Origin: Acinetobacter guillouiae CIP 63.46
GTDB lineage: Bacteria; Pseudomonadota; Gammaproteobacteria; Pseudomonadales; Moraxellaceae
Direction of reading: 5' to 3'
Assembly (NCBI RefSeq): GCF_000368145.1
Contig: NZ_KB849283.1
Location: 956,324-1,020,323, forward strand
DNA: 64,000 bases
How positions within the stretch are numbered: position 1 is the stretch's first letter; the number at the start of each line of letters is the position of its first letter. Below, one piece after another: positions 1 to 64,000 of the stretch. Made by a program: the position numbers and the translations under genes. The notes beneath the pieces are model-generated. The model worked only from the letters and a program-made list of their open reading frames with translations. It did not search any database and was not told the DNA's origin.

Positions 1-338
1 ATTCAGGAATTGAAAATGATTTGATACGTGCTGGACATATGATTCAAAACATTCATGATGGTAAAGCAGGTGCTTCTTTAGAAGGAAAGCCATCGAGCGG
101 CAACATGAAAGTTAAAGTAGATGCAACTGATGCCATTGCTCCGATTGTTACTGCTGGTTTTACCTATGACTTTAAACAAAACTGGTTTGCTACAGCCTCT
201 ATTTCTTATGCGAAGTTAGACAATACGGCAACCATTACTGTCCTAAACACCAACAACAATGCAAAGCTCATTCAGGCTAAAACTAAAATTGAGATCGACC
301 CACTGATCACTTACCTTGGTGTAGGTTATCGTTTCTAA
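1..338 (+). CDS. OmpW family outer membrane protein (3' part only)
   Basis: The reading frame is open from the first base, so the gene starts upstream of the window and only about 111 C-terminal residues are seen. Alternating polar and hydrophobic strands (TAGFTYDF, FATASISYAKL, PLITYLGVGYRF) and a C-terminal Phe are typical of the last strands of an eight-stranded outer-membrane beta-barrel. The ending LGVGYRF is characteristic of OmpW/AlkL proteins, which pass small hydrophobic molecules. The family call rests on the C-terminus alone. A strong hairpin terminator follows at once. Confidence 0.8.
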   Translation, partial: SGIENDLIRAGHMIQNIHDGKAGASLEGKPSSGNMKVKVDATDAIAPIVTAGFTYDFKQNWFATASISYAKLDNTATITVLNTNNNAKLIQAKTKIEIDPLITYLGVGYRF

Positions 339-357
339 GTCTATCTGTTAAAACCTA

Positions 358-392
358 AAGCCATTACAGTGACTTAAATACTGTAATGGCTT
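358..392 (+). terminator. Rho-independent terminator after ompW-like gene
   Basis: A 13-bp perfect stem (AAGCCATTACAGT at 358-370 with its complement at 380-392) and a 9-nt loop lie 20 nt after the stop codon. The downstream side is T-rich but has no pure T run. Confidence 0.75.
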
Positions 393-549
393 CATTTATA
401 ATTAATTTCAAAAAATTACCATGTATAAAATTTAATTCATTAAGTAATTATTTTGGCTGTCTTGTAGCCTTTTCATTTCAGACCAAGACTCACCTATCTA
501 TTTCATATAAGGTAAATATTCAAATCACATTTCAATAGGAAAGTATCAA

Positions 550-783
550 ATGACTTCTATCAATGTTGAAAGTATTAAGAATCATGCCGATGTTATTGCG
601 TCTTGTGGAACCAAAGTTGGTGAGGTAGATCACCTTGTTGGAGCAGACCAAATCAAACTGACCAAACATGGCGATGGACATCACCATCTCATCCCAACAT
701 CTTGGGTTGGTGAGATAAAAGGCGAAAAAGTGATCTTAACTAAAGATTCTCAAGAGGTTAAAGACACTTGGCTAGAAGTATAG
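550..783 (+). CDS. DUF2171 family small soluble protein
   Basis: A 77-residue soluble protein with no signal peptide. It has the layout of DUF2171 proteins: a short beta-rich domain with G-x-KVGEVDHL near residues 20-29, a central GDGHHHLIPTSWVG segment, and a lysine/valine-rich end. It resembles PRC-barrel-like small folds. The function is unknown; family members often occur in general-stress contexts. The ATG is preceded by AGGAAAG at good spacing. It is transcribed alone between two terminators. Confidence 0.75.
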   Translation: MTSINVESIKNHADVIASCGTKVGEVDHLVGADQIKLTKHGDGHHHLIPTSWVGEIKGEKVILTKDSQEVKDTWLEV

Positions 784-857
784 ATTTTGCCTATTACAAC
801 TGAGTTTTATTCAATTTATGTGTGTCACGTTCTGAAGTAGATTGACACTTATTCCAT

Positions 858-892
858 ATAAAACGCTCGATGAGTTTCATCGAGCGTTTTAT
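858..892. terminator. Bidirectional terminator between convergent genes
   Basis: A 16-bp stem (arms 858-873 and 877-892) with a 3-nt loop, flanked by A/T runs on both sides. It lies between the convergent DUF2171 gene and the small membrane protein gene and can serve both. Confidence 0.85.
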
Positions 893-898
893 ATTTGA

Positions 899-1183
899 TT
901 AAATCTTATTTTTTAAGACTTTCGTATCTTCATCCAATCTTAATTGGCGTTGTCTTTCGCCTTCATTGATAAGATCGAGGCGTTTGCCCCAGTATTGAAT
1001 TGCATATTGATATTTTGCAAAAAATGCAAAAAACATAAAGGTTAAGGCTGGACCTAAAACAATTTTATCTGCTTGACCTATGAATTTCTCATAGATCGCC
1101 ATGCCGAGCGCACAAAAGGTTAAAACCATAAACATAAAGAAGCTAAATTTTAAAAAATTATCGAAGCTTTTACCTTTAAACAT
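899..1183 (-). CDS. Small membrane protein, unknown function
   Basis: About 94 residues. Two hydrophobic segments (roughly residues 10-32, FSFFMFMVLTFCALGMAIY, and 42-58, LGPALTFMFFAFFAKYQYA) are followed by a charged Arg/Glu-rich cytoplasmic tail. I do not recognise a named family. The first ATG (1183) is preferred over an in-frame TTG six bases upstream. No clear ribosome-binding site is visible. The gene is monocistronic and ends at a shared terminator. Confidence 0.6.
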   Translation of the reverse strand: MFKGKSFDNFLKFSFFMFMVLTFCALGMAIYEKFIGQADKIVLGPALTFMFFAFFAKYQYAIQYWGKRLDLINEGERQRQLRLDEDTKVLKNKI

Positions 1184-1583
1184 AATCAAGAATACATATC
1201 ATTATCATTTGATAGCTTATTATAGGAGATAGGATCTAATTTTCAAGTGATCACTATTGGTTTTGTATTGATGGCTTTGTATTGATATTGAGCAACCTTA
1301 TTTCTGATTTAGATCCTTCATCAATCATTGTATTTTGATTGGCATGCTGATCTAAGAATTTGCTTTTTAAAATCTGTCTAATAAATTACACTTTGATATT
1401 CGCTCGGTTTGCATGTTGATATATTTTCTATTCTAGAATTTATGAGTAGTAATATGGGTAATGAATAATGGCGTAATGTTTTAAATAACGAGCACAGATA
1501 ATCCTATAGGCAAACTTTAAAAATCATCTTTATAACTCTATTATTTAATTTTTCAAAGTTAGCAGTTTATTTAACAAATAAAA
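1184..1583. other. Intergenic, no gene seen
   Basis: About 400 bases of AT-rich sequence with stops in all frames. It probably carries the promoter of the leftward small membrane protein gene. I see no RNA gene or repeat here. Confidence 0.5.
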
Positions 1584-1601
1584 AATCCACCGAGGTGGAT
1601 T
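1584..1601 (-). terminator. Terminator of the 55-residue protein gene
   Basis: A 7-bp stem (AATCCAC with GTGGATT) and a 4-nt loop sit 8 bases past the stop of the minus-strand gene. On the transcribed strand it is followed by a T run. Confidence 0.75.
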
Positions 1602-1608
1602 GAATCAG

Positions 1609-1776
1609 CTAAGAGTGGCGTAATTTTTTCCCACCTCCATCCTGCTTATTTACGGTCGCCCAAGCAATACGTTGTGCATCTTCATCCGAACGGCCTTGTT
1701 TTTTCTCACTTTCATAAATATGTTGGGCTTGTCTTTTCTGCTTTGCTGTATATGCAGATTTATCTCCTATAGGCAT
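1609..1776 (-). CDS. 55-residue protein of the 'plasmid stabilization'-annotated family
   Basis: A 55-residue, highly charged soluble protein beginning MPIGDKSAYTAKQKRQA and containing the signature RIAWATVNKQDGGGKK. This pattern (GDKSxYT-x-KQKR...E-x-AWATVNK-x-GGGKK) is common in proteobacterial small proteins annotated as 'plasmid stabilization protein'. The annotation is historical and the real function is unclear; there is no partner toxin or antitoxin here. The gene is monocistronic with its own terminator. Confidence 0.75.
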   Translation of the reverse strand: MPIGDKSAYTAKQKRQAQHIYESEKKQGRSDEDAQRIAWATVNKQDGGGKKLRHS

Positions 1777-2087
1777 AATCACGTCTCCATATAACGATAA
1801 ATATAAGGATTATCTTTATAACATGGATTATTTTATTCGCTGTTTAGTGTTGTAAGTTCTTGTGAATTTGAGTCATGCTTATTTATTTTAACTCAATATA
1901 GAATACCAATTAACACTATGTTTTTATTTTTAAAATAACTAACCCTTATTTTAAAGTATCATTTCATTTAATACTTAAAATTTCACTTAATCTACATTGA
2001 TCACTTTTTAACAACATTTATTCACACAGTATTGATGAGATTAGTCCACCATATAAATTAATCACTTGATAAATCTTAGAGGTTAAT
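1777..2087. other. Divergent intergenic region
   Basis: Roughly 310 bases of AT-rich DNA between the divergent 55- and 48-residue genes, expected to hold both promoters. No coding or RNA signal was seen. Confidence 0.45.
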
Positions 2088-2234
2088 ATGCAACCTGATA
2101 ACAACCCATCAACAGCTCAAGAAAGATCAGAAAAAGCACAAGAAAAGCGTAGAATCCCAAAATATATTTTACTCATAGTGGGTCTATTTTTGCTTGCGAT
2201 TGTGATCTATATGCTTGCGAGTTGGCAAGGCTAA
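2088..2234 (+). CDS. 48-residue single-pass membrane protein
   Basis: The first 28 residues are charged (MQPDNNPSTAQERSEK...). They are followed by one transmembrane helix at about residues 28-44 (ILLIVGLFLLAIVIYML). A GAGG ribosome-binding site precedes the ATG and a 12-bp hairpin terminator follows the stop, so this is a complete transcription unit. I do not recognise a family. The positive stretch before the helix predicts a cytoplasmic N-terminus. Confidence 0.65.
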   Translation: MQPDNNPSTAQERSEKAQEKRRIPKYILLIVGLFLLAIVIYMLASWQG

Positions 2235-2296
2235 GTTAGAGTAATTTGCAGCTATTTTTATAAGCTTAGCGTTTTAAAAATGTTTAAAGCAGATTA

Positions 2297-2325
2297 AGAA
2301 AAGCAAGGTGTTTCCTTGCTTTTCT
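2297..2325 (+). terminator. Terminator after the 48-residue gene
   Basis: A 12-bp perfect stem (AGAAAAGCAAGG at 2297-2308, complement at 2314-2325) with a 5-nt loop. The right arm is T-rich. Confidence 0.8.
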
Positions 2326-2366
2326 AATAGTGAATTTAATTAAAATCCTATTTAAAATAAAAAATC

Positions 2367-2830
2367 TTAAATTAAGATGCTAATCACACTTCCAAATACC
2401 GCCCTCTTTTTAAACGATCTATTTTTGATTGTATAGTCTATGATTGATCTTGCTTGAAAAGACTCTAAATTGAGGTAATCCATAAAAACTTCGTTTGCTC
2501 TAGCTACTGTAGACTTCTTCTTCTCGATATTTAATTGTTGTTGCTGCTCTGATATTTTTGCTTTTTCTCTGGGTTGGGATTTATCCCTTATGCCATTTGC
2601 AGCAATTTTCTCTCTACCAATTCTTACGCTTAGTCTAGATCGATATTTCCATATAATCCGAAGTTGAGCAAATAGATCGACTGAGAACTTTCTTTTCAGC
2701 GATATAAGTTTTATCGCTGTTATTTACACGTACAACAAAGCCAATCAACTTATTGTCTCGATAAATCGCAGATCTAAGCTCCAATTGATCAATAAATGTC
2801 TTTTGTCAGCTTTACTCTTGGTGTTGACAT
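2367..2830 (-). pseudogene. Decayed tyrosine integrase (N-terminal part)
   Basis: Reading leftward from ATG 2828-2830 gives MSTPRVKLTK. A frame change follows, then FIDQLELRSAIYRDNKLIGF and VRVNNSDKTYIAEKKV, which is the arm-binding N-terminal domain (DUF4102-like) of phage and island integrases. Another frame change leads to RLSVRIGREKIA and then EVFMDYLNLESFQARSIIDY, matching the start of the SAM-like core-binding domain. The catalytic domain with its Arg-His-Arg-Tyr residues is missing. At least two frameshifts and the truncation make it non-functional. It lies about 150 bases 5' of a tRNA gene, a usual integration neighbourhood. Confidence 0.75.
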
Positions 2831-2978
2831 ATATAGAATCTCTAGCTGTCGCAATGCTAAATACTATATCAAGCTATTCTCTACAGTCTACTTGTAAAAA
2901 AACTTGATAAACTCTAAAATCTTAGATAGTATTGCACACGTTCCAAGTAGTTGATAATTAATCAATTCACTTGATGAA

Positions 2979-3055
<77 letters not shown>

Positions 3056-3063
3056 AATAAGAC

Positions 3064-3094
3064 AACCACTTAGGTGCATTAATCCTAAGTGGTT
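3064..3094 (+). terminator. tRNA terminator
   Basis: An 11-bp perfect stem (AACCACTTAGG with its complement at 3084-3094), a 9-nt loop and a following T run end the single tRNA transcript. Confidence 0.88.
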
Positions 3095-3288
3095 TTTTGT
3101 TGTTTGCTATTCTTGATTAACTATTTTACATCTGCTTTATCGTCAATTAGCTTTTTTCTTTTAATCGAAGTGTGGAACTTGCCCCCCTCATTTTTCAGCA
3201 TTTATACATTTCTCTCAATTTACAACAAATATTCATCATCCTTCCCTTAAAAGCATTGAAGTATAAGTCAATTAATCAAAATTTTAGC

Positions 3289-3981
3289 TTAAATAAATTG
3301 ACTAGAATCTAGCATTTGCAATGTAATTTTCTTTACCTCATCACGGCTCTGTTTGATATGCTCTGTAGTCGCATTTAGCGCAGAATCCCGTTCTTTTCTA
3401 AAAATAAAACCTAAAATAGTCTGATGCTCAGCATAAGTTGCCTCTATACGATATTGTTTGGAGAAATCTAAGCGACGAATAATTCTAATTTTTTCACTCA
3501 GTTCTCGATGTATTCGTGCCATTTCCTGATTACCTGCTGCACGAACAAGAGAACAATGGAAATCTTCATCTTGTTGAGAAAGCGCCTTAATATCTTTTAG
3601 GTATTGCTCAGGTTCGATACACCATAAATCTTTTAATACTGCCAACTCAATTGATGGCTCCCCAATATGAGCGCAAAGTATTTCGATGGCTGCTTTTTCT
3701 AAAATGATGCGAACATCATACAGTTCTTCATAATATCTAAAGTTCAGTGGTCTCACCTGCCAACCACTTCGAAAACTAACCTCTACATAACCTTCCTGCT
3801 GTAAACGATATAAAGCTTGACGTATAGGGGTACGACTCACTTGATAAGTTTTAGCAATTTCTGACTCAGTAAAACGCTCACTCGGCATAAGTTTAAAATC
3901 AAAAATATCATTCTTGATTCTTCGATAAACCAGCTCAGACAAATTGTCTGAGCTTTTTAAAGAATTCTTTATTTCAGTCAT
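3289..3981 (-). CDS. GntR/FCD family transcriptional regulator of the urea operon
   Basis: A 230-residue regulator. Residues about 15-80 form the GntR winged helix-turn-helix (SELVYRRIKNDI..., then AKTYQVSRTPIRQALYRLQQ). The rest is an FCD ligand-binding domain. It is the last gene of a minus-strand operon, starting 3 nt after the urea carboxylase stop codon. Its role is inferred from position: probably local control of urea/allophanate breakdown and of itself. A perfect 12-bp palindrome near the allophanate hydrolase start is a candidate operator. The ligand is unknown. Confidence 0.88.
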   Translation of the reverse strand: MTEIKNSLKSSDNLSELVYRRIKNDIFDFKLMPSERFTESEIAKTYQVSRTPIRQALYRLQQEGYVEVSFRSGWQVRPLNFRYYEELYDVRIILEKAAIEILCAHIGEPSIELAVLKDLWCIEPEQYLKDIKALSQQDEDFHCSLVRAAGNQEMARIHRELSEKIRIIRRLDFSKQYRIEATYAEHQTILGFIFRKERDSALNATTEHIKQSRDEVKKITLQMLDSSQFI

Positions 3982-3984
3982 ATC

Positions 3985-6900
3985 CTATTCCATATAGACC
4001 AATGGCTCACCACTATGTACTGTCTGACCAGCGCGACAAGTCACAGCTTTTACAATACCGTCTTCAGATGCATATACAGGTAATTCCATTTTCATAGCCT
4101 CGATGATCGCTACAGTTTCACCTTTCTTCACCACTTGACCATGTTCAACCAATATTTTCCATATATTGCCTGTCATTGATGCATTTAAAGCGACAAAGTG
4201 ACTAAAATCTTGCTGTTCAATGTAATCCTTTTGGGTTTCTTCTGGATGGATAAAATCTTCTTTCCATCGTTCAACTTCAGTTTTAAAAGCAAACTGTTGT
4301 TTTTCTTTAAAGACCTCGATGCTGTCAGCTTCATCCTCTAAAAATTTACAGTATTGCGCATAATCAAATTCAGTTTCTTCAATTTGAATTTGAGCTTGAC
4401 CATTGGCAAAATCTAAACGCCACTGATCTAATTCAGCTTCAGTAACCTCAAAAAATTTGATTTGGTCAAAAAATTGCAGGAACCATTGTTTATCGCCAAA
4501 TTGTTTATTCTTTTTAAATTTATTCCAGATCGGTAATGTGCGACCAATTAATTGGTATCCACCTGGTGAATCCATTCCATAAATACACATGTACATACCA
4601 CCAATTCCCACAGTCCCTTCTGCGGTAAATGTACGTGCTGGATTATATTTAGAGCTTAATAAACGATGACGCGGGTCTATCGGTACTGCGCAAGGTGCTG
4701 TCAGATAAACATCTCCTAATCCAAGCACAAGATAATTTGCATTAAATAAGATTTGTTTAACTTCATCACGGTGTTTCAAACCATTAATTCGCTGAATAAA
4801 ATCCACATTATTTGGAAGCCATGGTGCTTTGGCGCAAACACTTTCCTGATATCGTTCAACTGCACTCAGGGTGGCACTATCTTCAAATGCCATGGGTAAA
4901 TAAACGATACGTGATGGTATTTTTATTTGGCTTAGATCTCCCATTTGTTCTTCTAAATAGAGCAGTTCAGCGATTAGCGTTTTTTGCGGGATGATCAAAC
5001 CATCATATTTAATTTGCAAGGAACGAACACCAGGTGATAATTCTAAAATACCTGCGATATTGTGAGCACGTATCAGCTCTATCAATTTGTGGACACGTAA
5101 CCTAAGGGAAAGATCCAGAATATTGTCACCATACTCAAGTAAGATATAACTATCTCCGGCTTGACGATAAACTGTTTTTGGAGAAAGCTGCATAGCCTCT
5201 CTCTGTGCCAAAATCGTCGTACCCATTTCCGCTTTAGAAATAGGGGCTACATCTGGAACAGCAGTTGAAAAGTTTTCAATCAAATCTAGCTGCTGTTGTT
5301 CTAATTGATTCGCTTGTTCTACGCTTAATGGATAAAAAGAGATTTTATCATCTGCTTTAAGTTGTCCGATTTTCCATAATTCTGCTTTAGCAATCGTTAC
5401 TGGGCAAACAAACCCACCAAGACTTGGTCCATCTTTAGCTAAAATAACAGGGAAATCACCTGTAAAGTTGATTGCGCCAATGGCATATTCACAATCGTGT
5501 ACATTGGAAGGATGTAATCCAGCTTCTCCACCATTTTCTCGTGCCCAACTAGGCGTTGGCCCACTTAAACGAATTCCTAAACGGTTTGAGTTAAAATGAA
5601 CCGTCCATTCTGAAGCAAAGAATTCTTCAATATATTCTTGTTTAAAAAAATCTGGTGCGCCATGTGGGCCATATAGCACTCCGATTTTCCATTCGGTGCT
5701 ATAGCTTGGAATTAAGTGGTTAGACAATGCTTGTGGTTGTGCAATGGCAATAGGTAACTCATTCATAAGTAAAGTCGGATTCACCATTTTAATCGTATCA
5801 CCTGCACGAAGTGTACGACCAGCATGACCTCCAAAATTACCTAATGCAAAAGTCGAGCGACTGCCTAAATATACTGGGACATCCAAACCATCCCGTACTG
5901 AAAGATATGTTCGACAACCGGATTCAACTTGCCCTAACTCAAGTATCTGTCCAGACTTGACTGTGATCGGTTGCCAAAAATGAATAGTTTGATCGTCAAG
6001 ATATGCAGAACATGGCGCACCTGTTAATGCAATGGTGGTATCAGCATGAAATTTTAACGTAGGCCCCATCAAGGTAAATTCAAAACCCGCAGCTTTAGCA
6101 TCATTGCCTACAATTTTATTTGCCAATTGGAAAGCAAAATCATCCATAGGGCCTGATGGTGGGACGCCAATATCCCAATAACCAATACGCCCAGGATAAT
6201 CTTGAATCGAACTTAATGTTCCCGGCTGAACCACTTCAATCACCCGAGGTGTATATTTAAAATCGTCTAACATCCGTGTCCAGATTTGCATACTTTCAAA
6301 GCGAACATCTGAAATAATCTCACGCGCATAATCAAGATTGGTACTAATACCGTTGAGTCGTGCTTCAACTAATGCTTGTTTTAACTTTTGTATCGCAGCC
6401 TCACGATTTTCAGCATGAACGATGATCTTAGCAATCATTGGATCAAAATATTGAGAAATTTCAGTGCCTGTAGATACCCATGTATCAACCCGAATTCCTT
6501 CAGGGAAATAAACATCAGTTAAAACACCTGGACTCGGCTGAAAATTCTTAACTGGGTCTTCTGCGTAGACCCGAACTTCTATAGCTGCACCTTGGGGCTG
6601 TATATGCGCTAAGTCATCCCAATCCAACCGATCCCCTGATGCGACTTTTAGCATACATTCGATTAAATCCAGCCCTGTTACCATTTCTGTTACAGGGTGT
6701 TCAACTTGTAGTCGAGTATTGACCTCTAAGAAATAAAACTCATCTCGTGCTGCATCATAAATAAACTCAACGGTTCCAGCGCTACGATATTGAACCGATT
6801 TTCCGAGCTCAATTGCAGCTTGATGTAGTTTTTTTCGTGTTGCGTCAGGTAAATTTGCTGCAGGTGTTTCTTCAACAATTTTTTGGTTACGACGTTGTAG

Positions 6901-7587
6901 TGAACAATCCCGTTCTCCCAAAGCAACCACTTGACCTTGACCATCACCAAATATCTGTACCTCTACATGACGAGCCTTATCTATAAAGCGTTCTAAAAAG
7001 ACGCCAGCATCCTTAAAAAATTGCTCACCTAAGCGTTTCACACTTTCATAAGCTTCCATTAAGGCATCTTTTGAGTCACAGCGGGTTAAACCAATACCGC
7101 CACCACCTGCGGTACTTTTCAGCATGATCGGATAACCAATTGTTTCCGCAGCTTCGAGTGCTTCATCTAAACTATTTAATAAACCTGTTCCGGGTGTCAT
7201 TGGCACATTGGCTATGGCCGCCAGTTCACGTGCACGATGTTTTAGTCCGAATTCTAAAATTTGCTCGGCTGTAGGCCCCATAAATGCAATATCGTTTTCC
7301 TCACATGCTTGAGAGAACTCAGCACTTTCAGAAAGAAAACCATAACCCGGGAAAATCGCTTGTGCGCCTGTGTCTTTTGCAATTCGGATTAACTTTTCAA
7401 TACTCAAATACGTATCTGCTGGCTTAATCCCCTGTAAAGCAACTGCGAGGTCTGCATCTAATACATGCTGAGCATAACGATCTGTGTCTGAATAGACAGC
7501 TATACTTTTGATGCCTAATTTCTTTAAGGTTCGAATGGCTCTTACAGCAATTTCACCACGGTTTGCAATTAATACAGTATGAAACAT
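3985..7587 (-). CDS. uca: Urea carboxylase (biotin-dependent)
   Basis: 1200 residues, the usual size. It carboxylates urea to allophanate using ATP and bicarbonate. Domains in order: biotin carboxylase (about 1-450, starting FHTVLIANRGEIAVRAIRTL, with the ATP-grasp loop STAGGGGIGL); the KipA/AHS2-type domain (from VIEVVQPGTLSSIQDYPGR); the KipI/AHS1-type domain (from TVYRQAGDSYILLEYGDN); and a C-terminal biotin carrier domain with EAMKMELP, whose Lys is biotinylated. It starts 14 nt downstream of allophanate hydrolase with a strong GGGGGGAAAG site. With its upstream partner it makes a two-protein urea amidolyase, a nickel-free alternative to urease. Confidence 0.97.
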   Translation of the reverse strand: MFHTVLIANRGEIAVRAIRTLKKLGIKSIAVYSDTDRYAQHVLDADLAVALQGIKPADTYLSIEKLIRIAKDTGAQAIFPGYGFLSESAEFSQACEENDIAFMGPTAEQILEFGLKHRARELAAIANVPMTPGTGLLNSLDEALEAAETIGYPIMLKSTAGGGGIGLTRCDSKDALMEAYESVKRLGEQFFKDAGVFLERFIDKARHVEVQIFGDGQGQVVALGERDCSLQRRNQKIVEETPAANLPDATRKKLHQAAIELGKSVQYRSAGTVEFIYDAARDEFYFLEVNTRLQVEHPVTEMVTGLDLIECMLKVASGDRLDWDDLAHIQPQGAAIEVRVYAEDPVKNFQPSPGVLTDVYFPEGIRVDTWVSTGTEISQYFDPMIAKIIVHAENREAAIQKLKQALVEARLNGISTNLDYAREIISDVRFESMQIWTRMLDDFKYTPRVIEVVQPGTLSSIQDYPGRIGYWDIGVPPSGPMDDFAFQLANKIVGNDAKAAGFEFTLMGPTLKFHADTTIALTGAPCSAYLDDQTIHFWQPITVKSGQILELGQVESGCRTYLSVRDGLDVPVYLGSRSTFALGNFGGHAGRTLRAGDTIKMVNPTLLMNELPIAIAQPQALSNHLIPSYSTEWKIGVLYGPHGAPDFFKQEYIEEFFASEWTVHFNSNRLGIRLSGPTPSWARENGGEAGLHPSNVHDCEYAIGAINFTGDFPVILAKDGPSLGGFVCPVTIAKAELWKIGQLKADDKISFYPLSVEQANQLEQQQLDLIENFSTAVPDVAPISKAEMGTTILAQREAMQLSPKTVYRQAGDSYILLEYGDNILDLSLRLRVHKLIELIRAHNIAGILELSPGVRSLQIKYDGLIIPQKTLIAELLYLEEQMGDLSQIKIPSRIVYLPMAFEDSATLSAVERYQESVCAKAPWLPNNVDFIQRINGLKHRDEVKQILFNANYLVLGLGDVYLTAPCAVPIDPRHRLLSSKYNPARTFTAEGTVGIGGMYMCIYGMDSPGGYQLIGRTLPIWNKFKKNKQFGDKQWFLQFFDQIKFFEVTEAELDQWRLDFANGQAQIQIEETEFDYAQYCKFLEDEADSIEVFKEKQQFAFKTEVERWKEDFIHPEETQKDYIEQQDFSHFVALNASMTGNIWKILVEHGQVVKKGETVAIIEAMKMELPVYASEDGIVKAVTCRAGQTVHSGEPLVYME

Positions 7588-7601
7588 GATGCTTTCCCCC
7601 C

Positions 7602-9434
7602 TTAATTCGATACAGCTGGTACTGGATTATTTCGCTGTTGGATATATGCCCGCCATCCTCCCAAATGACTGATATTCTCTGCATCTTCCAAACCATAAGG
7701 TTCACAGATAAAGCCTTTTACCCAGCGCCCATCTTCAAGTTCCACATTTCCCATACCCAGTGGTGTCGGGATTTCTGCAACAAACTCCCCAAAACGAGCA
7801 GTTGGAATATCCCAAAGTTCTACAATAATGGCTTTCCCCTCAGCTTCATTACGTGCAAGGCCCGGTTTAGGCGGCACTGTCCCATTCAATGCATATAGAG
7901 AATATTTACTGGCAGTTTTGGTCGTTTCAATATGTACAGCATCTCTGCTGGTCAATTGAAAATTCAGTGGCATACCTGTTAAATGAGCCCCAACAACAGC
8001 CACACGGATATGATGATCAGATCGGGTTAAATTCAGTTGAGTAGATTTCAATTTTGCTTGTGTTGCCCCTAACTTTAAATCGAGATATCGCTGCCAGAGT
8101 TTTCCAAAATGAGTTAATGCAGCATCATGCCAAGCAGGTGCAATTAAAGTAATTCCAAAAGGTAAGCCGTCTTCTCGAAACCCTGCGGGTAAAGCCAGTG
8201 CACTTAAATCAGCCAAATTGGTGAAATTAGTATATGTACCAAAATGAGAGTTAAACTTAATGGGTTCAATTTTCATTTCTTCGATTGTGTAAATTGTGGG
8301 GGATGTTGGTACGATCAAAGCATCAAATTGAGCCAATTTTTCCTGAATTTCACGTGCCAAATCTTGTTTTAGATACTCTGCGTTGTAAGCATCAATCGCT
8401 GTGTATTGATAACCCTGTTTAACTATTTCTAAAACTGTTTGATCAAATGCTTCAGGATTTTGTTCGATAAAATCTTCTAAAGCAGCAGTTCGTTCAGCCA
8501 CCCAAGGTCCTTGATAAAGTTGTACTGCGAGTTTTTCAAAAGCCGTAAAATCAATCTCTGTAATAGAAGCCTGAAAAGACTCAAGTAATTTTAGTGCTTG
8601 GTTAAACGCTTGTTCCGATTGTTGATCACCAAAAAAATTTAAAGTGTCGGGTATTGCAAAATTGAGTTTTGAGGTAAAGCGTGCTGGCGCTGTTTTTGGA
8701 TTTTTCCGCGAGTAACTATCTCGCGCATCATATTTTTCTAATAGATTGGCAACATATTCAGCATCTACAACTGTTAAAGCAAAAATCGAAATACAATCAA
8801 CAGTCTTACAGGCAGGCAATAGACCATTATTTGAAAAACGCCCTTTGGTTGGTTTTAATCCCACAATATTGTTAAAACCAGCTGGAACACGGCCAGACCC
8901 TGCAGTATCAGTTCCCAATGAAAAAGGCACCAGACCACGAGCCACTACGCTCGCTGAACCAGAACTTGATCCACCACTTACATAATTTGGATTAAAGCTG
9001 TTTTTAACTGCGCCATAAGGAGATCGAGTGCCAACTAATCCAGTTGCAAATTGGTCCAAATTTGTTTTACCGACGACAACCGCACCAGCATTTTTCAATA
9101 ACTGGACAAGTGCGGCATCTTGTTCAGCAGGATGAGAGATGATCTTACATGCCGCTGTAGATACAAATCCTTTTACATCAATATTGTCTTTAACTGCGAA
9201 TGGAATTCCATATAACGGAAATTGCTGATAAATATTCTCTAAGTCATGAGAATCGATTTGAAGATCTTCAATCTGTTGTTTGATTTGTTCGACAGTCGCA
9301 ATTGAAATCCATGCATTATCCTGCGGATCAAACTCACTCACTAATTCACACAATTTTTCGATATTAATTTCACCAGTTTGATAAGCCCGTTGCCAATCAC
9401 TAATCGTCCAGCCACTCATTTTTTCTAAGTACAT
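7602..9434 (-). CDS. atzF: Allophanate hydrolase
   Basis: Hydrolyses allophanate, the product of the next gene, to ammonia and carbon dioxide. The amidase-signature domain shows the Ser-Ser-Lys triad context: FAVKDNIDVKG for the Lys and GGSSSGSASVVARG plus TDTAGSGRVPAGF for the serines. A C-terminal AtzF-type extension begins around RVAVVGAHLTGMPLN. The frame is open to 9500 (TTG) with ATGs at 9485, 9434 and 9419. I chose 9434 (about 610 residues) because a GGGAT site sits before it and the family is about 600 residues long. This also places the operator-like palindrome at 9449-9460 in the leader. The start remains uncertain. Confidence 0.93.
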   Translation of the reverse strand: MYLEKMSGWTISDWQRAYQTGEINIEKLCELVSEFDPQDNAWISIATVEQIKQQIEDLQIDSHDLENIYQQFPLYGIPFAVKDNIDVKGFVSTAACKIISHPAEQDAALVQLLKNAGAVVVGKTNLDQFATGLVGTRSPYGAVKNSFNPNYVSGGSSSGSASVVARGLVPFSLGTDTAGSGRVPAGFNNIVGLKPTKGRFSNNGLLPACKTVDCISIFALTVVDAEYVANLLEKYDARDSYSRKNPKTAPARFTSKLNFAIPDTLNFFGDQQSEQAFNQALKLLESFQASITEIDFTAFEKLAVQLYQGPWVAERTAALEDFIEQNPEAFDQTVLEIVKQGYQYTAIDAYNAEYLKQDLAREIQEKLAQFDALIVPTSPTIYTIEEMKIEPIKFNSHFGTYTNFTNLADLSALALPAGFREDGLPFGITLIAPAWHDAALTHFGKLWQRYLDLKLGATQAKLKSTQLNLTRSDHHIRVAVVGAHLTGMPLNFQLTSRDAVHIETTKTASKYSLYALNGTVPPKPGLARNEAEGKAIIVELWDIPTARFGEFVAEIPTPLGMGNVELEDGRWVKGFICEPYGLEDAENISHLGGWRAYIQQRNNPVPAVSN

Positions 9435-9448
9435 TTTTTGAATCCCAT

Positions 9449-9460
9449 CTTGTATACAAG
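9449..9460. promoter_or_regulatory. Candidate GntR operator palindrome
   Basis: CTTGTATACAAG is a perfect 12-bp palindrome just upstream of the preferred start of the allophanate hydrolase gene. The core TTGTATACAA is typical of sites bound by FCD-type GntR regulators, and such a regulator is encoded in this operon. Binding is inferred. Confidence 0.5.
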
Positions 9461-9500
9461 TTTGAATTACATTTGCAGGATCCATGCCAAAAACTAACAA

Positions 9501-10005
9501 TCTGTTTTTTATATTCTTTTTATATATGTGAGACTGATATGCAATAATTTAGATCAATTTTTTTTAGTCAAAATGCAAGCTTGCTATTTATGAGTGCAAT
9601 ATAGGATGGTTTATAAAATTGGTGCTCTACTTAGGCAACTTCATCCACTTGTTCATCTGAATAGATTGAAGTCTGTAGCGGTCAACTGCTTTTTAGAGTG
9701 AGTCAGCATCACCTTTATGCTCTTTCAAAAGCTCAAGTTTTTTTATGATTTAACTTTATTTTATCGTGGCGATCTTTTACGTTTTTTATGACTTTTCCTA
9801 CAAATTTTTATTTTCTTATGTTGAGAAATATGACGATTTACGCTCTAAATATTAACCTTATATTTTAAGTATCACTTCTCTATAAGTAATATGTGAGCAA
9901 TCCAATAAAAAATGCGTATTAAATTTTTACGCAATAAATAATAATATATAAGACTCGTCCTACGCCTACATAAAACAACAGCTATATTTTATCAATGAGA
10001 ATGCT
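9501..10005. other. Intergenic region upstream of the urea operon
   Basis: About 500 bases between the divergent allophanate hydrolase and monooxygenase-like genes. It is AT-rich with many stops in every frame and should contain both promoters. I found no RNA gene, no repeat and no urea transporter remnant. Confidence 0.45.
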
Positions 10006-10278
10006 ATGGTTAAGCTAAGTGGTCAGTTAATCTGTGTGTCTGAACAAGAATTAAATATCGTAATCAAGTGTCTTCCAGAACATATCAAGTTAACCAGACA
10101 AGAACAAGGTTGTGTTTCTTTTGAGGTCAAACAAAGCCAAAATCCCTTAATTTGGGATGTGCATGAAGTTTTTGAGAATCGACAAAGTTTTGAAAATCAT
10201 CAACGTAGAATATCTGGTTCTGTATGGGGAATTAAAACCCAACATATTCAAAGATTATATGAAATAACACTCGATTAA
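10006..10278 (+). CDS. Antibiotic biosynthesis monooxygenase (ABM/YgiN-like) domain protein
   Basis: A 90-residue single-domain protein with the ABM ferredoxin-like pattern: a first strand KLSGQLICV, a helix with LPEHIKLTRQEQGCVSFEV, a strand IWDVHEVFENRQSFENHQ, and a C-terminal segment. Relatives act as quinol monooxygenases or heme-degrading enzymes. The length fits a dimeric stand-alone ABM protein, but the substrate cannot be told. It is convergent with the DJ-1/PfpI gene. Confidence 0.75.
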   Translation: MVKLSGQLICVSEQELNIVIKCLPEHIKLTRQEQGCVSFEVKQSQNPLIWDVHEVFENRQSFENHQRRISGSVWGIKTQHIQRLYEITLD

Positions 10279-10324
10279 AGGGCTATCTCAAAAATTTAAA
10301 CTTTGTCTAACCTGCCCTATTCAC

Positions 10325-10864
10325 TTATTCCAACTCTTTTAATATCGCCTCATTAAAGGCAGGAATATCATCTGGACTACGTGATGTAATGAGTACCCAT
10401 CCACCCGTATTACAACGATGAACTTCTTCATCTGTCCAGTTTGCACCTGCGTTCTCTAAATCTATGCGAATACTTTTATATGAAGTCAAATTTTTATCTT
10501 TAATTCTTTCTGCATTGATTAAAGCCCATGGTCCATGACATATGGCAGCAATCGGTTTCTTATGGTCTGTAAAGGATTGAATGATTTTCTTAGCATTCTC
10601 ATCAATTCTCAATTGATCGGCATTGACCGTTCCCCCTGGAATAACCAGCAGGTCATAATCACTTGGATCTACTTTTTCCAAAATCGCATGCGGACTATAT
10701 GACACCGATTTTTCATCATCATGAACAACGGTTCGTACATCGTTTAATTCAATCGCAGCGTGTATGCTTTCTATGCCCTTGCTCGTCAAAAAGTCTAAAG
10801 GTTTTTTAAGCTCATCATGCTCAACGCCAGAATTGGAAGTGATGAATAGTACTTTTTTAGTCAT
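10325..10864 (-). CDS. DJ-1/PfpI family protein (type 1 glutamine amidotransferase-like)
   Basis: A 179-residue cytosolic protein. The nucleophile-elbow motif AAICHGPW places Cys109 next to His110, as in PfpI/YhbO/DJ-1 proteins, and DLLVIPGGTVNADQLR provides the conserved acidic/Gly-rich turn. Members act as glyoxalases or deglycases or as stress chaperones. The length matches the YhbO/PfpI subgroup. It is transcribed alone and leftward. Confidence 0.92.
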   Translation of the reverse strand: MTKKVLFITSNSGVEHDELKKPLDFLTSKGIESIHAAIELNDVRTVVHDDEKSVSYSPHAILEKVDPSDYDLLVIPGGTVNADQLRIDENAKKIIQSFTDHKKPIAAICHGPWALINAERIKDKNLTSYKSIRIDLENAGANWTDEEVHRCNTGGWVLITSRSPDDIPAFNEAILKELE

Positions 10865-11155
10865 TTTCTTACTCCAATAATACGGTATATTTCAAGCTAA
10901 CAAAAAATACGATTGTAGATGTACAAGTTTTAGCTTCTTATTGTTAAATGTTTTAGGATATTGTTTTAAGGCTTGTTATATATCCTTTTTATTTTTTTAA
11001 TCTATAAATAATTAAATAACACTATTAAGCAGCCTATGTATTAAACATCAAATACCGCCATAACAAAAATTACAGAAAAGACCAAAAATTATTCATTCAA
11101 AAAATGGCATAACTATTGCTTTTTTCAAGTGACCTTTTAGTTATGAATCTCCTCA

Positions 11156-12439
11156 ATGAAGCTTATTAAACGCTCTTTATTTTTACAAGTGATGATTGCA
11201 TTGGTGATTGGTTGTTTATTCGGTTACTTTTTGCCTCATATTGCGATCAATTTTCAAGTGTTTGGTAATGGCTTTGTCAAACTTGTCAAAATGCTGATTG
11301 CACCGCTTATATTCTGTGTCATTGTGTTAGGAATCTATGGTGCAGGAGACTTAAAAAAAGCTGGGAAAGTGGGAATAAAAACGCTGATTTATTTTGAAAT
11401 AATGACCACTATCGCTTTAATTTTAGGATTAGCCGCAGCTTATATATTTAAACCTGGGCATGGTATGCACGTGGATATTTCAACATTAGATGCATCCCAA
11501 ATGACCAAGTACAATGAAAATATCCATGCAGTTACAGGTATATCTGATTTCTTTTTAAATATGATTCCTCAAACCGCTGTGGGCGCATTTACAGGGAATG
11601 ATATTCTGCAAGTGGTTGTCTTTTCAATTTTATTTGGCGTTGCATTATCTATGCTGTCTAAAGATGTCAGTGAACCTGTCGCCTCTTTTATTGACAAAAT
11701 ATCTCAAGTTATTTTTAAAATCATGTCCATCATCATCAAACTGGCTCCTATCGGCGTTTTTGGTGCAATTTCTTTTACCGTGGCAAAATTTGGAATAGAA
11801 ACTTTACTTAATTTGGGCTATTTGGTCTTAATTTATTATGCAACTGTGATTTTCTTTGTGATCGTCATACTTGGTCTGGTATTAAAACTCTTAGGTTTCA
11901 ATATTTTTAAGCTCATTCGCTATTTTAGAGAAGAAATCACCATCGTATGTGGAACATCATCTTCTGATTCAGTATTACCACAAGTGATGTATAAACTAAA
12001 AAAATTAGGGATAAAAGACTCCACTGTAAGCCTAGTCATTCCATCGGGTTACTCTTTTAACTTAGATGGCTTTTCAATTTATCTCACCCTTGCTGTTGTA
12101 TTTATCGCGCAAGCGACAGGTGTTCACCTAACAATTTCAGACCTCATCATGATTCTTTTAATCACCTTATTTACCTCAAAAGGAGCACATGGCATTCCTG
12201 CATCAGCGATCGTTGTACTCGCTGCGACTTTATCCAGTTTTCCTGTTATCCCGGCGATTGGCTTGGTATTGATCCTTTCAGTGGATTGGCTGATTGGTAT
12301 TTTAAGAGCAGTAAGCAACTTGATTGGTAATTGTGTCGCAACTTTAGTGATTGGTGTATGGGAAAATGATGTTGATAAGAAACGTGTACATCAAATGTTA
12401 GATGATCCGAACTGGGCAAAAAATGAATTGAGCAGTTAA
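11156..12439 (+). CDS. dctA: Dicarboxylate/amino acid:cation symporter (DAACS family)
   Basis: 427 residues with about eight transmembrane helices and two re-entrant loops. The first loop has the serine-rich signature GTSSSDSVLPQ, and the second follows IPSGYSFNLDG and continues through SKGAHGIPASA. These are hallmarks of C4-dicarboxylate (DctA) and glutamate (GltP) carriers, which use a sodium or proton gradient at the inner membrane. The C-terminus VSNLIGNCVATLVIG...WE fits DctA well. Substrate assignment is by family only. No good Shine-Dalgarno sequence precedes the ATG. Confidence 0.85.
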   Translation: MKLIKRSLFLQVMIALVIGCLFGYFLPHIAINFQVFGNGFVKLVKMLIAPLIFCVIVLGIYGAGDLKKAGKVGIKTLIYFEIMTTIALILGLAAAYIFKPGHGMHVDISTLDASQMTKYNENIHAVTGISDFFLNMIPQTAVGAFTGNDILQVVVFSILFGVALSMLSKDVSEPVASFIDKISQVIFKIMSIIIKLAPIGVFGAISFTVAKFGIETLLNLGYLVLIYYATVIFFVIVILGLVLKLLGFNIFKLIRYFREEITIVCGTSSSDSVLPQVMYKLKKLGIKDSTVSLVIPSGYSFNLDGFSIYLTLAVVFIAQATGVHLTISDLIMILLITLFTSKGAHGIPASAIVVLAATLSSFPVIPAIGLVLILSVDWLIGILRAVSNLIGNCVATLVIGVWENDVDKKRVHQMLDDPNWAKNELSS

Positions 12440-12580
12440 AACGCAATTAACACATAGTGGGGAAAAATTAGAGTTTTATTCTGTAGCAAAACCAATGCAC
12501 TACATAACCAACGCACTATTAGCAACACAATACGCTTTAGATAAAATCCTTTAACGCTATCTTAAGCACACATATTTCAT

Positions 12581-12618
12581 AAAAACCATTTCCGCATTGA
12601 GTCGCTGAAATGGTTTTT
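12581..12618. terminator. Terminator between convergent dctA and MFS genes
   Basis: A 12-bp stem (AAAAACCATTTC with its complement at 12607-12618) and a 14-nt loop, with a T run on the plus strand and an A run on the other side. It may work in both directions. Confidence 0.75.
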
Positions 12619-12702
12619 TTATGAATCACAGTTATTCACTTAAACTAAAGCCCTCAATCGAAGACCATTCCAGGAAGCACACACAAAAAATCGTGCTGAT
12701 CA

Positions 12703-13929
12703 TCATGACGGATCATTTGATATGGCTATGCTGTGATTATCTATGCTGTCATTAGCCATACGGTAATGTCCCCATAATACAATCACCAACACCATACCCC
12801 CTGCGCATAATGCAACGAGAAAACCCGATCTTAGCCCATAGCCATCAACCATTTGTCCAGAGATTGCGGCTCCTAGTGCCACACCAACATTTAACCCAGC
12901 CAGTAACCATGTCATACCTTCCGTCAGGCGATGTTTTGGCACAATGCGCTCAACCAGTGTCATTGCGACGATCATCGTCGGTGCAAAAAATACCCCTGCC
13001 AGTAAAACACTACTTGCCAACATCGTAATACTATTCACCCATAATAAGGGTAATGTACTCGCTGCAGTTACCACGCCTCCGAGTAATAAAAGATGCTGTA
13101 AAGACATTTTCAATTTAACTGCACCAAATAATAAGCCAGCTAAACATGAACTTAACGCATATGCTGAAAGCACCAAACTGGCAGCTGCAGGCTGACCAAG
13201 ATGTTCAGCAAAGGCGACACTAACGATATCAATCGTGCCTACAATGATCCCCATTCCAACCATTAACAATGTCAGCAAGCGTATCTGAACAAGCATAATG
13301 ATTGAGCCGGAACGCTTATGAGTTAAATCTTGTGTGTCGATTTGGGGTTCTGTACCTCGTTGTAACACCAGTAAAAATACACCGATAATCAACAACAATG
13401 TTGCAACCAGTAAACTTGCTTGTGGTAACACTGCTACCGATAAGCCAACAGACAATGGCGGACCAATAATAAAGGTGACTTCATCTAGTACTGTTTCTAG
13501 TGAGTAAGCGGTTTGTAATTGAGCTTGTCCAGCATATATTGCCGTCCAACGTGCCCTTACCATGGCAGATATACTGGGCATAAAACCCGCCAATAATGCC
13601 CCCACAAACAACGTCCAATCAGCTGCCCGCCACCATGAAGCAAATACCAATATCAGTAAACCGATACTGCTGATCGTTGTTACGATAGGCAGTATGCGGC
13701 TTTGTCCATATTGATCAACTAACTTTGATACTTGGGGCGACACTAATGCGTATGTCAATACGAATACCGCAGATACTCCACCTGCCAGCGCATAACTCCC
13801 CCTCATTTGAGACAACATAACAATGATACCAATGCCGGTCATCGGTAAGGCAATCCGAGCCAATAGCCCAGCCAAAGCAAAACCTTGGGTCCCTGCGACA
13901 AAAAATAGTTCTCTATATGGACCAATCAT
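12703..13929 (-). CDS. MFS transporter, probably a drug/metabolite exporter
   Basis: About 408 residues with 12 predicted transmembrane helices and a cytoplasmic loop around TEPQIDTQDLTHKRS. Motif A-like VSPQVSKLVDQYGQSR follows helix 2. The frame opens upstream to 14007, but the ATG at 13929 has AGGAG seven bases before it and gives a normal N-terminus (MIGPYRELFF). It is divergent from a TetR regulator with three operator-like sites in between, the usual arrangement for a pump repressed by its neighbour. The substrate is unknown. Confidence 0.85.
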   Translation of the reverse strand: MIGPYRELFFVAGTQGFALAGLLARIALPMTGIGIIVMLSQMRGSYALAGGVSAVFVLTYALVSPQVSKLVDQYGQSRILPIVTTISSIGLLILVFASWWRAADWTLFVGALLAGFMPSISAMVRARWTAIYAGQAQLQTAYSLETVLDEVTFIIGPPLSVGLSVAVLPQASLLVATLLLIIGVFLLVLQRGTEPQIDTQDLTHKRSGSIIMLVQIRLLTLLMVGMGIIVGTIDIVSVAFAEHLGQPAAASLVLSAYALSSCLAGLLFGAVKLKMSLQHLLLLGGVVTAASTLPLLWVNSITMLASSVLLAGVFFAPTMIVAMTLVERIVPKHRLTEGMTWLLAGLNVGVALGAAISGQMVDGYGLRSGFLVALCAGGMVLVIVLWGHYRMANDSIDNHSIAISNDPS

Positions 13930-13982
13930 CAGACTCTCCTGAATACAATCTCTTGCAAACATATAAGGATTCAGTAAAAATA

Positions 13983-14050
13983 CATACATTGCGTATGAAT
14001 AAAGCATACATTCATACGCAATGTATGTAAATAATCATACGAAATGTATG
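13983..14050. promoter_or_regulatory. Three TetR operator copies in the MFS/TetR divergent promoter
   Basis: Three 15-bp sites with the form CATAC-N5-GTATG lie at 13983-13997, 14013-14027 and 14036-14050. The centres read ATTGC, GCAAT and GAAAT. The first two sit in a longer inverted repeat with arms of about 19 bases. All lie between the MFS start (13929) and the TetR ribosome-binding site (14052-14058), so binding would block both promoters. Recognition by the adjacent TetR protein is inferred. Confidence 0.75.
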
Positions 14051-14063
14051 TAAGGAGAAATTG

Positions 14064-14657
14064 ATGGTTCGTCGTACACGTATTGAAATGGAAGAAACCC
14101 GTGCTGCACTGATCGCAATGGCTCGAAAAGTCTTTAGTGAACGCGGTTATGCCGATACCTCAATGGATGATCTCACCGCACAAGCAGGTTTCACTCGTGG
14201 TGCGTTGTATCACCATTTTGGTGATAAAAAAGGATTACTGGCTGCAGTCGTCGCACAAATCGATCATGAAATGGATCAACGTTTAGATATGATCTCCGAA
14301 CAAGCTAAAGATATTTGGTCAGGATTTAGTCAGCGTTGTCATACTTATCTGGACATGGCAATAGAATCAGAATATCAACGCATCGTACTGCGTGATGCAC
14401 GGGCGGTATTGGGTAGTGCATCTATAGATTCGCAACAGCACTGTATTGATTCTATGCAAAGACAGATAGCACAACTTATCCAGCAAGGAATCATTGAGCA
14501 AGCTGATCCGCAAGCACTCGCCTGCTTAATTTATGGCAGTTTAGCTGAAACCGCGTTTTGGATAGCTGATGGTGAAGACCATAATCAAAGACTCAAATCT
14601 GGAAGAACAGCACTAAACCTTTTACTCCGCGGGTTATTGATTAAAGTAGATCAATAA
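14064..14657 (+). CDS. TetR/AcrR family repressor of the adjacent MFS pump
   Basis: 197 residues. The N-terminal helix-turn-helix spans about residues 10-56 (ALIAMARKVFSERGYADTSM, then AGFTRGALYHHFGDKKGLL). The rest is a helical ligand-binding and dimer domain. The start is ATG 14064, seven bases after AAGGAGA, rather than the TTG just before it. The three CATAC-N5-GTATG sites upstream point to auto-repression and control of the divergent exporter. The inducer is unknown. Confidence 0.92.
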   Translation: MVRRTRIEMEETRAALIAMARKVFSERGYADTSMDDLTAQAGFTRGALYHHFGDKKGLLAAVVAQIDHEMDQRLDMISEQAKDIWSGFSQRCHTYLDMAIESEYQRIVLRDARAVLGSASIDSQQHCIDSMQRQIAQLIQQGIIEQADPQALACLIYGSLAETAFWIADGEDHNQRLKSGRTALNLLLRGLLIKVDQ

Positions 14658-14853
14658 AAATTCTGATTACTATGAGTACAGGGATTAAATTGAAACTCGA
14701 TATTCAGAATAAAGTCAGAAAACTAGGATCGATATCCCTATTGATGACTTCAATTTAGGATAGTTTTTAGCTTAAACCGATCCTGATTTTAACTATGTAT
14801 CTTTTGTCTGCTATACGATAAATTAACTGTAATTCTGAATTTTCGAGGTTTTT

Positions 14854-15369
14854 TTGAACTGGAATAATATAGAGATCCATTTTTCTCAAGTTGTTTTAAA
14901 ACCATTTACATCTTTAGATGCTGATGAGGTATTTCAGCATATTACTCCCACCTTGACTCGATATATGGCTTGGGATCCTCCGCAAAGCCGTCAAGAGTTT
15001 GATGAGATTTGGCATAAATGGCTAGAGAATATTAAAGATGGGAATGAGTTAATTTTCGTCGTCAGAAACATTGCCAATCATGATTTTCTTGGCCTTGCAG
15101 GACTGCATCAAATACAAACGGAAACACCTGAATTAGGCATTTGGATTCGAGAAGATCGACATAAGTCAGGATTTGGTAAAGATGCGGTAACAAGCATGGT
15201 TCATTGGGCTTCTGTTAACTTGAGTTTTAAAAATTTTATTTATCCTGTAGCTGTCGAAAATTATGCCAGTCGCCATATCGCAGAATCTTTAGGTGGGGTT
15301 ATTTCTGAGTATAAAAAGAAACCTAAATATGATTCTGTAACCTATGCTATTCCTCCTCATACTGCATAA
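14854..15369 (+). CDS. GNAT family N-acetyltransferase (RimJ/RimL-like)
   Basis: 171 residues. The RimL-type layout is visible: LKPFTSLDADEVFQHI at the start, TRYMAWDPPQ, then FLGLAGLHQIQTETPELGIW and the acetyl-CoA loop region REDRHKSGFGKDAVTSMV, ending with ENYASRHIAESLGG. No ATG is available at the N-terminus; a TTG with GAGG six bases upstream is the likely start. It could acetylate an amino acid, a small molecule or a protein N-terminus. Confidence 0.85.
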   Translation: MNWNNIEIHFSQVVLKPFTSLDADEVFQHITPTLTRYMAWDPPQSRQEFDEIWHKWLENIKDGNELIFVVRNIANHDFLGLAGLHQIQTETPELGIWIREDRHKSGFGKDAVTSMVHWASVNLSFKNFIYPVAVENYASRHIAESLGGVISEYKKKPKYDSVTYAIPPHTA

Positions 15370-15484
15370 TACCAATGGATAGATTGAATTGTTTATGATT
15401 TATTGATGATGGATACTGAGCATATTTGCAGTTTTGCAATCAACTCATGCGGTAATGGTGGCATTTTCATGTAAAAGTCGATAC

Positions 15485-15503
15485 GATAATGAGAATTATT
15501 GTT
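15485..15503. promoter_or_regulatory. Fur box
   Basis: GATAATGAGAATTATTGTT matches the 19-bp Fur consensus at 15 positions and lies 19 bases before the start of the siderophore-interacting protein gene. Iron-dependent repression is therefore expected. Confidence 0.75.
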
Positions 15504-15521
15504 ATTTATATGGAATAAATC

Positions 15522-16331
15522 ATGGCGCTGAATGCACATCGCACTTTTATTCAAGTGAAAGAGAAAATATATCTAGGTCCAAACTATATCCGTATTATTT
15601 TTGACTGTGCAGATGTTGAGAAATTCAAACACACTAGTATTGGTGATAACAATAAAATTTTTATTCCAAGGCATGATCAAACCACAATAGAAATTCCTGA
15701 TTTTGATTTTAATCAACGTAAATGGATTGTCAGTAATCCTGAGATGATGCCAGAAATTCGGACTTATACCCATCGTGATATTGATTTAGTCAATAAAACT
15801 CTAACCATCGAGTTTGCAATGCATGGTACAGATACGGTGGCTTGTCACTGGGCAGATCGTGCTCAACCTGGAGATCAAATTGGCGTAACCATGTCTACTG
15901 CCGCTAAAAATTCAATCCCTACAGGACTAAATCATTATCTCATTATCACCGATGGGACGGGACTTGCAGTCACTCAAGCGATCTTAGAAAAATTAACAGC
16001 TGATGCCAAAGTATATGTCATTGCAGAAGTGGCAACTGTAAAAGATCAAATCGAACTGCAGACGCAAGCTGATTTAGAGCAAATATGGCTGTTCAATCCG
16101 AACCCGCTTCAACAAAGCTTATTGGCTGATGAGTTGTTACGCCATCCTGAATTCATTAATCTACCAGCAAGCCGTTTTGCACATATTACCGCTGAACTAC
16201 AAGCTGTACGCGCATGTCGTAATATCTTAAGAAAGCAAAGTGATTGGGGCAAAGAAAATTGTTATGCCTGTTCTTACTGGCAGATTGGGAAAGCAGATAA
16301 TGAACGACAGTCTAAAGTGCTAGATGATTAA
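15522..16331 (+). CDS. Siderophore-interacting protein (FAD/NAD(P)H-dependent ferric-siderophore reductase)
   Basis: 269 residues, the normal size for ViuB/YqjH-type reductases that release iron from ferric siderophores in the cytoplasm. The N-terminal FAD-binding barrel includes PEIRTYTHRDIDLVNKTLTI, with R-T-Y-T as the flavin motif. The C-terminal domain includes HYLIITDGTGLAVTQAILE and ends near YACSYWQIGK, which fits the SIP family Y-x-Y-W-x-x-G motif. The Fur box in its promoter supports an iron role. No siderophore biosynthesis or receptor genes are adjacent. Confidence 0.93.
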   Translation: MALNAHRTFIQVKEKIYLGPNYIRIIFDCADVEKFKHTSIGDNNKIFIPRHDQTTIEIPDFDFNQRKWIVSNPEMMPEIRTYTHRDIDLVNKTLTIEFAMHGTDTVACHWADRAQPGDQIGVTMSTAAKNSIPTGLNHYLIITDGTGLAVTQAILEKLTADAKVYVIAEVATVKDQIELQTQADLEQIWLFNPNPLQQSLLADELLRHPEFINLPASRFAHITAELQAVRACRNILRKQSDWGKENCYACSYWQIGKADNERQSKVLDD

Positions 16332-16395
16332 GCCCAAAGTGAATAAATGATCAATCCCGAAATATCTGATTTATATTATTTCGGATAGATGCATT

Positions 16396-16427
16396 AAAAC
16401 CTTATAAACTAGCATTTATAAGGTTTT
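16396..16427. terminator. Terminator after the siderophore-interacting protein gene
   Basis: A 13-bp perfect stem (AAAACCTTATAAA with its complement at 16415-16427) and a 6-nt loop, bordered by A and T runs. It may serve either strand. Confidence 0.85.
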
Positions 16428-16596
16428 TGATTCCCAAAAAACTCAATTGAAAAAACACGAGTCTTAGAAATATAGAATAATTAGAGAATCAAGTTTAATA
16501 CCTAAGAACTGACAAATTTCCAAACTCATTCATGAATGTAATAGAGAAAATCAGCTACACATCAAAACCAAACCCATATTATTGATTTAAAGATAT

Positions 16597-17376
16597 TTAA
16601 ATCGTTTTCTCATTCATATAGCGCCAATATCGCTTTGGTACATATTGAATATGCAGTTTAATGTTTTTTCGCGCTGAAATATTTACACTGTTAAAATAAT
16701 CTTTCCAAAGCTGATCATATAGAACCTCTTGATGATCTAATTCAACACTAAAATCCTGACTAGAGCCTTGATGAATATTTTGATCAATTTCTAAGACATT
16801 CATATTGACTTGATGAACCTGTCTTAAATCATAATAGATACCAAAATTTCGTTTTTCATCATAAATAAGCCAGCGCTGATCTTGATATCTGGCTTTAAAA
16901 TGCTTTTCGATCAAAGGCAAAACATTGAAATCTGGCTTAACCAAGCTTAAAAATAATTCATCTTTACACTTTTTAAAGCGAACAAAAGCTTCCATACGAT
17001 GTTTTTCTCTTCCCACTTGTTTGGCCCATTTTGACAGTGCCAAAACATCTGGATGGCCATAATCTCGATCAATCGCTTTTTGAGCGAAGAATGCATAAAC
17101 ACTAAAATTAAACAGATGTTGAAAAGCATCTTCCTGTTCAGATAAAAAAGTATAGTAAAAATTACGTAAACCACTTGCTGAAACTTTTAACTTTAGGCCT
17201 TGCCAAACTCTATTGGCTTGAGCGTCATTGGATTCAACAAAAATCGTTTCATCAAATAAAGCGGCTTGGGTGTTATTTTCACTTGAGACAATGACATCAA
17301 ACTCTTTAAATTGAAATGCACGAAATACACAGCACAAAATCCCTGTCATGGTCCCATCAAAAATATATTTCGCCAT
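16597..17376 (-). CDS. TIGR03915 family putative DNA repair protein
   Basis: 259 residues. It starts MAKYIFDGTMTGILCCVFRA, the conserved opening of TIGR03915 proteins, and contains GREKHRMEAFVRFKK, DQRWLIYDEKRNFGIYYD and a C-terminal YVPKRYWRYMNEK. The family always accompanies a radical SAM protein (the next gene upstream) and carries a uracil-DNA-glycosylase-like region in related fusions. It is presumed to act in DNA repair or modification, but no reaction is proven. The upstream gene ends right at its start codon, so the two are co-translated. Confidence 0.85.
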   Translation of the reverse strand: MAKYIFDGTMTGILCCVFRAFQFKEFDVIVSSENNTQAALFDETIFVESNDAQANRVWQGLKLKVSASGLRNFYYTFLSEQEDAFQHLFNFSVYAFFAQKAIDRDYGHPDVLALSKWAKQVGREKHRMEAFVRFKKCKDELFLSLVKPDFNVLPLIEKHFKARYQDQRWLIYDEKRNFGIYYDLRQVHQVNMNVLEIDQNIHQGSSQDFSVELDHQEVLYDQLWKDYFNSVNISARKNIKLHIQYVPKRYWRYMNEKTI

Positions 17377-18636
17377 TTAGAATAACAAGTCCAACTGGGG
17401 TGAAAGTTGTTGAGTATATTTTGAATGCCCTGTCTGTAATATTTTCTGGCGAATTTGACTGGGTAATTGATCTTTTAAAAATGGTGGAGTATCTGCACAA
17501 CGAATAAAATGCATTGTCCTATTATAAGCAATCCCCAATTTTTTGATTTGATCAATATGAATTTTACCAAAGCGACGTGCTTGAACAATCTTTTTAGCTG
17601 AACGCACCCCAATTCCAGGGACTCTTAAGATCATTCGATATTCAGCTTGATTGATATCGATAGGAAATTGTTCAGGATGACGTAGCGCCCAACTCAGTTT
17701 GGGGTCGATATCTAAGTCTAAATTTGGATGCTTTGCATTGACAATTTCAGTCGCTTCAAAGCCATAAAATCGCATTAACCAATCAGATTGATACAATCTA
17801 TTTTCACGCAATAATGGCGGTGCTGAACCCACTGAAGGCAATGCTTTTTCTTCATCATTAATCGGAATATAGCCCGAAAAATATACCCGTTTTAGTTTAA
17901 ATTCTTTGTAGTGACGATCAGCCATTAAGATAATATCTTGATCCGTTTCATTATGTGCGCCCACCACCATTTGAGTTGTTTGTCCTGCTGGAACAAACTT
18001 CGGCACAGTTTTTATAATTTTTCTTTCATCTTTAAATTGAATCAAACGATCTCGAATAATACCCAAATCTTTTTGCACTTCATCATGGGTTTTTTCAGGA
18101 GCAAACTTTTTAAGGCCTTCCGCGGTAGGCATTTCTAAATTGATACTCATCCGATCTACATAAAGCCCTGCCTCATGGATAATCTCCTGTGAAGCACCTG
18201 GAATCGTTTTAAGATGAATATAGCCATTAAAGTTTTCTTCTAATCGTAGCTTTTTAACGACTTGTAGCATGCGCTCCATGGTATAGTCTGCTGACTTAAA
18301 AATTCCTGAACTGAGAAACAGGCCTTCGATATAATTTCTTCTATAAAAATTAATGGTTAAATCAACAACTTCTTGTACCGTAAAAGCAGCTCGTTTGACA
18401 TCATTAGAACGGCGAGAAACACAATATGAGCAATCAAAAATACACACATTGGAAAATAAGATTTTAAGCAGCGACACACATCGACCATCTTCGGTATAAC
18501 TATGGCAAATTCCAGCCCCCGTATTGCCTAGCCCACTGTCTTTGTTTTTACGGTTACTGCCACTGGATGAACATGACACATCATACTTCGCAGCATCTGC
18601 TAAAATTTGCAGCTTTTCTCTAATACGCTCTGTCAT
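17377..18636 (-). CDS. Putative DNA modification/repair radical SAM protein (TIGR03916)
   Basis: 419 residues. The radical SAM cluster motif is the Cys-x3-Cys-x2-Cys in SNVCIFDCSYCVSRR. An unusual upstream motif, SCSSSGSNRKNKDSGLGN, is characteristic of this family. The C-terminal part carries a helix-hairpin-helix DNA-binding motif (LRVPGIGVRSAKKIVQARR) and ends in a FIRCADTPP region. It probably makes a radical-based DNA modification or repair with TIGR03915. The start is ATG 18636 with AGGTGTGA before it, rather than the GTG three bases upstream. Confidence 0.88.
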   Translation of the reverse strand: MTERIREKLQILADAAKYDVSCSSSGSNRKNKDSGLGNTGAGICHSYTEDGRCVSLLKILFSNVCIFDCSYCVSRRSNDVKRAAFTVQEVVDLTINFYRRNYIEGLFLSSGIFKSADYTMERMLQVVKKLRLEENFNGYIHLKTIPGASQEIIHEAGLYVDRMSINLEMPTAEGLKKFAPEKTHDEVQKDLGIIRDRLIQFKDERKIIKTVPKFVPAGQTTQMVVGAHNETDQDIILMADRHYKEFKLKRVYFSGYIPINDEEKALPSVGSAPPLLRENRLYQSDWLMRFYGFEATEIVNAKHPNLDLDIDPKLSWALRHPEQFPIDINQAEYRMILRVPGIGVRSAKKIVQARRFGKIHIDQIKKLGIAYNRTMHFIRCADTPPFLKDQLPSQIRQKILQTGHSKYTQQLSPQLDLLF

Positions 18637-18750
18637 CACTCACACCTAATTTTCCGAATGAACTTTAGTGATTATATAAATTATGAGCGGTCAACAACGG
18701 CGATTTCTTTATTGTTGCGACATGAGCTGTCGTATAAATTTAAAGCATTA

Positions 18751-19016
18751 GGGTCTGTTGACAATTCGTCTATGTTTGCGACTACGTGTGTTTTTTAGGC
18801 GATACTAGGCGCGAAATACGTAATTTAGTCATTCTAAATGAGTAGTTCGTAACGACGTAGCGGCAAAAAACACGCTAGTCCCGAAGGGTTGTGGCTAAAA
18901 TTATCTCAGCCTACGTTATGAAACTCGAAAATAGTCTCGCTATTCTCTTCGTTTCATGCCTTGCCTGCTCAATTTTAACCTACAACGCAAGCCATTTATG
19001 AAATGTCAACAGACCC
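18751..19016. repeat. MITE-like repeat, copy 1 (266 bp)
   Basis: This 266-bp element begins GGGTCTGTTGACA and ends with the inverted complement, giving terminal inverted repeats that match at 17 of the first 19 positions. A 266-bp copy lies at 35031-35296 and a 324-bp variant at 56129-56452, all in the same orientation. It has no open frame of use and contains internal inverted repeats (18788-18796 with 18865-18873; 18918-18924 with 18951-18957). It most resembles a non-autonomous derivative of an insertion sequence. The flanks suggest a TA or TNA target, but no clean duplication is seen. Confidence 0.85.
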
Positions 19017-19104
19017 TAAATAGAAATTATTGTGCTAGAAAAACCTACATTATTTGCCCATTCAATTGAATGGGCAAATAACTTAAGCAGAAACAACTAC
19101 ATTT

Positions 19105-19527
19105 TTAAGCTTGAGCGGAAAGTGGAACACCAAATAATCGATCAAAAGACCAATTAAAAATAAAGGTATAAATTGGAATGATAACAATTAAAGCCGCATC
19201 TAATAAAAATGCCTCTAGAAAACTAATATTCATCCACCATGCAATCAATGGAATAAGAAAAACCACCAAGGTTAATTGAAACCCAATCGCATGAGCTATA
19301 CGGCGTTTTACTGTACGTTGACGTAAAGTTTGGCGTCTTTCCCATGCTTCAAAAATTAAGTTATAAATAAAGTTCCAGCTCACAGCAATCGTGGTAATCA
19401 GGAAAGCCAAAGGCCCCGTATGGGTTAATTGTGTACCCGAAAGTAGTGCCAGCCCTAAAGAAGAAATACCTAATCCAATGATTTCATAGGTACTTACATA
19501 AATTACTCTACGTTTAAGACCTTGCAT
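19105..19527 (-). CDS. PACE family multidrug/biogenic amine efflux transporter (AceI-like)
   Basis: About 140 residues with four transmembrane helices in two bacterial transmembrane pair domains: YVSTYEIIGLGISSLGLALL, then FLITTIAVSWNFIYNLIFE, then ERRQTLRQRTVKRRIAHAIG, with helices 3 and 4 after it. The motif order (RRVIYVSTYE...WNFIYN.IFE...R..HAIGF...WSFDR) is that of AceI, the proton-coupled chlorhexidine/polyamine exporter of Acinetobacter. ATG 19527 is preferred over the longer frame to 19593, giving the family length. It is divergent from a LysR gene, as with aceI and aceR. Confidence 0.88.
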   Translation of the reverse strand: MQGLKRRVIYVSTYEIIGLGISSLGLALLSGTQLTHTGPLAFLITTIAVSWNFIYNLIFEAWERRQTLRQRTVKRRIAHAIGFQLTLVVFLIPLIAWWMNISFLEAFLLDAALIVIIPIYTFIFNWSFDRLFGVPLSAQA

Positions 19528-19620
19528 AAACTTACCCAAACAGATTTTCAAAAAAGCTATTTTAATTTCAGTTATAATTATAGATAAAGACAATAGCTTT
19601 CAGTTTGACTGATACCAATT

Positions 19621-20544
19621 ATGAATTTCACCAGCGAAAATATAGAATTATTTGTAAAAGTACTGGATACAGGCTCTTTTTCTGCTGCGGCTCGTGCCTT
19701 AAATCGAGTACCATCAGCCGTCAGTATGGGTATCGCAAATATCGAAGCAGAATTAGGCTTACAGCTGTTTGAAAGAACACCCCGCAAAGTGATTCCAACA
19801 GCTTCAGCACTTGCCTTAGCCCCACAAGCAAGAATCATCTCAGAACAATTAAAACAATTGAGTAAGCATGCTTATGAACTGTCCTTAGGTTTGGAGAGTA
19901 CTTTAAAAATAGGGGTTGTATCAGATGTAAATAATCAAAAACTTTTACAATCTATTGATAAACTTGCATCAAAATACCCGTTGCTCAATATCGAAATCAT
20001 TACTGCGCCACAAGATGATATTTTGCATTTACTGTATTCAGAACAAATCACAATTTGTTTAGCGGGTTCAGGGCAACATATCAAAATGCAAGAACATTTG
20101 CAGTTGGTCAGCATGGAGGTTGTTGTTGCAACTATATCTGCAAATCATGCCTTGATGAATCAAGCAGTTCATCCTATTTATATCGAGGATTTGGTTAATG
20201 TTCGACAAATTGTTGTTGCGAGTAGTGCGCTTGATATTGCAGATTTGAGATCGGTAATTGCTGCATCTTACTGGCGAACCAATGATCTACAAACGGCGAT
20301 TGATATGGTTGAGATCGGCTTAGGATGGGGAAATTTTCCATATTCATTGGTTAAGTCACATATTGATGATGGGCGTTTAATCCAAATTGATTTTAAAAAT
20401 ACCTACAATCAACTTTCTGTTCCGATTTATCTGATTTGGTTAAAAGATAAAGCACTACCTAAAGCATCGCGCGAATTAATCGAGTTAATTAGACAAAGTC
20501 TAAATGAACATAACGACTCTTTGAGTAACAGCAATACTCTCTGA
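19621..20544 (+). CDS. LysR family regulator, probably controls the PACE pump
   Basis: 307 residues. The N-terminal winged helix (about 1-60) reads VKVLDTGSFSAAARALNRVP and AVSMGIANIEAELGLQLFER, followed by a periplasmic-binding-protein-like effector domain. It is transcribed away from the PACE gene with 93 bases between the two starts, the standard arrangement for an activator of its neighbour. In Acinetobacter baumannii the equivalent pair is AceR/AceI, and the effectors of such regulators are cationic biocides or diamines. Confidence 0.88.
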   Translation: MNFTSENIELFVKVLDTGSFSAAARALNRVPSAVSMGIANIEAELGLQLFERTPRKVIPTASALALAPQARIISEQLKQLSKHAYELSLGLESTLKIGVVSDVNNQKLLQSIDKLASKYPLLNIEIITAPQDDILHLLYSEQITICLAGSGQHIKMQEHLQLVSMEVVVATISANHALMNQAVHPIYIEDLVNVRQIVVASSALDIADLRSVIAASYWRTNDLQTAIDMVEIGLGWGNFPYSLVKSHIDDGRLIQIDFKNTYNQLSVPIYLIWLKDKALPKASRELIELIRQSLNEHNDSLSNSNTL

Positions 20545-20683
20545 CTCAGCGCTCGATAGTGATTTTATTTTATCCAATTTTCATTGTAAATTTATTAGAA
20601 TTGAATGAAATTCTATAAAAAATTTGACTTGCGAAGCTCAGCACTTACAATACGCCTTTTAGATTTCTAGTATTACCTAAATC

Positions 20684-21400
20684 ATGTCAAACGATCAAAT
20701 TGAAGCACAAATTGTAGAATTAGACAATTTGCAAGAACACCGTGAAATTGTGACATTTATGCGTAGATCGTCACCACTCAATACTTCACAACGTACTGCG
20801 CTTGAACAACATCGTGATTTAATTTTGGAATACCCTGTCGGCGATTTACGTCAACACTTTGAACATCCTGAACGCCCACTTACGGTAGAAATTGGTTTTG
20901 GTATGGGCCGTTCTTTGGTTCTGATGGCAAAAGCCAATCCTGAACGTAATTTTGTTGGAATCGAAGTGCATGTACCTGGTATTGCGCAATGTGTTTATGA
21001 AGCAGGTATAGCGGAAGTTAAAAACCTCCGTGTTTTAGATGCAGATGCAATTCAAGTTTTACGAGAAATGCCTGACAATAGTATCAATACGGTTCAACTT
21101 TATTTCCCTGATCCTTGGCAGAAAAAACGTCATTTTAAACGTCGTTTTGTTTCTCATGATCGTATGCCATTGGTTGAAGAAAAACTTGAAATCGGTGGTA
21201 CATTCCATGCTGCAACAGACTGGGAACCCTATGCTGAATGGATGCTCGATGTTTTAGACAATCGCCCTCGTTTAGAAAACTTAGCAGGCAAAGGCAATAG
21301 CTATCCTCGTCCGGACTGGCGTCCACAAACCAAGTTTGAACGTCGTGGTATTGAGGCAGGCCATAAGATTAATGACTTTATTTTTAAGAAAATAAACTAA
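20684..21400 (+). CDS. trmB: tRNA (guanine-N7)-methyltransferase TrmB
   Basis: 238 residues, matching the family. It forms m7G46 in the variable loop of tRNAs using S-adenosylmethionine. Motif I reads VEIGFGMGRSLVLMA. The substrate-binding motif is VQLYFPDPWQKKRHFKRRF, and the C-terminus contains DWRPQTKFERRG. All of these are diagnostic. It is monocistronic with a strong terminator. Confidence 0.98.
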   Translation: MSNDQIEAQIVELDNLQEHREIVTFMRRSSPLNTSQRTALEQHRDLILEYPVGDLRQHFEHPERPLTVEIGFGMGRSLVLMAKANPERNFVGIEVHVPGIAQCVYEAGIAEVKNLRVLDADAIQVLREMPDNSINTVQLYFPDPWQKKRHFKRRFVSHDRMPLVEEKLEIGGTFHAATDWEPYAEWMLDVLDNRPRLENLAGKGNSYPRPDWRPQTKFERRGIEAGHKINDFIFKKIN

Positions 21401-21439
21401 TGATCTAAGAAAACTAGACTGAGTCTACAATTAAACGTT

Positions 21440-21470
21440 ATAGGGTTAAATATTAATTATTTAACCCTAT
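21440..21470 (+). terminator. trmB terminator
   Basis: A 13-bp perfect stem (arms 21440-21452 and 21458-21470, core AGGGTTAA) and a 5-nt loop, followed by TTTTT. Confidence 0.9.
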
Positions 21471-21960
21471 TTTTACATCTAAATTTAGGTAATTATTCGA
21501 GTTAATTCTTGTTCTAAAAATAATTAATTCAAACAATCAAAACATAAATATAAGACCTCATACGAGCCATAGTCTCTACTCAGCGCAAAATTCAGCCGGA
21601 TAGGAATCAAGAGAAGAAATCAGGGCTAAAGGTCAATTAAATAATGGTCATTTTTTGATATTCAAACAAATATTGATAATTGTCAGATCAAAGTCTGAAC
21701 GGCTACAAATTGAAACCGGTTCTAAAACAACATACTCCTCTTGCATGTAATTTTACATCAAGCTCTTTGACTAATACTTTCAGCATTCACTCAGCGTGAC
21801 TATTATTTTATATGTTGTAATTTAATGACGATAGTTGGTTCATTTTAAAAGATTATTTAGTAAGGATTTTTTTTTATACATATAAAGCTACCTTTGGCAC
21901 CCTGCTCTTTAACTCCATTAAAAATCGTATTTTGGTTGATTTTAAAAACAAACAAAAATA
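21471..21960. other. Intergenic region before the Bcr/CflA gene
   Basis: About 490 bases with no supported gene on either strand. It has the AT-rich, stop-dense look of decayed or regulatory DNA. The only clear signal is the inverted repeat at its right edge. Confidence 0.45.
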
Positions 21961-21982
21961 AACTACCTACCGTTAGGTAGTT
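21961..21982. promoter_or_regulatory. TetR-type operator upstream of the Bcr/CflA pump
   Basis: A perfect inverted repeat with 9-bp arms AACTACCTA and TAGGTAGTT around a 4-bp centre, ending 27 bases before the pump start codon. TACCTA/TAGGTA arms are typical of AcrR-like TetR operators. The TetR gene just downstream of the pump is the obvious candidate to bind it. Confidence 0.65.
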
Positions 21983-22009
21983 TTAAATATACAAATTTGG
22001 TGAAATTTT

Positions 22010-23209
22010 ATGCAAGGTCACTTACAGACTCACAAAATGAGTGCTTCATTTATCATATTACTCTCACTATTAACTGCTTTAGATGCCTTAGCAATTGATA
22101 TTTATGTGCCCGCATTTCCAGTGATAGCGACCTCATTACAGGTATCTACCAGTCAAATCCAACAAACATTATCAATTTTTTTAGTAGGTTTAGCTGTTGG
22201 CCAAGGCTTATATGGACCATTTCTTGATCGTTTTGGTCGAAGAATTCCATTATTAATTGGTTTAATTATTTTTATTTTGGGTTCTCTGCTCGCTGCAGTC
22301 GCAACTTCACTTGAACTATTATTGTTCGCACGCTTTCTTCAAGCCATTGGTGCTGCGTCTGGTCTGGTCACACCTAGAGCAATTATTAGCGATATTTGTA
22401 ATGAGCAAGATGCAGCTCGCCATTTTTCTGTGTTAATGCAAGTCATGATGGTCATTCCAATCATTGCCCCTTTGGTTGGAAGTCAACTTTTGAACTACGG
22501 CACATGGCATATTATTTTTTATACATTAGCCTTACTATCTTTTATGTTATTGGTGTGGAGTAGTATATCTGTTCCAGAAACATTAGCTCTTTCGAATAGA
22601 CAACCCTTAAATCTAAAAAATATTTTCAAAAATTACTATCTTCTATGTAGAAATAAAAGCTATTTCAGTTTTACCCTTGCTGGAGGCTTTCTACTCGGTG
22701 GGTTCTTCTTCTACATTAGCAATTCACCCTATATTTTTATTCAACATTACTCAGTCAGCCCTGAACATTATAGTTATCTCTTTGCACTCAATGCACTGTG
22801 TTTCATCATCTTTGGTCAGCTTTCAATTTGGTTATTGAATAGAGGATGGTCTGCTTACCAAGTTTTAAAGCTAGGCTCTATTATTTTAATGTTTTTTACA
22901 CTTATGCTTAGCCTAGTAACGTTACTGTATACACCAAGTTTATGGGTTTACACCCTATTACTGACTATGGTTATTAGTTCTACAGGGCTTTTATTTGGTA
23001 ATCTTACAGCACTGACCATGCAACAGGTACAACATCACTTAGCAGGAATCGCTTCAGCTTTAATTGGCTTACTTCAATATAGTTTCGGAGCAGTTATTGG
23101 TTTTATTGCCAGTCTTGCAACAGAAAATATCCTCGTCCTTCCTGTAACTTTACTTATATGTGCTTTTTGTATGATTATATTAAATACAATTGCTCATAAA
23201 AATGCTTAA
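22010..23209 (+). CDS. Bcr/CflA family multidrug efflux MFS transporter
   Basis: 399 residues with 12 transmembrane helices. It shows LTALDALAIDIYVPAFPVIA in helix 1, the Bcr/CflA hallmark, and motif A as GLYGPFLDRFGRRIPLLIG after helix 2. The antiporter motif C-like region LMQVMMVIPIIAPLVGSQL lies in helix 5. Relatives export bicyclomycin, chloramphenicol or sulfonamide-type drugs and sometimes cysteine; the substrate here is unknown. It is convergent with a TetR regulator and preceded by a TetR-like operator. Confidence 0.92.
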   Translation: MQGHLQTHKMSASFIILLSLLTALDALAIDIYVPAFPVIATSLQVSTSQIQQTLSIFLVGLAVGQGLYGPFLDRFGRRIPLLIGLIIFILGSLLAAVATSLELLLFARFLQAIGAASGLVTPRAIISDICNEQDAARHFSVLMQVMMVIPIIAPLVGSQLLNYGTWHIIFYTLALLSFMLLVWSSISVPETLALSNRQPLNLKNIFKNYYLLCRNKSYFSFTLAGGFLLGGFFFYISNSPYIFIQHYSVSPEHYSYLFALNALCFIIFGQLSIWLLNRGWSAYQVLKLGSIILMFFTLMLSLVTLLYTPSLWVYTLLLTMVISSTGLLFGNLTALTMQQVQHHLAGIASALIGLLQYSFGAVIGFIASLATENILVLPVTLLICAFCMIILNTIAHKNA

Positions 23210-23253
23210 AAATAGATAGTGCTAAATATCTAATATTAGATATTTAGCACCTT

Positions 23254-23811
23254 TTAACCGATTAACACCTCAAGTGCTTTTAAGATCGCATCTAATCTTT
23301 TTTTATATTTATCTTTACCACCATAAATGAGCTCACTTTGCAAAGCATCTACAAAACACATGCACAGTCGAGCCAAAGTCGTTGAATCAAACTTCTTGTT
23401 TTCTATATTTTCAGGGAATACGTTTTTAAAGATATTCTCCAAATCATCCATAAATATATGCATCGGATCAATCACTTGATCATAAATATGCTGTGGTGGG
23501 TTAATGAGCGCATTCATCCAAAATTGTACATCATATGAAGCATCAAATCGTTCACCTATGCTGCAGAAATACGCACAAAGTTGTTGATGAAAATTTTCTC
23601 CACCAGTTAATGTATTTTTTGCATAAGTCAGTTCATGATTGATCATAATCGGAATTAGACTCAAATATAAATCATCTTTATTTTTGAAATGTGCATAAAT
23701 AGAGGGTTTTTTAATGCCAACGTCTTCGGCTATTTCATTCATTGATGTTGCAGTAAAGCCTTGTTTTGCGAATCGCTGCAATGCAATACTTTGAATTTTT
23801 TTTGCTGTCAC
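23254..23811 (-). CDS. TetR/AcrR family regulator
   Basis: 185 residues. The N-terminal helix-turn-helix reads IALQRFAKQGFTATSMNEIA and VGIKKPSIYAHFKNKDDLY, followed by a ligand-binding domain of the TetR C-terminal type. It is convergent with the Bcr/CflA pump (44 bases apart), so its control of the pump would be in trans through the operator at 21961-21982. This is an inference from proximity. Alternatively it may only regulate itself or distant genes. Confidence 0.9.
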   Translation of the reverse strand: MTAKKIQSIALQRFAKQGFTATSMNEIAEDVGIKKPSIYAHFKNKDDLYLSLIPIMINHELTYAKNTLTGGENFHQQLCAYFCSIGERFDASYDVQFWMNALINPPQHIYDQVIDPMHIFMDDLENIFKNVFPENIENKKFDSTTLARLCMCFVDALQSELIYGGKDKYKKRLDAILKALEVLIG

Positions 23812-24479
23812 AAATGAAACCTAACAAAAATTTTGCCTATTATATTAAAATTATCATCATTAAAGAAGAATTTAAGCTAAAGTCACCTGACTTCATTTTA
23901 TAAAGCCATCACTAAAGATATATTCAATAATATATTTTTAATGGAGAGGCTAATTACTTATACATTTTTTGTGCGTAACTGATTGGTTTTAATATTCCAC
24001 AATTTTGATCAAGCACATGTTCATTACCTCCTAATCTAATAATGGTTTAAAATTCATATACCTAGTTAGATAAGTTAAATGAATGTTAATCAAACCAAAT
24101 TTTAGTTTGTTTATTAATTGATCATTCTCATTTTAATCACCCTTTTTAATTAAACTTATAGGCTTGGTCCGAAAGTACTTATCAATACGAAAACCAGCAT
24201 GTGTATTTTTGATATTTTTTACTTGAAGTAATCAGAATGTGATCATCAATTATTTAAATAAATGATTTTATAATCAAATTTCTACCTATGCTTTAAAAGC
24301 ACATCATCTTAAAAATTTGACTACAAGGTATAATCTTTACTTTTAAAAAATATAAATATTTCTTTTTTATTCATAAAGATAACATCTATTTTATATATAT
24401 CTATTCCATTTTTTCATATTTTTATTAATTTAAAATTCTCATTAAGATCTGAGAAATTTCAAAAACACTGGAAAGAAAA
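23812..24479. other. 668-base divergent intergenic region
   Basis: Between the leftward TetR gene and the rightward sulfonate operon. It is very AT-rich and should hold both promoters. On the minus strand, 23954-24045 encodes about 30 codons ending ILKPISYAQKMYK that read like a real protein end. I cannot identify them and they may be a gene relic. No RNA gene was seen. Confidence 0.4.
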
Positions 24480-25550
24480 ATGTTGAATACAACAGATTTT
24501 CATTTTAAAAATTTGGCTTTGTCCCTCGGTATTCTCAGTTTTACACTTTTAGTTGGTTGTGGAAATAAATCGCCACAAAACAATGAACCCAAAGCTGAAG
24601 CGTCACAAACAGCAGAACACCCCCAAGAGGTCCGTTTTGCTTGGGGTGGTGGTCCCCGTGTCTGGGTCCTAGGTAAAGCCGACGGAGATTTTGAAAAAGC
24701 TTTAGGCACCAAAATTAAGTGGGTTGAATTTGCATCGGGAGCAGATGTGATTAATTACTTTGCTGCCAATGAAATTGATATCGCCCGTTTTGGTTCAAGT
24801 CCTGCTGTTGCAGGGATCACTCGCGGATTACCCATTGAAGTCATTGGCTTAGAGGGTCTAATTTCAAGTGCAGAGCGTTTGATTGTTCAACCTGAAATTA
24901 AAACTCTACAAGACTTAGTGGGTAAAAAAGTTGCTTTCCCTGCAAACTCAACTGCACAATATGCATTAGAACAAGCACTTACATTAAATAAAATTGATAA
25001 ATCAAAAATCAAATTATTACCACTTAAACCTGCTGAAATTGTTTCTGCATGGACTCGTGGCGATATTGATGCTGCCTATGTTTGGGGCCCATTTACACAA
25101 CAATTAGAAAAACAAGGTGGCAAAGAGATTTATCGTACAACGACACTAAATGAACAAGGCATTTTGGTTTATAACAACTTCGCTGTCCGCAAAGAGTTTG
25201 CAGAAAAACACCCCGATCTTGTGATTAAGTTTTTAAAAGCATACCAAGAACAAGTTGATGAATATAAAAAAGATCCGAAATTAGCTTCTGAAAAAATTTC
25301 TAAATACTTAAACCTTCCATACGAGCAAGTTGAAACTACATTGGCAGGTATTGATTACATTCCTTTGAAAGATCAAGCATCTGAAAAGTATCTAGGTACA
25401 ACATCAAACGATGAAAACTCAGGCTTGGCAAAAGCAACTCAAGATATTGCTAAATTTTTAGTCGGTATCGGCGAGCTAAAACAGTCTGATGTTCCAAAAA
25501 GTTATGCGCCCAATATCGACAGTAAATACCTTATCGAAGCAACTAAATAA
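24480..25550 (+). CDS. Aliphatic sulfonate/taurine-type ABC transporter substrate-binding lipoprotein
   Basis: 356 residues. A signal peptide ends in the lipobox LLVGC, so the mature protein starts at Cys27 and is membrane-anchored. The body is an SsuA/TauA/NrtA-type binding protein: RFAWGGGPRVWVLGKADGDF at the start, then VEFASGADVINYFAANEIDI, ARFGSSPAVAG and WTRGDIDAAYVWGP. It leads an operon with a permease, an ATPase, a cysteate/D-cysteine lyase-like enzyme and a racemase. The cargo is therefore probably a sulfur-containing amino acid or sulfonate such as cysteate or taurine. Confidence 0.88.
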   Translation: MLNTTDFHFKNLALSLGILSFTLLVGCGNKSPQNNEPKAEASQTAEHPQEVRFAWGGGPRVWVLGKADGDFEKALGTKIKWVEFASGADVINYFAANEIDIARFGSSPAVAGITRGLPIEVIGLEGLISSAERLIVQPEIKTLQDLVGKKVAFPANSTAQYALEQALTLNKIDKSKIKLLPLKPAEIVSAWTRGDIDAAYVWGPFTQQLEKQGGKEIYRTTTLNEQGILVYNNFAVRKEFAEKHPDLVIKFLKAYQEQVDEYKKDPKLASEKISKYLNLPYEQVETTLAGIDYIPLKDQASEKYLGTTSNDENSGLAKATQDIAKFLVGIGELKQSDVPKSYAPNIDSKYLIEATK

Positions 25551-25559
25551 GGTTATAGA

Positions 25560-26339
25560 ATGAGTCAGTTGAACCCGTTTAAAGCAAAAGTAATTAGTGC
25601 ATTATCACTAATCACTTTTGTTGTTATTTGGCAGCTTGTGTGTACGTTTAAACTTGTGTCACCCATTTTATTGCCATCCCCCTTACAAATAGTAGATACA
25701 GTTTTAGATTTATTTCAAAACGGTTATCGAGATGCTCCATTTTATCAACACATTTTAGTAAGTACGGCACGTGCATTTTTTGCATTTTTCATTGCCATTA
25801 TTATTGGTGTTCTTTTGGGGTTGTTAATGGGCCGTAGTCCCGTACTCAATGCCATTTTAGATCCATTCGTACAATTTTTACGCCCTATTCCTAAAATTGC
25901 TTTAATCCCATTAGTTGTTGTGTGGTTGGGGATTGGTGAGGCATCAAAATTTTTCCTAATCTTTATTGCTACTTTACTTAGTGTAATTGTTGGCGCAACT
26001 GCAGCAAGCCAAAACGTTCCACAGGGTTTAATTCAAGCAGCACAAACAATGGGACTAGGAAAAGCATCAATCTTATTTCGTGTCATTTTACCCTCTTCAC
26101 TTCCTGAAATTTTCACCACGATTCGCTTATCGATTGGTATTGGTTGGACCTCATTAATTGCGGCTGAGATGGTTGCTGCAACGTCAGGTTTAGGATGGAT
26201 GATCATTAACGCGGGCTCATACTTACGTACTGATGTTGTGATTGTCGGTATTATTTTACTTGGAACAATTGGCTTTATTTTAGATTGGCTCATTGTAAAA
26301 GCACAGCAAAAATGGGCACCTTGGACAGGAAAAGTATAA
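25560..26339 (+). CDS. Sulfonate-type ABC transporter permease
   Basis: 259 residues with six transmembrane helices, the SsuC/TauC size. The EAA loop that contacts the ATPase is QAAQTMGLGKASILFRVILP (EAA--G-------I--P pattern). It starts 9 bases after the binding-protein stop, and its stop codon overlaps the ATG of the ATPase gene (TAATG), indicating translational coupling. Confidence 0.93.
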   Translation: MSQLNPFKAKVISALSLITFVVIWQLVCTFKLVSPILLPSPLQIVDTVLDLFQNGYRDAPFYQHILVSTARAFFAFFIAIIIGVLLGLLMGRSPVLNAILDPFVQFLRPIPKIALIPLVVVWLGIGEASKFFLIFIATLLSVIVGATAASQNVPQGLIQAAQTMGLGKASILFRVILPSSLPEIFTTIRLSIGIGWTSLIAAEMVAATSGLGWMIINAGSYLRTDVVIVGIILLGTIGFILDWLIVKAQQKWAPWTGKV

Positions 26340-27130
26340 TGACTCAAGCATTTATTCAGCTAAATAATGTTCAAAAAACATTCAAGCAAAACAAATCTGA
26401 AAATACGGTTCTAAAAGACATTAACTTAGAAATTTCTGAGGGTCAGTTCGTTTGTTTACTTGGTCCATCTGGCTGCGGTAAATCAACTATTTTGAACTTA
26501 CTTGCAGGTTTTGAAAAACCTAGCTCTGGTAACATTTATGTAGATGGTCAACCTATTTCAGCACCAGGCATTGATCGAGCTGTTGTATTCCAACAAGCAC
26601 AATTATTCCCTTGGCTTACAGTGAAAGAAAATATTTATTTTCCCCTTAAGCAATTAAAGGGAGAGCCTAAATACATTACCGAACAAACTGAATATTACTT
26701 AGAAAAAACAGGTTTAAAAAAATTTGAAAATCATCGCGTTTGGCAAATTTCAGGGGGGATGAAACAACGTGTTGCACTTGCCCGTGCTTGGGTCATGAAA
26801 CCAAAAATTTTACTCATGGATGAACCCTTTGGTGCTTTGGATGCTCAAACACGTATTTTGATGCAGGAAACATTAACTAAGCTTTGGCAAGATAACAAAA
26901 CGACCGTTTTATTTGTCACTCATGATATAGACGAATCTTTACTTTTAGCAGATCGCATTATCTTAATGGCAGGACATCCTGGACGTATTGCAGAAGATAT
27001 TCAAGTCAATTTACCTCATACACGTACGATTGAAAATATTGCTCCACAGCCAGAATTCATTGAAGCCAAAAAACATATTTTAGAAATTATGCGCAAAGAA
27101 GTTAACCGCATGATTGATTACATACACTAA
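26339..27130 (+). CDS. Sulfonate-type ABC transporter ATP-binding protein
   Basis: 263 residues. Walker A is GPSGCGKST, the Q-loop lies in AVVFQQAQLFPW, the ABC signature is ISGGMKQRVALARA, Walker B is ILLMDEPFGALD, and the switch His is in VTHDIDES. This is the SsuB/TauB class. The start overlaps the permease stop codon; a longer in-frame extension upstream runs inside the permease gene and is not used. Confidence 0.94.
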   Translation: MTQAFIQLNNVQKTFKQNKSENTVLKDINLEISEGQFVCLLGPSGCGKSTILNLLAGFEKPSSGNIYVDGQPISAPGIDRAVVFQQAQLFPWLTVKENIYFPLKQLKGEPKYITEQTEYYLEKTGLKKFENHRVWQISGGMKQRVALARAWVMKPKILLMDEPFGALDAQTRILMQETLTKLWQDNKTTVLFVTHDIDESLLLADRIILMAGHPGRIAEDIQVNLPHTRTIENIAPQPEFIEAKKHILEIMRKEVNRMIDYIH

Positions 27131-27147
27131 ATCTACAGGACACTTTT

Positions 27148-28170
27148 ATGTTATTAAGTCATTTACCCCGCGTTAAACTTGTTCATGCACCTACTCCTCT
27201 TGAGTTTTTACCTAACTTAACCAAAGCATTAAACGGTCCTGAAATTTATATCAAACGCGATGATGCAACAGGTCTTGCTACTGGTGGAAATAAAACCCGT
27301 AAATTAGAATTTTTAATAGGCGATGCAATTGCAAAAGGCGCAACGCATGTGATTACTCAAGGTGCAACTCAATCTAACCATGTTCGTCAAACCATTGCTG
27401 CAGCAAATAAATTTGGCTTAAAAGCATCTGTTTTACTTGAACAACGCGTCAGTGATGCTGCAGATGAATATTACAACAATGGGAACTTATTGCTGGACGA
27501 AATTTTAGGTGCCATATCAATTGAAGTTGTTCCTGGCGGCACAGACATGGCTGCTGCTTTAGAAGCGAAAGCAGAAGAATTAGAAGCACAAGGTGAACGT
27601 CCTTATATTATTCCAGGTGGAGGCTCAAACGCTATTGGTGCTTTAGGTTATGTATCTACTGCAATTGAATTAATTAACCAACTCAACCAGATCCAACTTG
27701 CACCAACTCATCTTGTACATGCAACAGGGAGTACTGGAACTCAAGCAGGTCTTTTAGCGGGTATTGTTGCAACAAATTCTAACTTACCTGTATTAGGTAT
27801 CAGCGTTCGTGCTGAAAAATCTAAACAAGAAGAAAACGTCTATAAACTTACTCGCTCAACTTTAGAACATCTTGGTTTGAGTGCTGATCTTATCGCACGT
27901 GAAAAAGTTGTGGCAATTAGTGACTATGTTGGCGAAGGTTACGGTATCCCAACAGACAGCATGGTTGAAGCTGTTGAACTCCTTGCCAGAACTGAAGGTA
28001 TTTTGCTTGACCCAGTTTACTCAGGTAAAGGTTTTGCAGGTTTAGTAGGCCTAATTCGCCAAGGTTATTTCACTAAAAACGACAAAGTGATCTTTCTGCA
28101 TACTGGTGGTGCTGTAGGCTTATTTGGGTACCGTAAAACATTCTCTCACAAAGACGCATACCGCTTGTAA
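27148..28170 (+). CDS. D-cysteine desulfhydrase / L-cysteate sulfo-lyase-like PLP enzyme
   Basis: 340 residues, fold type II PLP enzyme of the ACC deaminase/DcyD/CuyA group. GLATGGNKTRKLEFL holds the PLP lysine. TQGATQSNHVRQT is the substrate carboxylate loop, and IIPGGGSNAIGALGYV and LDPVYSGKGFAGL complete the family motifs. DcyD turns D-cysteine into pyruvate, ammonia and sulfide. The close homologue CuyA turns L-cysteate into pyruvate, ammonia and sulfite. Linkage to a sulfonate-type importer and a racemase makes the CuyA-like role attractive, but sequence reading alone cannot separate the two. Confidence 0.85.
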   Translation: MLLSHLPRVKLVHAPTPLEFLPNLTKALNGPEIYIKRDDATGLATGGNKTRKLEFLIGDAIAKGATHVITQGATQSNHVRQTIAAANKFGLKASVLLEQRVSDAADEYYNNGNLLLDEILGAISIEVVPGGTDMAAALEAKAEELEAQGERPYIIPGGGSNAIGALGYVSTAIELINQLNQIQLAPTHLVHATGSTGTQAGLLAGIVATNSNLPVLGISVRAEKSKQEENVYKLTRSTLEHLGLSADLIAREKVVAISDYVGEGYGIPTDSMVEAVELLARTEGILLDPVYSGKGFAGLVGLIRQGYFTKNDKVIFLHTGGAVGLFGYRKTFSHKDAYRL

Positions 28171-28171
28171 A

Positions 28172-28882
28172 ATGATTGATTTTTCAGAATTTCCTACGCT
28201 CGGAATCCTGGGTGGCATGGGGCCAGGTGCTGCAGTTGATTTTCAACAGCGCCTGCTCGATGCAAGCCCTGCAACTAAAGATCAGGAACATATTCCAACT
28301 ATTGTTTGGAATCATGGTGGAATTCCTGACCGACAACTTGCACTTAAAAACTTAGGTGAAAGTCCTTTCAAAGCCATGTTACATGGATTAAAAATTTTAG
28401 AACGTAGTGGTGTTGCTAAAGTGGCAATTCCATGTAACACCGCACATTTTTGGCATGCTGACTTACAACAACAGACCAATATTGAAATCTTAAATATGAT
28501 TGAAATTACTGTACAACAGATTTTGGATCATTATAAATATGGTGATAAAGTTGGAATTTTAGCAACCAAAGGCGCCCTTTCTACCGAGTTATATCAACGT
28601 GAATTAAGTAAATATAACATCCCTTATGTAATGAATTCTGAAGAAGAAATTGAAAAAAAATTTATGCCTGCAGTTTATGCTGTTAAACGGAATGAATCAG
28701 AAAAAGCAGGTATCATTTTTCAAGAACTCAGTCAACGGCTTATAGATGTAGGTGCAGGTTCAATTATTTTAGCCTGTACAGAAATTCCCTTGGGCTTACA
28801 CGCCATTCAATCTCCAATTTTAAATGTAAGCTTCGATACTACGCAACTTTTAGCAGATGCTTGTGTAAGGTGGTTTTACTAA
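28172..28882 (+). CDS. Aspartate/glutamate racemase family protein
   Basis: 236 residues. The two catalytic cysteines of cofactor-independent racemases are present, in VAIPCNTAHFW and in IILACTEIPLGL, with the N-terminal TLGILGGMGPGAAVDFQ motif. The ATG lies one base after the upstream stop codon, so the two genes are coupled. Cysteate is an aspartate analogue, so this racemase may interconvert D- and L-cysteate (or Asp/Glu) for the neighbouring lyase. That role is inferred from position only. Confidence 0.9.
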   Translation: MIDFSEFPTLGILGGMGPGAAVDFQQRLLDASPATKDQEHIPTIVWNHGGIPDRQLALKNLGESPFKAMLHGLKILERSGVAKVAIPCNTAHFWHADLQQQTNIEILNMIEITVQQILDHYKYGDKVGILATKGALSTELYQRELSKYNIPYVMNSEEEIEKKFMPAVYAVKRNESEKAGIIFQELSQRLIDVGAGSIILACTEIPLGLHAIQSPILNVSFDTTQLLADACVRWFY

Positions 28883-29071
28883 AAATAAATCAGTCTTCAT
28901 TTTCTATTTAAGAGAATACTTTGAATTATTTTCGGCTTTTTATTGCCTTACATTATATGGCATAAGCATGGATCAAGCAGTATATAAACCCATCTATAAT
29001 CAATATAGATAAATACCTAGTGTTCGTAACATCAGTATGCATTGATAAAATTTAATTAACTATTCTTGATT

Positions 29072-30334
29072 CTAAAAGTTAAGCTTTGTCCCCAATGCCA
29101 AGACCCAAGCATTGTTGATATCATGTGTTGCACCAGGATGAACAATATATTGCAGGCTTGGACGTAACATCAGCCATTTTGTTGGATAATAACTATAATT
29201 TAATTCAATATTATATTCGGCATCAGCATTAATTTGTTTCTTATCATCTGCAAAACGATTATTGATATGAATACGATTAAGCGCAAAACCCAAATTATCC
29301 TCAGCTCGGCTGGTTATCACCCCATAATACTTTAGACCGATCTGTTGAGACTGATCCACCTTGTTGGTGGTACGGCTATGGAATGTAAAATTTGCAAAAC
29401 TGTGTAAGCCCTGCTTTCCTACACCAACTGAAGTAAGTTGCTGGTCAAAATTAAACCAAGCGCCATAGGTATGATTTTGTTGCTGCCCCGTCCGTATATC
29501 CTTTTGATTTTTAGTTTCATCTGCAGTGTTATATATTGCTCCTACGCGATAAGTTCCTGCTAATGCATTGATCAATGATTTCGGTTGCCAGATCATCTCT
29601 AACGGAATGGTGACACCATCAGCTTGATGGGTACTCAGATTCCAGCCATGCCGTTCTAAAGCATTTTGAGGGTTATATTCATAAACACCGATTTGTAAGG
29701 CGAGTTCTGGGTGAAATTGATATTTTAAACGACCACCCCATTGAGAAATTGGAGAGTTATACCAAATTCCGCTTTGCCATTTTCCCATTTGCGTAGCACA
29801 AAATGAATTATTTTGAAATTCACAAGACATCACATTGAAATCTGTACCCATTCCCAAACGCCCTAATTTAATACTGAGCCCCTGTTCTTTAAAGTTTTTC
29901 TCCAAAGAAAACTCGGTCAATCGACTTTTACTGTTGCCACGACCATAATTTGCTTGAACATTGGCAAGCTGTGGTGCGGATGGATCAGAAATACCTTCTG
30001 AAGATAAACTTTGTCCTTGTCTTGCTGTGATTGTTGCTCTTAATGTGATCCCCTCCCAATTTGCCAGCTTTTCTAAATCTAAAGTTGAACCAATTAAAAA
30101 TTGACTGGCATATTTAGGATCACTCCCCGGATTGTAGCCACCATCAACTAAATAAGCGCTGTCTACAATCAAGTTTGCATCTAATTTAATGCCTTGCTTT
30201 AAAAGTTCAGTCCGCATCCCCTCCCAATCACCAAACAAATAAGGACTATTTTTGTCTAAGCTGTATTGAGCAGCATGTAACTGTATACTGAGCAATGAAA
30301 CAAGAGAAATTGTAAATTTAATCAAATTTGACAT
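29072..30334 (-). CDS. OprB family carbohydrate-selective porin
   Basis: 420 residues. A signal peptide (about residues 1-21, ending LHA-AQ) is followed by the OprB pattern SPYLFGDWEGMRTELLKQGI and then many amphipathic strands. It closes with WVLALGTKLNF, a C-terminal Phe outer-membrane signal. The EFSLEKNF region matches the family. The protein is an outer-membrane porin, probably for sugars or other small solutes. It stands alone and is convergent with the sulfonate operon. Confidence 0.85.
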   Translation of the reverse strand: MSNLIKFTISLVSLLSIQLHAAQYSLDKNSPYLFGDWEGMRTELLKQGIKLDANLIVDSAYLVDGGYNPGSDPKYASQFLIGSTLDLEKLANWEGITLRATITARQGQSLSSEGISDPSAPQLANVQANYGRGNSKSRLTEFSLEKNFKEQGLSIKLGRLGMGTDFNVMSCEFQNNSFCATQMGKWQSGIWYNSPISQWGGRLKYQFHPELALQIGVYEYNPQNALERHGWNLSTHQADGVTIPLEMIWQPKSLINALAGTYRVGAIYNTADETKNQKDIRTGQQQNHTYGAWFNFDQQLTSVGVGKQGLHSFANFTFHSRTTNKVDQSQQIGLKYYGVITSRAEDNLGFALNRIHINNRFADDKKQINADAEYNIELNYSYYPTKWLMLRPSLQYIVHPGATHDINNAWVLALGTKLNF

Positions 30335-30600
30335 AGGTTTACCTTAATTTTGCAAAGTCCATAATTTAAATAAATGACAGATGCTGGTTTTGCTATTCGA
30401 CAAAACATGGTTTAATTTTTGGATTTCTCAAAAATGTGAATGATGAATGCGAGTTAAATCAATCAAGGCTTGATTTAACTAAAAGACGATTGTTCCAATA
30501 AATATTTGAGGGAATTTTTAAGCGCCTACGTGGTCACAATAATCATGACAAAACTCCATTAAGCATGATTACTCATTGACGTTTATTCATCATTGAGTCA

Positions 30601-31308
30601 CTAGCTTGGTTGGACAAATCTTTGCTGGGCTGCGAGATAAGACAGATACAACACGGGTGCCACAAAGAAAGCGACACTCCAGAAATCTAGATACACATAT
30701 AAAAAAGCACCTAAAAATGCGCCAATCACAAAACCCACCACAATGCTGAAACTGTGCTTTAACTTTTGCATATTGCTATGGTTCCGATCTCTTAAATAAT
30801 TAGAAATATCTATACCTAACTGTGTTGTATTTCCCGTCATCATGGTGCTCGGACTAATATGTTTAATTAAGGTTTTACTTGAAGTGTTACGAATAGCTAA
30901 GGCGATCAGCCCTAAACCACCTGTAATTGCGACAGTGACGCTATTGGCATCTTTAAACGGTTCAAAATATAAACCTGCAAGCATAAACCCAATTAAAAAA
31001 ATTGCTTCCCCCAAAAATAAATAACTTAAGGTGGTATGTTTTTGTACGCTACGATCAATCCAATATTTGGTGATGGCAACAGTCAGAATAAATAAGGGAA
31101 TTGCCCCAAGCTTAATCCAAATCCCAGGCCCACCTTTGACCCAAGCAGCACCAGCTAAGACTAAGTTTCCTGTGACATGCGCAGTAAAAAAACCAAACAG
31201 TGCGATAAAGCCAATGGTATCAATTGCGCCACCCACAATTGTCAATAACAAAGGATCTCGACATGTTTTCCAAAACCCACTCGGCGGCGTCGTTTGTATA
31301 TTTTCCAT
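30601..31308 (-). CDS. DUF1275 (YoaK-like) membrane protein 1
   Basis: 235 residues with six predicted helices. Family marks are GGAIDTIGFIALFGFFTAHVTGNLVL near the N-terminus (given here in outline: D-x-x-GF...F-x-x-HVTGN) and MMTGNTTQLGIDI in the middle. DUF1275 proteins are polytopic inner-membrane proteins of unknown transport function. It lies 48 bases downstream of a paralogue in the same direction, so the pair probably arose by duplication and is co-transcribed. Confidence 0.87.
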   Translation of the reverse strand: MENIQTTPPSGFWKTCRDPLLLTIVGGAIDTIGFIALFGFFTAHVTGNLVLAGAAWVKGGPGIWIKLGAIPLFILTVAITKYWIDRSVQKHTTLSYLFLGEAIFLIGFMLAGLYFEPFKDANSVTVAITGGLGLIALAIRNTSSKTLIKHISPSTMMTGNTTQLGIDISNYLRDRNHSNMQKLKHSFSIVVGFVIGAFLGAFLYVYLDFWSVAFFVAPVLYLSYLAAQQRFVQPS

Positions 31309-31356
31309 GTTCTACTCGTCATTCAATAATTAATTAGAATTAGGATCTTTCAAAAC

Positions 31357-32037
31357 CTAAGCTTTTTTATAGTTGTCCCGATTGATGTAAATCATCAGCA
31401 ATAAAACTGGGGGAAGCAAAAATAACCACAGTAGTGCAAATTTATATACGATTGCGGCAACTGCGCATCCCAGTGCAAAACTCAACATGGTTGGAAAAAT
31501 TGCAACAATACTCTGTCGAATTTGCAGTCTTTTTTCCTGAGAAGGTTTGGAAAAAAGCTCGGCAATATTTAACATCAATTGTGTTGTAGCACCCGTCATC
31601 ACGGTTGTTGGTGATTCTTTCGTCCAATGGATACGGTGCATCGCGTTTTGAATCGCCATAGCCGCCACCAACAACATGCCTACAGTGAAACTCATGATGG
31701 TATCGTATTTCGGAAAGGGCAAATAAAAGTAGGAACATACGGCGACAATACTAAAAAGCAAAAACATCAGTTTTAGAAAAAACGCATATGAACTATTTTG
31801 ATGTCGGATAAACTTTTGATCCAACAATTTGACCGATAAAACTGTAATACAGAACATCGGTAGTGCTGCCAATTTAGCCCAAGCACCTGTTTGACTCTCG
31901 GAGACTAAAGCCGCGCCTAATGTTACAAAATTACCTGTCACGTGGGCAGAAAATAAGCCATGCAATGCGAGAAAGCTTGCAGTATCGACATAGCCTGCAT
32001 TGAAGCTCAATAACTTACTTAGTCTGAATTGCATCAT
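31357..32037 (-). CDS. DUF1275 (YoaK-like) membrane protein 2
   Basis: 226 residues with six predicted helices and the same signatures as its neighbour: GYVDTASFLALHGLFSAHVT near residue 15 and TVMTGATTQLMLNI in the middle. It is upstream of paralogue 1 and 35 bases downstream of the XapX gene. The function is unknown; the two may work as a heteromeric membrane complex, which is speculation. Confidence 0.87.
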   Translation of the reverse strand: MMQFRLSKLLSFNAGYVDTASFLALHGLFSAHVTGNFVTLGAALVSESQTGAWAKLAALPMFCITVLSVKLLDQKFIRHQNSSYAFFLKLMFLLFSIVAVCSYFYLPFPKYDTIMSFTVGMLLVAAMAIQNAMHRIHWTKESPTTVMTGATTQLMLNIAELFSKPSQEKRLQIRQSIVAIFPTMLSFALGCAVAAIVYKFALLWLFLLPPVLLLMIYINRDNYKKA

Positions 32038-32072
32038 TTGCCCCTTTCTCCTGTTATTGCATCACCCTATCG

Positions 32073-32237
32073 TTAGGATAATAAGTTTTTAATCATTGGC
32101 ATGAGTTGTTCGCCAATAACCATCCCCAATAAACCGCATAGGGCCACAAAAGGGGGGGCTGGAGATTTCACATTTAATAGGTAATACAACACGCCAACCA
32201 ACAACCCAACGGCCAAAGAGATCAGATAGATTTTCAT
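32073..32237 (-). CDS. XapX domain small membrane protein
   Basis: 54 residues. Two short hydrophobic helices flank the XapX signature: YLISLAVGLLVGVLYYLLNV, then SPAPPFVALCGLLGMVIGEQ. GGGGGAG precedes the ATG. XapX proteins are tiny two-helix proteins of unknown function, often near DUF1275 or isochorismatase genes as here. Confidence 0.85.
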   Translation of the reverse strand: MKIYLISLAVGLLVGVLYYLLNVKSPAPPFVALCGLLGMVIGEQLMPMIKNLLS

Positions 32238-32294
32238 AAATTTCTCCCCCAATAAAATTCCACCTAGTTTCAGATGGAATTTTTTAGGTTGGTT

Positions 32295-34169
32295 TTAAAA
32301 AGCAAAACAAGAACAGCCTAATGCGCCCCAAAATGATTTTTTATCCTGATCATTGATAGGAACATCAAGCATCCATGCATGCGAATGTCCATGCATGCCA
32401 CAGCTGCTAGAACATGAACACACTGCTGAATCTTTTTGTAAGGGTTGTAAGGAAGGCGCATTACGATTTTCAGAGTGGCGCCACTGCCCGCCAAATCGCT
32501 TGACTGGTGACCAATCAGGCGAAGCGGGTGGAATCGGTGGATCTTGTTGCTTAAATTCGGCACCCGCATAGACCACTTTACCGTCCATCACCGTCATGAC
32601 TGATTCAATAAATTGAATTTCATCGCCCTCAACAGTGAGATAGTCATCTGAGAGTACAACTAGGTCTGCATGTTCCCCTGCGACTAAAGCGCCTTTATGG
32701 TTTTGCTCGCCTGAAAACCAAGCAGATCCTTTGGTCCATAGTCTTAACGCTGTTTGACGATCAAGTAAGTCTTTCTCATCATATAAAGTAAAACCACCCG
32801 CAGTTTTACCTGTGGTTAACCATGCCAAACAGACCCAAGGATTGTATGATGCAACACGCGTCGCATCTGTTCCAGCGCCCACTGGTACACCCAACTCAAG
32901 CATTTTTTTTACCGGAGGCGTGTCTTTGGCTGCATCGGCACCATAACGCTGAACAAAGATTTCGCCTTGATACGCCATACGGTGTTGAATGGCAATTCCT
33001 CCACCGAGGGCACCAATCCGTTCTATGTTTTTTTCTGAAACCGTCTCTGCATGGTCAATAATAAAACGGGTTTCAAATGGCTTTTTACCATTGACACGTT
33101 CAAAAACATTGAGCAATCGACTAATGCTTTCATCATAGGTGGCGTGAATTCGAAACGGCCATTTCTTCTCAGACAAATGTTCAACAATAGCTTCTAATTC
33201 AGTTTCCATTTTTTCTGGAAGATCTGGGCGAGGTTCATAAAAATCCTCAAAATCACCAGCTGACCAAGTCAGGTTTTCACCCGCACCATTCATCATCAAT
33301 AATGCATCACCATCACCAGGAAACGTCATTTCTGTCCATCGTTGATAATCTTCTAACTCTTCACCGGCTTTTTGTGCAAAGAGGTTATAAGCAATACGAA
33401 CGGTCATTTGATCTTTTTCATGCAATTGATTGATCACTGCATAATCATCTGGATAGTTTTGCCCACCCCCTCCGGCATCTATCGCAGAAGTGACACCGAG
33501 CCGATTTAACTCACGCATAAAATGTCGGGTAGAATTCACTTGATCTTCGACGGGTAATTTGGGTGCCTTACCCAGTGTTGAATACAAAATTGCAGCAGAA
33601 GGCGTTGCCAATAATAAACCTGTTGGCTCGCCTTTTTCATTGCGTTCTATTCTGCCCCCGGGTGGATCAGGAGTATCTTTATTAAAACCTAAGACATCTA
33701 ATGCTGCTCTGTTCAACATTGCACTTGCATATAAGTGCAGAATAAAAACAGGGGTATCAGGTGCAGCTTTATTGATTTCAGCTAAAGTTGGTAAACGCTT
33801 TTCTGCAAATTGGAATTCAGTCCACCCACCGACAACACGTACCCACTGTGGTGCTGGCGTATTTTCTGCCTGCTCTTTGAGTAAGTTTAAAGCATCTTTA
33901 ACAGTCGGGACCCCTTCCCAACGTAACTCCATATTATAGTTAAGCCCGCCACGGATAATATGGAGATGGCTGTCATTTAAACCGGGAATAACGCGACGAC
34001 CATTTAAATCAATCACTTTTGTCGAGTCGTTGGCCAACTTCATGATGCTATTTTCATCACCCGCGGCAAACACTTTTCCATCAGCGATCGCAATTGCATC
34101 TACTTCAGGTTGTTTCGGGTCAAGCGTGGTAATTTTGCCGTTCTTAAGAATTAACTGTACATCTGTCAT
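32295..34169 (-). CDS. YtcJ-like metal-dependent amidohydrolase with Cys/His-rich tail
   Basis: About 624 residues. The composite beta-sandwich starts LILKNGKITTLDP and the first metal motif is in LNDSHLHIIRGG (H-x-H). Further ligands fit RIHATYDES, IIDHAETV and GTDATRVASYNPW, as in amidohydrolase family 3 (YtcJ, 'exoenzyme regulatory'-type). The last about 45 residues are unusual, with AVCSCSSSCGMHGHSHAW and a final GCSCFAF, a likely metal-binding appendage. The start is ATG 34169 with GGAG before it. The substrate is unknown. It lies in a leftward operon behind an isochorismatase-like gene. Confidence 0.85.
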   Translation of the reverse strand: MTDVQLILKNGKITTLDPKQPEVDAIAIADGKVFAAGDENSIMKLANDSTKVIDLNGRRVIPGLNDSHLHIIRGGLNYNMELRWEGVPTVKDALNLLKEQAENTPAPQWVRVVGGWTEFQFAEKRLPTLAEINKAAPDTPVFILHLYASAMLNRAALDVLGFNKDTPDPPGGRIERNEKGEPTGLLLATPSAAILYSTLGKAPKLPVEDQVNSTRHFMRELNRLGVTSAIDAGGGGQNYPDDYAVINQLHEKDQMTVRIAYNLFAQKAGEELEDYQRWTEMTFPGDGDALLMMNGAGENLTWSAGDFEDFYEPRPDLPEKMETELEAIVEHLSEKKWPFRIHATYDESISRLLNVFERVNGKKPFETRFIIDHAETVSEKNIERIGALGGGIAIQHRMAYQGEIFVQRYGADAAKDTPPVKKMLELGVPVGAGTDATRVASYNPWVCLAWLTTGKTAGGFTLYDEKDLLDRQTALRLWTKGSAWFSGEQNHKGALVAGEHADLVVLSDDYLTVEGDEIQFIESVMTVMDGKVVYAGAEFKQQDPPIPPASPDWSPVKRFGGQWRHSENRNAPSLQPLQKDSAVCSCSSSCGMHGHSHAWMLDVPINDQDKKSFWGALGCSCFAF

Positions 34170-34208
34170 GATCATCTCCATGTAGATGAATATTTATATC
34201 CATAAGGT

Positions 34209-34894
34209 TTATTTTGCTGACACAGGTGCAATAACTTCATGTTGCGTTGTGGTTCTTTCTGGCGCTTTATGTACCATAGTATATGCATAATCTACGCCCA
34301 TACCGTATGCACCCGAATGTTCACGCACAATGTCCATCACTGCATCATAAGTTTCACGATGTGCCCAATCACGTTGCCACTCAAGTAAAACTTGTTGCCA
34401 GGTTACAGGAACCACGCCTGCTTGGATCATCCGTTGCATCGCATAATCATGTGCTTCTTTTGAAGTTCCACCTGAAGCATCGGCAACCATATAAATTTCA
34501 TAATCACCTTCCAGCATTGCACCAAAAGCGAATGTAATATTGCAAACTTCAGTCCATAAACCCGATACGATAATTTTTTACGATGATTGGCTGCCAATGC
34601 ATCACGAACCTTTTGGTCATCCCATGAGTTCATAGAGGTTCTTTCGAGTAAAGGGGCTTCAGGGAACACATTTAATAATTCTGGAAAAGTGTGTCCTGAA
34701 AAACTTTCTGTTTCTACTGTTGTAATGGTGGTTGGAATATTAAAAACCTGAGCGGCTTTAGCCAATCCCACCACATTATTTTTTAAAGTTTGACGATCAA
34801 TTGACTGTACGCCAAAAGCCATTTGTGGTTGTTGATCAATAAAGATGATTTGACAGTTTTGAGGTGTAAGTTGTTCTAAAAATGCTTTATTCAT
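34209..34894 (-). pseudogene. Isochorismatase-family (YcaC-like) hydrolase, frameshifted
   Basis: The N-terminal part (MNKAFLEQLTPQNCQIIFID and on) runs in one frame to NHRKK and then goes out of frame. The C-terminal part (MLEGDYEIYMVADASGGTSK to APVSAK) is in the next frame. Inserting one A in the six-A run at 34574-34579 restores IIVSGLWTEVCNITFAFGAM, which carries the catalytic Cys of the YcaC group. So this is a single-base loss in a homopolymer. It may be a real pseudogene, a slippage-controlled gene or a sequencing error. The full product would be about 228 residues. Confidence 0.85.
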
Positions 34895-35030
34895 TTTGAT
34901 TCGCAACACATTTATAAAGGAATTTATATAAAAGCAAAAATACACGTAAACCACTAGACACTATTTTAAATACAAACTGTATCCTAAAAAGATACAATGA
35001 TTGATCAGCATAGGATGATGCGTTACTTTA

Positions 35031-35296
35031 GGGGCTGTTGACAATTCGTCTATGTTTGCGACTTCGAGTGGTTTTTAGATGATACAAGGCACGAAATATG
35101 AAATTTAGTCATTCTAAATGAATAGTTCGTAACGAAGTAGCGGCAAAAACCACACTAGTCCCGAAGGGTTGTGGCTAAAATTATCTCAGCCTACGTTATG
35201 AAACTCGAAAATAGTCTCGCTATTCTTTTCGTTTCATGCCTTGTCTGCTCAATTTTAGCTTACAACACAAGCTATTTATGAAATGTCAACAGCCCC
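35031..35296. repeat. MITE-like repeat, copy 2 (266 bp)
   Basis: Same length and orientation as the copy at 18751-19016, differing at scattered positions. Both termini changed together: GGGG at the left tip and CCCC at the right tip, against GGGT and ACCC in copy 1. The internal stem arms 35068-35076 and 35145-35153 carry a matching paired change. It sits between a LysR gene (34 bases downstream) and the leftward isochorismatase operon, where a divergent promoter would be expected. Confidence 0.85.
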
Positions 35297-35329
35297 TCAT
35301 CATTCAAGTGAAGAGTACTTTAAAATTAA

Positions 35330-36214
35330 ATGGATAAATTAGACTGTATCAATACTTTTATTAGTGTCGTTGAATATGGAAATTTCAGCAGTGCATCACG
35401 TCACTTAAACATTACTAGAGATCAAGTTGCGAAAAGAATTTGCCATTTGGAAACTATTTTTAATACGGTCCTGTTCATCCGCAATACTCGCAAAATGGAT
35501 TTAACTCATTCAGGTGAAAAATTTTATCAACACTCTAAAGTCATTATGAGTGAGTTTGAATGGGCAACCAGTGACTTTACCCACGACCAGAAATATCCCG
35601 AGGGTAAACTCAGAATCAATGCACCTCATTCATTTAGACATGCGCATCTTACCGAGATCATTTCTAAATTTATGACACAGTACCCCAACATCAAAATAGA
35701 CTTGTTACTTTCAGATAAGTTTTTAAATATCAGTGAAGATCAATATGATATTGTTCTAAGAATCAGTCAGGATATTGATCAGCGTAATGCTCACCTGTTT
35801 AGTACCTATCATCGACATTTTTATGCAACTACAGCTTATTTTGCAAAATATGGCGTACCCAATACAATTGATGAGTTAAAACAGCACAGTTTATTGTTGT
35901 ATTCACAAACGGATTCAAGTACTAAAATTGTGCTGAATAAGAATAAAAAAGAAGAAACTATTTACTGTACGCCGAAATTGACATGCAATAGTGGCGATTT
36001 CCTTTTAGATTTTTGTAAACAAGATCAAGGCATTATATTTTTACCCGATTTTTTAGCAAAAAAAGATCAAGATGCTGGAAAAATTGTTCGTTGTTTAGAA
36101 GACTATCATTCAAAGCAACTTTATTTTTATGCAATTACGCCATCTCAACAAAAGATTCCAAAAAAAGTGAAGCTCTTTTTAGATCATCTCAAAAAACACT
36201 TATCTGATCGCTAA
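35330..36214 (+). CDS. LysR family transcriptional regulator
   Basis: 294 residues. The N-terminal winged helix reads FISVVEYGNFSSASRHLNIT and then VAKRICHLETIFNTVLFIRN, and a LysR substrate-binding domain follows. It is divergent from the isochorismatase/amidohydrolase operon, its likely target, but a repeat copy occupies the space between them. The region just before the start has a TTTAAAATTAA stretch and no clear ribosome-binding site. Confidence 0.9.
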   Translation: MDKLDCINTFISVVEYGNFSSASRHLNITRDQVAKRICHLETIFNTVLFIRNTRKMDLTHSGEKFYQHSKVIMSEFEWATSDFTHDQKYPEGKLRINAPHSFRHAHLTEIISKFMTQYPNIKIDLLLSDKFLNISEDQYDIVLRISQDIDQRNAHLFSTYHRHFYATTAYFAKYGVPNTIDELKQHSLLLYSQTDSSTKIVLNKNKKEETIYCTPKLTCNSGDFLLDFCKQDQGIIFLPDFLAKKDQDAGKIVRCLEDYHSKQLYFYAITPSQQKIPKKVKLFLDHLKKHLSDR

Positions 36215-36325
36215 AATATAAAGCTTTAGACTAGACTTTAACCTAATAACTAAGTATTCACGGCTCATGTTGTATCTTTATAGATAGCAATTTAACAAAG
36301 TGTTGTTTATGCAATTATTCAGCAT

Positions 36326-37180
36326 CTAAGCTTGCAAACTTGACACAGATTTGAATTTGGGACTAAACACATTGTTCTGTAATCGTGTTTGCATATATTC
36401 AGCATAAACCGATAGTTTTTCATAAATATGTTCAGAATAAAACATATCTTCGACTAGGTTTTGCGCTTGAACTAAATCATAAAGACCTGATAAATTTAAA
36501 ATTTTAGCATTCATTTCTGAAAATTTACGACATAAAGCCACATGAAAATCATCTTTATATTTAAACAAAAGCTTCTGCATGTTTAATTTATGATCATGAT
36601 GATCTAATTGCAGATTTAGACCATCTTGATCATTTTCGGGATTTACCAAGAAAATTCGAACCTTAAAAAAACATTCTATTTCAAACAAATAATCTGGATT
36701 GATCGGTTGATCTGTAATTAAAAAGATACGATAAACTTCTGCCTGAGTCAGTGCTTTGAACAACTGAAAATAAACAAATTCCTGTGCATCCCATGTTTGA
36801 TCTTGTAGGTCTAAAAATAGATTTAAACTTTCTAGAACGACATCATCCTTGGTCAAGTTCATGGTTTTTTCCACCTGATAGTAAGGTTTTAAAATATCTT
36901 GAACCTGTGCTGTCAAAAGAGTTGAGTAAAGCACTGTTTGATTTAAATTCGCCAAAATAAAGGGTGAAAACAAATAAGCCAGACTTAAATGATTTGAAGT
37001 AATTGCAGATTGGATAATCGCTGTACTTTTCTTTTTTGAAAATTCACGTAAGACTTTGGCACGCAACAATGTAGCTTCTAAGTTTACAAATCTTTGATTG
37101 AGTTGCTCTATCACATTTTCAGAGCAACCATGCTCACATAAAACTTGTGTGAGCACATTCAACTGAGTCGTCACAAACAT
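36326..37180 (-). CDS. Hypothetical protein, 284 residues
   Basis: I do not recognise a family. It is soluble, rich in Leu, Gln, Asn and Phe, and mostly helical in appearance, with no signal peptide or membrane segment. Pieces such as VYRIFLITDQPINPDYLFEI and FFKVRIFLVNPEND alternate strand and helix and hint at a Rossmann-like or PLD-like C-terminal half. It is monocistronic and divergent from the MocR gene. The length and normal codon use suggest a real gene. Confidence 0.6.
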   Translation of the reverse strand: MFVTTQLNVLTQVLCEHGCSENVIEQLNQRFVNLEATLLRAKVLREFSKKKSTAIIQSAITSNHLSLAYLFSPFILANLNQTVLYSTLLTAQVQDILKPYYQVEKTMNLTKDDVVLESLNLFLDLQDQTWDAQEFVYFQLFKALTQAEVYRIFLITDQPINPDYLFEIECFFKVRIFLVNPENDQDGLNLQLDHHDHKLNMQKLLFKYKDDFHVALCRKFSEMNAKILNLSGLYDLVQAQNLVEDMFYSEHIYEKLSVYAEYMQTRLQNNVFSPKFKSVSSLQA

Positions 37181-37268
37181 ATCCCTGCCTCATTCTATAC
37201 TGCATCGCGTTCGACTATTTTGGAAAGAAATCAAAAAGAAATATAGCCACAAAATTTTAGAAAAAATA

Positions 37269-37305
37269 TATAACAGATAGAGCTGTGCTGATTGCTTCTG
37301 TTATA
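37269..37305. promoter_or_regulatory. Inverted repeat before the MocR gene
   Basis: Perfect 9-bp arms TATAACAGA (37269-37277) and TCTGTTATA (37297-37305) separated by 19 bases, 31 bases before the MocR start codon. Almost the same arm sequence returns in the hairpin after the gene. A regulator site for MocR autoregulation is plausible. Confidence 0.5.
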
Positions 37306-37335
37306 GTTATTTTAAATACCCACTTGCATTGACCT

Positions 37336-38739
37336 ATGTATAAATCTGAACAACTGGCCCATAGCCTAAAATTATTGATTGAAAATGGGACGTGGAAAGC
37401 ACATGAAAAGTTACCCTCACTACGTCAACAGGTTGAACAATCAGGTTTAAGCCTGATTACGGTGATGAATGCTTATCAAGAGCTCGAAGCGCAAGGCCTG
37501 ATTTATTCAAAAGAAAAGTCTGGGTATTTTGTTGTAGAACAAAGCTCAGATCACCCCACTACATTACATGTGATTAATGAAACAGTTGAAATTAACTCCG
37601 TTGTTTTTAAATATTTAAAATCAACACAATCTGAACACATTATCCCTTTAGGTTCTGCCTTTCCCAATAGCCAATTGCTCTACTCCGCTAAACTGATACA
37701 AACGCTTGGACAACTTGCTCGACAACGGCGTAGCTATGAACAAACACCCAGCCTCCCACCTGGAAATTATCAACTGAGAAAAATTATTGCTCAAAAATAT
37801 GCTATGCAAGGTATCCCCACTGATCCATCTGATATTGTGATTACATCTGGAGGTTTAGATGCTTTAAATCTTTCATTGCAAGCACTTACACAAGCTGGAG
37901 ACTATATTTTATTACAACAGACGATTTTTTATGGTGCATGGCAAGCGGCTGAACGACTTGGATTAAAAGTAATTACCATCCCAGAACATCCTGAACATGG
38001 CATTGATTTAGACGCATTCGAACAGGCAATTTTAAAATATCCAATTAAAGTATGTCTGATGATGTTAAATGGTCAAAATCCAATTGGCTTTACTGTGAGT
38101 GACGAAATTAAATTAAAATTGGCGAAGTTACTCAACCAATATCAGATTTATTTGATTGAAGATGATGTCTATGAAGAACTTTACTATGATCAGAAAAAAC
38201 CCCTCTCAATGAAGTATTTTGATCAACAAAATTGGGTACTACATTGTTCTTCTTTTTCAAAAACATTAGGTGCAGGTTTTCGTATCGGTTGGGTCTATGC
38301 AGGTAAATTCTCTGAACATATTCAACACACTCAACTTATGAGCACCCTTTCAGTCAACTCATTTATCCAAAATGCCTTGGTTGAATACCTCTCTCATCGT
38401 CATTATGAAAAACATTTAAAAACTTTACGATCCACCTTACAACGTTATAAAAAACAATATTTTAATTATTTAAAAACCCATTTACCTGAGCAATGCCATG
38501 TCAATTATTATCCTTCCGGATACTTTCTATGGATTGAATTGCCTGAACAAGTCGATAGTAATGAGATCTATCAGCACATGTTAGAACACGGTGTTAGTGT
38601 CGCGCCGAGCAGCTTATTTAATATTAGCAATCAACAAAATCACTTTATTCGGATGAATTGTTCATTTGAAATGAATGAAAAGATTCAAAATGCATTAAAC
38701 CAATTGATTTATATTATTGGTAAATCAGTGACGACATAA
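37336..38739 (+). CDS. MocR-like PLP-dependent GntR family regulator / aminotransferase
   Basis: 467 residues. The N-terminal GntR winged helix (about 1-70) reads KLPSLRQQVEQSGLSLITVM and AYQELEAQGLIYSKEKSGYF. After a linker comes a fold-type I aminotransferase domain, with SGGLDALNLSLQAL, MLNGQNPIGFTVS, DDVYEELYYD and the PLP lysine in HCSSFSKTLGAGFRIGW. MocR proteins use the PLP domain as a sensor rather than as an enzyme. The target is unknown; the inverted repeat just upstream may be its own site. It lies divergent to an uncharacterised gene. Confidence 0.9.
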   Translation: MYKSEQLAHSLKLLIENGTWKAHEKLPSLRQQVEQSGLSLITVMNAYQELEAQGLIYSKEKSGYFVVEQSSDHPTTLHVINETVEINSVVFKYLKSTQSEHIIPLGSAFPNSQLLYSAKLIQTLGQLARQRRSYEQTPSLPPGNYQLRKIIAQKYAMQGIPTDPSDIVITSGGLDALNLSLQALTQAGDYILLQQTIFYGAWQAAERLGLKVITIPEHPEHGIDLDAFEQAILKYPIKVCLMMLNGQNPIGFTVSDEIKLKLAKLLNQYQIYLIEDDVYEELYYDQKKPLSMKYFDQQNWVLHCSSFSKTLGAGFRIGWVYAGKFSEHIQHTQLMSTLSVNSFIQNALVEYLSHRHYEKHLKTLRSTLQRYKKQYFNYLKTHLPEQCHVNYYPSGYFLWIELPEQVDSNEIYQHMLEHGVSVAPSSLFNISNQQNHFIRMNCSFEMNEKIQNALNQLIYIIGKSVTT

Positions 38740-38749
38740 GCTGAATTTT

Positions 38750-38785
38750 TATAACAGATTCATCATTGCTTACTTATCTGTTATA
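38750..38785 (+). terminator. Terminator after the MocR gene
   Basis: A 10-bp stem (TATAACAGAT with its complement at 38776-38785) and a 16-nt loop, followed by G and seven T. The arms repeat those of the inverted repeat upstream of the gene. Confidence 0.75.
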
Positions 38786-38868
38786 GTTTTTTTCTAATTT
38801 TTTGTATCTACAGTGTGAACACTTTTCTATCCATAATGAATCTATATTAAGCAGAAAGAGATTTTGCG

Positions 38869-39027
38869 ATGAATGATGACAAAAGCCCTAAAAAACCACA
38901 ATATGCTGATAGCTCGATTTCAGACAAAGCCTTTAAACGCATGATCATCTGGTTTTTTATCTACTGTAGCCTGTTTTGTATTGGTGTTATTGTCACAATC
39001 GGTGCAGATCACGCTGCTTTAAACTAG
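38869..39027 (+). CDS. 52-residue single-pass membrane protein
   Basis: Charged N-terminus (MNDDKSPKKPQYADSSISDK), then one transmembrane helix at about residues 25-46 (MIIWFFIYCSLFCIGVIVTI) and a short tail. AGAAAGAG precedes the ATG and a strong terminator follows. I do not recognise a family. The composition resembles Acinetobacter small inner-membrane proteins such as the one at 2088-2234. Confidence 0.6.
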   Translation: MNDDKSPKKPQYADSSISDKAFKRMIIWFFIYCSLFCIGVIVTIGADHAALN

Positions 39028-39058
39028 ATCTCAATTGATTTAAAAAGATACGATTGAT

Positions 39059-39088
39059 AAAACACTCACTTAATCAAGTGAGTGTTTT
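39059..39088. terminator. Bidirectional terminator
   Basis: A 13-bp perfect stem (AAAACACTCACTT with its complement at 39076-39088) and a 4-nt loop, followed by T on the plus strand. It serves the small membrane protein gene and overlaps the last codons of the leftward DUF2520 gene. Confidence 0.88.
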
Positions 39089-39849
39089 TTCTGTATCTGT
39101 TGGCTTAAAAGTGTATAGGCATCTTTAAGATCTTCCCGCCCCATATCCTGTAACATGCGCTGATGCATATTTAAAATATTCACATCTCCACGCCTTGCAG
39201 GACCCGTCTGCATTGTTTCAGGATCATTTTGAGTGGCTTTTTTTGCTGTTTCCAAAATTAATGGATACAGTAAATTAAAATCGACCTGCTGGGCATCGAC
39301 CACTTGTTTAGCCATGTCATAACAATAATTTGTAAAATTACAGGCAAATACCCCTCCCAGATGTAAGCTCAGCCGCTGCGCTGAATTATATGGATAAACC
39401 TGATTACTTAGACTATTTGCTAGCGTCGTTAAAGTAGACAAATCCTCTTGCAAAGCCGTTTCAATAAACAACGGGGTATTCTGCCAATCCACTTCACGTT
39501 CAAAGCTAAAAGTTTGTAAGGGATAAAAAACCCCAGATTTTACATGGTGTTCAGTCAATATATTGAGGTTGGTACTGCCAGAAGTATGAACAATCAAAAC
39601 ATCCGAAAGTTGTGAATGAATCATTTGGATGACTTGAGCAATGGCTTGGTCACTCACCGCAATAATTAATAAATCAATTTCAGGTTCTATACAATGCACA
39701 ACATCAATTGCCTGAGCATTCACCTGCTGGGCTAAGCTGTGTGCATTGTTTAAATTACGACTATAAATCTGAACAATATGATGTTGTTTTGACAGTGCTT
39801 TTGCAAAATGTGTAGCAACACGACCTGAACCAACAATACTAATACGCAT
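39070..39849 (-). CDS. Rossmann-like/DUF2520 domain protein
   Basis: 259 residues. The N-terminal NAD(P)-binding motif reads ISIVGSGRVATHFAKAL (GxGxxA). The second domain is the DUF2520 helical region, with FYPLQTFSFEREVDW, LHLGGVFACNFTNYCY and GPARRGDVNILNMHQRML. The fold resembles ketopantoate reductase or 6-phosphogluconate dehydrogenase-like enzymes, but the reaction is not known. It is leftward and single, and its stop codon lies inside a terminator hairpin. Confidence 0.88.
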   Translation of the reverse strand: MRISIVGSGRVATHFAKALSKQHHIVQIYSRNLNNAHSLAQQVNAQAIDVVHCIEPEIDLLIIAVSDQAIAQVIQMIHSQLSDVLIVHTSGSTNLNILTEHHVKSGVFYPLQTFSFEREVDWQNTPLFIETALQEDLSTLTTLANSLSNQVYPYNSAQRLSLHLGGVFACNFTNYCYDMAKQVVDAQQVDFNLLYPLILETAKKATQNDPETMQTGPARRGDVNILNMHQRMLQDMGREDLKDAYTLLSQQIQKKHSLD

Positions 39850-39937
39850 ATCAACATCTAAAACTTTAAATATAGTTACAGCATGCCAATAAAAAAGGGA
39901 TGAATCAATTCATCCCTCTCAGATTATGATGATTACA

Positions 39938-40972
39938 TCAATTTAATGCATTGTTTAAATAAATAATTCGCTCAGCGGTACGTTTATTAAAACACTTGGT
40001 ATATTGCATCTCTTTATTTTGTTGAGACATCGCATCATCCCAATATTGACGTTGTTGCTGATAGGTTTCAATTTCACTGTCTGGAATATCACCAAAACTT
40101 TTCTGTGAAATGACTTTACAATCAACATCACGTTTTTCAAACCATTCTGTTTGATCTTGCTTAAATTGTGCTTTTTGTTCATCACTCAAACTATCCCAAG
40201 TCTGGTTTAAACGATCAACTTGTTTGAGCTTTTCTTCATCTAGCTCTTTTTTGCGGATATCCATGGCTTTTTGTGCAAGCGCTGTTTGCTCTGCATTTTC
40301 AATTTGGTTGACCTGCTCGCGTTCACGCATATCTTTATTTTCTTTCATATAGGCTGCGTATTGTACCGCTTTTACCGTAACAAAAGTTACCCCTTGAATA
40401 ACTGCATCCTGATTAAGCACATCAAGGGTTAAACCATCTTTGTCTGTTTTCACAACATTATAGTTAAACTTGCCTTTTAGCTGATCATTGGCCAATACCA
40501 ATTTAGATTCACCAGCTTCGATATACTCACGTATACTACGATACCCATCACCTTCACATCCCTCCTCACAATCTTGCCCAAATTCTGCATATGAATTTTC
40601 AGCACGCTGTTGTAAGCCTTTCGGGAATTGAACCACTAACTGACTTTCACATTCCAGTTGATTAGTTTTAGACGAGTCTTCAGTGATCGTACGAACATTC
40701 TTCACTTCAAACTTTAAAGCATTGTTAATTTTCTGAAGTAGTGCTTGGTCAGCTTCATAACCAGAATTTTTAATATTGTCTGCGACTTCACGCAAATACT
40801 CATCTTTCAAATATTTTTGAATTTGATTGATATTATCTTGATTGGTACAACTCCACTCTGCTAGTTCAGAATTACCTTCATCTTTTTTCTTTTTGAAGTA
40901 ATCACAGCCTGACAGCATCAAGGTACTCGAAATCGCAGCAATCATAAATAATGGGTTTAATGATTTATTCAT
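39938..40972 (-). CDS. Lipoprotein with LprI/DUF1311-like C-terminus
   Basis: 344 residues. The signal peptide ends in the lipobox LMLSGC (Cys23), then a KKKKDEG linker. The C-terminal third (WDSLSDEQKAQFKQDQTEWF, then KRDVDC and CFNKRTAERIIYLNNAL) follows the DUF1311/LprI pattern, a fold found in periplasmic lysozyme-inhibitor-type proteins. The middle has a Glu/Lys/Gln-rich helix that may form a coiled coil. It is probably anchored in the outer membrane facing the periplasm. The function is inferred weakly. Confidence 0.75.
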   Translation of the reverse strand: MNKSLNPLFMIAAISSTLMLSGCDYFKKKKDEGNSELAEWSCTNQDNINQIQKYLKDEYLREVADNIKNSGYEADQALLQKINNALKFEVKNVRTITEDSSKTNQLECESQLVVQFPKGLQQRAENSYAEFGQDCEEGCEGDGYRSIREYIEAGESKLVLANDQLKGKFNYNVVKTDKDGLTLDVLNQDAVIQGVTFVTVKAVQYAAYMKENKDMREREQVNQIENAEQTALAQKAMDIRKKELDEEKLKQVDRLNQTWDSLSDEQKAQFKQDQTEWFEKRDVDCKVISQKSFGDIPDSEIETYQQQRQYWDDAMSQQNKEMQYTKCFNKRTAERIIYLNNALN

Positions 40973-41040
40973 TGTTTATCCGATCATATTTTTATGTGGG
41001 TCATTTAACCAAATAATTGAAGAATTTTCGAGTAAAAAAT

Positions 41041-41070
41041 AAAAAGCTTCTGGATATTCAGAAGCTTTTT
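41041..41070. terminator. Terminator upstream of the lipoprotein gene, after the OmpA-like gene
   Basis: A 12-bp perfect stem (AAAAAGCTTCTG with its complement at 41059-41070) and a 6-nt loop with A/T runs on both sides. It ends the leftward OmpA-like gene. Confidence 0.88.
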
Positions 41071-41116
41071 ATACAATTTATGTGCGTTTTGGCACAGAGC
41101 ATCTAACTAAAAGGGA

Positions 41117-42667
41117 TTATGGCGTCGTTGCACCAAGTACTTCAAACTCAATACGGCGGTTTTTAAATTGCCCTTCTTTGGTTGAATTATCTGCAATTGG
41201 ATTGTCTTGACCATGTCCTTCAGCAGTTAACTGTGAAGTATGTACGCCCTTTTCAACCAAATATGCAACAACCGATTTTGCACGTTTTTCAGATAATTTT
41301 TTGTTTGAATCCGCATTCCCAACATTATCGGTATAACCTTTAACCACAAGTTTTGCATCTGGTAGTTGTTTTAACAAATTCGCTGCCTTATCCAAAATCG
41401 CTTTATTGGCTTCTGGAATACCAGAAGAACCTGTCGCAAAATTAATCACCTGTAAATTCAATGCAGCGGCAATATCATTTACATTGGCTTTATCTGCCTG
41501 AATGCTTGAAAGTGCTTGGTCTGCTTGTGAATTACTTGTATCTACATTTGCAGCACTACTGGTTGGAGCTGCATTTGCATCGGCTGTTTGCTGTGCAGAA
41601 ATGTGTAGATTAGGAACAACAGCTTTTAACTCGTCTGCCAATTTTTGTGCTTGCGCTAAATCTGCTGTTTGAATGGTAAGTTGATCACCGATCCAAGCCA
41701 ATGAAATGTTTGGAATACCTTTAATTTTAGCCAACACCTGATCTACAGCATTTTGATCCGGCAAATCAGCGGCATAAGCACTGCTGGCTGTGAGTTGACA
41801 ATGATCGGTTTGACCAAACACAGAGGCAATACTGGTTTTTAAACTTTCCAATAAAGATTGACTGCTCGATTGTGCCTGACAACTTGCTAATTTACCTTCA
41901 GCATCTGTTGAAATTTGCAGTTCAGCGGCTTGCACATCAGCAACAGCTTGTGAAGCTCCACTGCTTACTGGATCACCCCCTACAGGTGGCTTGCTACTGC
42001 ACTGTTTAAATAACAATGCGGCCAATCCAGCAATCACCAACAAAGCAATAATTGGCAATAACCAATTGGATTTTTTAGGTTCATCTTGGATCGAATTTGT
42101 TGTGATTGTAGACGTATCAAGAGGTACTGGTGTTGGAGATACACTTTGTACAGGTATCGGTGCCACAGGTTCTACAGGGGGGATAACAGCCTCAGCCACG
42201 GGTGCAGCTTGCGTTGTGGCTGCGAAACCAAGACCGCCTACACTTAAGCCCAGTGTGGCAAATAATCCTGTTGCCCAAGCTGGCAAAGCATCTTGAATAT
42301 TGTTCCATTGCGCTTTGATAAAATCAAAAATTTCATGCTTACCATCTGAACCTGCTTGATCTGCAAGCAATGATAAAGTCGGAGCAATGGAATGGTTTAA
42401 TGTGGTTTCAATTTCTTGGGTCGGTGCATTGCCCGCAACCAGTCCTAAAAAATGCGCGACCGTTTCTGGTTGGTGACTGAAAATATCGCCTAAGCGAGGA
42501 TTTAGATTTTGTTGAAGTGTATTAATAAGTTCTGGTTTTGATTTTAAAACTGAGAGGAGAATGGGATAAAAGGCACTTAAAGCACCGATTTTTTCATCTT
42601 GAAACTGAAGATCACCCTGTAAAACTTTTGTGGTCACCCGTTCTTTTAGAAGCTCAATAATATTCAT
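41117..42667 (-). CDS. DUF937/OmpA-like fusion protein
   Basis: About 516 residues in four parts: an N-terminal DUF937/YidB-like helical domain (about 1-150); a Pro/Val-rich linker; one transmembrane helix at about residue 205-225 (NWLLPIIALLVIAGLAALLF); and a periplasmic part with a BON-like region (IPNISLAWIGDQLTIQT). It closes with an OmpA C-terminal peptidoglycan-binding domain, with INFATGSSGIPEANK, VVKGYTDNVGNADSNKKLSE, R-A and NRRIEFEV. There is no signal peptide, so it is an inner-membrane protein with a cytosolic DUF937 head and a peptidoglycan-binding tail. ATG 42667 is preferred over GTG 42679. Confidence 0.85.
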   Translation of the reverse strand: MNIIELLKERVTTKVLQGDLQFQDEKIGALSAFYPILLSVLKSKPELINTLQQNLNPRLGDIFSHQPETVAHFLGLVAGNAPTQEIETTLNHSIAPTLSLLADQAGSDGKHEIFDFIKAQWNNIQDALPAWATGLFATLGLSVGGLGFAATTQAAPVAEAVIPPVEPVAPIPVQSVSPTPVPLDTSTITTNSIQDEPKKSNWLLPIIALLVIAGLAALLFKQCSSKPPVGGDPVSSGASQAVADVQAAELQISTDAEGKLASCQAQSSSQSLLESLKTSIASVFGQTDHCQLTASSAYAADLPDQNAVDQVLAKIKGIPNISLAWIGDQLTIQTADLAQAQKLADELKAVVPNLHISAQQTADANAAPTSSAANVDTSNSQADQALSSIQADKANVNDIAAALNLQVINFATGSSGIPEANKAILDKAANLLKQLPDAKLVVKGYTDNVGNADSNKKLSEKRAKSVVAYLVEKGVHTSQLTAEGHGQDNPIADNSTKEGQFKNRRIEFEVLGATTP

Positions 42668-42801
42668 AATTTTGGACACTCCGATTTCATTGTTGTATTT
42701 GTCACATTAAAAATCATTTTATTGATCATTTTTTATTCTAGTGATTAAATTCTAATAGTTATAATAGCTTTTTGTAGCACAGCGTGTTCAATATCTATTT
42801 G

Positions 42802-42825
42802 AAAAGCCAGCTTATGCTGGCTTTT
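42802..42825. terminator. Hairpin after the pyrimidine operon
   Basis: A 10-bp perfect stem (AAAAGCCAGC with its complement at 42816-42825) and a 4-nt loop. It lies 36 bases past the stop of the dihydroorotase-like gene and also has a T run on the plus strand. Confidence 0.75.
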
Positions 42826-42860
42826 TGTTTCAATTTTTGCGCTTATGTAAATTTTACAGC

Positions 42861-44096
42861 TTAGGCAGTAAACGTTTGTAGCACTTTACCGACCATTTTT
42901 TGATTGATTAATGGCGTATTTTTTCCATGAGATAAAATACTGTCATTGTTAACAACCCATTCTAGATCTGGATCAACCAAAGCCCAACCCGACTCTTTGA
43001 CCCAACGATCCGTCATATTGGCCACTTTTGCAGGGGCAAGCGTAACTTTTTCAACCCATTCTAAAGGCTCAAACAAACCTTCACGAACCAATTGCACCCC
43101 AAAAGACACATAGGTATCAAATGCGCTAATACCGGGTAAAGTCTCGGCAAAAGGCGCTAATTTCGCAGAACCACTCAAAGGTTCATGATGGGTACAAATC
43201 GCATCAATCACACCGTCTTTGACACCTTGACGCAGTAATTCTTTGTCATTTTCAGCACGCAATGGTGGGCGCACATGTGCCAAAGAATTAAAACCATCAA
43301 TTAAGTGTTCTGTTAAATGCAATTGATGCATTGCAACATCTGCTGTCACAGGCAAACCTTTGTTTTTTGCAATTTTAATCAACTCTACAGATGCACCACT
43401 TGAAAGCAAACCAAAGTGCGCTTTGACGCTTGTGGCTTCAATCATCAACAGGTATTTCGCAATAGCAACAGTTTCAGCCAGTGCTGGAATCATCGGTAAA
43501 CCTTGGCGTGAGGCAATAAACCCCTCATGTACACAACCGTCTTTTGCGATCTGATGCTCTTCTGGATAAAACACTACGGTCATGTCTAAACCAGCCGCAT
43601 ATTCCAAGGTACGCAGAACCACATCATCATCTTTAAAAGTTGCATAGGCGTTTGAAACGGCAGTACAACCACCCTTTTTTAAACCTGCCATATTTGCGGG
43701 TTGTTTACCATTTAAACCTTGGGTTTGCGCACCAATCACTTGTAAATGAATACCACCATCTAACATGGCTTTTTCTACAAGTCCATGAATCAAAGCACCA
43801 TTGTCTTGCACGATCGGCTTTGAATCAGGTGGGGTAAATACATGCAAAATACCATTTTCACGTGCCGCTTTACCTTCTGACTTCAAGGTACCATGCTGTT
43901 GCTGACCTGGTTCACGTAATCGTGCACACAAATCCACCATGGTCGGTATCAACCATTTTCCTTGTCCATCAATGGTATCTACGACATTGGCAGATGATTC
44001 GACTATTTTTCCATGTTCAACATAAACCGTTTGTACAGTGTCAATTTTTTTGATTGGGTCTAAGACACGTACATTTTCAATTTTTACACTACTCAT
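42861..44096 (-). CDS. Inactive dihydroorotase-like protein (PyrC'/PyrX), aspartate transcarbamoylase partner
   Basis: 411 residues with the dihydroorotase fold. The canonical metal motif D-x-H-x-H-L-R-E-P-G reads VDLCARLREPG, so both histidines are gone (Cys57, Arg59). The metal lysine region is also altered, although late segments such as VTADVAMHQLHLTEH and DAICTHHEPL are kept. This is the non-catalytic pseudo-DHOase known in Pseudomonas, which is needed to assemble active dodecameric aspartate transcarbamoylase. It follows pyrB directly: the start codon lies 14 bases past the pyrB stop, with AAGGA before it. A separate active pyrC should exist elsewhere. Confidence 0.92.
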   Translation of the reverse strand: MSSVKIENVRVLDPIKKIDTVQTVYVEHGKIVESSANVVDTIDGQGKWLIPTMVDLCARLREPGQQQHGTLKSEGKAARENGILHVFTPPDSKPIVQDNGALIHGLVEKAMLDGGIHLQVIGAQTQGLNGKQPANMAGLKKGGCTAVSNAYATFKDDDVVLRTLEYAAGLDMTVVFYPEEHQIAKDGCVHEGFIASRQGLPMIPALAETVAIAKYLLMIEATSVKAHFGLLSSGASVELIKIAKNKGLPVTADVAMHQLHLTEHLIDGFNSLAHVRPPLRAENDKELLRQGVKDGVIDAICTHHEPLSGSAKLAPFAETLPGISAFDTYVSFGVQLVREGLFEPLEWVEKVTLAPAKVANMTDRWVKESGWALVDPDLEWVVNNDSILSHGKNTPLINQKMVGKVLQTFTA

Positions 44097-44112
44097 GACT
44101 TTATCCTTAACC

Positions 44113-45129
44113 TTAAACTGCAATTGCTTCTAACAAACCTTTCTCTTGCAACTGACCTTGCATTGCCAAAGCCAAAACAGCCATTCGCACTGCAATACCA
44201 TTGGTCACTTGATGCAAAATTACCGACTGTGCACCATCAGCAATACTAGAATCAATCTCTACACCGCGGTTCATAGGTCCCGGATGCATAACAATACAAT
44301 CAGGTTTAGCCATGGCAAGCCGATCTTTATTTAAACCATACATTTTGTAAAATTCAGCTTGTGACGACAAAGCTGGTGAATCAATACGTTCATTTTGAAT
44401 ACGTAGAGTAATGATCACATCACAGTCTTTAATGCCTTCATCCATTTTATTGAACAAGCGAACGCCTTCACCATACTCATCAAAACCACACGGAAGCAAA
44501 GTGTTTGGTGCAATCACACGAATATCTTTACAACCTAAAGTCTGTAACGCTGCGATATCTGAACGTGCCACACGCGAATGCTTAATATCACCAATAATCG
44601 CCAGACTAATGTCTTCAAAATTCTTTTTTGTTTCACGGCGAATGGTTAACATATCTAACATTGCTTGAGTTGGATGAGCATGACGCCCATCTCCAGCATT
44701 GATGATTGCAACGTGCGGACAAACTGTTTCAGCAATAAAATGCGCTGCGCCTGATGAAGAATGGCGTACAACAAAAATATCTGCTGCCATCGCTTCGAGG
44801 TTCCATAGCGTATCGCGCAATGTTTCCCCTTTTGAAGTACTTGATCGTGCAATATCAATATTCAATACATTTGCAGATAAGCGTTTTGCAGCCGCTTCAA
44901 AAGTAGTTCGTGTACGTGTCGAATTTTCAAAGAATAAGTTCATCACTGTACGACCTTCTAAAAGTGGTGTCGTTATCAGTTGATTTTGATCATTTATAAA
45001 GGAATGGGCTGTATCTAGAATTTTGGTGAGGGTTGCTTTAGAAAGACCTTCGATGGTCAGGAAATGCTTTAAGTTTCCGTCATTATTGAGTTGAATCTGA
45101 CTCGGTGTATGCAATGCCGCCAAGTGCAT
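44113..45129 (-). CDS. pyrB: Aspartate carbamoyltransferase catalytic subunit
   Basis: 338 residues. It joins carbamoyl phosphate and aspartate in pyrimidine synthesis. The carbamoyl-phosphate site [13 protein letters not shown] is perfect. [17 protein letters not shown], the [12 protein letters not shown] loop and [13 protein letters not shown] are the other signatures. The N-terminal extension before the catalytic core (about 20 residues) is typical of the pseudomonad class that works with a pseudo-DHOase instead of PyrI. It is the first gene of the two-gene operon. Confidence 0.97.
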
Positions 45130-45223
45130 GAGAGATTCCTTAGAGGTTAAGTTAACGTATTATACAGATTTTCTTTTTCTTTGGCAGTTGAAGTTTTGGA
45201 CAAATAGTCATAAAAGTCAGCGA

Positions 45224-45817
45224 TCAAATTTTAAATTTGATCTGCTTTAAGTCTGCCAGTTTGAGCGTTAAGTTCATCAATTTTTCTCGAAGTTGCTGAA
45301 TCATATTGAGGTAGTCAATATCTGATTGATCTTTTAACAGCTCAATATAAGCATCTATTCGCAGCAAGGCTTGATTACGCCATTTAAGTAATTCTGCTAT
45401 GGGATGGTGCTTTTGTGGATCAAAATCATGCAATTGATATTCCGATATTTGTATATTAGTTAATCTCTCATCATATTCTTTTACACGTTTTAAGCACTTT
45501 AAGGTATCTTCTAAACGAAAGCGGATCTCGTGTTCACAAAGAAATTTTAAATGTGGAAAATCCTTTTGAGCAGCAAAATATTGTGCCAATGGCAGAGTAA
45601 AATCCTCATAAGGATACCAACGCCCATGTGCACAGGAGATTAATTCTTTATATTTTTTCTGTTCAACCCACAGTTTAAACACAACAGCCTTTGCTTGATG
45701 ATAATGACTTAATCGCAGCTCAGTTTGTTGTGCCGACTCATCAGCCGTACCAACGTAAATCATTTGGTTGTTTTTTAAATATTTGCTAATTTCTGCATTG
45801 AATTTCGTATAACTCAA
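45224..45817 (-). CDS. Hypothetical protein, 197 residues
   Basis: I do not recognise a family. It is soluble, strongly charged and predominantly helical, with a C-terminal heptad-like stretch (DIDYLNMIQQLREKLMNLTL) that could form a coiled coil. There is no signal or membrane segment. It lies downstream of nothing obvious and is followed 94 bases later by pyrB, with the same direction but a likely separate promoter. Confidence 0.6.
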   Translation of the reverse strand: MSYTKFNAEISKYLKNNQMIYVGTADESAQQTELRLSHYHQAKAVVFKLWVEQKKYKELISCAHGRWYPYEDFTLPLAQYFAAQKDFPHLKFLCEHEIRFRLEDTLKCLKRVKEYDERLTNIQISEYQLHDFDPQKHHPIAELLKWRNQALLRIDAYIELLKDQSDIDYLNMIQQLREKLMNLTLKLADLKQIKFKI

Positions 45818-45929
45818 GTGATTGTCTCACAACTTATCCTCAGCTTAAAAATACTATAAATGAGTTTTAATTTTAATCACACTGTATCAATTAAGCTCTA
45901 ACACTATAGCTAGAGCTTATTGCCCCCAC

Positions 45930-46289
45930 TTATCTCAATGCACCAATATAGTGATGTGAAACTTGTGCTCGATAAATTTCTTCTTCTGTTGCACCAGAAA
46001 CATATGCGTCCTCGCTTTGTTCAACTTGCGTTGTCGTTACTGTATTCACAGAGGAAGCTGGTTGTTCCTGTTCTAATAAATGCTGTAAGCGCAAGGCATG
46101 ACGATTTAATTCTGGATCTTGAGTCGCCAATGACATATCAATCACATACTGTGCATAGCTTTTATTATCCACTAAATACATCACATCAATCACACGTCCT
46201 GTCACACGTCTTAATCGCGTTAAGATTAATGCCCCGATGGAAAACGCATCTGCATGTGCAATAAATCTGCTGTTGTTAATATCTTGCAT
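45930..46289 (-). CDS. Hypothetical protein, 119 residues
   Basis: I do not recognise a family. It begins MQDINNSRFIAHADAFSIGA, a helical domain with LILTRLRRVTGRVIDVMYLV, and ends in a Gln/Thr/Val-rich low-complexity stretch before a final helix with ISHHYIGAL-like character. ATG 46289 has GGGGA six bases upstream and is preferred over the longer frame to 46325. It is soluble and monocistronic. Confidence 0.6.
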   Translation of the reverse strand: MQDINNSRFIAHADAFSIGALILTRLRRVTGRVIDVMYLVDNKSYAQYVIDMSLATQDPELNRHALRLQHLLEQEQPASSVNTVTTTQVEQSEDAYVSGATEEEIYRAQVSHHYIGALR

Positions 46290-47076
46290 AGAAATCCCCG
46301 TATTTATTAATTCATTAAAATTCAATTAAATTTCTGAGCCAATACGGTGGATAATCAAGCAAATTATGTACCAAAATCACACTATAAAATGAATTAATAA
46401 TGTATACACATTATTCTCTATTTAAACGCTTACCGACTAGAACCCGCCCCACACATTGAGGACCTTCAAATAGATCTAGAAATTGCCCCGTATGCACTTT
46501 GCGCTCATCATGAACTATATTCAACCTTTCAAAAAACTCAGACACAAGAATATAATTTCTCTTAATCAATATTTTAAATTAAATCAATTACATGAGAAAA
46601 TTAAATTGTTTAATTCTAAAAATCTTGCAATGCCACACCTTATATTCAAAGTTTAAATAGCTTTGCGTAGGCGATGCCTAACTTTTCAGAGATGAAAAGT
46701 GACAAAAATCTTCCGTCGTGCGAGGGATACGTCCTTTACCCCCGCCCAACGGCGACATCCCTGTCGCCCCACTATAGGATCACCATCTATGATTCAAAAA
46801 TACAAAAATGAATTGATAACCAAGAGTTTCTAAAAGTTCATACAAAAACATAAGCTTCATTTATGATCAATGACTTGATGCAAATCAGTAATACTTCAAA
46901 TATTTCAGAGCTTTGCTCAATGTTTCGATTTTTTTGCTTTTTAGTCATTTGACCTAGCCTATAAACTAAAACATCATGATTATCAGCGACACTATTCTGT
47001 TCAATACATCAGTGCAATTGTAAAAATAAATCCATGTTTAAGCCTTACATTGAATGTAAGAAAGTTAAATCAAATT
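46290..47076. other. 787-base intergenic region containing a repeat
   Basis: No supported gene. The central 46618-46773 stretch is a structured repeat (listed separately). The rest is AT-rich, and a weak hairpin TTACATTGAATGTAA lies just before the end of the LysE gene. Confidence 0.5.
46618..46773. repeat. Structured intergenic repeat with hairpins
   Basis: It contains the hairpin ACTTTTCA-GAG-ATGAAAAGT, a GC-rich patch with GGCGACA (46751-46757) pairing with TGTCGCC (46762-46768), and at its left end CTTGCAATGCCA followed by ACCTTATATTCAAA. That left end recurs at 50982-51008 with one mismatch in 27 bases. I recall similar intergenic sequences in other Acinetobacter genomes, but could not check. 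No coding potential. Confidence 0.55.
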
Positions 47077-47688
47077 TTAATGATAAAAATAGCGCCAACA
47101 CATTTCCAATGAAATCAAAATCAATAACAGTCCCATCACGATATTAAAAAGACGTGCTCGATTTCCTGTATTTAAAAAGCTTGCTAACTTTTCACCAGCA
47201 ATCCCCCACAGTAATAAAGATAGATAACAGACGACAAAATAAATCACTACAAAAACCAATAAAACAGCATGGATATGCCCCGTTGAAAATAGCCCTGTAC
47301 CCGCCACTGCGGCAATCCATGCTTTGGGATTTAGCCATTGCATTAACGCACCTTGTATAAAGGTCGGTATTTTTACTTCATCTTGGGATTGACTTGAGAT
47401 CACGGTCCCTTCTGCACGTAAAATATTGAGTCCAATCCACAACAATAAAACTGTACCTAAAATCGTGATCACATCAAGAAGTACAGGATAGATCACAATC
47501 ATTTGATACAAACCAAAACAGACTGATGCCAATAACAAGGTAAAACCAATGGTCGCCCCTGAAATAAATGCAAAAGTTGCTTTTACACCATAATTCATAC
47601 TGCTAGTTAAAATGGTCAAATTCACAGGTCCCGGTGAAATCGACATAGATAGCGAAAAAATAAACATTGAAACAATAAGACTGAGCAT
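47077..47688 (-). CDS. LysE family translocator (amino acid exporter)
   Basis: 203 residues with six predicted helices. It shows the LysE/RhtB opening MSISPGPVNLTILTSSMNYG and the conserved FISGATIGFTLLL, then MQWLNPKAWIAAVAGTG. RhtB-type members export homoserine, threonine, leucine or similar. The substrate is unknown. It is divergent from rlmL. Confidence 0.92.
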   Translation of the reverse strand: MLSLIVSMFIFSLSMSISPGPVNLTILTSSMNYGVKATFAFISGATIGFTLLLASVCFGLYQMIVIYPVLLDVITILGTVLLLWIGLNILRAEGTVISSQSQDEVKIPTFIQGALMQWLNPKAWIAAVAGTGLFSTGHIHAVLLVFVVIYFVVCYLSLLLWGIAGEKLASFLNTGNRARLFNIVMGLLLILISLEMCWRYFYH

Positions 47689-47877
47689 TTTTTAAATTCG
47701 TTATTTGATCTTATCTACATATTGATATTTGAATATATTTCAAGCAAAAAAACCAAGTTTTTAACTGAATTTAGTACTTTTTATAAAATTTCGGACTTAA
47801 AAGGCCATTCTATAAGTTTTCGTCATCAAAATACGCTAAAATACGCGATTGCTTTTTTAATGTCTTTGGAAATATTC

Positions 47878-50082
47878 ATGAATTCGAAACCACGTCTTTC
47901 TACATATTGGGTTACCTGTGCAGATGGACTAGAAACCTTACTGCAAGAAGAAATTCAAGGTTTAGGGATTCAAGATATTGAAAAATTTCCTGGACGTTTA
48001 ATCTTTAAAGGCAAACTGGAAGATGCATACCGTGTTTGTATGTGGTCACGTTTGGCTTCTCGTGTACTGACACCTATTCATGTTCATGAACTTGAATTTA
48101 CCCATGATGCACGTGACGTTGCAGAAGAACTTTATGAAGGTGCGATCAATTTTGATTGGTCACTTATTTTTGCACCACAAAGTACTTTCGCAATTCGTCT
48201 TCACGTAGAACGTGATATTAAAGTCAATACACAGTTTGCGACTTTACGTGTTAAAGATGGTGTGGTTGATTCCTTCATGGAAGCTGTAGGTAAACGTCCA
48301 AGTATCGACATTAAACAGCCTGAAATTACCCTGTATGTGCTTGCTGGAAAAACTGAACACACCTATTGTTTAGATTTATCTGGAGATTCTTTACATAAGC
48401 GTGGCTATCGTCGTTTTATGACAGATGCGCCGATTAAAGAAAACCTAGCCGCCGCTATCCTACAAAAAGCACAGCTTAAACAACGCAATCCAGAAATTAT
48501 TCTTGACCCAATGTGTGGTTCAGGAACCTTTATTATTGAATCATTGATGATCCTGACTGATCGTGCACCCGGTTTAGTGCGCCGTTTCGGCTTTAATGGC
48601 TGGAATGGACATGATCATGAGTTATGGATGTCGATTAAAGCTGAAGCAGCTGAACGTCATAAAGTTGCCCTAGAACAACCTTTACCTAAATTCTATGCCT
48701 ATGATGCAGATTGGGAAGCAGTAAAAGCAACCAAACAAAATATTATTGCTGCTGGATTTGAGCAACAACTGGATCAAATTCAAATTGAAGAGCGTACTTT
48801 AGCAGATTGGCCTGATTTCCAAGCAGAAGGCAAAACTTCATTTATTGTCACCAACCCACCTTATGGTGAGCGTTTAGGGGAAAAAGCCTCTAACCGAGCT
48901 TTATATCTGGGTCTGTCAGCACTTCTACAAAAGAATTTCCCGAATCAGCATGCTGCCGTTATCGCAGCGGCTGTTGAACAAGCTGATGTATTGGCATTTA
49001 ACAATCCACAAATCTTACGTTTAATGAATGGTAAATTGCCAATTTATATTCGTTTTGGTGATATTAAGCCTGCAGCAGTGGTTAAACCTTTCCTTGCAGA
49101 TTGGCAACCTCAACAATTTGAAAAAATCGAAGGTGCGGAAGACTTTACCAATCGTTTGCAAAAAAATATGCAAGCTTTAAAGAAATGGGCTGTAAAAGAA
49201 GATATTTATTGTTTACGTCTCTATGATGCAGATTTACCAGACTTTAATGTCGCTGTAGATTTGTATGGTGATCGTTTACATGTTCAAGAATATGCACCAC
49301 CAAAAACCATTGACCCAGAAAAAGCCAAAAAACGTTTTAACCTTGCTTTGGCTTCAATCCGTGCTGTAACTGGTTTAGGTCGTGATGCGATCTTTATCAA
49401 AACTCGTGCACGTCAAGAAGGTAAAACTCAGTACGCAAAACAAAGTACTGCATCTAAACGTTTTATTGTGCAAGAAGGTAAAGCCAAAATTTTAATCAAC
49501 TTGACTGATTATCTGGATACTGGATTATTCCTAGATCACCGTCAAATGCGTCTACGTATTGCAGCTGAAGCTAAAGGAAAGCATTTCCTGAACCTGTATA
49601 GTTATACCTCTACAGCAAGTCTACACGCTGCTTTAGGTGGTGCTGCAAGTACGACAAGTGTTGACTTATCCAATACTTATCTAAATTGGTCTAAAGAAAA
49701 CTTTGTCTTGAATGGCTTAACGGTTGATCACCCAGATGAACAGCATCAATTCTTCTCAAGTGATTGTTTTGAATGGTTAAAAGAAGGTCATGAACAATAT
49801 GACATGATTTTTATTGACCCACCAACCTTCTCAAACTCAAAGAAATTCTACGGTACTTTTGACGTGCAACGTGACCATATTTCTTTACTTAAACGTGCAA
49901 TGAATCGTCTAACCACAGAGGGAACGTTGTATTTCTCAAATAACTATCGTGGTTTTGAGATGGACGAAGAAATCGATGCAATGTTTGATGTACAAGAGAT
50001 CACCAATGAAACGATTGGTTTAGATTTCAAACGTAATCAAAAAATCCATAGAGCATGGAAAATTAAGCACTTCCCTGTTTAA
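47878..50082 (+). CDS. rlmL: Bifunctional 23S rRNA methyltransferase RlmKL
   Basis: 734 residues. It carries two Rossmann methyltransferases. The N-terminal RlmL half has a THUMP domain and makes m2G2445, with ILDPMCGSGTFIIES and NPPYGERLGEK. The C-terminal RlmK half makes m7G2069, with FLNLYSYTSTASLHAALGGA and IDPPTFSNSKKF. The family is about 710-740 residues. The frame is open to 47722, but the extra N-terminus is not family-like. ATG 47878 (MNSKPRLSTYWVTCADGLE), with GGAA upstream, gives the normal start. Confidence 0.96.
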   Translation: MNSKPRLSTYWVTCADGLETLLQEEIQGLGIQDIEKFPGRLIFKGKLEDAYRVCMWSRLASRVLTPIHVHELEFTHDARDVAEELYEGAINFDWSLIFAPQSTFAIRLHVERDIKVNTQFATLRVKDGVVDSFMEAVGKRPSIDIKQPEITLYVLAGKTEHTYCLDLSGDSLHKRGYRRFMTDAPIKENLAAAILQKAQLKQRNPEIILDPMCGSGTFIIESLMILTDRAPGLVRRFGFNGWNGHDHELWMSIKAEAAERHKVALEQPLPKFYAYDADWEAVKATKQNIIAAGFEQQLDQIQIEERTLADWPDFQAEGKTSFIVTNPPYGERLGEKASNRALYLGLSALLQKNFPNQHAAVIAAAVEQADVLAFNNPQILRLMNGKLPIYIRFGDIKPAAVVKPFLADWQPQQFEKIEGAEDFTNRLQKNMQALKKWAVKEDIYCLRLYDADLPDFNVAVDLYGDRLHVQEYAPPKTIDPEKAKKRFNLALASIRAVTGLGRDAIFIKTRARQEGKTQYAKQSTASKRFIVQEGKAKILINLTDYLDTGLFLDHRQMRLRIAAEAKGKHFLNLYSYTSTASLHAALGGAASTTSVDLSNTYLNWSKENFVLNGLTVDHPDEQHQFFSSDCFEWLKEGHEQYDMIFIDPPTFSNSKKFYGTFDVQRDHISLLKRAMNRLTTEGTLYFSNNYRGFEMDEEIDAMFDVQEITNETIGLDFKRNQKIHRAWKIKHFPV

Positions 50083-50100
50083 TCATGTTAGACCTCGGGC

Positions 50101-50565
50101 TTATTTATAAGCCACGGGGTCAATTTCATGTCCTATATAAAGTGTAACGCGATCTTGGGTTGTAATTCGAACATCATGGCGTTGATATGGATTATAACCA
50201 ACCTCAATTATTCTATATTTTTCAAGTGGTTTTAAATATTTATCCCCAGGTTGATTTGGATCTGGATCTTTTTTCTGCCACTCAAAATCAGTTAATACAG
50301 TAGAATAAATTTCATCTTTTTTAGCATCGTCTGACCTTTCCTGAGCAACTTGTTTATGCAGGTTATTTTGCTCTTCTACAGGTTGTTGTGCATTTTCCTT
50401 TACAGCTTTAATAATAATGGGTGACAGTTTAACCACACCTACAGATTGCGCTGCAAGATCTTGATCATCTAATTTATCTGCCAATGCCTCTATCGAACTG
50501 AATGCCATCAAGAGAAAACCGAGTATTTTTAAATAATCAGATTTGTCCTTATCTTTGATCATCAT
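50101..50565 (-). CDS. Hypothetical exported protein, 154 residues
   Basis: I do not recognise a family. A hydrophobic signal peptide is followed by a probable cleavage after ALA (ILGFLLMAFSSIEALA). The mature part is charged, with a Gln/Glu-rich middle and a C-terminal beta-like segment (HDVRITTQDRVTLYIGHEID). It is probably periplasmic. ATG 50565 is preferred over TTG 50571, with AAGGA upstream. It is convergent with rlmL. Confidence 0.65.
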   Translation of the reverse strand: MMIKDKDKSDYLKILGFLLMAFSSIEALADKLDDQDLAAQSVGVVKLSPIIIKAVKENAQQPVEEQNNLHKQVAQERSDDAKKDEIYSTVLTDFEWQKKDPDPNQPGDKYLKPLEKYRIIEVGYNPYQRHDVRITTQDRVTLYIGHEIDPVAYK

Positions 50566-51045
50566 GATCAACTTTTCCTTTCTTATTATTCCTCATTGAA
50601 AAAACTATCAATTTTTGACCGTTTTTTCAATAAATTCATGAAAAACCCGATAATAGGTAAAACCTAAATAAACACGCATAAATAATTGAAGATTAAAATA
50701 ATATGATAAAAAGTCAAGGCTATGCCGATTGCTTCTTCTAGATGGTTTATAGATCTATGCATCCCTATAGCTCTGGATGCTTGATTGGGGGATTAAACAG
50801 GCCTTAATAAACCTTTGCATCAATTCTGTGATGTGTAGTGTTTTCCCTATTATGCGGAAAGTCTTAATGTGGCATTCTGCTGCACAATCAACCTCATTTC
50901 CCCTTCACAAGTGCTATCCATCAATATTACTTCCCCCTTGCACCAATGCTTACACGTATGTAGAACGCTAAAAGTCCTCAAGCTTGCAATGCCATACCTT
51001 ATATTCAAAATAACACGCAAAAATATAAATGCTTATCCAATAAAA
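50566..51045. other. Intergenic region before the clpB terminator
   Basis: About 480 bases with no supported gene. Positions 50700-50980 look less random than the flanks but give only broken frames on both strands, so a gene relic is possible. At 50982-51008 there is a fragment of the repeat seen at 46618. Confidence 0.4.
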
Positions 51046-51073
51046 AAGCCAACCACCTTGCGGTAGTTGGCTT
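51046..51073 (-). terminator. clpB terminator
   Basis: A 12-bp stem with one G-U pair (arms 51046-51057 and 51062-51073) and a 4-nt loop. On the minus strand it is followed by TTTTTT. It sits 20 bases past the clpB stop. Confidence 0.88.
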
Positions 51074-51093
51074 CGGTTATACTGTTGGATAAA

Positions 51094-53673
51094 TTAACTT
51101 AATTTTAATTTACCAAAATCAAGTTGACCATTTTCAGCACTGATTAAGATGGTATCACCTGCTGTAAATTGACCGGCAAGGATTTGCTGAGCCAATGGAT
51201 TTTCAACCTGTTGTTGAATTGCACGTTTAAGTGGACGCGCACCATATACAGGATCAAAACCAGCATCAATCAGAATATCAAAGGCCTGATCATCGACTTT
51301 CAATCCAATGTCTCGTTCAGATAAACGTGAACGTAAACGATCCAATTGAATATCCGCAATGCCACGAATTTGTGATTTTTTCAACGAGTGGAACACCACC
51401 AATTCATCGATACGGTTAATAAACTCAGGACGGAAATGTTGTGATACGGCATTCATCACCGTTAAACGAACATCTTCATCACTCGCACCTTCACCGAGTT
51501 CACGTACATCACTTGAACCTAAGTTCGATGTCATCACAATCACGGTATTTTTAAAGTCAATCACGCGGCCTTGTGAGTCAGTTAATCGACCATCATCCAA
51601 CACTTGTAATAAGATGTTGAATACATCTGGATGGGCTTTTTCAACTTCATCAAATAACACCACACTGTACGGTTTGCGGCGTACTGCTTCAGTTAAAACA
51701 CCACCTTCTTCATAACCCACATAACCTGGAGGTGCACCCACCAAGCGACTCACCGAATGCTTTTCCATAAACTCTGACATATCGATACGGATAATTGCAT
51801 CATCACTGTCAAATAAGAAGTTACCTAAAGCCTTGGTTAACTCGGTTTTACCCACCCCTGTTGGTCCAAGGAATAAGAACGAACCACTTGGACGATTAGG
51901 ATCAGATAAGCCCGCACGTGAACGACGAACTGCATTTGAGACAGCAACCACAGCTTCATCTTGCCCAACCACACGGTTATGTAAGAAATCTTCCATATGA
52001 AGCAATTTCTCACGCTCGCCTTGTAGCATTTTTGACACAGGAATACCGGTTGCAGCACTGACCACTTCTGCAATTTCATTTTCAGTCACTTTGGTACGAA
52101 TCAGTTTCGGTTCTTCATTGACTTCCGCAACCTCTTCTTCATTCAAACGTTTTTGCAACTCTGGAATCACGCCATATTGCAAACGACTTGCTTCTGCCAA
52201 ATCACCTTCACGTTGCGCTTTTTCAAATGCAGTACGTGCTTTATCAAGTTCGATTTGCGCCTGATTTGTACCATCGACTAGACGCTTTTCTGCAATCCAA
52301 ATTTCTTCCAAATCACTATATTCTTTTTCAACATCTGCAATTTGTTTTTCCAAATGCTCAACTTCAGCTTTACTGACTGAATCTGCATCTTTTTTCACCG
52401 CTTCCAATTGCATTTTTAATTGGATTAAACGGCGGTCTAAACGGTCAAGTGGCTCAGGTTTTGAGTCAATTTCCATTTTGATACGTGATGCTGCTTCATC
52501 AATCAAATCAATCGCCTTATCTGGTAATTGACGGTCTGTAATATAGCGATGTGACATTTTCGCAGCAGCTATAATGGCAGAATCGAGAATTTGCACCCCA
52601 TGATGCGTTGCATATTTGTCTTTTAGACCACGTAAAATTGCAATGGTGTCTTCAACACTTGGTTCATCCACCAGAACTTTTTGGAAACGACGTTCCAAAG
52701 CTGCATCTTTTTCAATAAATTGACGATACTCATCCAGAGTTGTTGCACCGACACAACGTAATTCACCACGTGCCAATGCAGGTTTTAACATATTACCTGC
52801 ATCCATCGCACCATCACCTTTACCCGCACCGACAAGCGTATGTAGCTCATCAATAAACAGGATGATCTCACCATCAAATTTAGCCAGATCTTTGAGTACT
52901 GCTTTTAAACGTTCTTCAAACTCACCACGGTATTTTGCACCAGCCAGCAACGAGCCTAAATCTAATGATAAAACACGTTTACCTTTTAAGCCTTCAGGCA
53001 CCTCACCATTGATAATACGCTGTGCCAGACCTTCAACAATCGCTGTTTTACCTACACCTGGTTCACCAATCAATACCGGATTATTTTTAGTCCGACGTGA
53101 CAGCACTTGAATGGTACGACGGATTTCTTCATCACGACCAATCACTGGATCGAGTTTGCCTTCCGCAGCACGTGCCGTTAAATCTACAGTATATTTATTG
53201 AGTGAATCTCGCTGATCTTCATGGTTATTTGCCATAACTTGTTCGCCACCTCGAATATTTTCAATTGCTTTGCGTAGTTTGTCGGTTGTTACACCTACAC
53301 TGGTTAACAATGTTTTGGTTGCACCTGTTTCAGCAAGTGCCAAGATCACCCAGTCGGTAGATAAAAATTCATCTCCTGCTTTTTGAGCAAAACTATCTGC
53401 CAAATTAAGCGCACGTACAGCTTCTGGATTTAAATTGATATCCCCAGTCGGTGTTCCAATTTTTGGTGCATCAGCTAAAGCTTTTTGCAGTTTTGTTTTT
53501 AACTCAGGTAGATTGGCGCCTGACTGTTGCAACAGACTTAGATTGGATGGTTCTTCCAACAAAACGGAAAGAATATGAATACCCTCAATTGCGGTATTAT
53601 CATTACCCATTGCCTGAGATTGTGCATCAGATAAGGCTTGCTGCAGGCGGTTCGTAAATTTTTCAAATCGCAT
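51094..53673 (-). CDS. clpB: ATP-dependent chaperone ClpB
   Basis: 859 residues, full length. It is a hexameric AAA+ disaggregase working with DnaK. Order: N-terminal Clp repeat domain ([18 protein letters not shown]); AAA1 with Walker [13 protein letters not shown]; a long coiled-coil middle domain (about 400-525, from [20 protein letters not shown]); and AAA2 with Walker [13 protein letters not shown] and the pore loop GYVGYEEGG. The sigma-32-like promoter upstream fits heat induction. It is monocistronic. Confidence 0.98.
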
Positions 53674-53711
53674 TCTTGTTATTCCTCACAACAAATTTTG
53701 TACTTGAATAA

Positions 53712-53740
53712 TAAATGGGAACGTTTTTTTCGATTTCAAT
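53712..53740 (-). promoter_or_regulatory. Sigma-32-type heat-shock promoter of clpB
   Basis: Reading leftward, TTGAAA (53739-53734) and, 14 bases on, CCCATTTA (around 53719-53712) match the sigma-32 consensus TTGAAA / CCCCATTT. It lies about 40 bases upstream of the clpB ATG. Confidence 0.7.
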
Positions 53741-53915
53741 AGCAATAATGAATTAATTTATATATTTTTCAAAAACTTACCAAAACACTTAAAATAGATT
53801 TCAGTATTAATATCTGTGCTGAAACGTTATTTTTCAAGTAAGCTGATGGAAAAATATAGAGGATTAGTTTTTTAAGCGTTTGTATTTTCAACGATATGCT
53901 TTAGAGTAAGGAGTA

Positions 53916-55085
53916 TTGAGAGATTTTAGTATAAGAACAATGTTGACTTTCGGTAAATCATTAACTGTGTTAATTGCAGTATCTGCACTGTATGCCTGTG
54001 GCTACAAATCGCCAAATAGTGAAGAATTTCCGCACAAACATATCCAGCAATTAACACCGAATATATCAGGCATAGAATTAAAATGGTTTAAAACGTCTGA
54101 TGATATAAATAGAAAAGCCATCAATGAAAATTTTATCATCTACAGTTGCCCTGAAAGTGATGTGAAACAAAAACCTGTAAAAAACTTTAAAATATGTACT
54201 TACGATTTAAATCACGATCAACAGATTCAGCCTCATTCCATTGCTGCACAAACAAATCAATTTATCGATCAAATGTTCGCGCTAAATCACAATCACTTTC
54301 TCATCACTATTAAAACCTTTCAATCTGGTGTGAATGATCCAATGCAAGCCTATTTGTTCAATGCACAGACACAAAATTTAACGGCCATGACTTCATTTTC
54401 TTATACTGCATTTTCTCAGACAATTTTAGAAAAAATGGTACAGGAAAAGACCTATCAAAAGAAAGTTTTAGAATATGGCACTACGGTTTATTTTGATCCT
54501 CAATATATTTCTGCTAAAGAAGCCGCAGAAGCTCAAGAAGAACTCAAACAACAACAGCAATCTGTAATCGAAAATTTCAAAGATATTTTTAGAGACAGGC
54601 CTGAAGAGCCAAAGCGTGATTTTTCACCAGATGATTATCGTGTTCAACCTGCCGAACCTTTTAATTTAAAGCTTATTCAACAGTTAAAGCTTTATCTACA
54701 GCAATACCAAGCAGAATGCTATTTAATGGTTGATCCCGAAACACAGCTCTTAAAAACACCACAAAGTTATATCTATGGTCATGATTTTTCTCAATTTCTG
54801 CCACAGTTAGAAAATGAAATAGGGCTGTCTGAATGCAAAAAACCAGCGGAATCATCACCTGTAAATGCCAAATATCTAAAATATCAAAGTATTGATGATG
54901 TTAAGGGCTCAGGAAATCATTATGTATTTTGGTTTACGCCGATTGGTTATGATGTATTCGAAATCAAACAGCATGGGCAAAATAAACAATTTAAGCTGCC
55001 CATTGACTCTGCTTGGATATATCAAAGTAGAAATAAACTGATCATCTCCACTGATCAGACTTACTACATCATTCCACTTTATTAA
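53916..55085 (+). CDS. Hypothetical lipoprotein, about 389 residues
   Basis: I do not recognise a family. The N-terminal hydrophobic stretch ends in a lipobox ALYAC, so it is a lipoprotein. The mature part is soluble, with a Gln-rich helix in the middle and a C-terminal region with alternating strands that ends YYIIPLY. Two starts are possible: TTG 53916, close to AAGGAG, or ATG 53940, with poor spacing. Neither is ideal; the lipobox is kept either way. It is divergent from clpB. Confidence 0.65.
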   Translation: MRDFSIRTMLTFGKSLTVLIAVSALYACGYKSPNSEEFPHKHIQQLTPNISGIELKWFKTSDDINRKAINENFIIYSCPESDVKQKPVKNFKICTYDLNHDQQIQPHSIAAQTNQFIDQMFALNHNHFLITIKTFQSGVNDPMQAYLFNAQTQNLTAMTSFSYTAFSQTILEKMVQEKTYQKKVLEYGTTVYFDPQYISAKEAAEAQEELKQQQQSVIENFKDIFRDRPEEPKRDFSPDDYRVQPAEPFNLKLIQQLKLYLQQYQAECYLMVDPETQLLKTPQSYIYGHDFSQFLPQLENEIGLSECKKPAESSPVNAKYLKYQSIDDVKGSGNHYVFWFTPIGYDVFEIKQHGQNKQFKLPIDSAWIYQSRNKLIISTDQTYYIIPLY

Positions 55086-55145
55086 TGAAGTGTTTTAACC
55101 TAATAAAAACTCTAACCCACTTTATTCATTAAGTATTCAATAGCT

Positions 55146-56054
55146 TTACACTTCTGACTTTGTCGCAGAACTTTGAGAAACCGCACTATTCGCTGCGACA
55201 CTTTGAGTAATCCATACATTCCCACCAATTACAGCGCCTTGACCAATGGTAATACGCCCAAGAATGGTTGCACCTGCATAGATCACCACATTGTCTTCAA
55301 CGATTGGGTGACGTGCATATTCTTTCTGTAAGCGCCCAGAATCATCAATTTCAAAACGTTTGGCGCCAAGCGTTACGGCTTGGTAAATCCGCACATTTTT
55401 ACCAATAATACAGGTTTCACCAATCACCACACCAGTACCATGATCAATAAAGAAACCTTGATCGACTTGTGCACCCGGATGTATATCTATGCCAGTTTTT
55501 GAATGTGCAATCTCAGCAATTAAACGTGCTAACAGTGACAAGTCTTTTTTATAAAACTCATGTGCAATACGATGGTAAATAATTGCCAAAATACCCGGAT
55601 AACACAATAAAACCTCATCGACACTTCGCGCAGCTGGATCACCATCGTAGGCTGCAATAACATCTGTATCTAAAATACGGCGTAGATCTGGTAATTTTTG
55701 CGCAAATTCACTGACGATACTTTGTGCCAATACCTCAATCACATCGGCATTTTCGTTGTGCTTTTTATATTTATAATCATAGGTTAGATTGAGTTTGACT
55801 TGCTCCAATAATGAATGCAGAGTTTTCTCAAGTGCATGTGCAATATAAAAATTTTCGCTTTGTTGCCGTAGGTCAGGTGGTCCAAGTCGCATTGGAAACA
55901 AAATGCCACACAGATCATTCATAATTTTCTTAATTTCATCTTTTGAAGGTAATTCCCTACCGCCAAAGTCTTTTAAGCTTTTACGTTGAGTACGCCATTC
56001 ATTTCGAGCTTGTTGTAGCTCATCCACAATATTGGGGATATTCCATTGGGTCAT
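55146..56054 (-). CDS. cysE: Serine O-acetyltransferase (EpsC/SrpH-like)
   Basis: 302 residues. It makes O-acetylserine, the acceptor for sulfide in cysteine synthesis. An N-terminal helical domain precedes the left-handed beta-helix of hexapeptide repeats: THIVIGETCIIGK-like strands, with catalytic context in GIDIHPGAQVDQGFFIDHGT. It is longer than classical CysE and resembles the plant/cyanobacterial SrpH/EpsC type. Such genes often lie next to family 2A encapsulins. The start at ATG 56054 has AGGT upstream; the frame is open to 56099. Confidence 0.92.
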   Translation of the reverse strand: MTQWNIPNIVDELQQARNEWRTQRKSLKDFGGRELPSKDEIKKIMNDLCGILFPMRLGPPDLRQQSENFYIAHALEKTLHSLLEQVKLNLTYDYKYKKHNENADVIEVLAQSIVSEFAQKLPDLRRILDTDVIAAYDGDPAARSVDEVLLCYPGILAIIYHRIAHEFYKKDLSLLARLIAEIAHSKTGIDIHPGAQVDQGFFIDHGTGVVIGETCIIGKNVRIYQAVTLGAKRFEIDDSGRLQKEYARHPIVEDNVVIYAGATILGRITIGQGAVIGGNVWITQSVAANSAVSQSSATKSEV

Positions 56055-56128
56055 ATATTTACCTACTGAAACGACTTTCACAATCCATGCGCTTAACATG
56101 AAATTTTATTATTCACTTTGAATAAACA

Positions 56129-56452
56129 GGGTCTGTTGGCAATTCGTTTATGTTTGCGACGACGAGTGTTTTTTAGGCGATCCGAGGCACGAAATACGAA
56201 ATTTAGTCATCTAAATTAGTTGTTCGTAACGAAGTAGCGGCAAAAAACACTCTAGTCCCTCAACTACGCTTTAGACTGCAAACAAAGCAGTGCTTTGTTC
56301 TTACTCTGGGTTATCGTTAAAATTATCTCAGCCTACATTATAAAACGCAGAAATAAGCTGGCTATGCTCCTTATCCCATGCGTTACGACATATACGCCTC
56401 ATGTTCATTTTAACCTACAACGCAAACTATAATATGAAATGCTAGCAGACCC
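56129..56452. repeat. MITE-like repeat, copy 3 (324-bp variant)
   Basis: It shares the ends and much of the left half with the other two copies, but is 58 bp longer and has a different middle. The variable part includes a separate hairpin (ACAAAGCA with TGCTTTGT near 56282). The stem near its 3' end uses new arms (AACGCA/TGCGTT at 56344 and 56379; ATAAG/CTTAT at 56353 and 56370) at the place where copies 1 and 2 have ATGAAAC/GTTTCAT. It lies between the acetyltransferase and rhodanese genes. Confidence 0.8.
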
Positions 56453-56659
56453 TTGATACTATTTTATTAGCAATCTTGTAGATAAACATTCTTCGTATAA
56501 AGATATCTTTAAAAATCATTTAAACCTTATTTCAAAATAAGAATAAGCAATTCAATTTTTATTAATTTATAGAATATAGAAAATCATTATAGTTGTTATC
56601 AATACATCTGATACATCAAGACTTAGATGTAATTCTAAGTTTGAAGAAAGGCAACTGAA

Positions 56660-57148
56660 ATGACGAGTTTAAATCAACAACACTTTACCGAATTAACAAC
56701 GGCTCAAATTGAAAACATCTTTGAACAAGCAAAACAACGTGTAGAAGATCATTATTTAGAATTTACAGGGACGATTTTACCTCATGAAGCATGGGCTTTG
56801 TTTAAAGCGGGTCATGTGGTGATTGTCGACGTACGTACCAACGAAGAACGTAAGTTTGTGGGCTATGTAGAAGATACCATTCATATTCCTTGGGCAACAG
56901 GAACTGCTCTAAACCGCAATCCACGCTTTGCCAAAGAACTTGAAACTAAAATTGGAAAAGACAAGATTATTCTACTGCTTTGTCGTAGTGGCAAACGTTC
57001 CGCAGCCGCTGCAAATGTGGCTTTTAATGCGGGTTTTGAAAATATTTACAATATCGAACAAGGCTTTGAAGGCGACCTTGATGAAAATGATCATCGGGGT
57101 TCTTTCAATGGATGGCGTTTCCACAACTTACCTTGGCGTCAGGAATAA
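56660..57148 (+). CDS. Rhodanese-like sulfurtransferase
   Basis: 162 residues, single rhodanese domain. VIVDVRTNEERKFVGYVEDT is the conserved first motif, and the active-site Cys108 lies in ILLLCRSGKRSAAAAN. The protein moves persulfide sulfur, probably with the cysteine desulfurase two genes downstream. It lies upstream of the encapsulin gene in the same direction (210 bases) and behind its own short hairpin. AGAAAGG precedes the ATG. Confidence 0.93.
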   Translation: MTSLNQQHFTELTTAQIENIFEQAKQRVEDHYLEFTGTILPHEAWALFKAGHVVIVDVRTNEERKFVGYVEDTIHIPWATGTALNRNPRFAKELETKIGKDKIILLLCRSGKRSAAAANVAFNAGFENIYNIEQGFEGDLDENDHRGSFNGWRFHNLPWRQE

Positions 57149-57165
57149 AGCTTTTGCTTTATTCC
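57142..57165 (+). terminator. Hairpin overlapping the rhodanese stop codon
   Basis: A 10-bp perfect stem (GGAATAAAGC with its complement at 57156-57165) and a TTTT loop. The T run after it is weak, so it may attenuate rather than end transcription into the encapsulin gene. Confidence 0.5.
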
Positions 57166-57358
57166 CTTTATGAATTTTTATAAGCAGTTGAGAATGATTA
57201 AAGACGCTCTTAATTAGAATCAAATTAATGCAATAAATACCCGTCACAATTAAACACCAATAGCAAAATTCTTACTTTATTGGAGATGATAAAAAACAGC
57301 ATTTTTAAATCAAATGAGTAATCAATAATTAATTTCAAATACCACCAAGGATTAAAAC

Positions 57359-58291
57359 ATGGCTAAGAACCAAGAAGTCACACGCCAAGCGCTAAATGAT
57401 CAAGCAGCCCGTCAACTTGCCAATGCGACAAAAACAGTACCTCAACTCTCAACTATTACACCTCGTTGGCTGACACATTTATTGCAATGGACCCCTGTTG
57501 AAGCAGGTATTTATCGGGTCAACAAAGTCAGCAATACCGATGACATTCAGGTGGCTTGTACACAACGTGATGAAGCAACACTTCCACAAACTTTTGTCGA
57601 CTATGAAGTTAATCCACGTGAATATTTTTTAAATGGTGTTTCCACTGTACTGGATATTCATACCCGTGTTTCTGACTTATATAGTAGTCCACACGATCAA
57701 ATCAAAGAACAGTTACGTTTAACCATTGAAACCATTAAAGAACGTCAAGAAAGTGAATTGATCAATAATCCTGAATACGGCTTATTGGCTAGTGTTGCAG
57801 ATGAGCAACGTATTTCCACTTTGACGGGTGCACCCACACCAGATGATTTTGATGATTTACTGCGTAAAGTTTGGAAAGAACCAGGCTTCTTCTTAGCACA
57901 TCCCGATGCGATTGCAGCTTTTGGACGTGAATGTACTCGTCGTGGTGTTCCACCACCAACTGTAAGCCTATTTGGTTCACAGTTCATCACTTGGCGCGGT
58001 ATTCCACTGATTCCTTCAAATAAAATTCCAGTTGAAGACGGCAAAACCAAAATCATCTTGTTACGCGTTGGTGAAAAGCGTCAAGGTGTTGTTGGCTTAT
58101 TCCAACCAGGTCTTGCTGGTGAACAGGCACCTGGCCTATCTGTACGCTTTATGGGCATCAATCGTAATGCAATCGCCTCTTACTTAATCTCCTTATATTG
58201 TTCTCTTGCTGTGTTGACAGATGATGCACTCGCTGTGCTCGAAGATGTGGAGGTAGACAAGTACCATGACTATCCAACAACTTACAAGTAA
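57359..58291 (+). CDS. srpI: Family 2A encapsulin shell protein (SrpI-like)
   Basis: 310 residues with the HK97-type fold of encapsulin shells. An extended N-terminal arm (MAKNQEVTRQALNDQAARQL) precedes the core. LLASVADEQRISTLTGAPTP, DDLLRKVWKEPGFFLAHPDA and GLSVRFMGINRNAIASYLIS match the SrpI family. There is no cyclic nucleotide-binding insert, so it is type 2A rather than 2B. It would form an icosahedral nanocompartment around the cysteine desulfurase encoded next. Its 3' end overlaps the cargo gene by 26 bases. No visible transmembrane segment. Confidence 0.95.
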   Translation: MAKNQEVTRQALNDQAARQLANATKTVPQLSTITPRWLTHLLQWTPVEAGIYRVNKVSNTDDIQVACTQRDEATLPQTFVDYEVNPREYFLNGVSTVLDIHTRVSDLYSSPHDQIKEQLRLTIETIKERQESELINNPEYGLLASVADEQRISTLTGAPTPDDFDDLLRKVWKEPGFFLAHPDAIAAFGRECTRRGVPPPTVSLFGSQFITWRGIPLIPSNKIPVEDGKTKIILLRVGEKRQGVVGLFQPGLAGEQAPGLSVRFMGINRNAIASYLISLYCSLAVLTDDALAVLEDVEVDKYHDYPTTYK

Positions 58292-60233
58292 TCAATCTAC
58301 TCCAGATATTTCTTCTGATCATATTGCTGATGCACCCATCAGTGAATCTGTCATTGCACAATTGGCTGCTGAATTTTTTTCGGCTTTACCCAAGCAAAAC
58401 CCACAAGGTTTTAACTTTGATATACCCGATCAACGATCTCAAGGTATTAGTCACCAACCACAGCCTAAAGACCCGATTACTGCATTGTCTGGGCGCATAC
58501 CTGCCATTGTGCAACAGGCAAATTTAAACCCGGATTCTACACATCACTATGTAGAACCGACCGCCGACCATCCCGAGCGTAGAATTCTATCTTCTTCGCC
58601 CATTGTTGGTGGTGCAAATACTCCTGATCCATTTGCTGTCGGACAAAAGCTAGATTTGTCTTTGAATCCTACACAAATCACACAACAGACTGCACCATCA
58701 AACCTAACAACCACTGCGCCACATCAAGCTCAATCGAGTTATTACTTTTTGGATCTGCCTCACCCTGAAGTTACCAGCGCCCAAACAGTCAATACCAATG
58801 CGGCTCAAACTGATGTGCTTAAAAATCCATATGCGTTTGATGATTATCATGTGACAGATGATCAGCAATTAAAAAGTGTATTACAAGATCGTAATGACAA
58901 ACCTGCAACAGCAGCGTCTGGTTATTATTTTCTTCAATCACCCACCATTGAAGCTGTTCGTCCGCATTCAGATGTGCAAATACCAGCGAATGCTCAGAAC
59001 TATCAACCCATTGATATTTTGCAAATCCGTCGGGATTTTCCCATCCTACAAGAGCGTGTAAATGGTAAGCAATTAGTTTGGTTGGATAATGCAGCCACCA
59101 CCCATAAACCTCAGGCGGTCATCGATCGAATTTCATATTTCTATCAACATGAAAATTCGAATATTCACCGTGCAGCACATGAACTTGCAGCACGTGCCAG
59201 TGATGCTTATGAGCATGCACGTGATGTTGTTGCTCGCTTTATTGGGGCCGCTTCAGCAAAAAATATCGTCTTTGTTCGAGGTACAACAGAAGGTATTAAT
59301 TTAATCGCAAAATCGTGGGGTAAACAGAATATTCAAGCGGGAGACGAAATCATTGTGTCCCATCTTGAGCATCATGCCAATATTGTACCTTGGTACCAAC
59401 TCAGTAAAGAAACTGGTGCAAAACTCCGTGTGATTCCTGTAGATGATACTGGTCAGATTCAGATTGAGGAATTTGTAAAATTGCTCAATCCTAGAACCAA
59501 ACTGGTTTCGATTACACAGGTTTCTAATGCCTTGGGTACTGTAACGCCTACTCAAGAAATTATTGCATTGGCGCATGCAGCAGGTGTGCGAGTTTTGATT
59601 GATGGTGCTCAGTCTGTTTCACATATGCCCACCAATGTTACTGCCTTAGATGCCGATTTCTTTGTGTTTTCTGGGCATAAAGTTTTTGGCCCAACGGGTA
59701 TTGGCGCTGTTTATGCCAAGTCTGAATTACTTGATAGCATGCCTGTATGGGAAGGCGGCGGAAATATGATTCAGGATGTGACTTTTGAGAATGTGGTCTA
59801 TCAACCTGCCCCAAATAAATTTGAAGCAGGTACGGGGAATATTGCAGATGCTGTTGGCTTAGGTGCTGCCCTAGAATACGTAGAAAGTATTGGAATCCAT
59901 AACATTGCACGTTATGAACATGACTTGCTTGAATATGGTCAACATGCGCTACAAAGTGTTTCTGGTCTACGTCTGATAGGTACTGCATTAAATAAAGCCA
60001 GTGTGATGTCTTTTACACTAGCAGGCTATGAAACGGAAGAGGTCGGGAAAGTACTCAACCAATATGGTATCGCTGTGCGTACTGGGCATCATTGTGCTCA
60101 ACCGATCTTACGCCGTTTCGGTGTTGAACGTACGGTACGCCCTTCTCTTGCGTTTTATAATACCACTGAGGAAATAGATTTATTGGTTTCAGTATTGCAT
60201 CAACTCCGCCGTGCTAAACCTTATAAATCCTAA
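58266..60233 (+). CDS. Encapsulin cargo cysteine desulfurase with disordered loading domain
   Basis: 655 residues. The first about 245 are Gln/Pro/Thr-rich and probably disordered, with short islands such as ITALSGRIPAIVQQAN and two copies of a YYFL motif (159-162, 220-223); this is the shell-targeting region. Residues about 250-655 are a SufS/type II cysteine desulfurase: VWLDNAATTHKP, DGAQS with Asp446 for the PLP ring, the PLP lysine Lys472 in FSGHKVFGPTG, and catalytic Cys610 in TGHHCAQPI. It takes sulfur from cysteine. The gene overlaps the shell gene, with GGAGG 12 bases before its ATG. Confidence 0.95.
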   Translation: MTIQQLTSNQSTPDISSDHIADAPISESVIAQLAAEFFSALPKQNPQGFNFDIPDQRSQGISHQPQPKDPITALSGRIPAIVQQANLNPDSTHHYVEPTADHPERRILSSSPIVGGANTPDPFAVGQKLDLSLNPTQITQQTAPSNLTTTAPHQAQSSYYFLDLPHPEVTSAQTVNTNAAQTDVLKNPYAFDDYHVTDDQQLKSVLQDRNDKPATAASGYYFLQSPTIEAVRPHSDVQIPANAQNYQPIDILQIRRDFPILQERVNGKQLVWLDNAATTHKPQAVIDRISYFYQHENSNIHRAAHELAARASDAYEHARDVVARFIGAASAKNIVFVRGTTEGINLIAKSWGKQNIQAGDEIIVSHLEHHANIVPWYQLSKETGAKLRVIPVDDTGQIQIEEFVKLLNPRTKLVSITQVSNALGTVTPTQEIIALAHAAGVRVLIDGAQSVSHMPTNVTALDADFFVFSGHKVFGPTGIGAVYAKSELLDSMPVWEGGGNMIQDVTFENVVYQPAPNKFEAGTGNIADAVGLGAALEYVESIGIHNIARYEHDLLEYGQHALQSVSGLRLIGTALNKASVMSFTLAGYETEEVGKVLNQYGIAVRTGHHCAQPILRRFGVERTVRPSLAFYNTTEEIDLLVSVLHQLRRAKPYKS

Positions 60234-60558
60234 TTTTAAACTTTAGCGTTTAAAGCTTAGTTTTTAAGTTTTAGTTTTCAAAGACTTTATTGATCGATCA
60301 TAATCACATGCTTAATTAATTAGGCATGCGATTTTTCGAGGTGAAGATTATATGATCTATTTTTGAATAGGGTACATAATTTATCCAATGGCTAAAAACA
60401 CCCCCTAAATTCGATAAAACGCTACACTACAACAAAAAAATAAGCCACCATTTAGTTTAAATCAGTTTGATCTACCACTATTTTCATCAACCTATTTTTG
60501 CATCATTTCTAAGGCGATGTTACTCTTAACTTTAAAGTAAATATATCAACTGTACCTG
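60234..60558. other. Intergenic region after the encapsulin operon
   Basis: About 325 bases without a gene. An inverted repeat CATGC...GCATG at about 60308-60329 followed by CGATTTTT may be the terminator of the encapsulin operon. The last 30 bases are nearly the same as those at 61696-61725, reflecting duplication of the lipoprotein genes. Confidence 0.45.
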
Positions 60559-61028
60559 TTAGTAAGGACAGTAATCTTTCGAGCTAACAAATCGTGGGTC
60601 TGCATAATTCTTTTGAATGATAGCCTTCCATTTAATACGCTTATCCTCCAGCCATTTAAGCGTCTTTAAATCTTCCTGATTTGTAGTGGGTCTAATCTTG
60701 CTATAATCAGATACAAACTTCCCTATCCAACAATAGTCGGAAATTAAGCTAGGCAATGCATCATTTTCTATTTTTCCATTGAAAAGACTTTGTTCTTCAT
60801 AAGCTTTTAAAATAGACACTTTCATTAATGCTGAATCATAAATAGCATCAGATACTTCACTTTTGATTTTTTATCTATTACCTTATAAATTGGTGTATCC
60901 AAAGAGAAATAAGCACTTGAAGATTCAAATGATTGCTTTAATTCCTTACTACCTAATTCAGTAGCATTAGAACAAGCACTTAAACTAACAGAGATAAAGC
61001 AAATAAAAATTATTCTTTTAAATTTCAT
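60559..61028 (-). pseudogene. Fourth lipoprotein paralogue, frameshifted
   Basis: Two frames together match the neighbouring lipoproteins. MKFKRIIFICFISVSLSAC (lipobox LSAC) to IYKVIDKK is in the first frame. SDAIYDSALMKVSILKAYEE to DYCPY is in the next. Adding one A to the six-A run at 60867-60872 rejoins them. The full product would be about 156 residues with the C-terminal YCPY tail of its relatives. It may be a true pseudogene or a homopolymer error. Confidence 0.75.
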
Positions 61029-61152
61029 TTTAATACCTATTTGGAGCGAATAGGCGGGGAATGCCTCCCCTTCCTGTAAGTTCATTCAGTCGTTAAGTCA
61101 CAATCTAGAAAAGAATAAAGATCTAGGTTTAAACTCTATAATATAATTAACT

Positions 61153-61620
61153 TTATTTCACATTTTGACATGGAAGATCGAATACTCTAGGATCTTCATT
61201 TAAAACTATTTTTTCCCATTTTTTTTGTTTCATGCCTAGCCAGTCGTAAAACTCTTTATAAACCTCTCCTTGTAGATTGGCTTCATTTTTATACTTATCA
61301 GAAAGTATGAATTTCCCCATTACACATAACGAGTTAATTTGTGTAATTCCAATATCATTTTCAAATTGATCATCTTTACCTGAATCAAATAAAACTCTTT
61401 TAAAAAACATTGCCTTGGATATTGAGGAATCGTAAATACTGTTTGTTAAATCAGATGGCTCTTGTTTTAATGCTTTTGCATAAACTACAGTATCATAACC
61501 AATCATTATTGGTGCTAAGGGTATTTGTAATCCAATTTCTTCTTTAGGAGATATATTACTTCTACAACCTGTAAAAATTAATAAAAAACATATAAATATA
61601 ATCTTTTTTGCATCCAACAT
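61153..61620 (-). CDS. Lipoprotein, diverged member of the array (candidate immunity protein)
   Basis: 155 residues. The signal peptide ends in LLIFTGC (Cys19). The mature part keeps the array layout (IYDSSISKAMFFKRVLF, then SLCVMGKFILSDKYK and a Trp-Lys-rich end) but is clearly divergent from the others. It is probably a periplasmic, membrane-anchored protein. It lies 105 bases from the next paralogue. The family is not one I recognise. Confidence 0.7.
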   Translation of the reverse strand: MLDAKKIIFICFLLIFTGCRSNISPKEEIGLQIPLAPIMIGYDTVVYAKALKQEPSDLTNSIYDSSISKAMFFKRVLFDSGKDDQFENDIGITQINSLCVMGKFILSDKYKNEANLQGEVYKEFYDWLGMKQKKWEKIVLNEDPRVFDLPCQNVK

Positions 61621-61725
61621 TTACCAGTTCCTTATGTTAGTATAATTACTTTCATCGATCTATTTTTTATCATTTTCAAGATTATATTGCCCATAACTTT
61701 AAAGTAAATATGTCGGCTGTACCTG

Positions 61726-62187
61726 TTAGTAAGGGCAGTAATTTTTCACGGATGTATTCTTGCTAAAATTTTTACTAATATGCTGGCTCCATATAGCGCG
61801 CTTTTTATCGAGCCACTGCAATGCTTCAACATCAGCTAAAGAGGGTTTCGGAGCAAATGGTTTGTAATCTGTCACAAATTTCCCCATCCAACAATAACCA
61901 AAAAAATTCTTAGGATCCGTATGGTCTTCTACAACATACTTTTCAGGAAATTGTTGTTCATACGCATACATTGAAAACAGTTTGGCTAATGAAGATTTAT
62001 ATATTGCATCAGAAACCACATTTTTTTTGGTTACATCAGCAGCTCGATATACTGGAATATCGTAGCTAATAAACACTTCACTTGTTTCAATATAATTTTG
62101 TACAAAGTCTGCTTCCGACTCATTTGCAGAACAACCTAAAGTAATAAGAGGAAGTAAAGCAAAGAGAGTTAATTGTCTAAAAATCAT
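61726..62187 (-). CDS. Lipoprotein paralogue 2 (candidate immunity protein)
   Basis: 153 residues. The signal peptide ends LITLGC (Cys19), then SANESEADFVQNYIETSEVF. The conserved core is DAIYKSSLAKLFSMYAYEQQ, and the tail is DYKPFAPKPSLADVEALQWL and SVKNYCPY. Two Cys in the tail (CWMGKF and NYCPY) could form a disulfide. It is very similar to the gene at 62221, from which it is separated by 33 bases. Confidence 0.75.
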   Translation of the reverse strand: MIFRQLTLFALLPLITLGCSANESEADFVQNYIETSEVFISYDIPVYRAADVTKKNVVSDAIYKSSLAKLFSMYAYEQQFPEKYVVEDHTDPKNFFGYCWMGKFVTDYKPFAPKPSLADVEALQWLDKKRAIWSQHISKNFSKNTSVKNYCPY

Positions 62188-62220
62188 ATTATTCTATTCA
62201 TCATATCTTGGGATTAAATA

Positions 62221-62679
62221 TTAGTAGGGACAGTAATTTTTAACGGACGTATCATTCCCAAATTTTTTACTAATATGCTGAGCCCATATAGCGCGCTTTT
62301 TATTCAGCCATTGCAATGTTTCAACATCTACTAAAGAAGGCTTGGGTGCAAAGGATTTATAATCATTGATGAATTTTCCCATCCAACAATAGCCAAAGAA
62401 GTTTTCAGACATCATCTTGTCTTCGAGATTGTAAATAGGGAATAGCTCTTTCTCATAACTTTCTAAAAAATAAAGCTTAGCTAATGATGATTTATAAATT
62501 GCGTCAGCCATCGCATTTTTCTTAGTCGTGTCAGCTAACCTATAAATAGGTGTATCAATATTGATAAATACATCACTTGTTTCTACGTATTTTTGAATGT
62601 CTTTTTTTGTTATTTCATTAGCAGAACATCCTATCGATACCAGTGCTATTAATATTAGAGTTAAAAATTTAAATTTCAT
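62221..62679 (-). CDS. Lipoprotein paralogue 1 (candidate immunity protein)
   Basis: 152 residues, same family: lipobox VSIGC (Cys18), VSDAIYKSS-like core (MADAIYKSSLAKLYFLESYE), YCWMGKFINDYKSFAPKPS and terminal SVKNYCPY. Its start codon lies two bases after the stop of the 208-residue gene upstream, so the two are translationally coupled. That coupling is the main reason to treat it as the cognate partner of that gene. Confidence 0.78.
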   Translation of the reverse strand: MKFKFLTLILIALVSIGCSANEITKKDIQKYVETSDVFINIDTPIYRLADTTKKNAMADAIYKSSLAKLYFLESYEKELFPIYNLEDKMMSENFFGYCWMGKFINDYKSFAPKPSLVDVETLQWLNKKRAIWAQHISKKFGNDTSVKNYCPY

Positions 62680-62681
62680 AA

Positions 62682-63308
62682 TTACCCACTTCCATTATTG
62701 TCAAACTGCTTCAAGTCTACAACAGAACCTTCCCCCTTATACGTTCCATCTCCTGTTAACTGTTTTAACATTCCCGAATGATAATCTTCATTAAATATAT
62801 TTTTAAATGTGGATCTGTTTACATATAGAGGACAATGATTATTTTCAGCCAATTGCCGAAGATGTACTATAGTTTCTGGAACAGTAATATTTTTTGCAAT
62901 TCCTATTACTGCCAATACATCAAAAAAACTAAATCCTGTTTTAAGTCTGATTGAAAAGGTTTGTTTTTGAAATTGAGCAACTAATTTACTGGCTTCATGC
63001 ATTGAGTGTTTCCGTACATACTGTTGAAACTTTACATACATCATAGTGTTGAAGGAAAGCTTATTAATCATTCCATCACCAAATTTGTTTATGTCATATT
63101 CCATACCAAAACGTAAAGCCAATAGAAACTCTACTTTATTTGTACGTTCGAGCCTTTGCCAATGATCTTCGTCAAAGAAAAAATTGTAAGGTGCAGCAAT
63201 GTAGTAATTACCAACTTTAAACGCTGGATTACACGTTACAGTGGAATAGTTACAAACTTCAATATCCTTAGGAAACATACCCTTATCAGTTACAATAACG
63301 TCAGCCAT
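62682..63308 (-). CDS. Unknown 208-residue protein, candidate T6SS effector
   Basis: I do not recognise a family. No signal peptide. It starts MADVIVTDKGMFPKDIEVCN. A mid-protein segment TGFSFFDVLAVIGIAKNITV is hydrophobic, and the end is SVVDLKQFDNNGSG. It lies six bases after the PAAR gene and is coupled to lipoprotein genes downstream, the layout expected of an effector delivered to the periplasm with lipoprotein immunity proteins. No enzymatic motif is visible to me. Confidence 0.6.
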   Translation of the reverse strand: MADVIVTDKGMFPKDIEVCNYSTVTCNPAFKVGNYYIAAPYNFFFDEDHWQRLERTNKVEFLLALRFGMEYDINKFGDGMINKLSFNTMMYVKFQQYVRKHSMHEASKLVAQFQKQTFSIRLKTGFSFFDVLAVIGIAKNITVPETIVHLRQLAENNHCPLYVNRSTFKNIFNEDYHSGMLKQLTGDGTYKGEGSVVDLKQFDNNGSG

Positions 63309-63314
63309 AATTTT

Positions 63315-63878
63315 TTACCCTAAGTCATCATCTAGTGGAGGCATTGGTTTAGAAAGGTCATAAATTATTAGCTCTACCTGTTCCTCTTGATCACCTGAAT
63401 CAATATGAACTGTATTTCCATCTTCATCAGTTTTCCCATCAATAACTTCACCGTTTGCACGTTTCAATTGGTATGGAAAATCAACTAACGGTTTCTGAGT
63501 AGCTTTATCTAACAATTGGTGTTGCAAACCAAAATTTGTTGAGATTACTTTATCTATAAAGCTATTTTGTAAAGGTTCTTTTGAGCCTGAAGAACGTCTA
63601 TAATTCTCACCTTGGCTTGTTCCAACAACATGATCTTGTTTAGGTAAAATTTTAGCTCCACAAGTCAATAAGTCATCAACATAAGCAACAGCTTTGCCAT
63701 CCATAATAATATGATCATGGCTTTTAATAATTTCAGACCAACATTTGCACTTAGGGCAAAAGTGACCATCTCCAGCACGTAGAAATAGATTTCCCATTTG
63801 AGAGGTTCGTTGTTGTGTTGCTTGAATGATACCTCCATGATTTGTCATAGAGTTATGAATTGCAAAACCTTTAGCCAT
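63315..63878 (-). CDS. PAAR domain protein (T6SS spike tip/effector adaptor)
   Basis: 187 residues. The N-terminal PAAR domain (about 1-100) shows SMTNHGGIIQATQQ and HDHIIMDGKAVAYVDDLLTC with the His and Cys zinc-binding residues. A C-terminal domain (PLVDFPYQLKRANGEVIDGK, then TDEDGNTVHIDSG) resembles the transthyretin-like segment found in VgrG/PAAR adaptors. It starts at ATG 63878, with AAGG upstream, and overlaps the stop of an upstream gene. It probably tips the type VI secretion spike and carries the next protein. Confidence 0.85.
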   Translation of the reverse strand: MAKGFAIHNSMTNHGGIIQATQQRTSQMGNLFLRAGDGHFCPKCKCWSEIIKSHDHIIMDGKAVAYVDDLLTCGAKILPKQDHVVGTSQGENYRRSSGSKEPLQNSFIDKVISTNFGLQHQLLDKATQKPLVDFPYQLKRANGEVIDGKTDEDGNTVHIDSGDQEEQVELIIYDLSKPMPPLDDDLG

Positions 63879-64000
63879 GATTAACACCTTCTTGGCACAA
63901 AAAGCCTTCAGGGGCCTTATCACCGATAAAGATATTTATAGCTACAGAGTTATTAGGGCTATCGACAATCTTATCACCATTCTCTAAGTGGCTTCCTACC
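63871..64000 (-). CDS. 3' end of an unidentified gene (T6SS-linked)
   Basis: Only the last about 43 codons are in the window, ending NIFIGDKAPEGFLCQEGVNH plus Gly. HLENGDKIVDSPNNSVAIN looks like part of a PAAR-like or VgrG-associated C-terminus. The stop codon overlaps the PAAR start (ATGGCTAA), so the two are in one operon. The full gene lies to the right of the window. Confidence 0.55.
   Translation of the reverse strand, partial: VGSHLENGDKIVDSPNNSVAINIFIGDKAPEGFLCQEGVNHG

Follow-up and report, generated by a model that had tools for sequence, protein, structure and literature searches.

A family 2A encapsulin locus with a SufS-type cargo desulfurase and a divergent serine O-acetyltransferase in Acinetobacter guillouiae

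Shell and cargo

Genes for a serine O-acetyltransferase (SAT), a rhodanese, an encapsulin shell and a cargo cysteine desulfurase lie together at positions 55146–60233 of the 64,000-nucleotide stretch of DNA that was analysed (the window). All four have open frames at the coordinates in Table 1, as shown by an open reading frame check of the window. Together with the profile matches below, this bears out the four-gene grouping of the original prediction.

Table 1. Genes, repeats and motifs at the locus (window positions).
Feature	Position	Strand	Evidence
Serine O-acetyltransferase (SAT, CysE/EpsC type)	55146–56099	-	NF041874, TIGR01172, PF00132, PF06426; divergent from rhodanese
MITE-like element of 324 bp with inverted repeats GGGTCTG...CAGACCC at its ends	56129–56452		Matching pieces across the genome; ends inspected in 8 further copies
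Single-domain rhodanese (LCRSGKRS at the active site; Cys108)	56660–57148	+	PF00581, E 1.2e-13
Hairpin (10-bp stem, loop of 4 nt) that overlaps the stop codon of the rhodanese gene	57142–57165	+	RNA fold z -3.2 for 87-nt stretch
Family 2A encapsulin shell protein, 310 aa	57359–58291	+	NF041162, PF19307, 281/310 identity to 8t6r_A
26-bp overlap, shell 3' end/cargo 5' end	58266–58291	+	Same-overlap ATG in related loci
Cargo, encapsulin-associated SufS-type cysteine desulfurase, 655 aa	58266–60233	+	NF041166, TIGR01979, PF00266
Cargo N-terminal domain, residues 1–249, fast-evolving, presumed loading domain	58266–59012	+	Type I vs II divergence
Cargo motif LAAEFF (residue 33)	58362–58379	+	Matches 'LARLANEFFS' in an excerpt of PMC8049743
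Cargo motif YYFL, first copy (residue 159)	58740–58751	+	Matches 'AASPYYFLDG' in an excerpt of PMC8049743
Cargo motif YYFL, second copy (residue 220)	58923–58934	+	Motif scan

The shell protein scored 544.9 bits against the family 2A model NF041162 in an NCBIfam search (cut-off 380), and 354.2 bits against PF19307 in a Pfam search (cut-off 22.8, E 3.8e-106). The original prediction had proposed a search with a family 2A model and would have fallen had the shell matched no encapsulin model; the match was found. The shell also passed the family 2B model NF041163 (432.3 bits, cut-off 400), with a score lower than that for 2A. It showed no cyclic-nucleotide-binding domain, as Pfam at E up to 0.01 gave only the SrpI-like domain (residues 59–300).

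Of the solved shells, the closest is 8t6r_A, which is identical at 281 of 310 positions (90.6%) over the full length of the window shell. We take 8t6r to be the A. baumannii shell from Benisch et al. 2024, and a 90.6%-identical shell is present in three A. baumannii chromosome-sized records. The same cargo family and the same 26-bp overlap recur in related named loci (A. nosocomialis L111, A. calcoaceticus L113, A. seifertii L110). From this identity we infer that the window shell would self-assemble into an icosahedral shell. SrpI of Synechococcus elongatus (PDB 6x8m/6x8t; PMC8049743) is likewise a family 2A shell (511.6 bits, residues 9–305), but is only 75.9% identical over residues 11–305, and srpI is plasmid-borne whereas the window shell gene is on a 2.3-Mb contig. 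More distant are the 'Major membrane protein I' shells (PDB 9ksl, 8wol, 8won), which are family 2A by sequence (476–496 bits). The chains in PDB 9bje, 9bix and 9bhu, presumably family 2B encapsulins, have the shell domain in common with the window protein, which passes the 2B cut-off. However, they are 470–477 aa long compared to 310 aa, and the window shell scores higher on 2A and shows no cyclic-nucleotide-binding domain in Pfam.

The cargo scored 908.7 bits against its dedicated model, NF041166 (cut-off 800), and 549 bits against TIGR01979 (cut-off 475.1), and PF00266 was also matched. Thus the predicted identities, a family 2A shell with a desulfurase cargo, hold on the dedicated NCBIfam models, the identity to a solved shell, the N-terminal cargo motifs and the conserved neighbours. 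The 26-base overlap of the two genes was likewise confirmed. It recurs in 107 of the 111 loci that have shell and cargo on one strand, and the same-overlap ATG is present in 60/60 Acinetobacter loci. In the window, the cargo frame has no other in-frame ATG among its first 60 codons.

The two ends of the cargo have diverged very differently. Between Acinetobacter loci of types I and II, amino-acid difference was 67% in the N-terminal domain compared to 17.5% in the enzyme domain. Within the N-terminal domain the loading motifs are conserved, while the remainder is not. The pattern LAxx[FLM]F was found in 56/61 Acinetobacter cargo proteins and 46/51 others, and at least one [YF]YFL in 61/61 Acinetobacter cargo proteins (two copies in 51/61). 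Both motifs are common to the window cargo and the Synechococcus elongatus cargo desulfurase, as given in the excerpt of PMC8049743. The catalytic motif HHCAQP was present in 60/61 Acinetobacter cargo proteins, the exception (L088) being a split gene, and SGHK in all 61. A search of the genome gave one further related desulfurase, 31% identical to the cargo. In a defence-system library, matches were limited to those between the cargo and the desulfurases SspA and DndA.

Between two Acinetobacter lineages (L088, L089 and L092 excluded), the shell differs by 9% in amino acids compared to 35% for the cargo, although its synonymous sites have strongly diverged. Recent exchange of the shell gene was considered as a cause and rejected: divergence at fourfold-degenerate sites was 0.56 for the shell and 0.63 for the cargo. 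As these values are nearly equal, constraint explains the low amino-acid difference of the shell.

Accessory genes and intergenic elements

The SAT scored 162.3 bits against NF041874 (EpsC, cut-off 150), and 173 bits against TIGR01172 (cysE), below the cut-off of 210.65; PF00132 and PF06426 were also matched. Orthologues of both accessory genes track the shell across the genus. In a survey of 175 Acinetobacter genomes, which counts related genomes and not independent events, the rhodanese was present in 60/60 shell-bearing and 5/115 shell-less genomes, and the SAT in 60/60 and 9/115, respectively. Passages of PMC8346489 report these two types as the most enriched accessories of family 2A operons. 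As the helper gene types have already been reported, the system is of a known kind, an ordinary encapsulin nanocompartment, and its unusual part is the order of the helper genes in this lineage.

A pattern count that missed 6/117 rhodaneses raised the possibility that some have lost the catalytic Cys, but the alignment has Cys in 117/117 relatives. We also considered the rhodanese as a second cargo. Position-specific matrices built on the cargo proteins, which themselves score +46.5 (LAxEFF) and +32.3 (YYFL), gave means over the 117 rhodaneses of -16.0 for LAxEFF (shuffles, -14.2) and -9.9 for YYFL (shuffles, -10.0). On this evidence the second-cargo reading was rejected: the rhodanese has no cargo-loading motif and is probably outside the shell. 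SufE (PF02657) was found in 0/175 Acinetobacter genomes by a search that was positive in 5/14 control genomes, so the SufS-type cargo appears to be without its classical acceptor. A candidate for that part is the rhodanese.

As originally predicted, the SAT is divergent, on the minus strand, with a MITE copy between it and the rhodanese. The element is real but peripheral to the system. With 40 of 57 first-look candidates scored, at least 52 matching pieces were found in the genome, window copy included, and in at least 18 of them the match spans 300 or more of the 331 bases of the query. The window copy has no target duplication (ACA and TTG flanks), while TA was present on both flanks in 4/8 other copies inspected. 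The window copy contains no ORF that reaches 80 aa.

The rhodanese is upstream of the shell gene on the same strand, as predicted, but not immediately so: a 210-bp gap separates them, with a hairpin right past the rhodanese stop. In type II loci the post-rhodanese hairpin had z < -2 in 6/12, while one of 12 control stretches before the shell (L042) also reached -3.0. It has no clean T-run and is absent from the terminator-scan list. It is a possible terminator or processing site, and as a terminator it is only suggested. An alignment upstream of the shell in 12 type II loci showed no conserved leader beyond the ribosome-binding site, with only a loose GGAGA-GAT block recurring. Between 53600 and 61200 nothing in Rfam reached the gathering score, and sigma-70-like promoter sites (14 observed compared to 17.5 expected from shuffles) were uninformative. 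Of the single operon originally proposed, the shell and cargo stand as one overlapping unit, while the rhodanese and SAT are a separate accessory module, here in divergent units.

Gene order across relatives

The single-strand order rhodanese, SAT, shell, cargo was found in 45/55 non-Acinetobacter loci and in 46/49 type I Acinetobacter loci. The window cluster departs from it, with the SAT on the opposite strand. We take the divergent SAT to be a derived arrangement, because the common order occurs in 45 of the 55 non-Acinetobacter loci and the divergent one in none. A. nosocomialis (L111), A. calcoaceticus (L113) and A. seifertii (L110) have the same accessory gene types, but in the common single-strand order, whereas the window has an inverted SAT ahead of the rhodanese, with the MITE between them. 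In this comparison the cargo N-terminal domains also differ strongly between the two types.

In five Acinetobacter genomes the rhodanese occupies the same site although both shell and cargo are missing, and four of these also keep the SAT. No shell or cargo remnants were found in the 500 bp past the rhodanese in these five loci (best E 0.067). The five rhodaneses fall inside the type II branch of the rhodanese tree (SH-aLRT 96 and 99); trees were made by a quick method for rhodanese and shell only, and the rhodanese tree does not fix the number of loss events. As the rhodanese is retained with its catalytic Cys in five genomes without a compartment, it has a role independent of the shell. It is possible, though we consider it rather improbable, that the SAT and rhodanese form an independent sulfane-sulfur module, with the rhodanese taking over the persulfide from the enclosed SufS-type desulfurase, given that no SufE was found in the genus. 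The module would have moved to the clpB–OsmC junction in the lineage of the window, and been kept with its catalytic Cys while some species lost the compartment. If so, the genus supplies naturally occurring strains that have the rhodanese but no compartment, and in these the role of the rhodanese is separable from storage.

Proposed sulfur storage and alternatives

What might the four genes do together? A sulfur-reserve mechanism, with a family 2A (SrpI-type) encapsulin, a dedicated SufS-type cargo and two accessory sulfur genes, is our preferred explanation and very probably correct. The overlapping shell and cargo genes would probably be translated in a coupled manner, and the cargo N-terminal domain, via its LAxEFF and YYFL motifs, would load the enzyme into the shell, which self-assembles. 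There, incoming cysteine would be desulfurated to alanine. Because SufE was not found in the genus to accept the persulfide, sulfur would most likely accumulate in the shell as a reserve, in polysulfide or elemental form. Outside the shell, the most likely part of the rhodanese is to accept sulfane sulfur or mobilise it again, while O-acetylserine from the SAT would let sulfur be recaptured as cysteine. Benisch 2024, cited in PMC10960027, reportedly found that a compartment of this kind stores elemental sulfur, and by analogy this may extend to the strain of the window. Against the explanation stand the rhodanese kept in five genomes that have no compartment, the SAT score below the cysE cut-off, and the score of the shell above the family 2B cut-off. 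The sulfur compartment, already described, occurs in Acinetobacter, including A. baylyi (L107), which is convenient for laboratory work.

An idea proposed in passages of PMC8346489 is that the compartment, instead of storing sulfur, transfers it in insulation: the shell admits only a partner rhodanese to the desulfurase sulfur, which is then channelled to particular targets. The near-constant company of the rhodanese (60/60 compared to 5/115 genomes), its probable location outside the shell without a loading motif, and SufE in 0/175 genomes are consistent with this. However, five shell-less genomes retain the rhodanese, and elemental sulfur storage has reportedly been observed for such a compartment (Benisch 2024), and we regard the transfer device as unlikely. 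The comparison makes testable the question of what the rhodanese does beside an encapsulated SufS-type desulfurase where SufE was not found, because species with and without each part exist at the same chromosomal site.

That the shell gene is left over from a phage capsid, with the desulfurase an unrelated neighbour, is scarcely conceivable: although the HK97 fold is common to encapsulin shells and phage capsids (in passages of PMC8346489) and the shell is present in two phage-labelled records, both records (329 and 379 kb) have sufS next to the shell and resemble bacterial contigs, the dedicated family 2A model is far over its cut-off, the cargo overlap is conserved, and the shell differs by only 9% in amino acids between Acinetobacter lineages despite strongly diverged synonymous sites.

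In favour of the preferred explanation, organosulfur genes adjoin the cluster in related loci. Elsewhere in the genus, its neighbours are taurine genes in 17/61 loci and an amino-acid importer in 16/61. Counting against it, no taurine or amino-acid importer family of this kind was found in the window, which reaches 3.8 kb beyond the end of the cargo. In the open-licence PMC literature, encapsulin with taurine led to a microcompartment review, and SrpI with rhodanese to irradiated Limnospira.

A family 2A shell and its cargo

The four genes of the cluster lie as the original prediction had placed them, with the serine O-acetyltransferase (SAT) gene on the minus strand followed by the rhodanese, shell and cargo genes on the plus strand, and the shell and cargo genes overlap by 26 bp, as it had stated. 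Run against the family 2A shell model, a check proposed at that stage, the shell passed NF041162 ('family 2A encapsulin shell') with 544.9 bits (cut-off 380). It matched the Pfam SrpI-like family (E 3.8e-106), and 281 of its 310 residues are identical to those of the solved shell structure, PDB 8t6r. The family 2B model was also passed (432.3, cut-off 400), with a lower score than on the 2A model, and a domain search of the shell protein found no cyclic-nucleotide domain. The cargo scored 908.7 bits (cut-off 800) with NF041166 ('family 2A encapsulin cargo cysteine desulfurase') and has a SufS-type catalytic domain. With dedicated model matches for both, the reading as a family 2A shell with a desulfurase cargo was correct. 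SAT scored above the cut-off of the EpsC model and below that of the cysE model, and the rhodanese matched PF00581. The source assembly comprises 4.9 Mb in 16 contigs.

Features of the cluster and its surroundings in the window
Feature	Position	Strand	Remarks
Lipoprotein-like gene	53916-55085	+	389 aa; between clpB and SAT; no Pfam family above cut-off
SAT, rhodanese, shell, cargo	55146-60233	SAT -; others +
MITE	56129-56452		324 bp; multi-copy in genome; terminal inverted repeats
MITE copy or fragment	about 18750-19017
MITE copy or fragment	about 35030-35226
Lipoprotein-like tandem and neighbours	60559-63923	-	paralogous genes, ~150 aa each
Further copy, seemingly one in two frames	60559-60825 and 60825-61085
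Seemingly related gene	61153-61620
Paralogues	61726-62187 and 62221-62679		63% identical to each other
PAAR-motif protein	63315-63923		adjoins tandem

PMC8049743 describes the SrpI system with cargo motifs LARLANEFFS and AASPYYFLDG, and PMC10960027, which cites Benisch et al. 2024, describes sulfur storage by sulfur encapsulin systems; A. baumannii and two other pathogens are listed in the literature as having encapsulins of families 1 and 2. The cluster is real and, by this literature, belongs to a known system. Its added interest is modest, and lies in an apparently derived gene arrangement, compartment losses, no SufE found, and organosulfur neighbours.

The N-terminal domain of the cargo spans 249 residues and carries LAAEFF (residue 33) and two copies of YYFL (159 and 220). 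Across the Acinetobacter cargo proteins, LAxx[FLM]F was present in 56/61 and [YF]YFL in 61/61. Between the two Acinetobacter lineages (three loci excluded), 67% of residues differed in this domain, 17.5% in the enzyme domain and 9.3% in the shell. Fourfold-degenerate sites had diverged to a like degree in all four genes (0.56 to 0.67), so the shell sequence is held by strong selection. Among loci with both genes on one strand, the ATG that yields the 26-bp overlap was found in all 60 from Acinetobacter and in 107/111 overall, which would fit translational coupling of shell and cargo.

Gene order and lineages

Two lineages were found among 61 Acinetobacter loci (60 fetched plus the window). Type I comprises 49, of which 46 (one with a broken shell) have the order rhodanese>SAT>shell>cargo on one strand; the exceptions are L073 (contig-cut), L089 (without rhodanese) and L090 (shell and cargo alone). 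Type II comprises 12, including the window, and SAT is divergent and near clpB in ten; L033 is truncated by a contig end, and L043 has rhodanese>shell>cargo with no SAT nearby. L089 and L090 are shell-cargo copies ~20 kb apart in one genome (G046), one with SAT and the other alone, and a rhodanese>SAT pair lies ~10 kb beyond them. Two loci are decaying: in L092 (G134) stops interrupt the shell gene and the adjacent cargo is intact, and in L088 (G017) the cargo gene falls into two frames next to an intact shell.

The named relatives compared were the best 80 of 588, hence near ones; the nearest shells among them are from Acinetobacter (97-98% identical), and the 25 Acinetobacter entries were taken as genomes already counted. 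Of the 55 remaining loci, 45 have rhodanese>SAT>shell>cargo (six with ~1 kb between rhodanese and SAT), seven rhodanese>shell with no SAT in reach, one SAT>shell (a 3-kb contig) and two neither gene (a 3-kb contig; Azotobacter vinelandii). None of these 55 has a divergent SAT. The simplest reading of these gene orders is that the arrangement in the window is derived. In quick-method trees Acinetobacter formed one group for the shell (support 100; type I 91, type II 93) and for the rhodanese (99), where type II and five shell-less loci shared one branch (99).

The MITE lies between SAT and rhodanese, 207 bp short of the rhodanese start. TA stood on both sides in 4/8 sampled copies, and the window copy has no such TA. 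Its middle (about query bases 133-180) is unmatched in the two other window copies and in other genome copies. A 57% relative of the 389-aa lipoprotein-like gene lies at the same place in locus L179.

Co-occurrence and loss of the compartment

The shell was present in 60/175 Acinetobacter genomes, broken in one. Counted by genome, kinship included, rhodanese at >=50% identity was found in 60/60 shell-bearing compared to 5/115 other genomes, SAT at >=59% in 60/60 compared to 9/115, and cargo (E <1e-150) in 60/60 (one split) compared to 0/115. The rhodanese catalytic Cys is present in 117/117 aligned sequences, the five shell-less ones included; the copy at L062 is shortened and has an in-frame stop.

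In those five shell-less genomes (G024, G151, G045, G097 and G004, the last 94% complete and 7% contaminated; loci L173-L177) the rhodanese lies between clpB and an OsmC-type gene. Whole-genome searches of the five found neither shell nor cargo, and the 500 bp after each rhodanese held no remnants of either; SAT is kept in four. Of 20 genomes checked at the clpB flank, 6 lack both SAT and rhodanese there and run straight on to the OsmC gene or the gene next to it; SAT is there in one, rhodanese in one, and the flank differs in 12. On these data the cluster may have come to the clpB-OsmC junction in the type II lineage. The accessory pair (rhodanese, SAT) behaves as one module and shell plus cargo as another. 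In the window 210 bp also separate rhodanese and shell, with a hairpin directly 3' of the rhodanese stop (z -3.2); z was below -2 in 6/12 type II loci.

Sulfur handling, neighbours and mobility

SufE (PF02657) was found in 0/175 Acinetobacter genomes, and the same search was positive in 5/14 control genomes. A search of the window's own genome turned up a single further related desulfurase, at 31% identity. An enclosed SufS-type enzyme without SufE could release sulfur slowly into the lumen of the shell or could pass it to the rhodanese.

Within flanks of up to ~9.5 kb (shorter where a contig ends and on the right side of the window's cluster), 17/61 loci had three or more of tauA, tauB, tauC and tauD, 16/61 had a polar amino-acid ABC importer with no settled substrate, and 28/61, the window among them, had neither. 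No importer protein passed a substrate-specific model cut-off. As related species inherit such neighbours by descent, they represent few independent events. Type II locus L043 (G086) reads tauABCD>rhodanese>shell>cargo, then FMN monooxygenase and SfnB-type genes; TauC, TauD, one SfnB out of two and, with one of two models, TauA passed their cut-offs; TauB fell below. Its tau orientation differs from that in 16 type I loci. Organosulfur genes thus flank this compartment on both sides, SfnB-type genes being sulfur acquisition genes.

Among 72,556 plasmid records 32 contain the shell; three of the 32 are Acinetobacter entries of chromosome size (3.7-4.1 Mb). Of 50,697 phage records 2 contain it, and both resemble bacterial contigs. 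These two, CAKLQH020000001.1 and CAKLQF020000001.1 (329 and 379 kb, labelled 'Acinetobacter phage MD-2021a'), have sufS as well as the shell and probably come from bacteria. Beyond the cargo, the lipoprotein-like tandem, with its PAAR-motif neighbour and an adjacent uncharacterised 208-aa protein, resembles an effector/immunity cluster of type VI secretion in which the immunity genes are duplicated.
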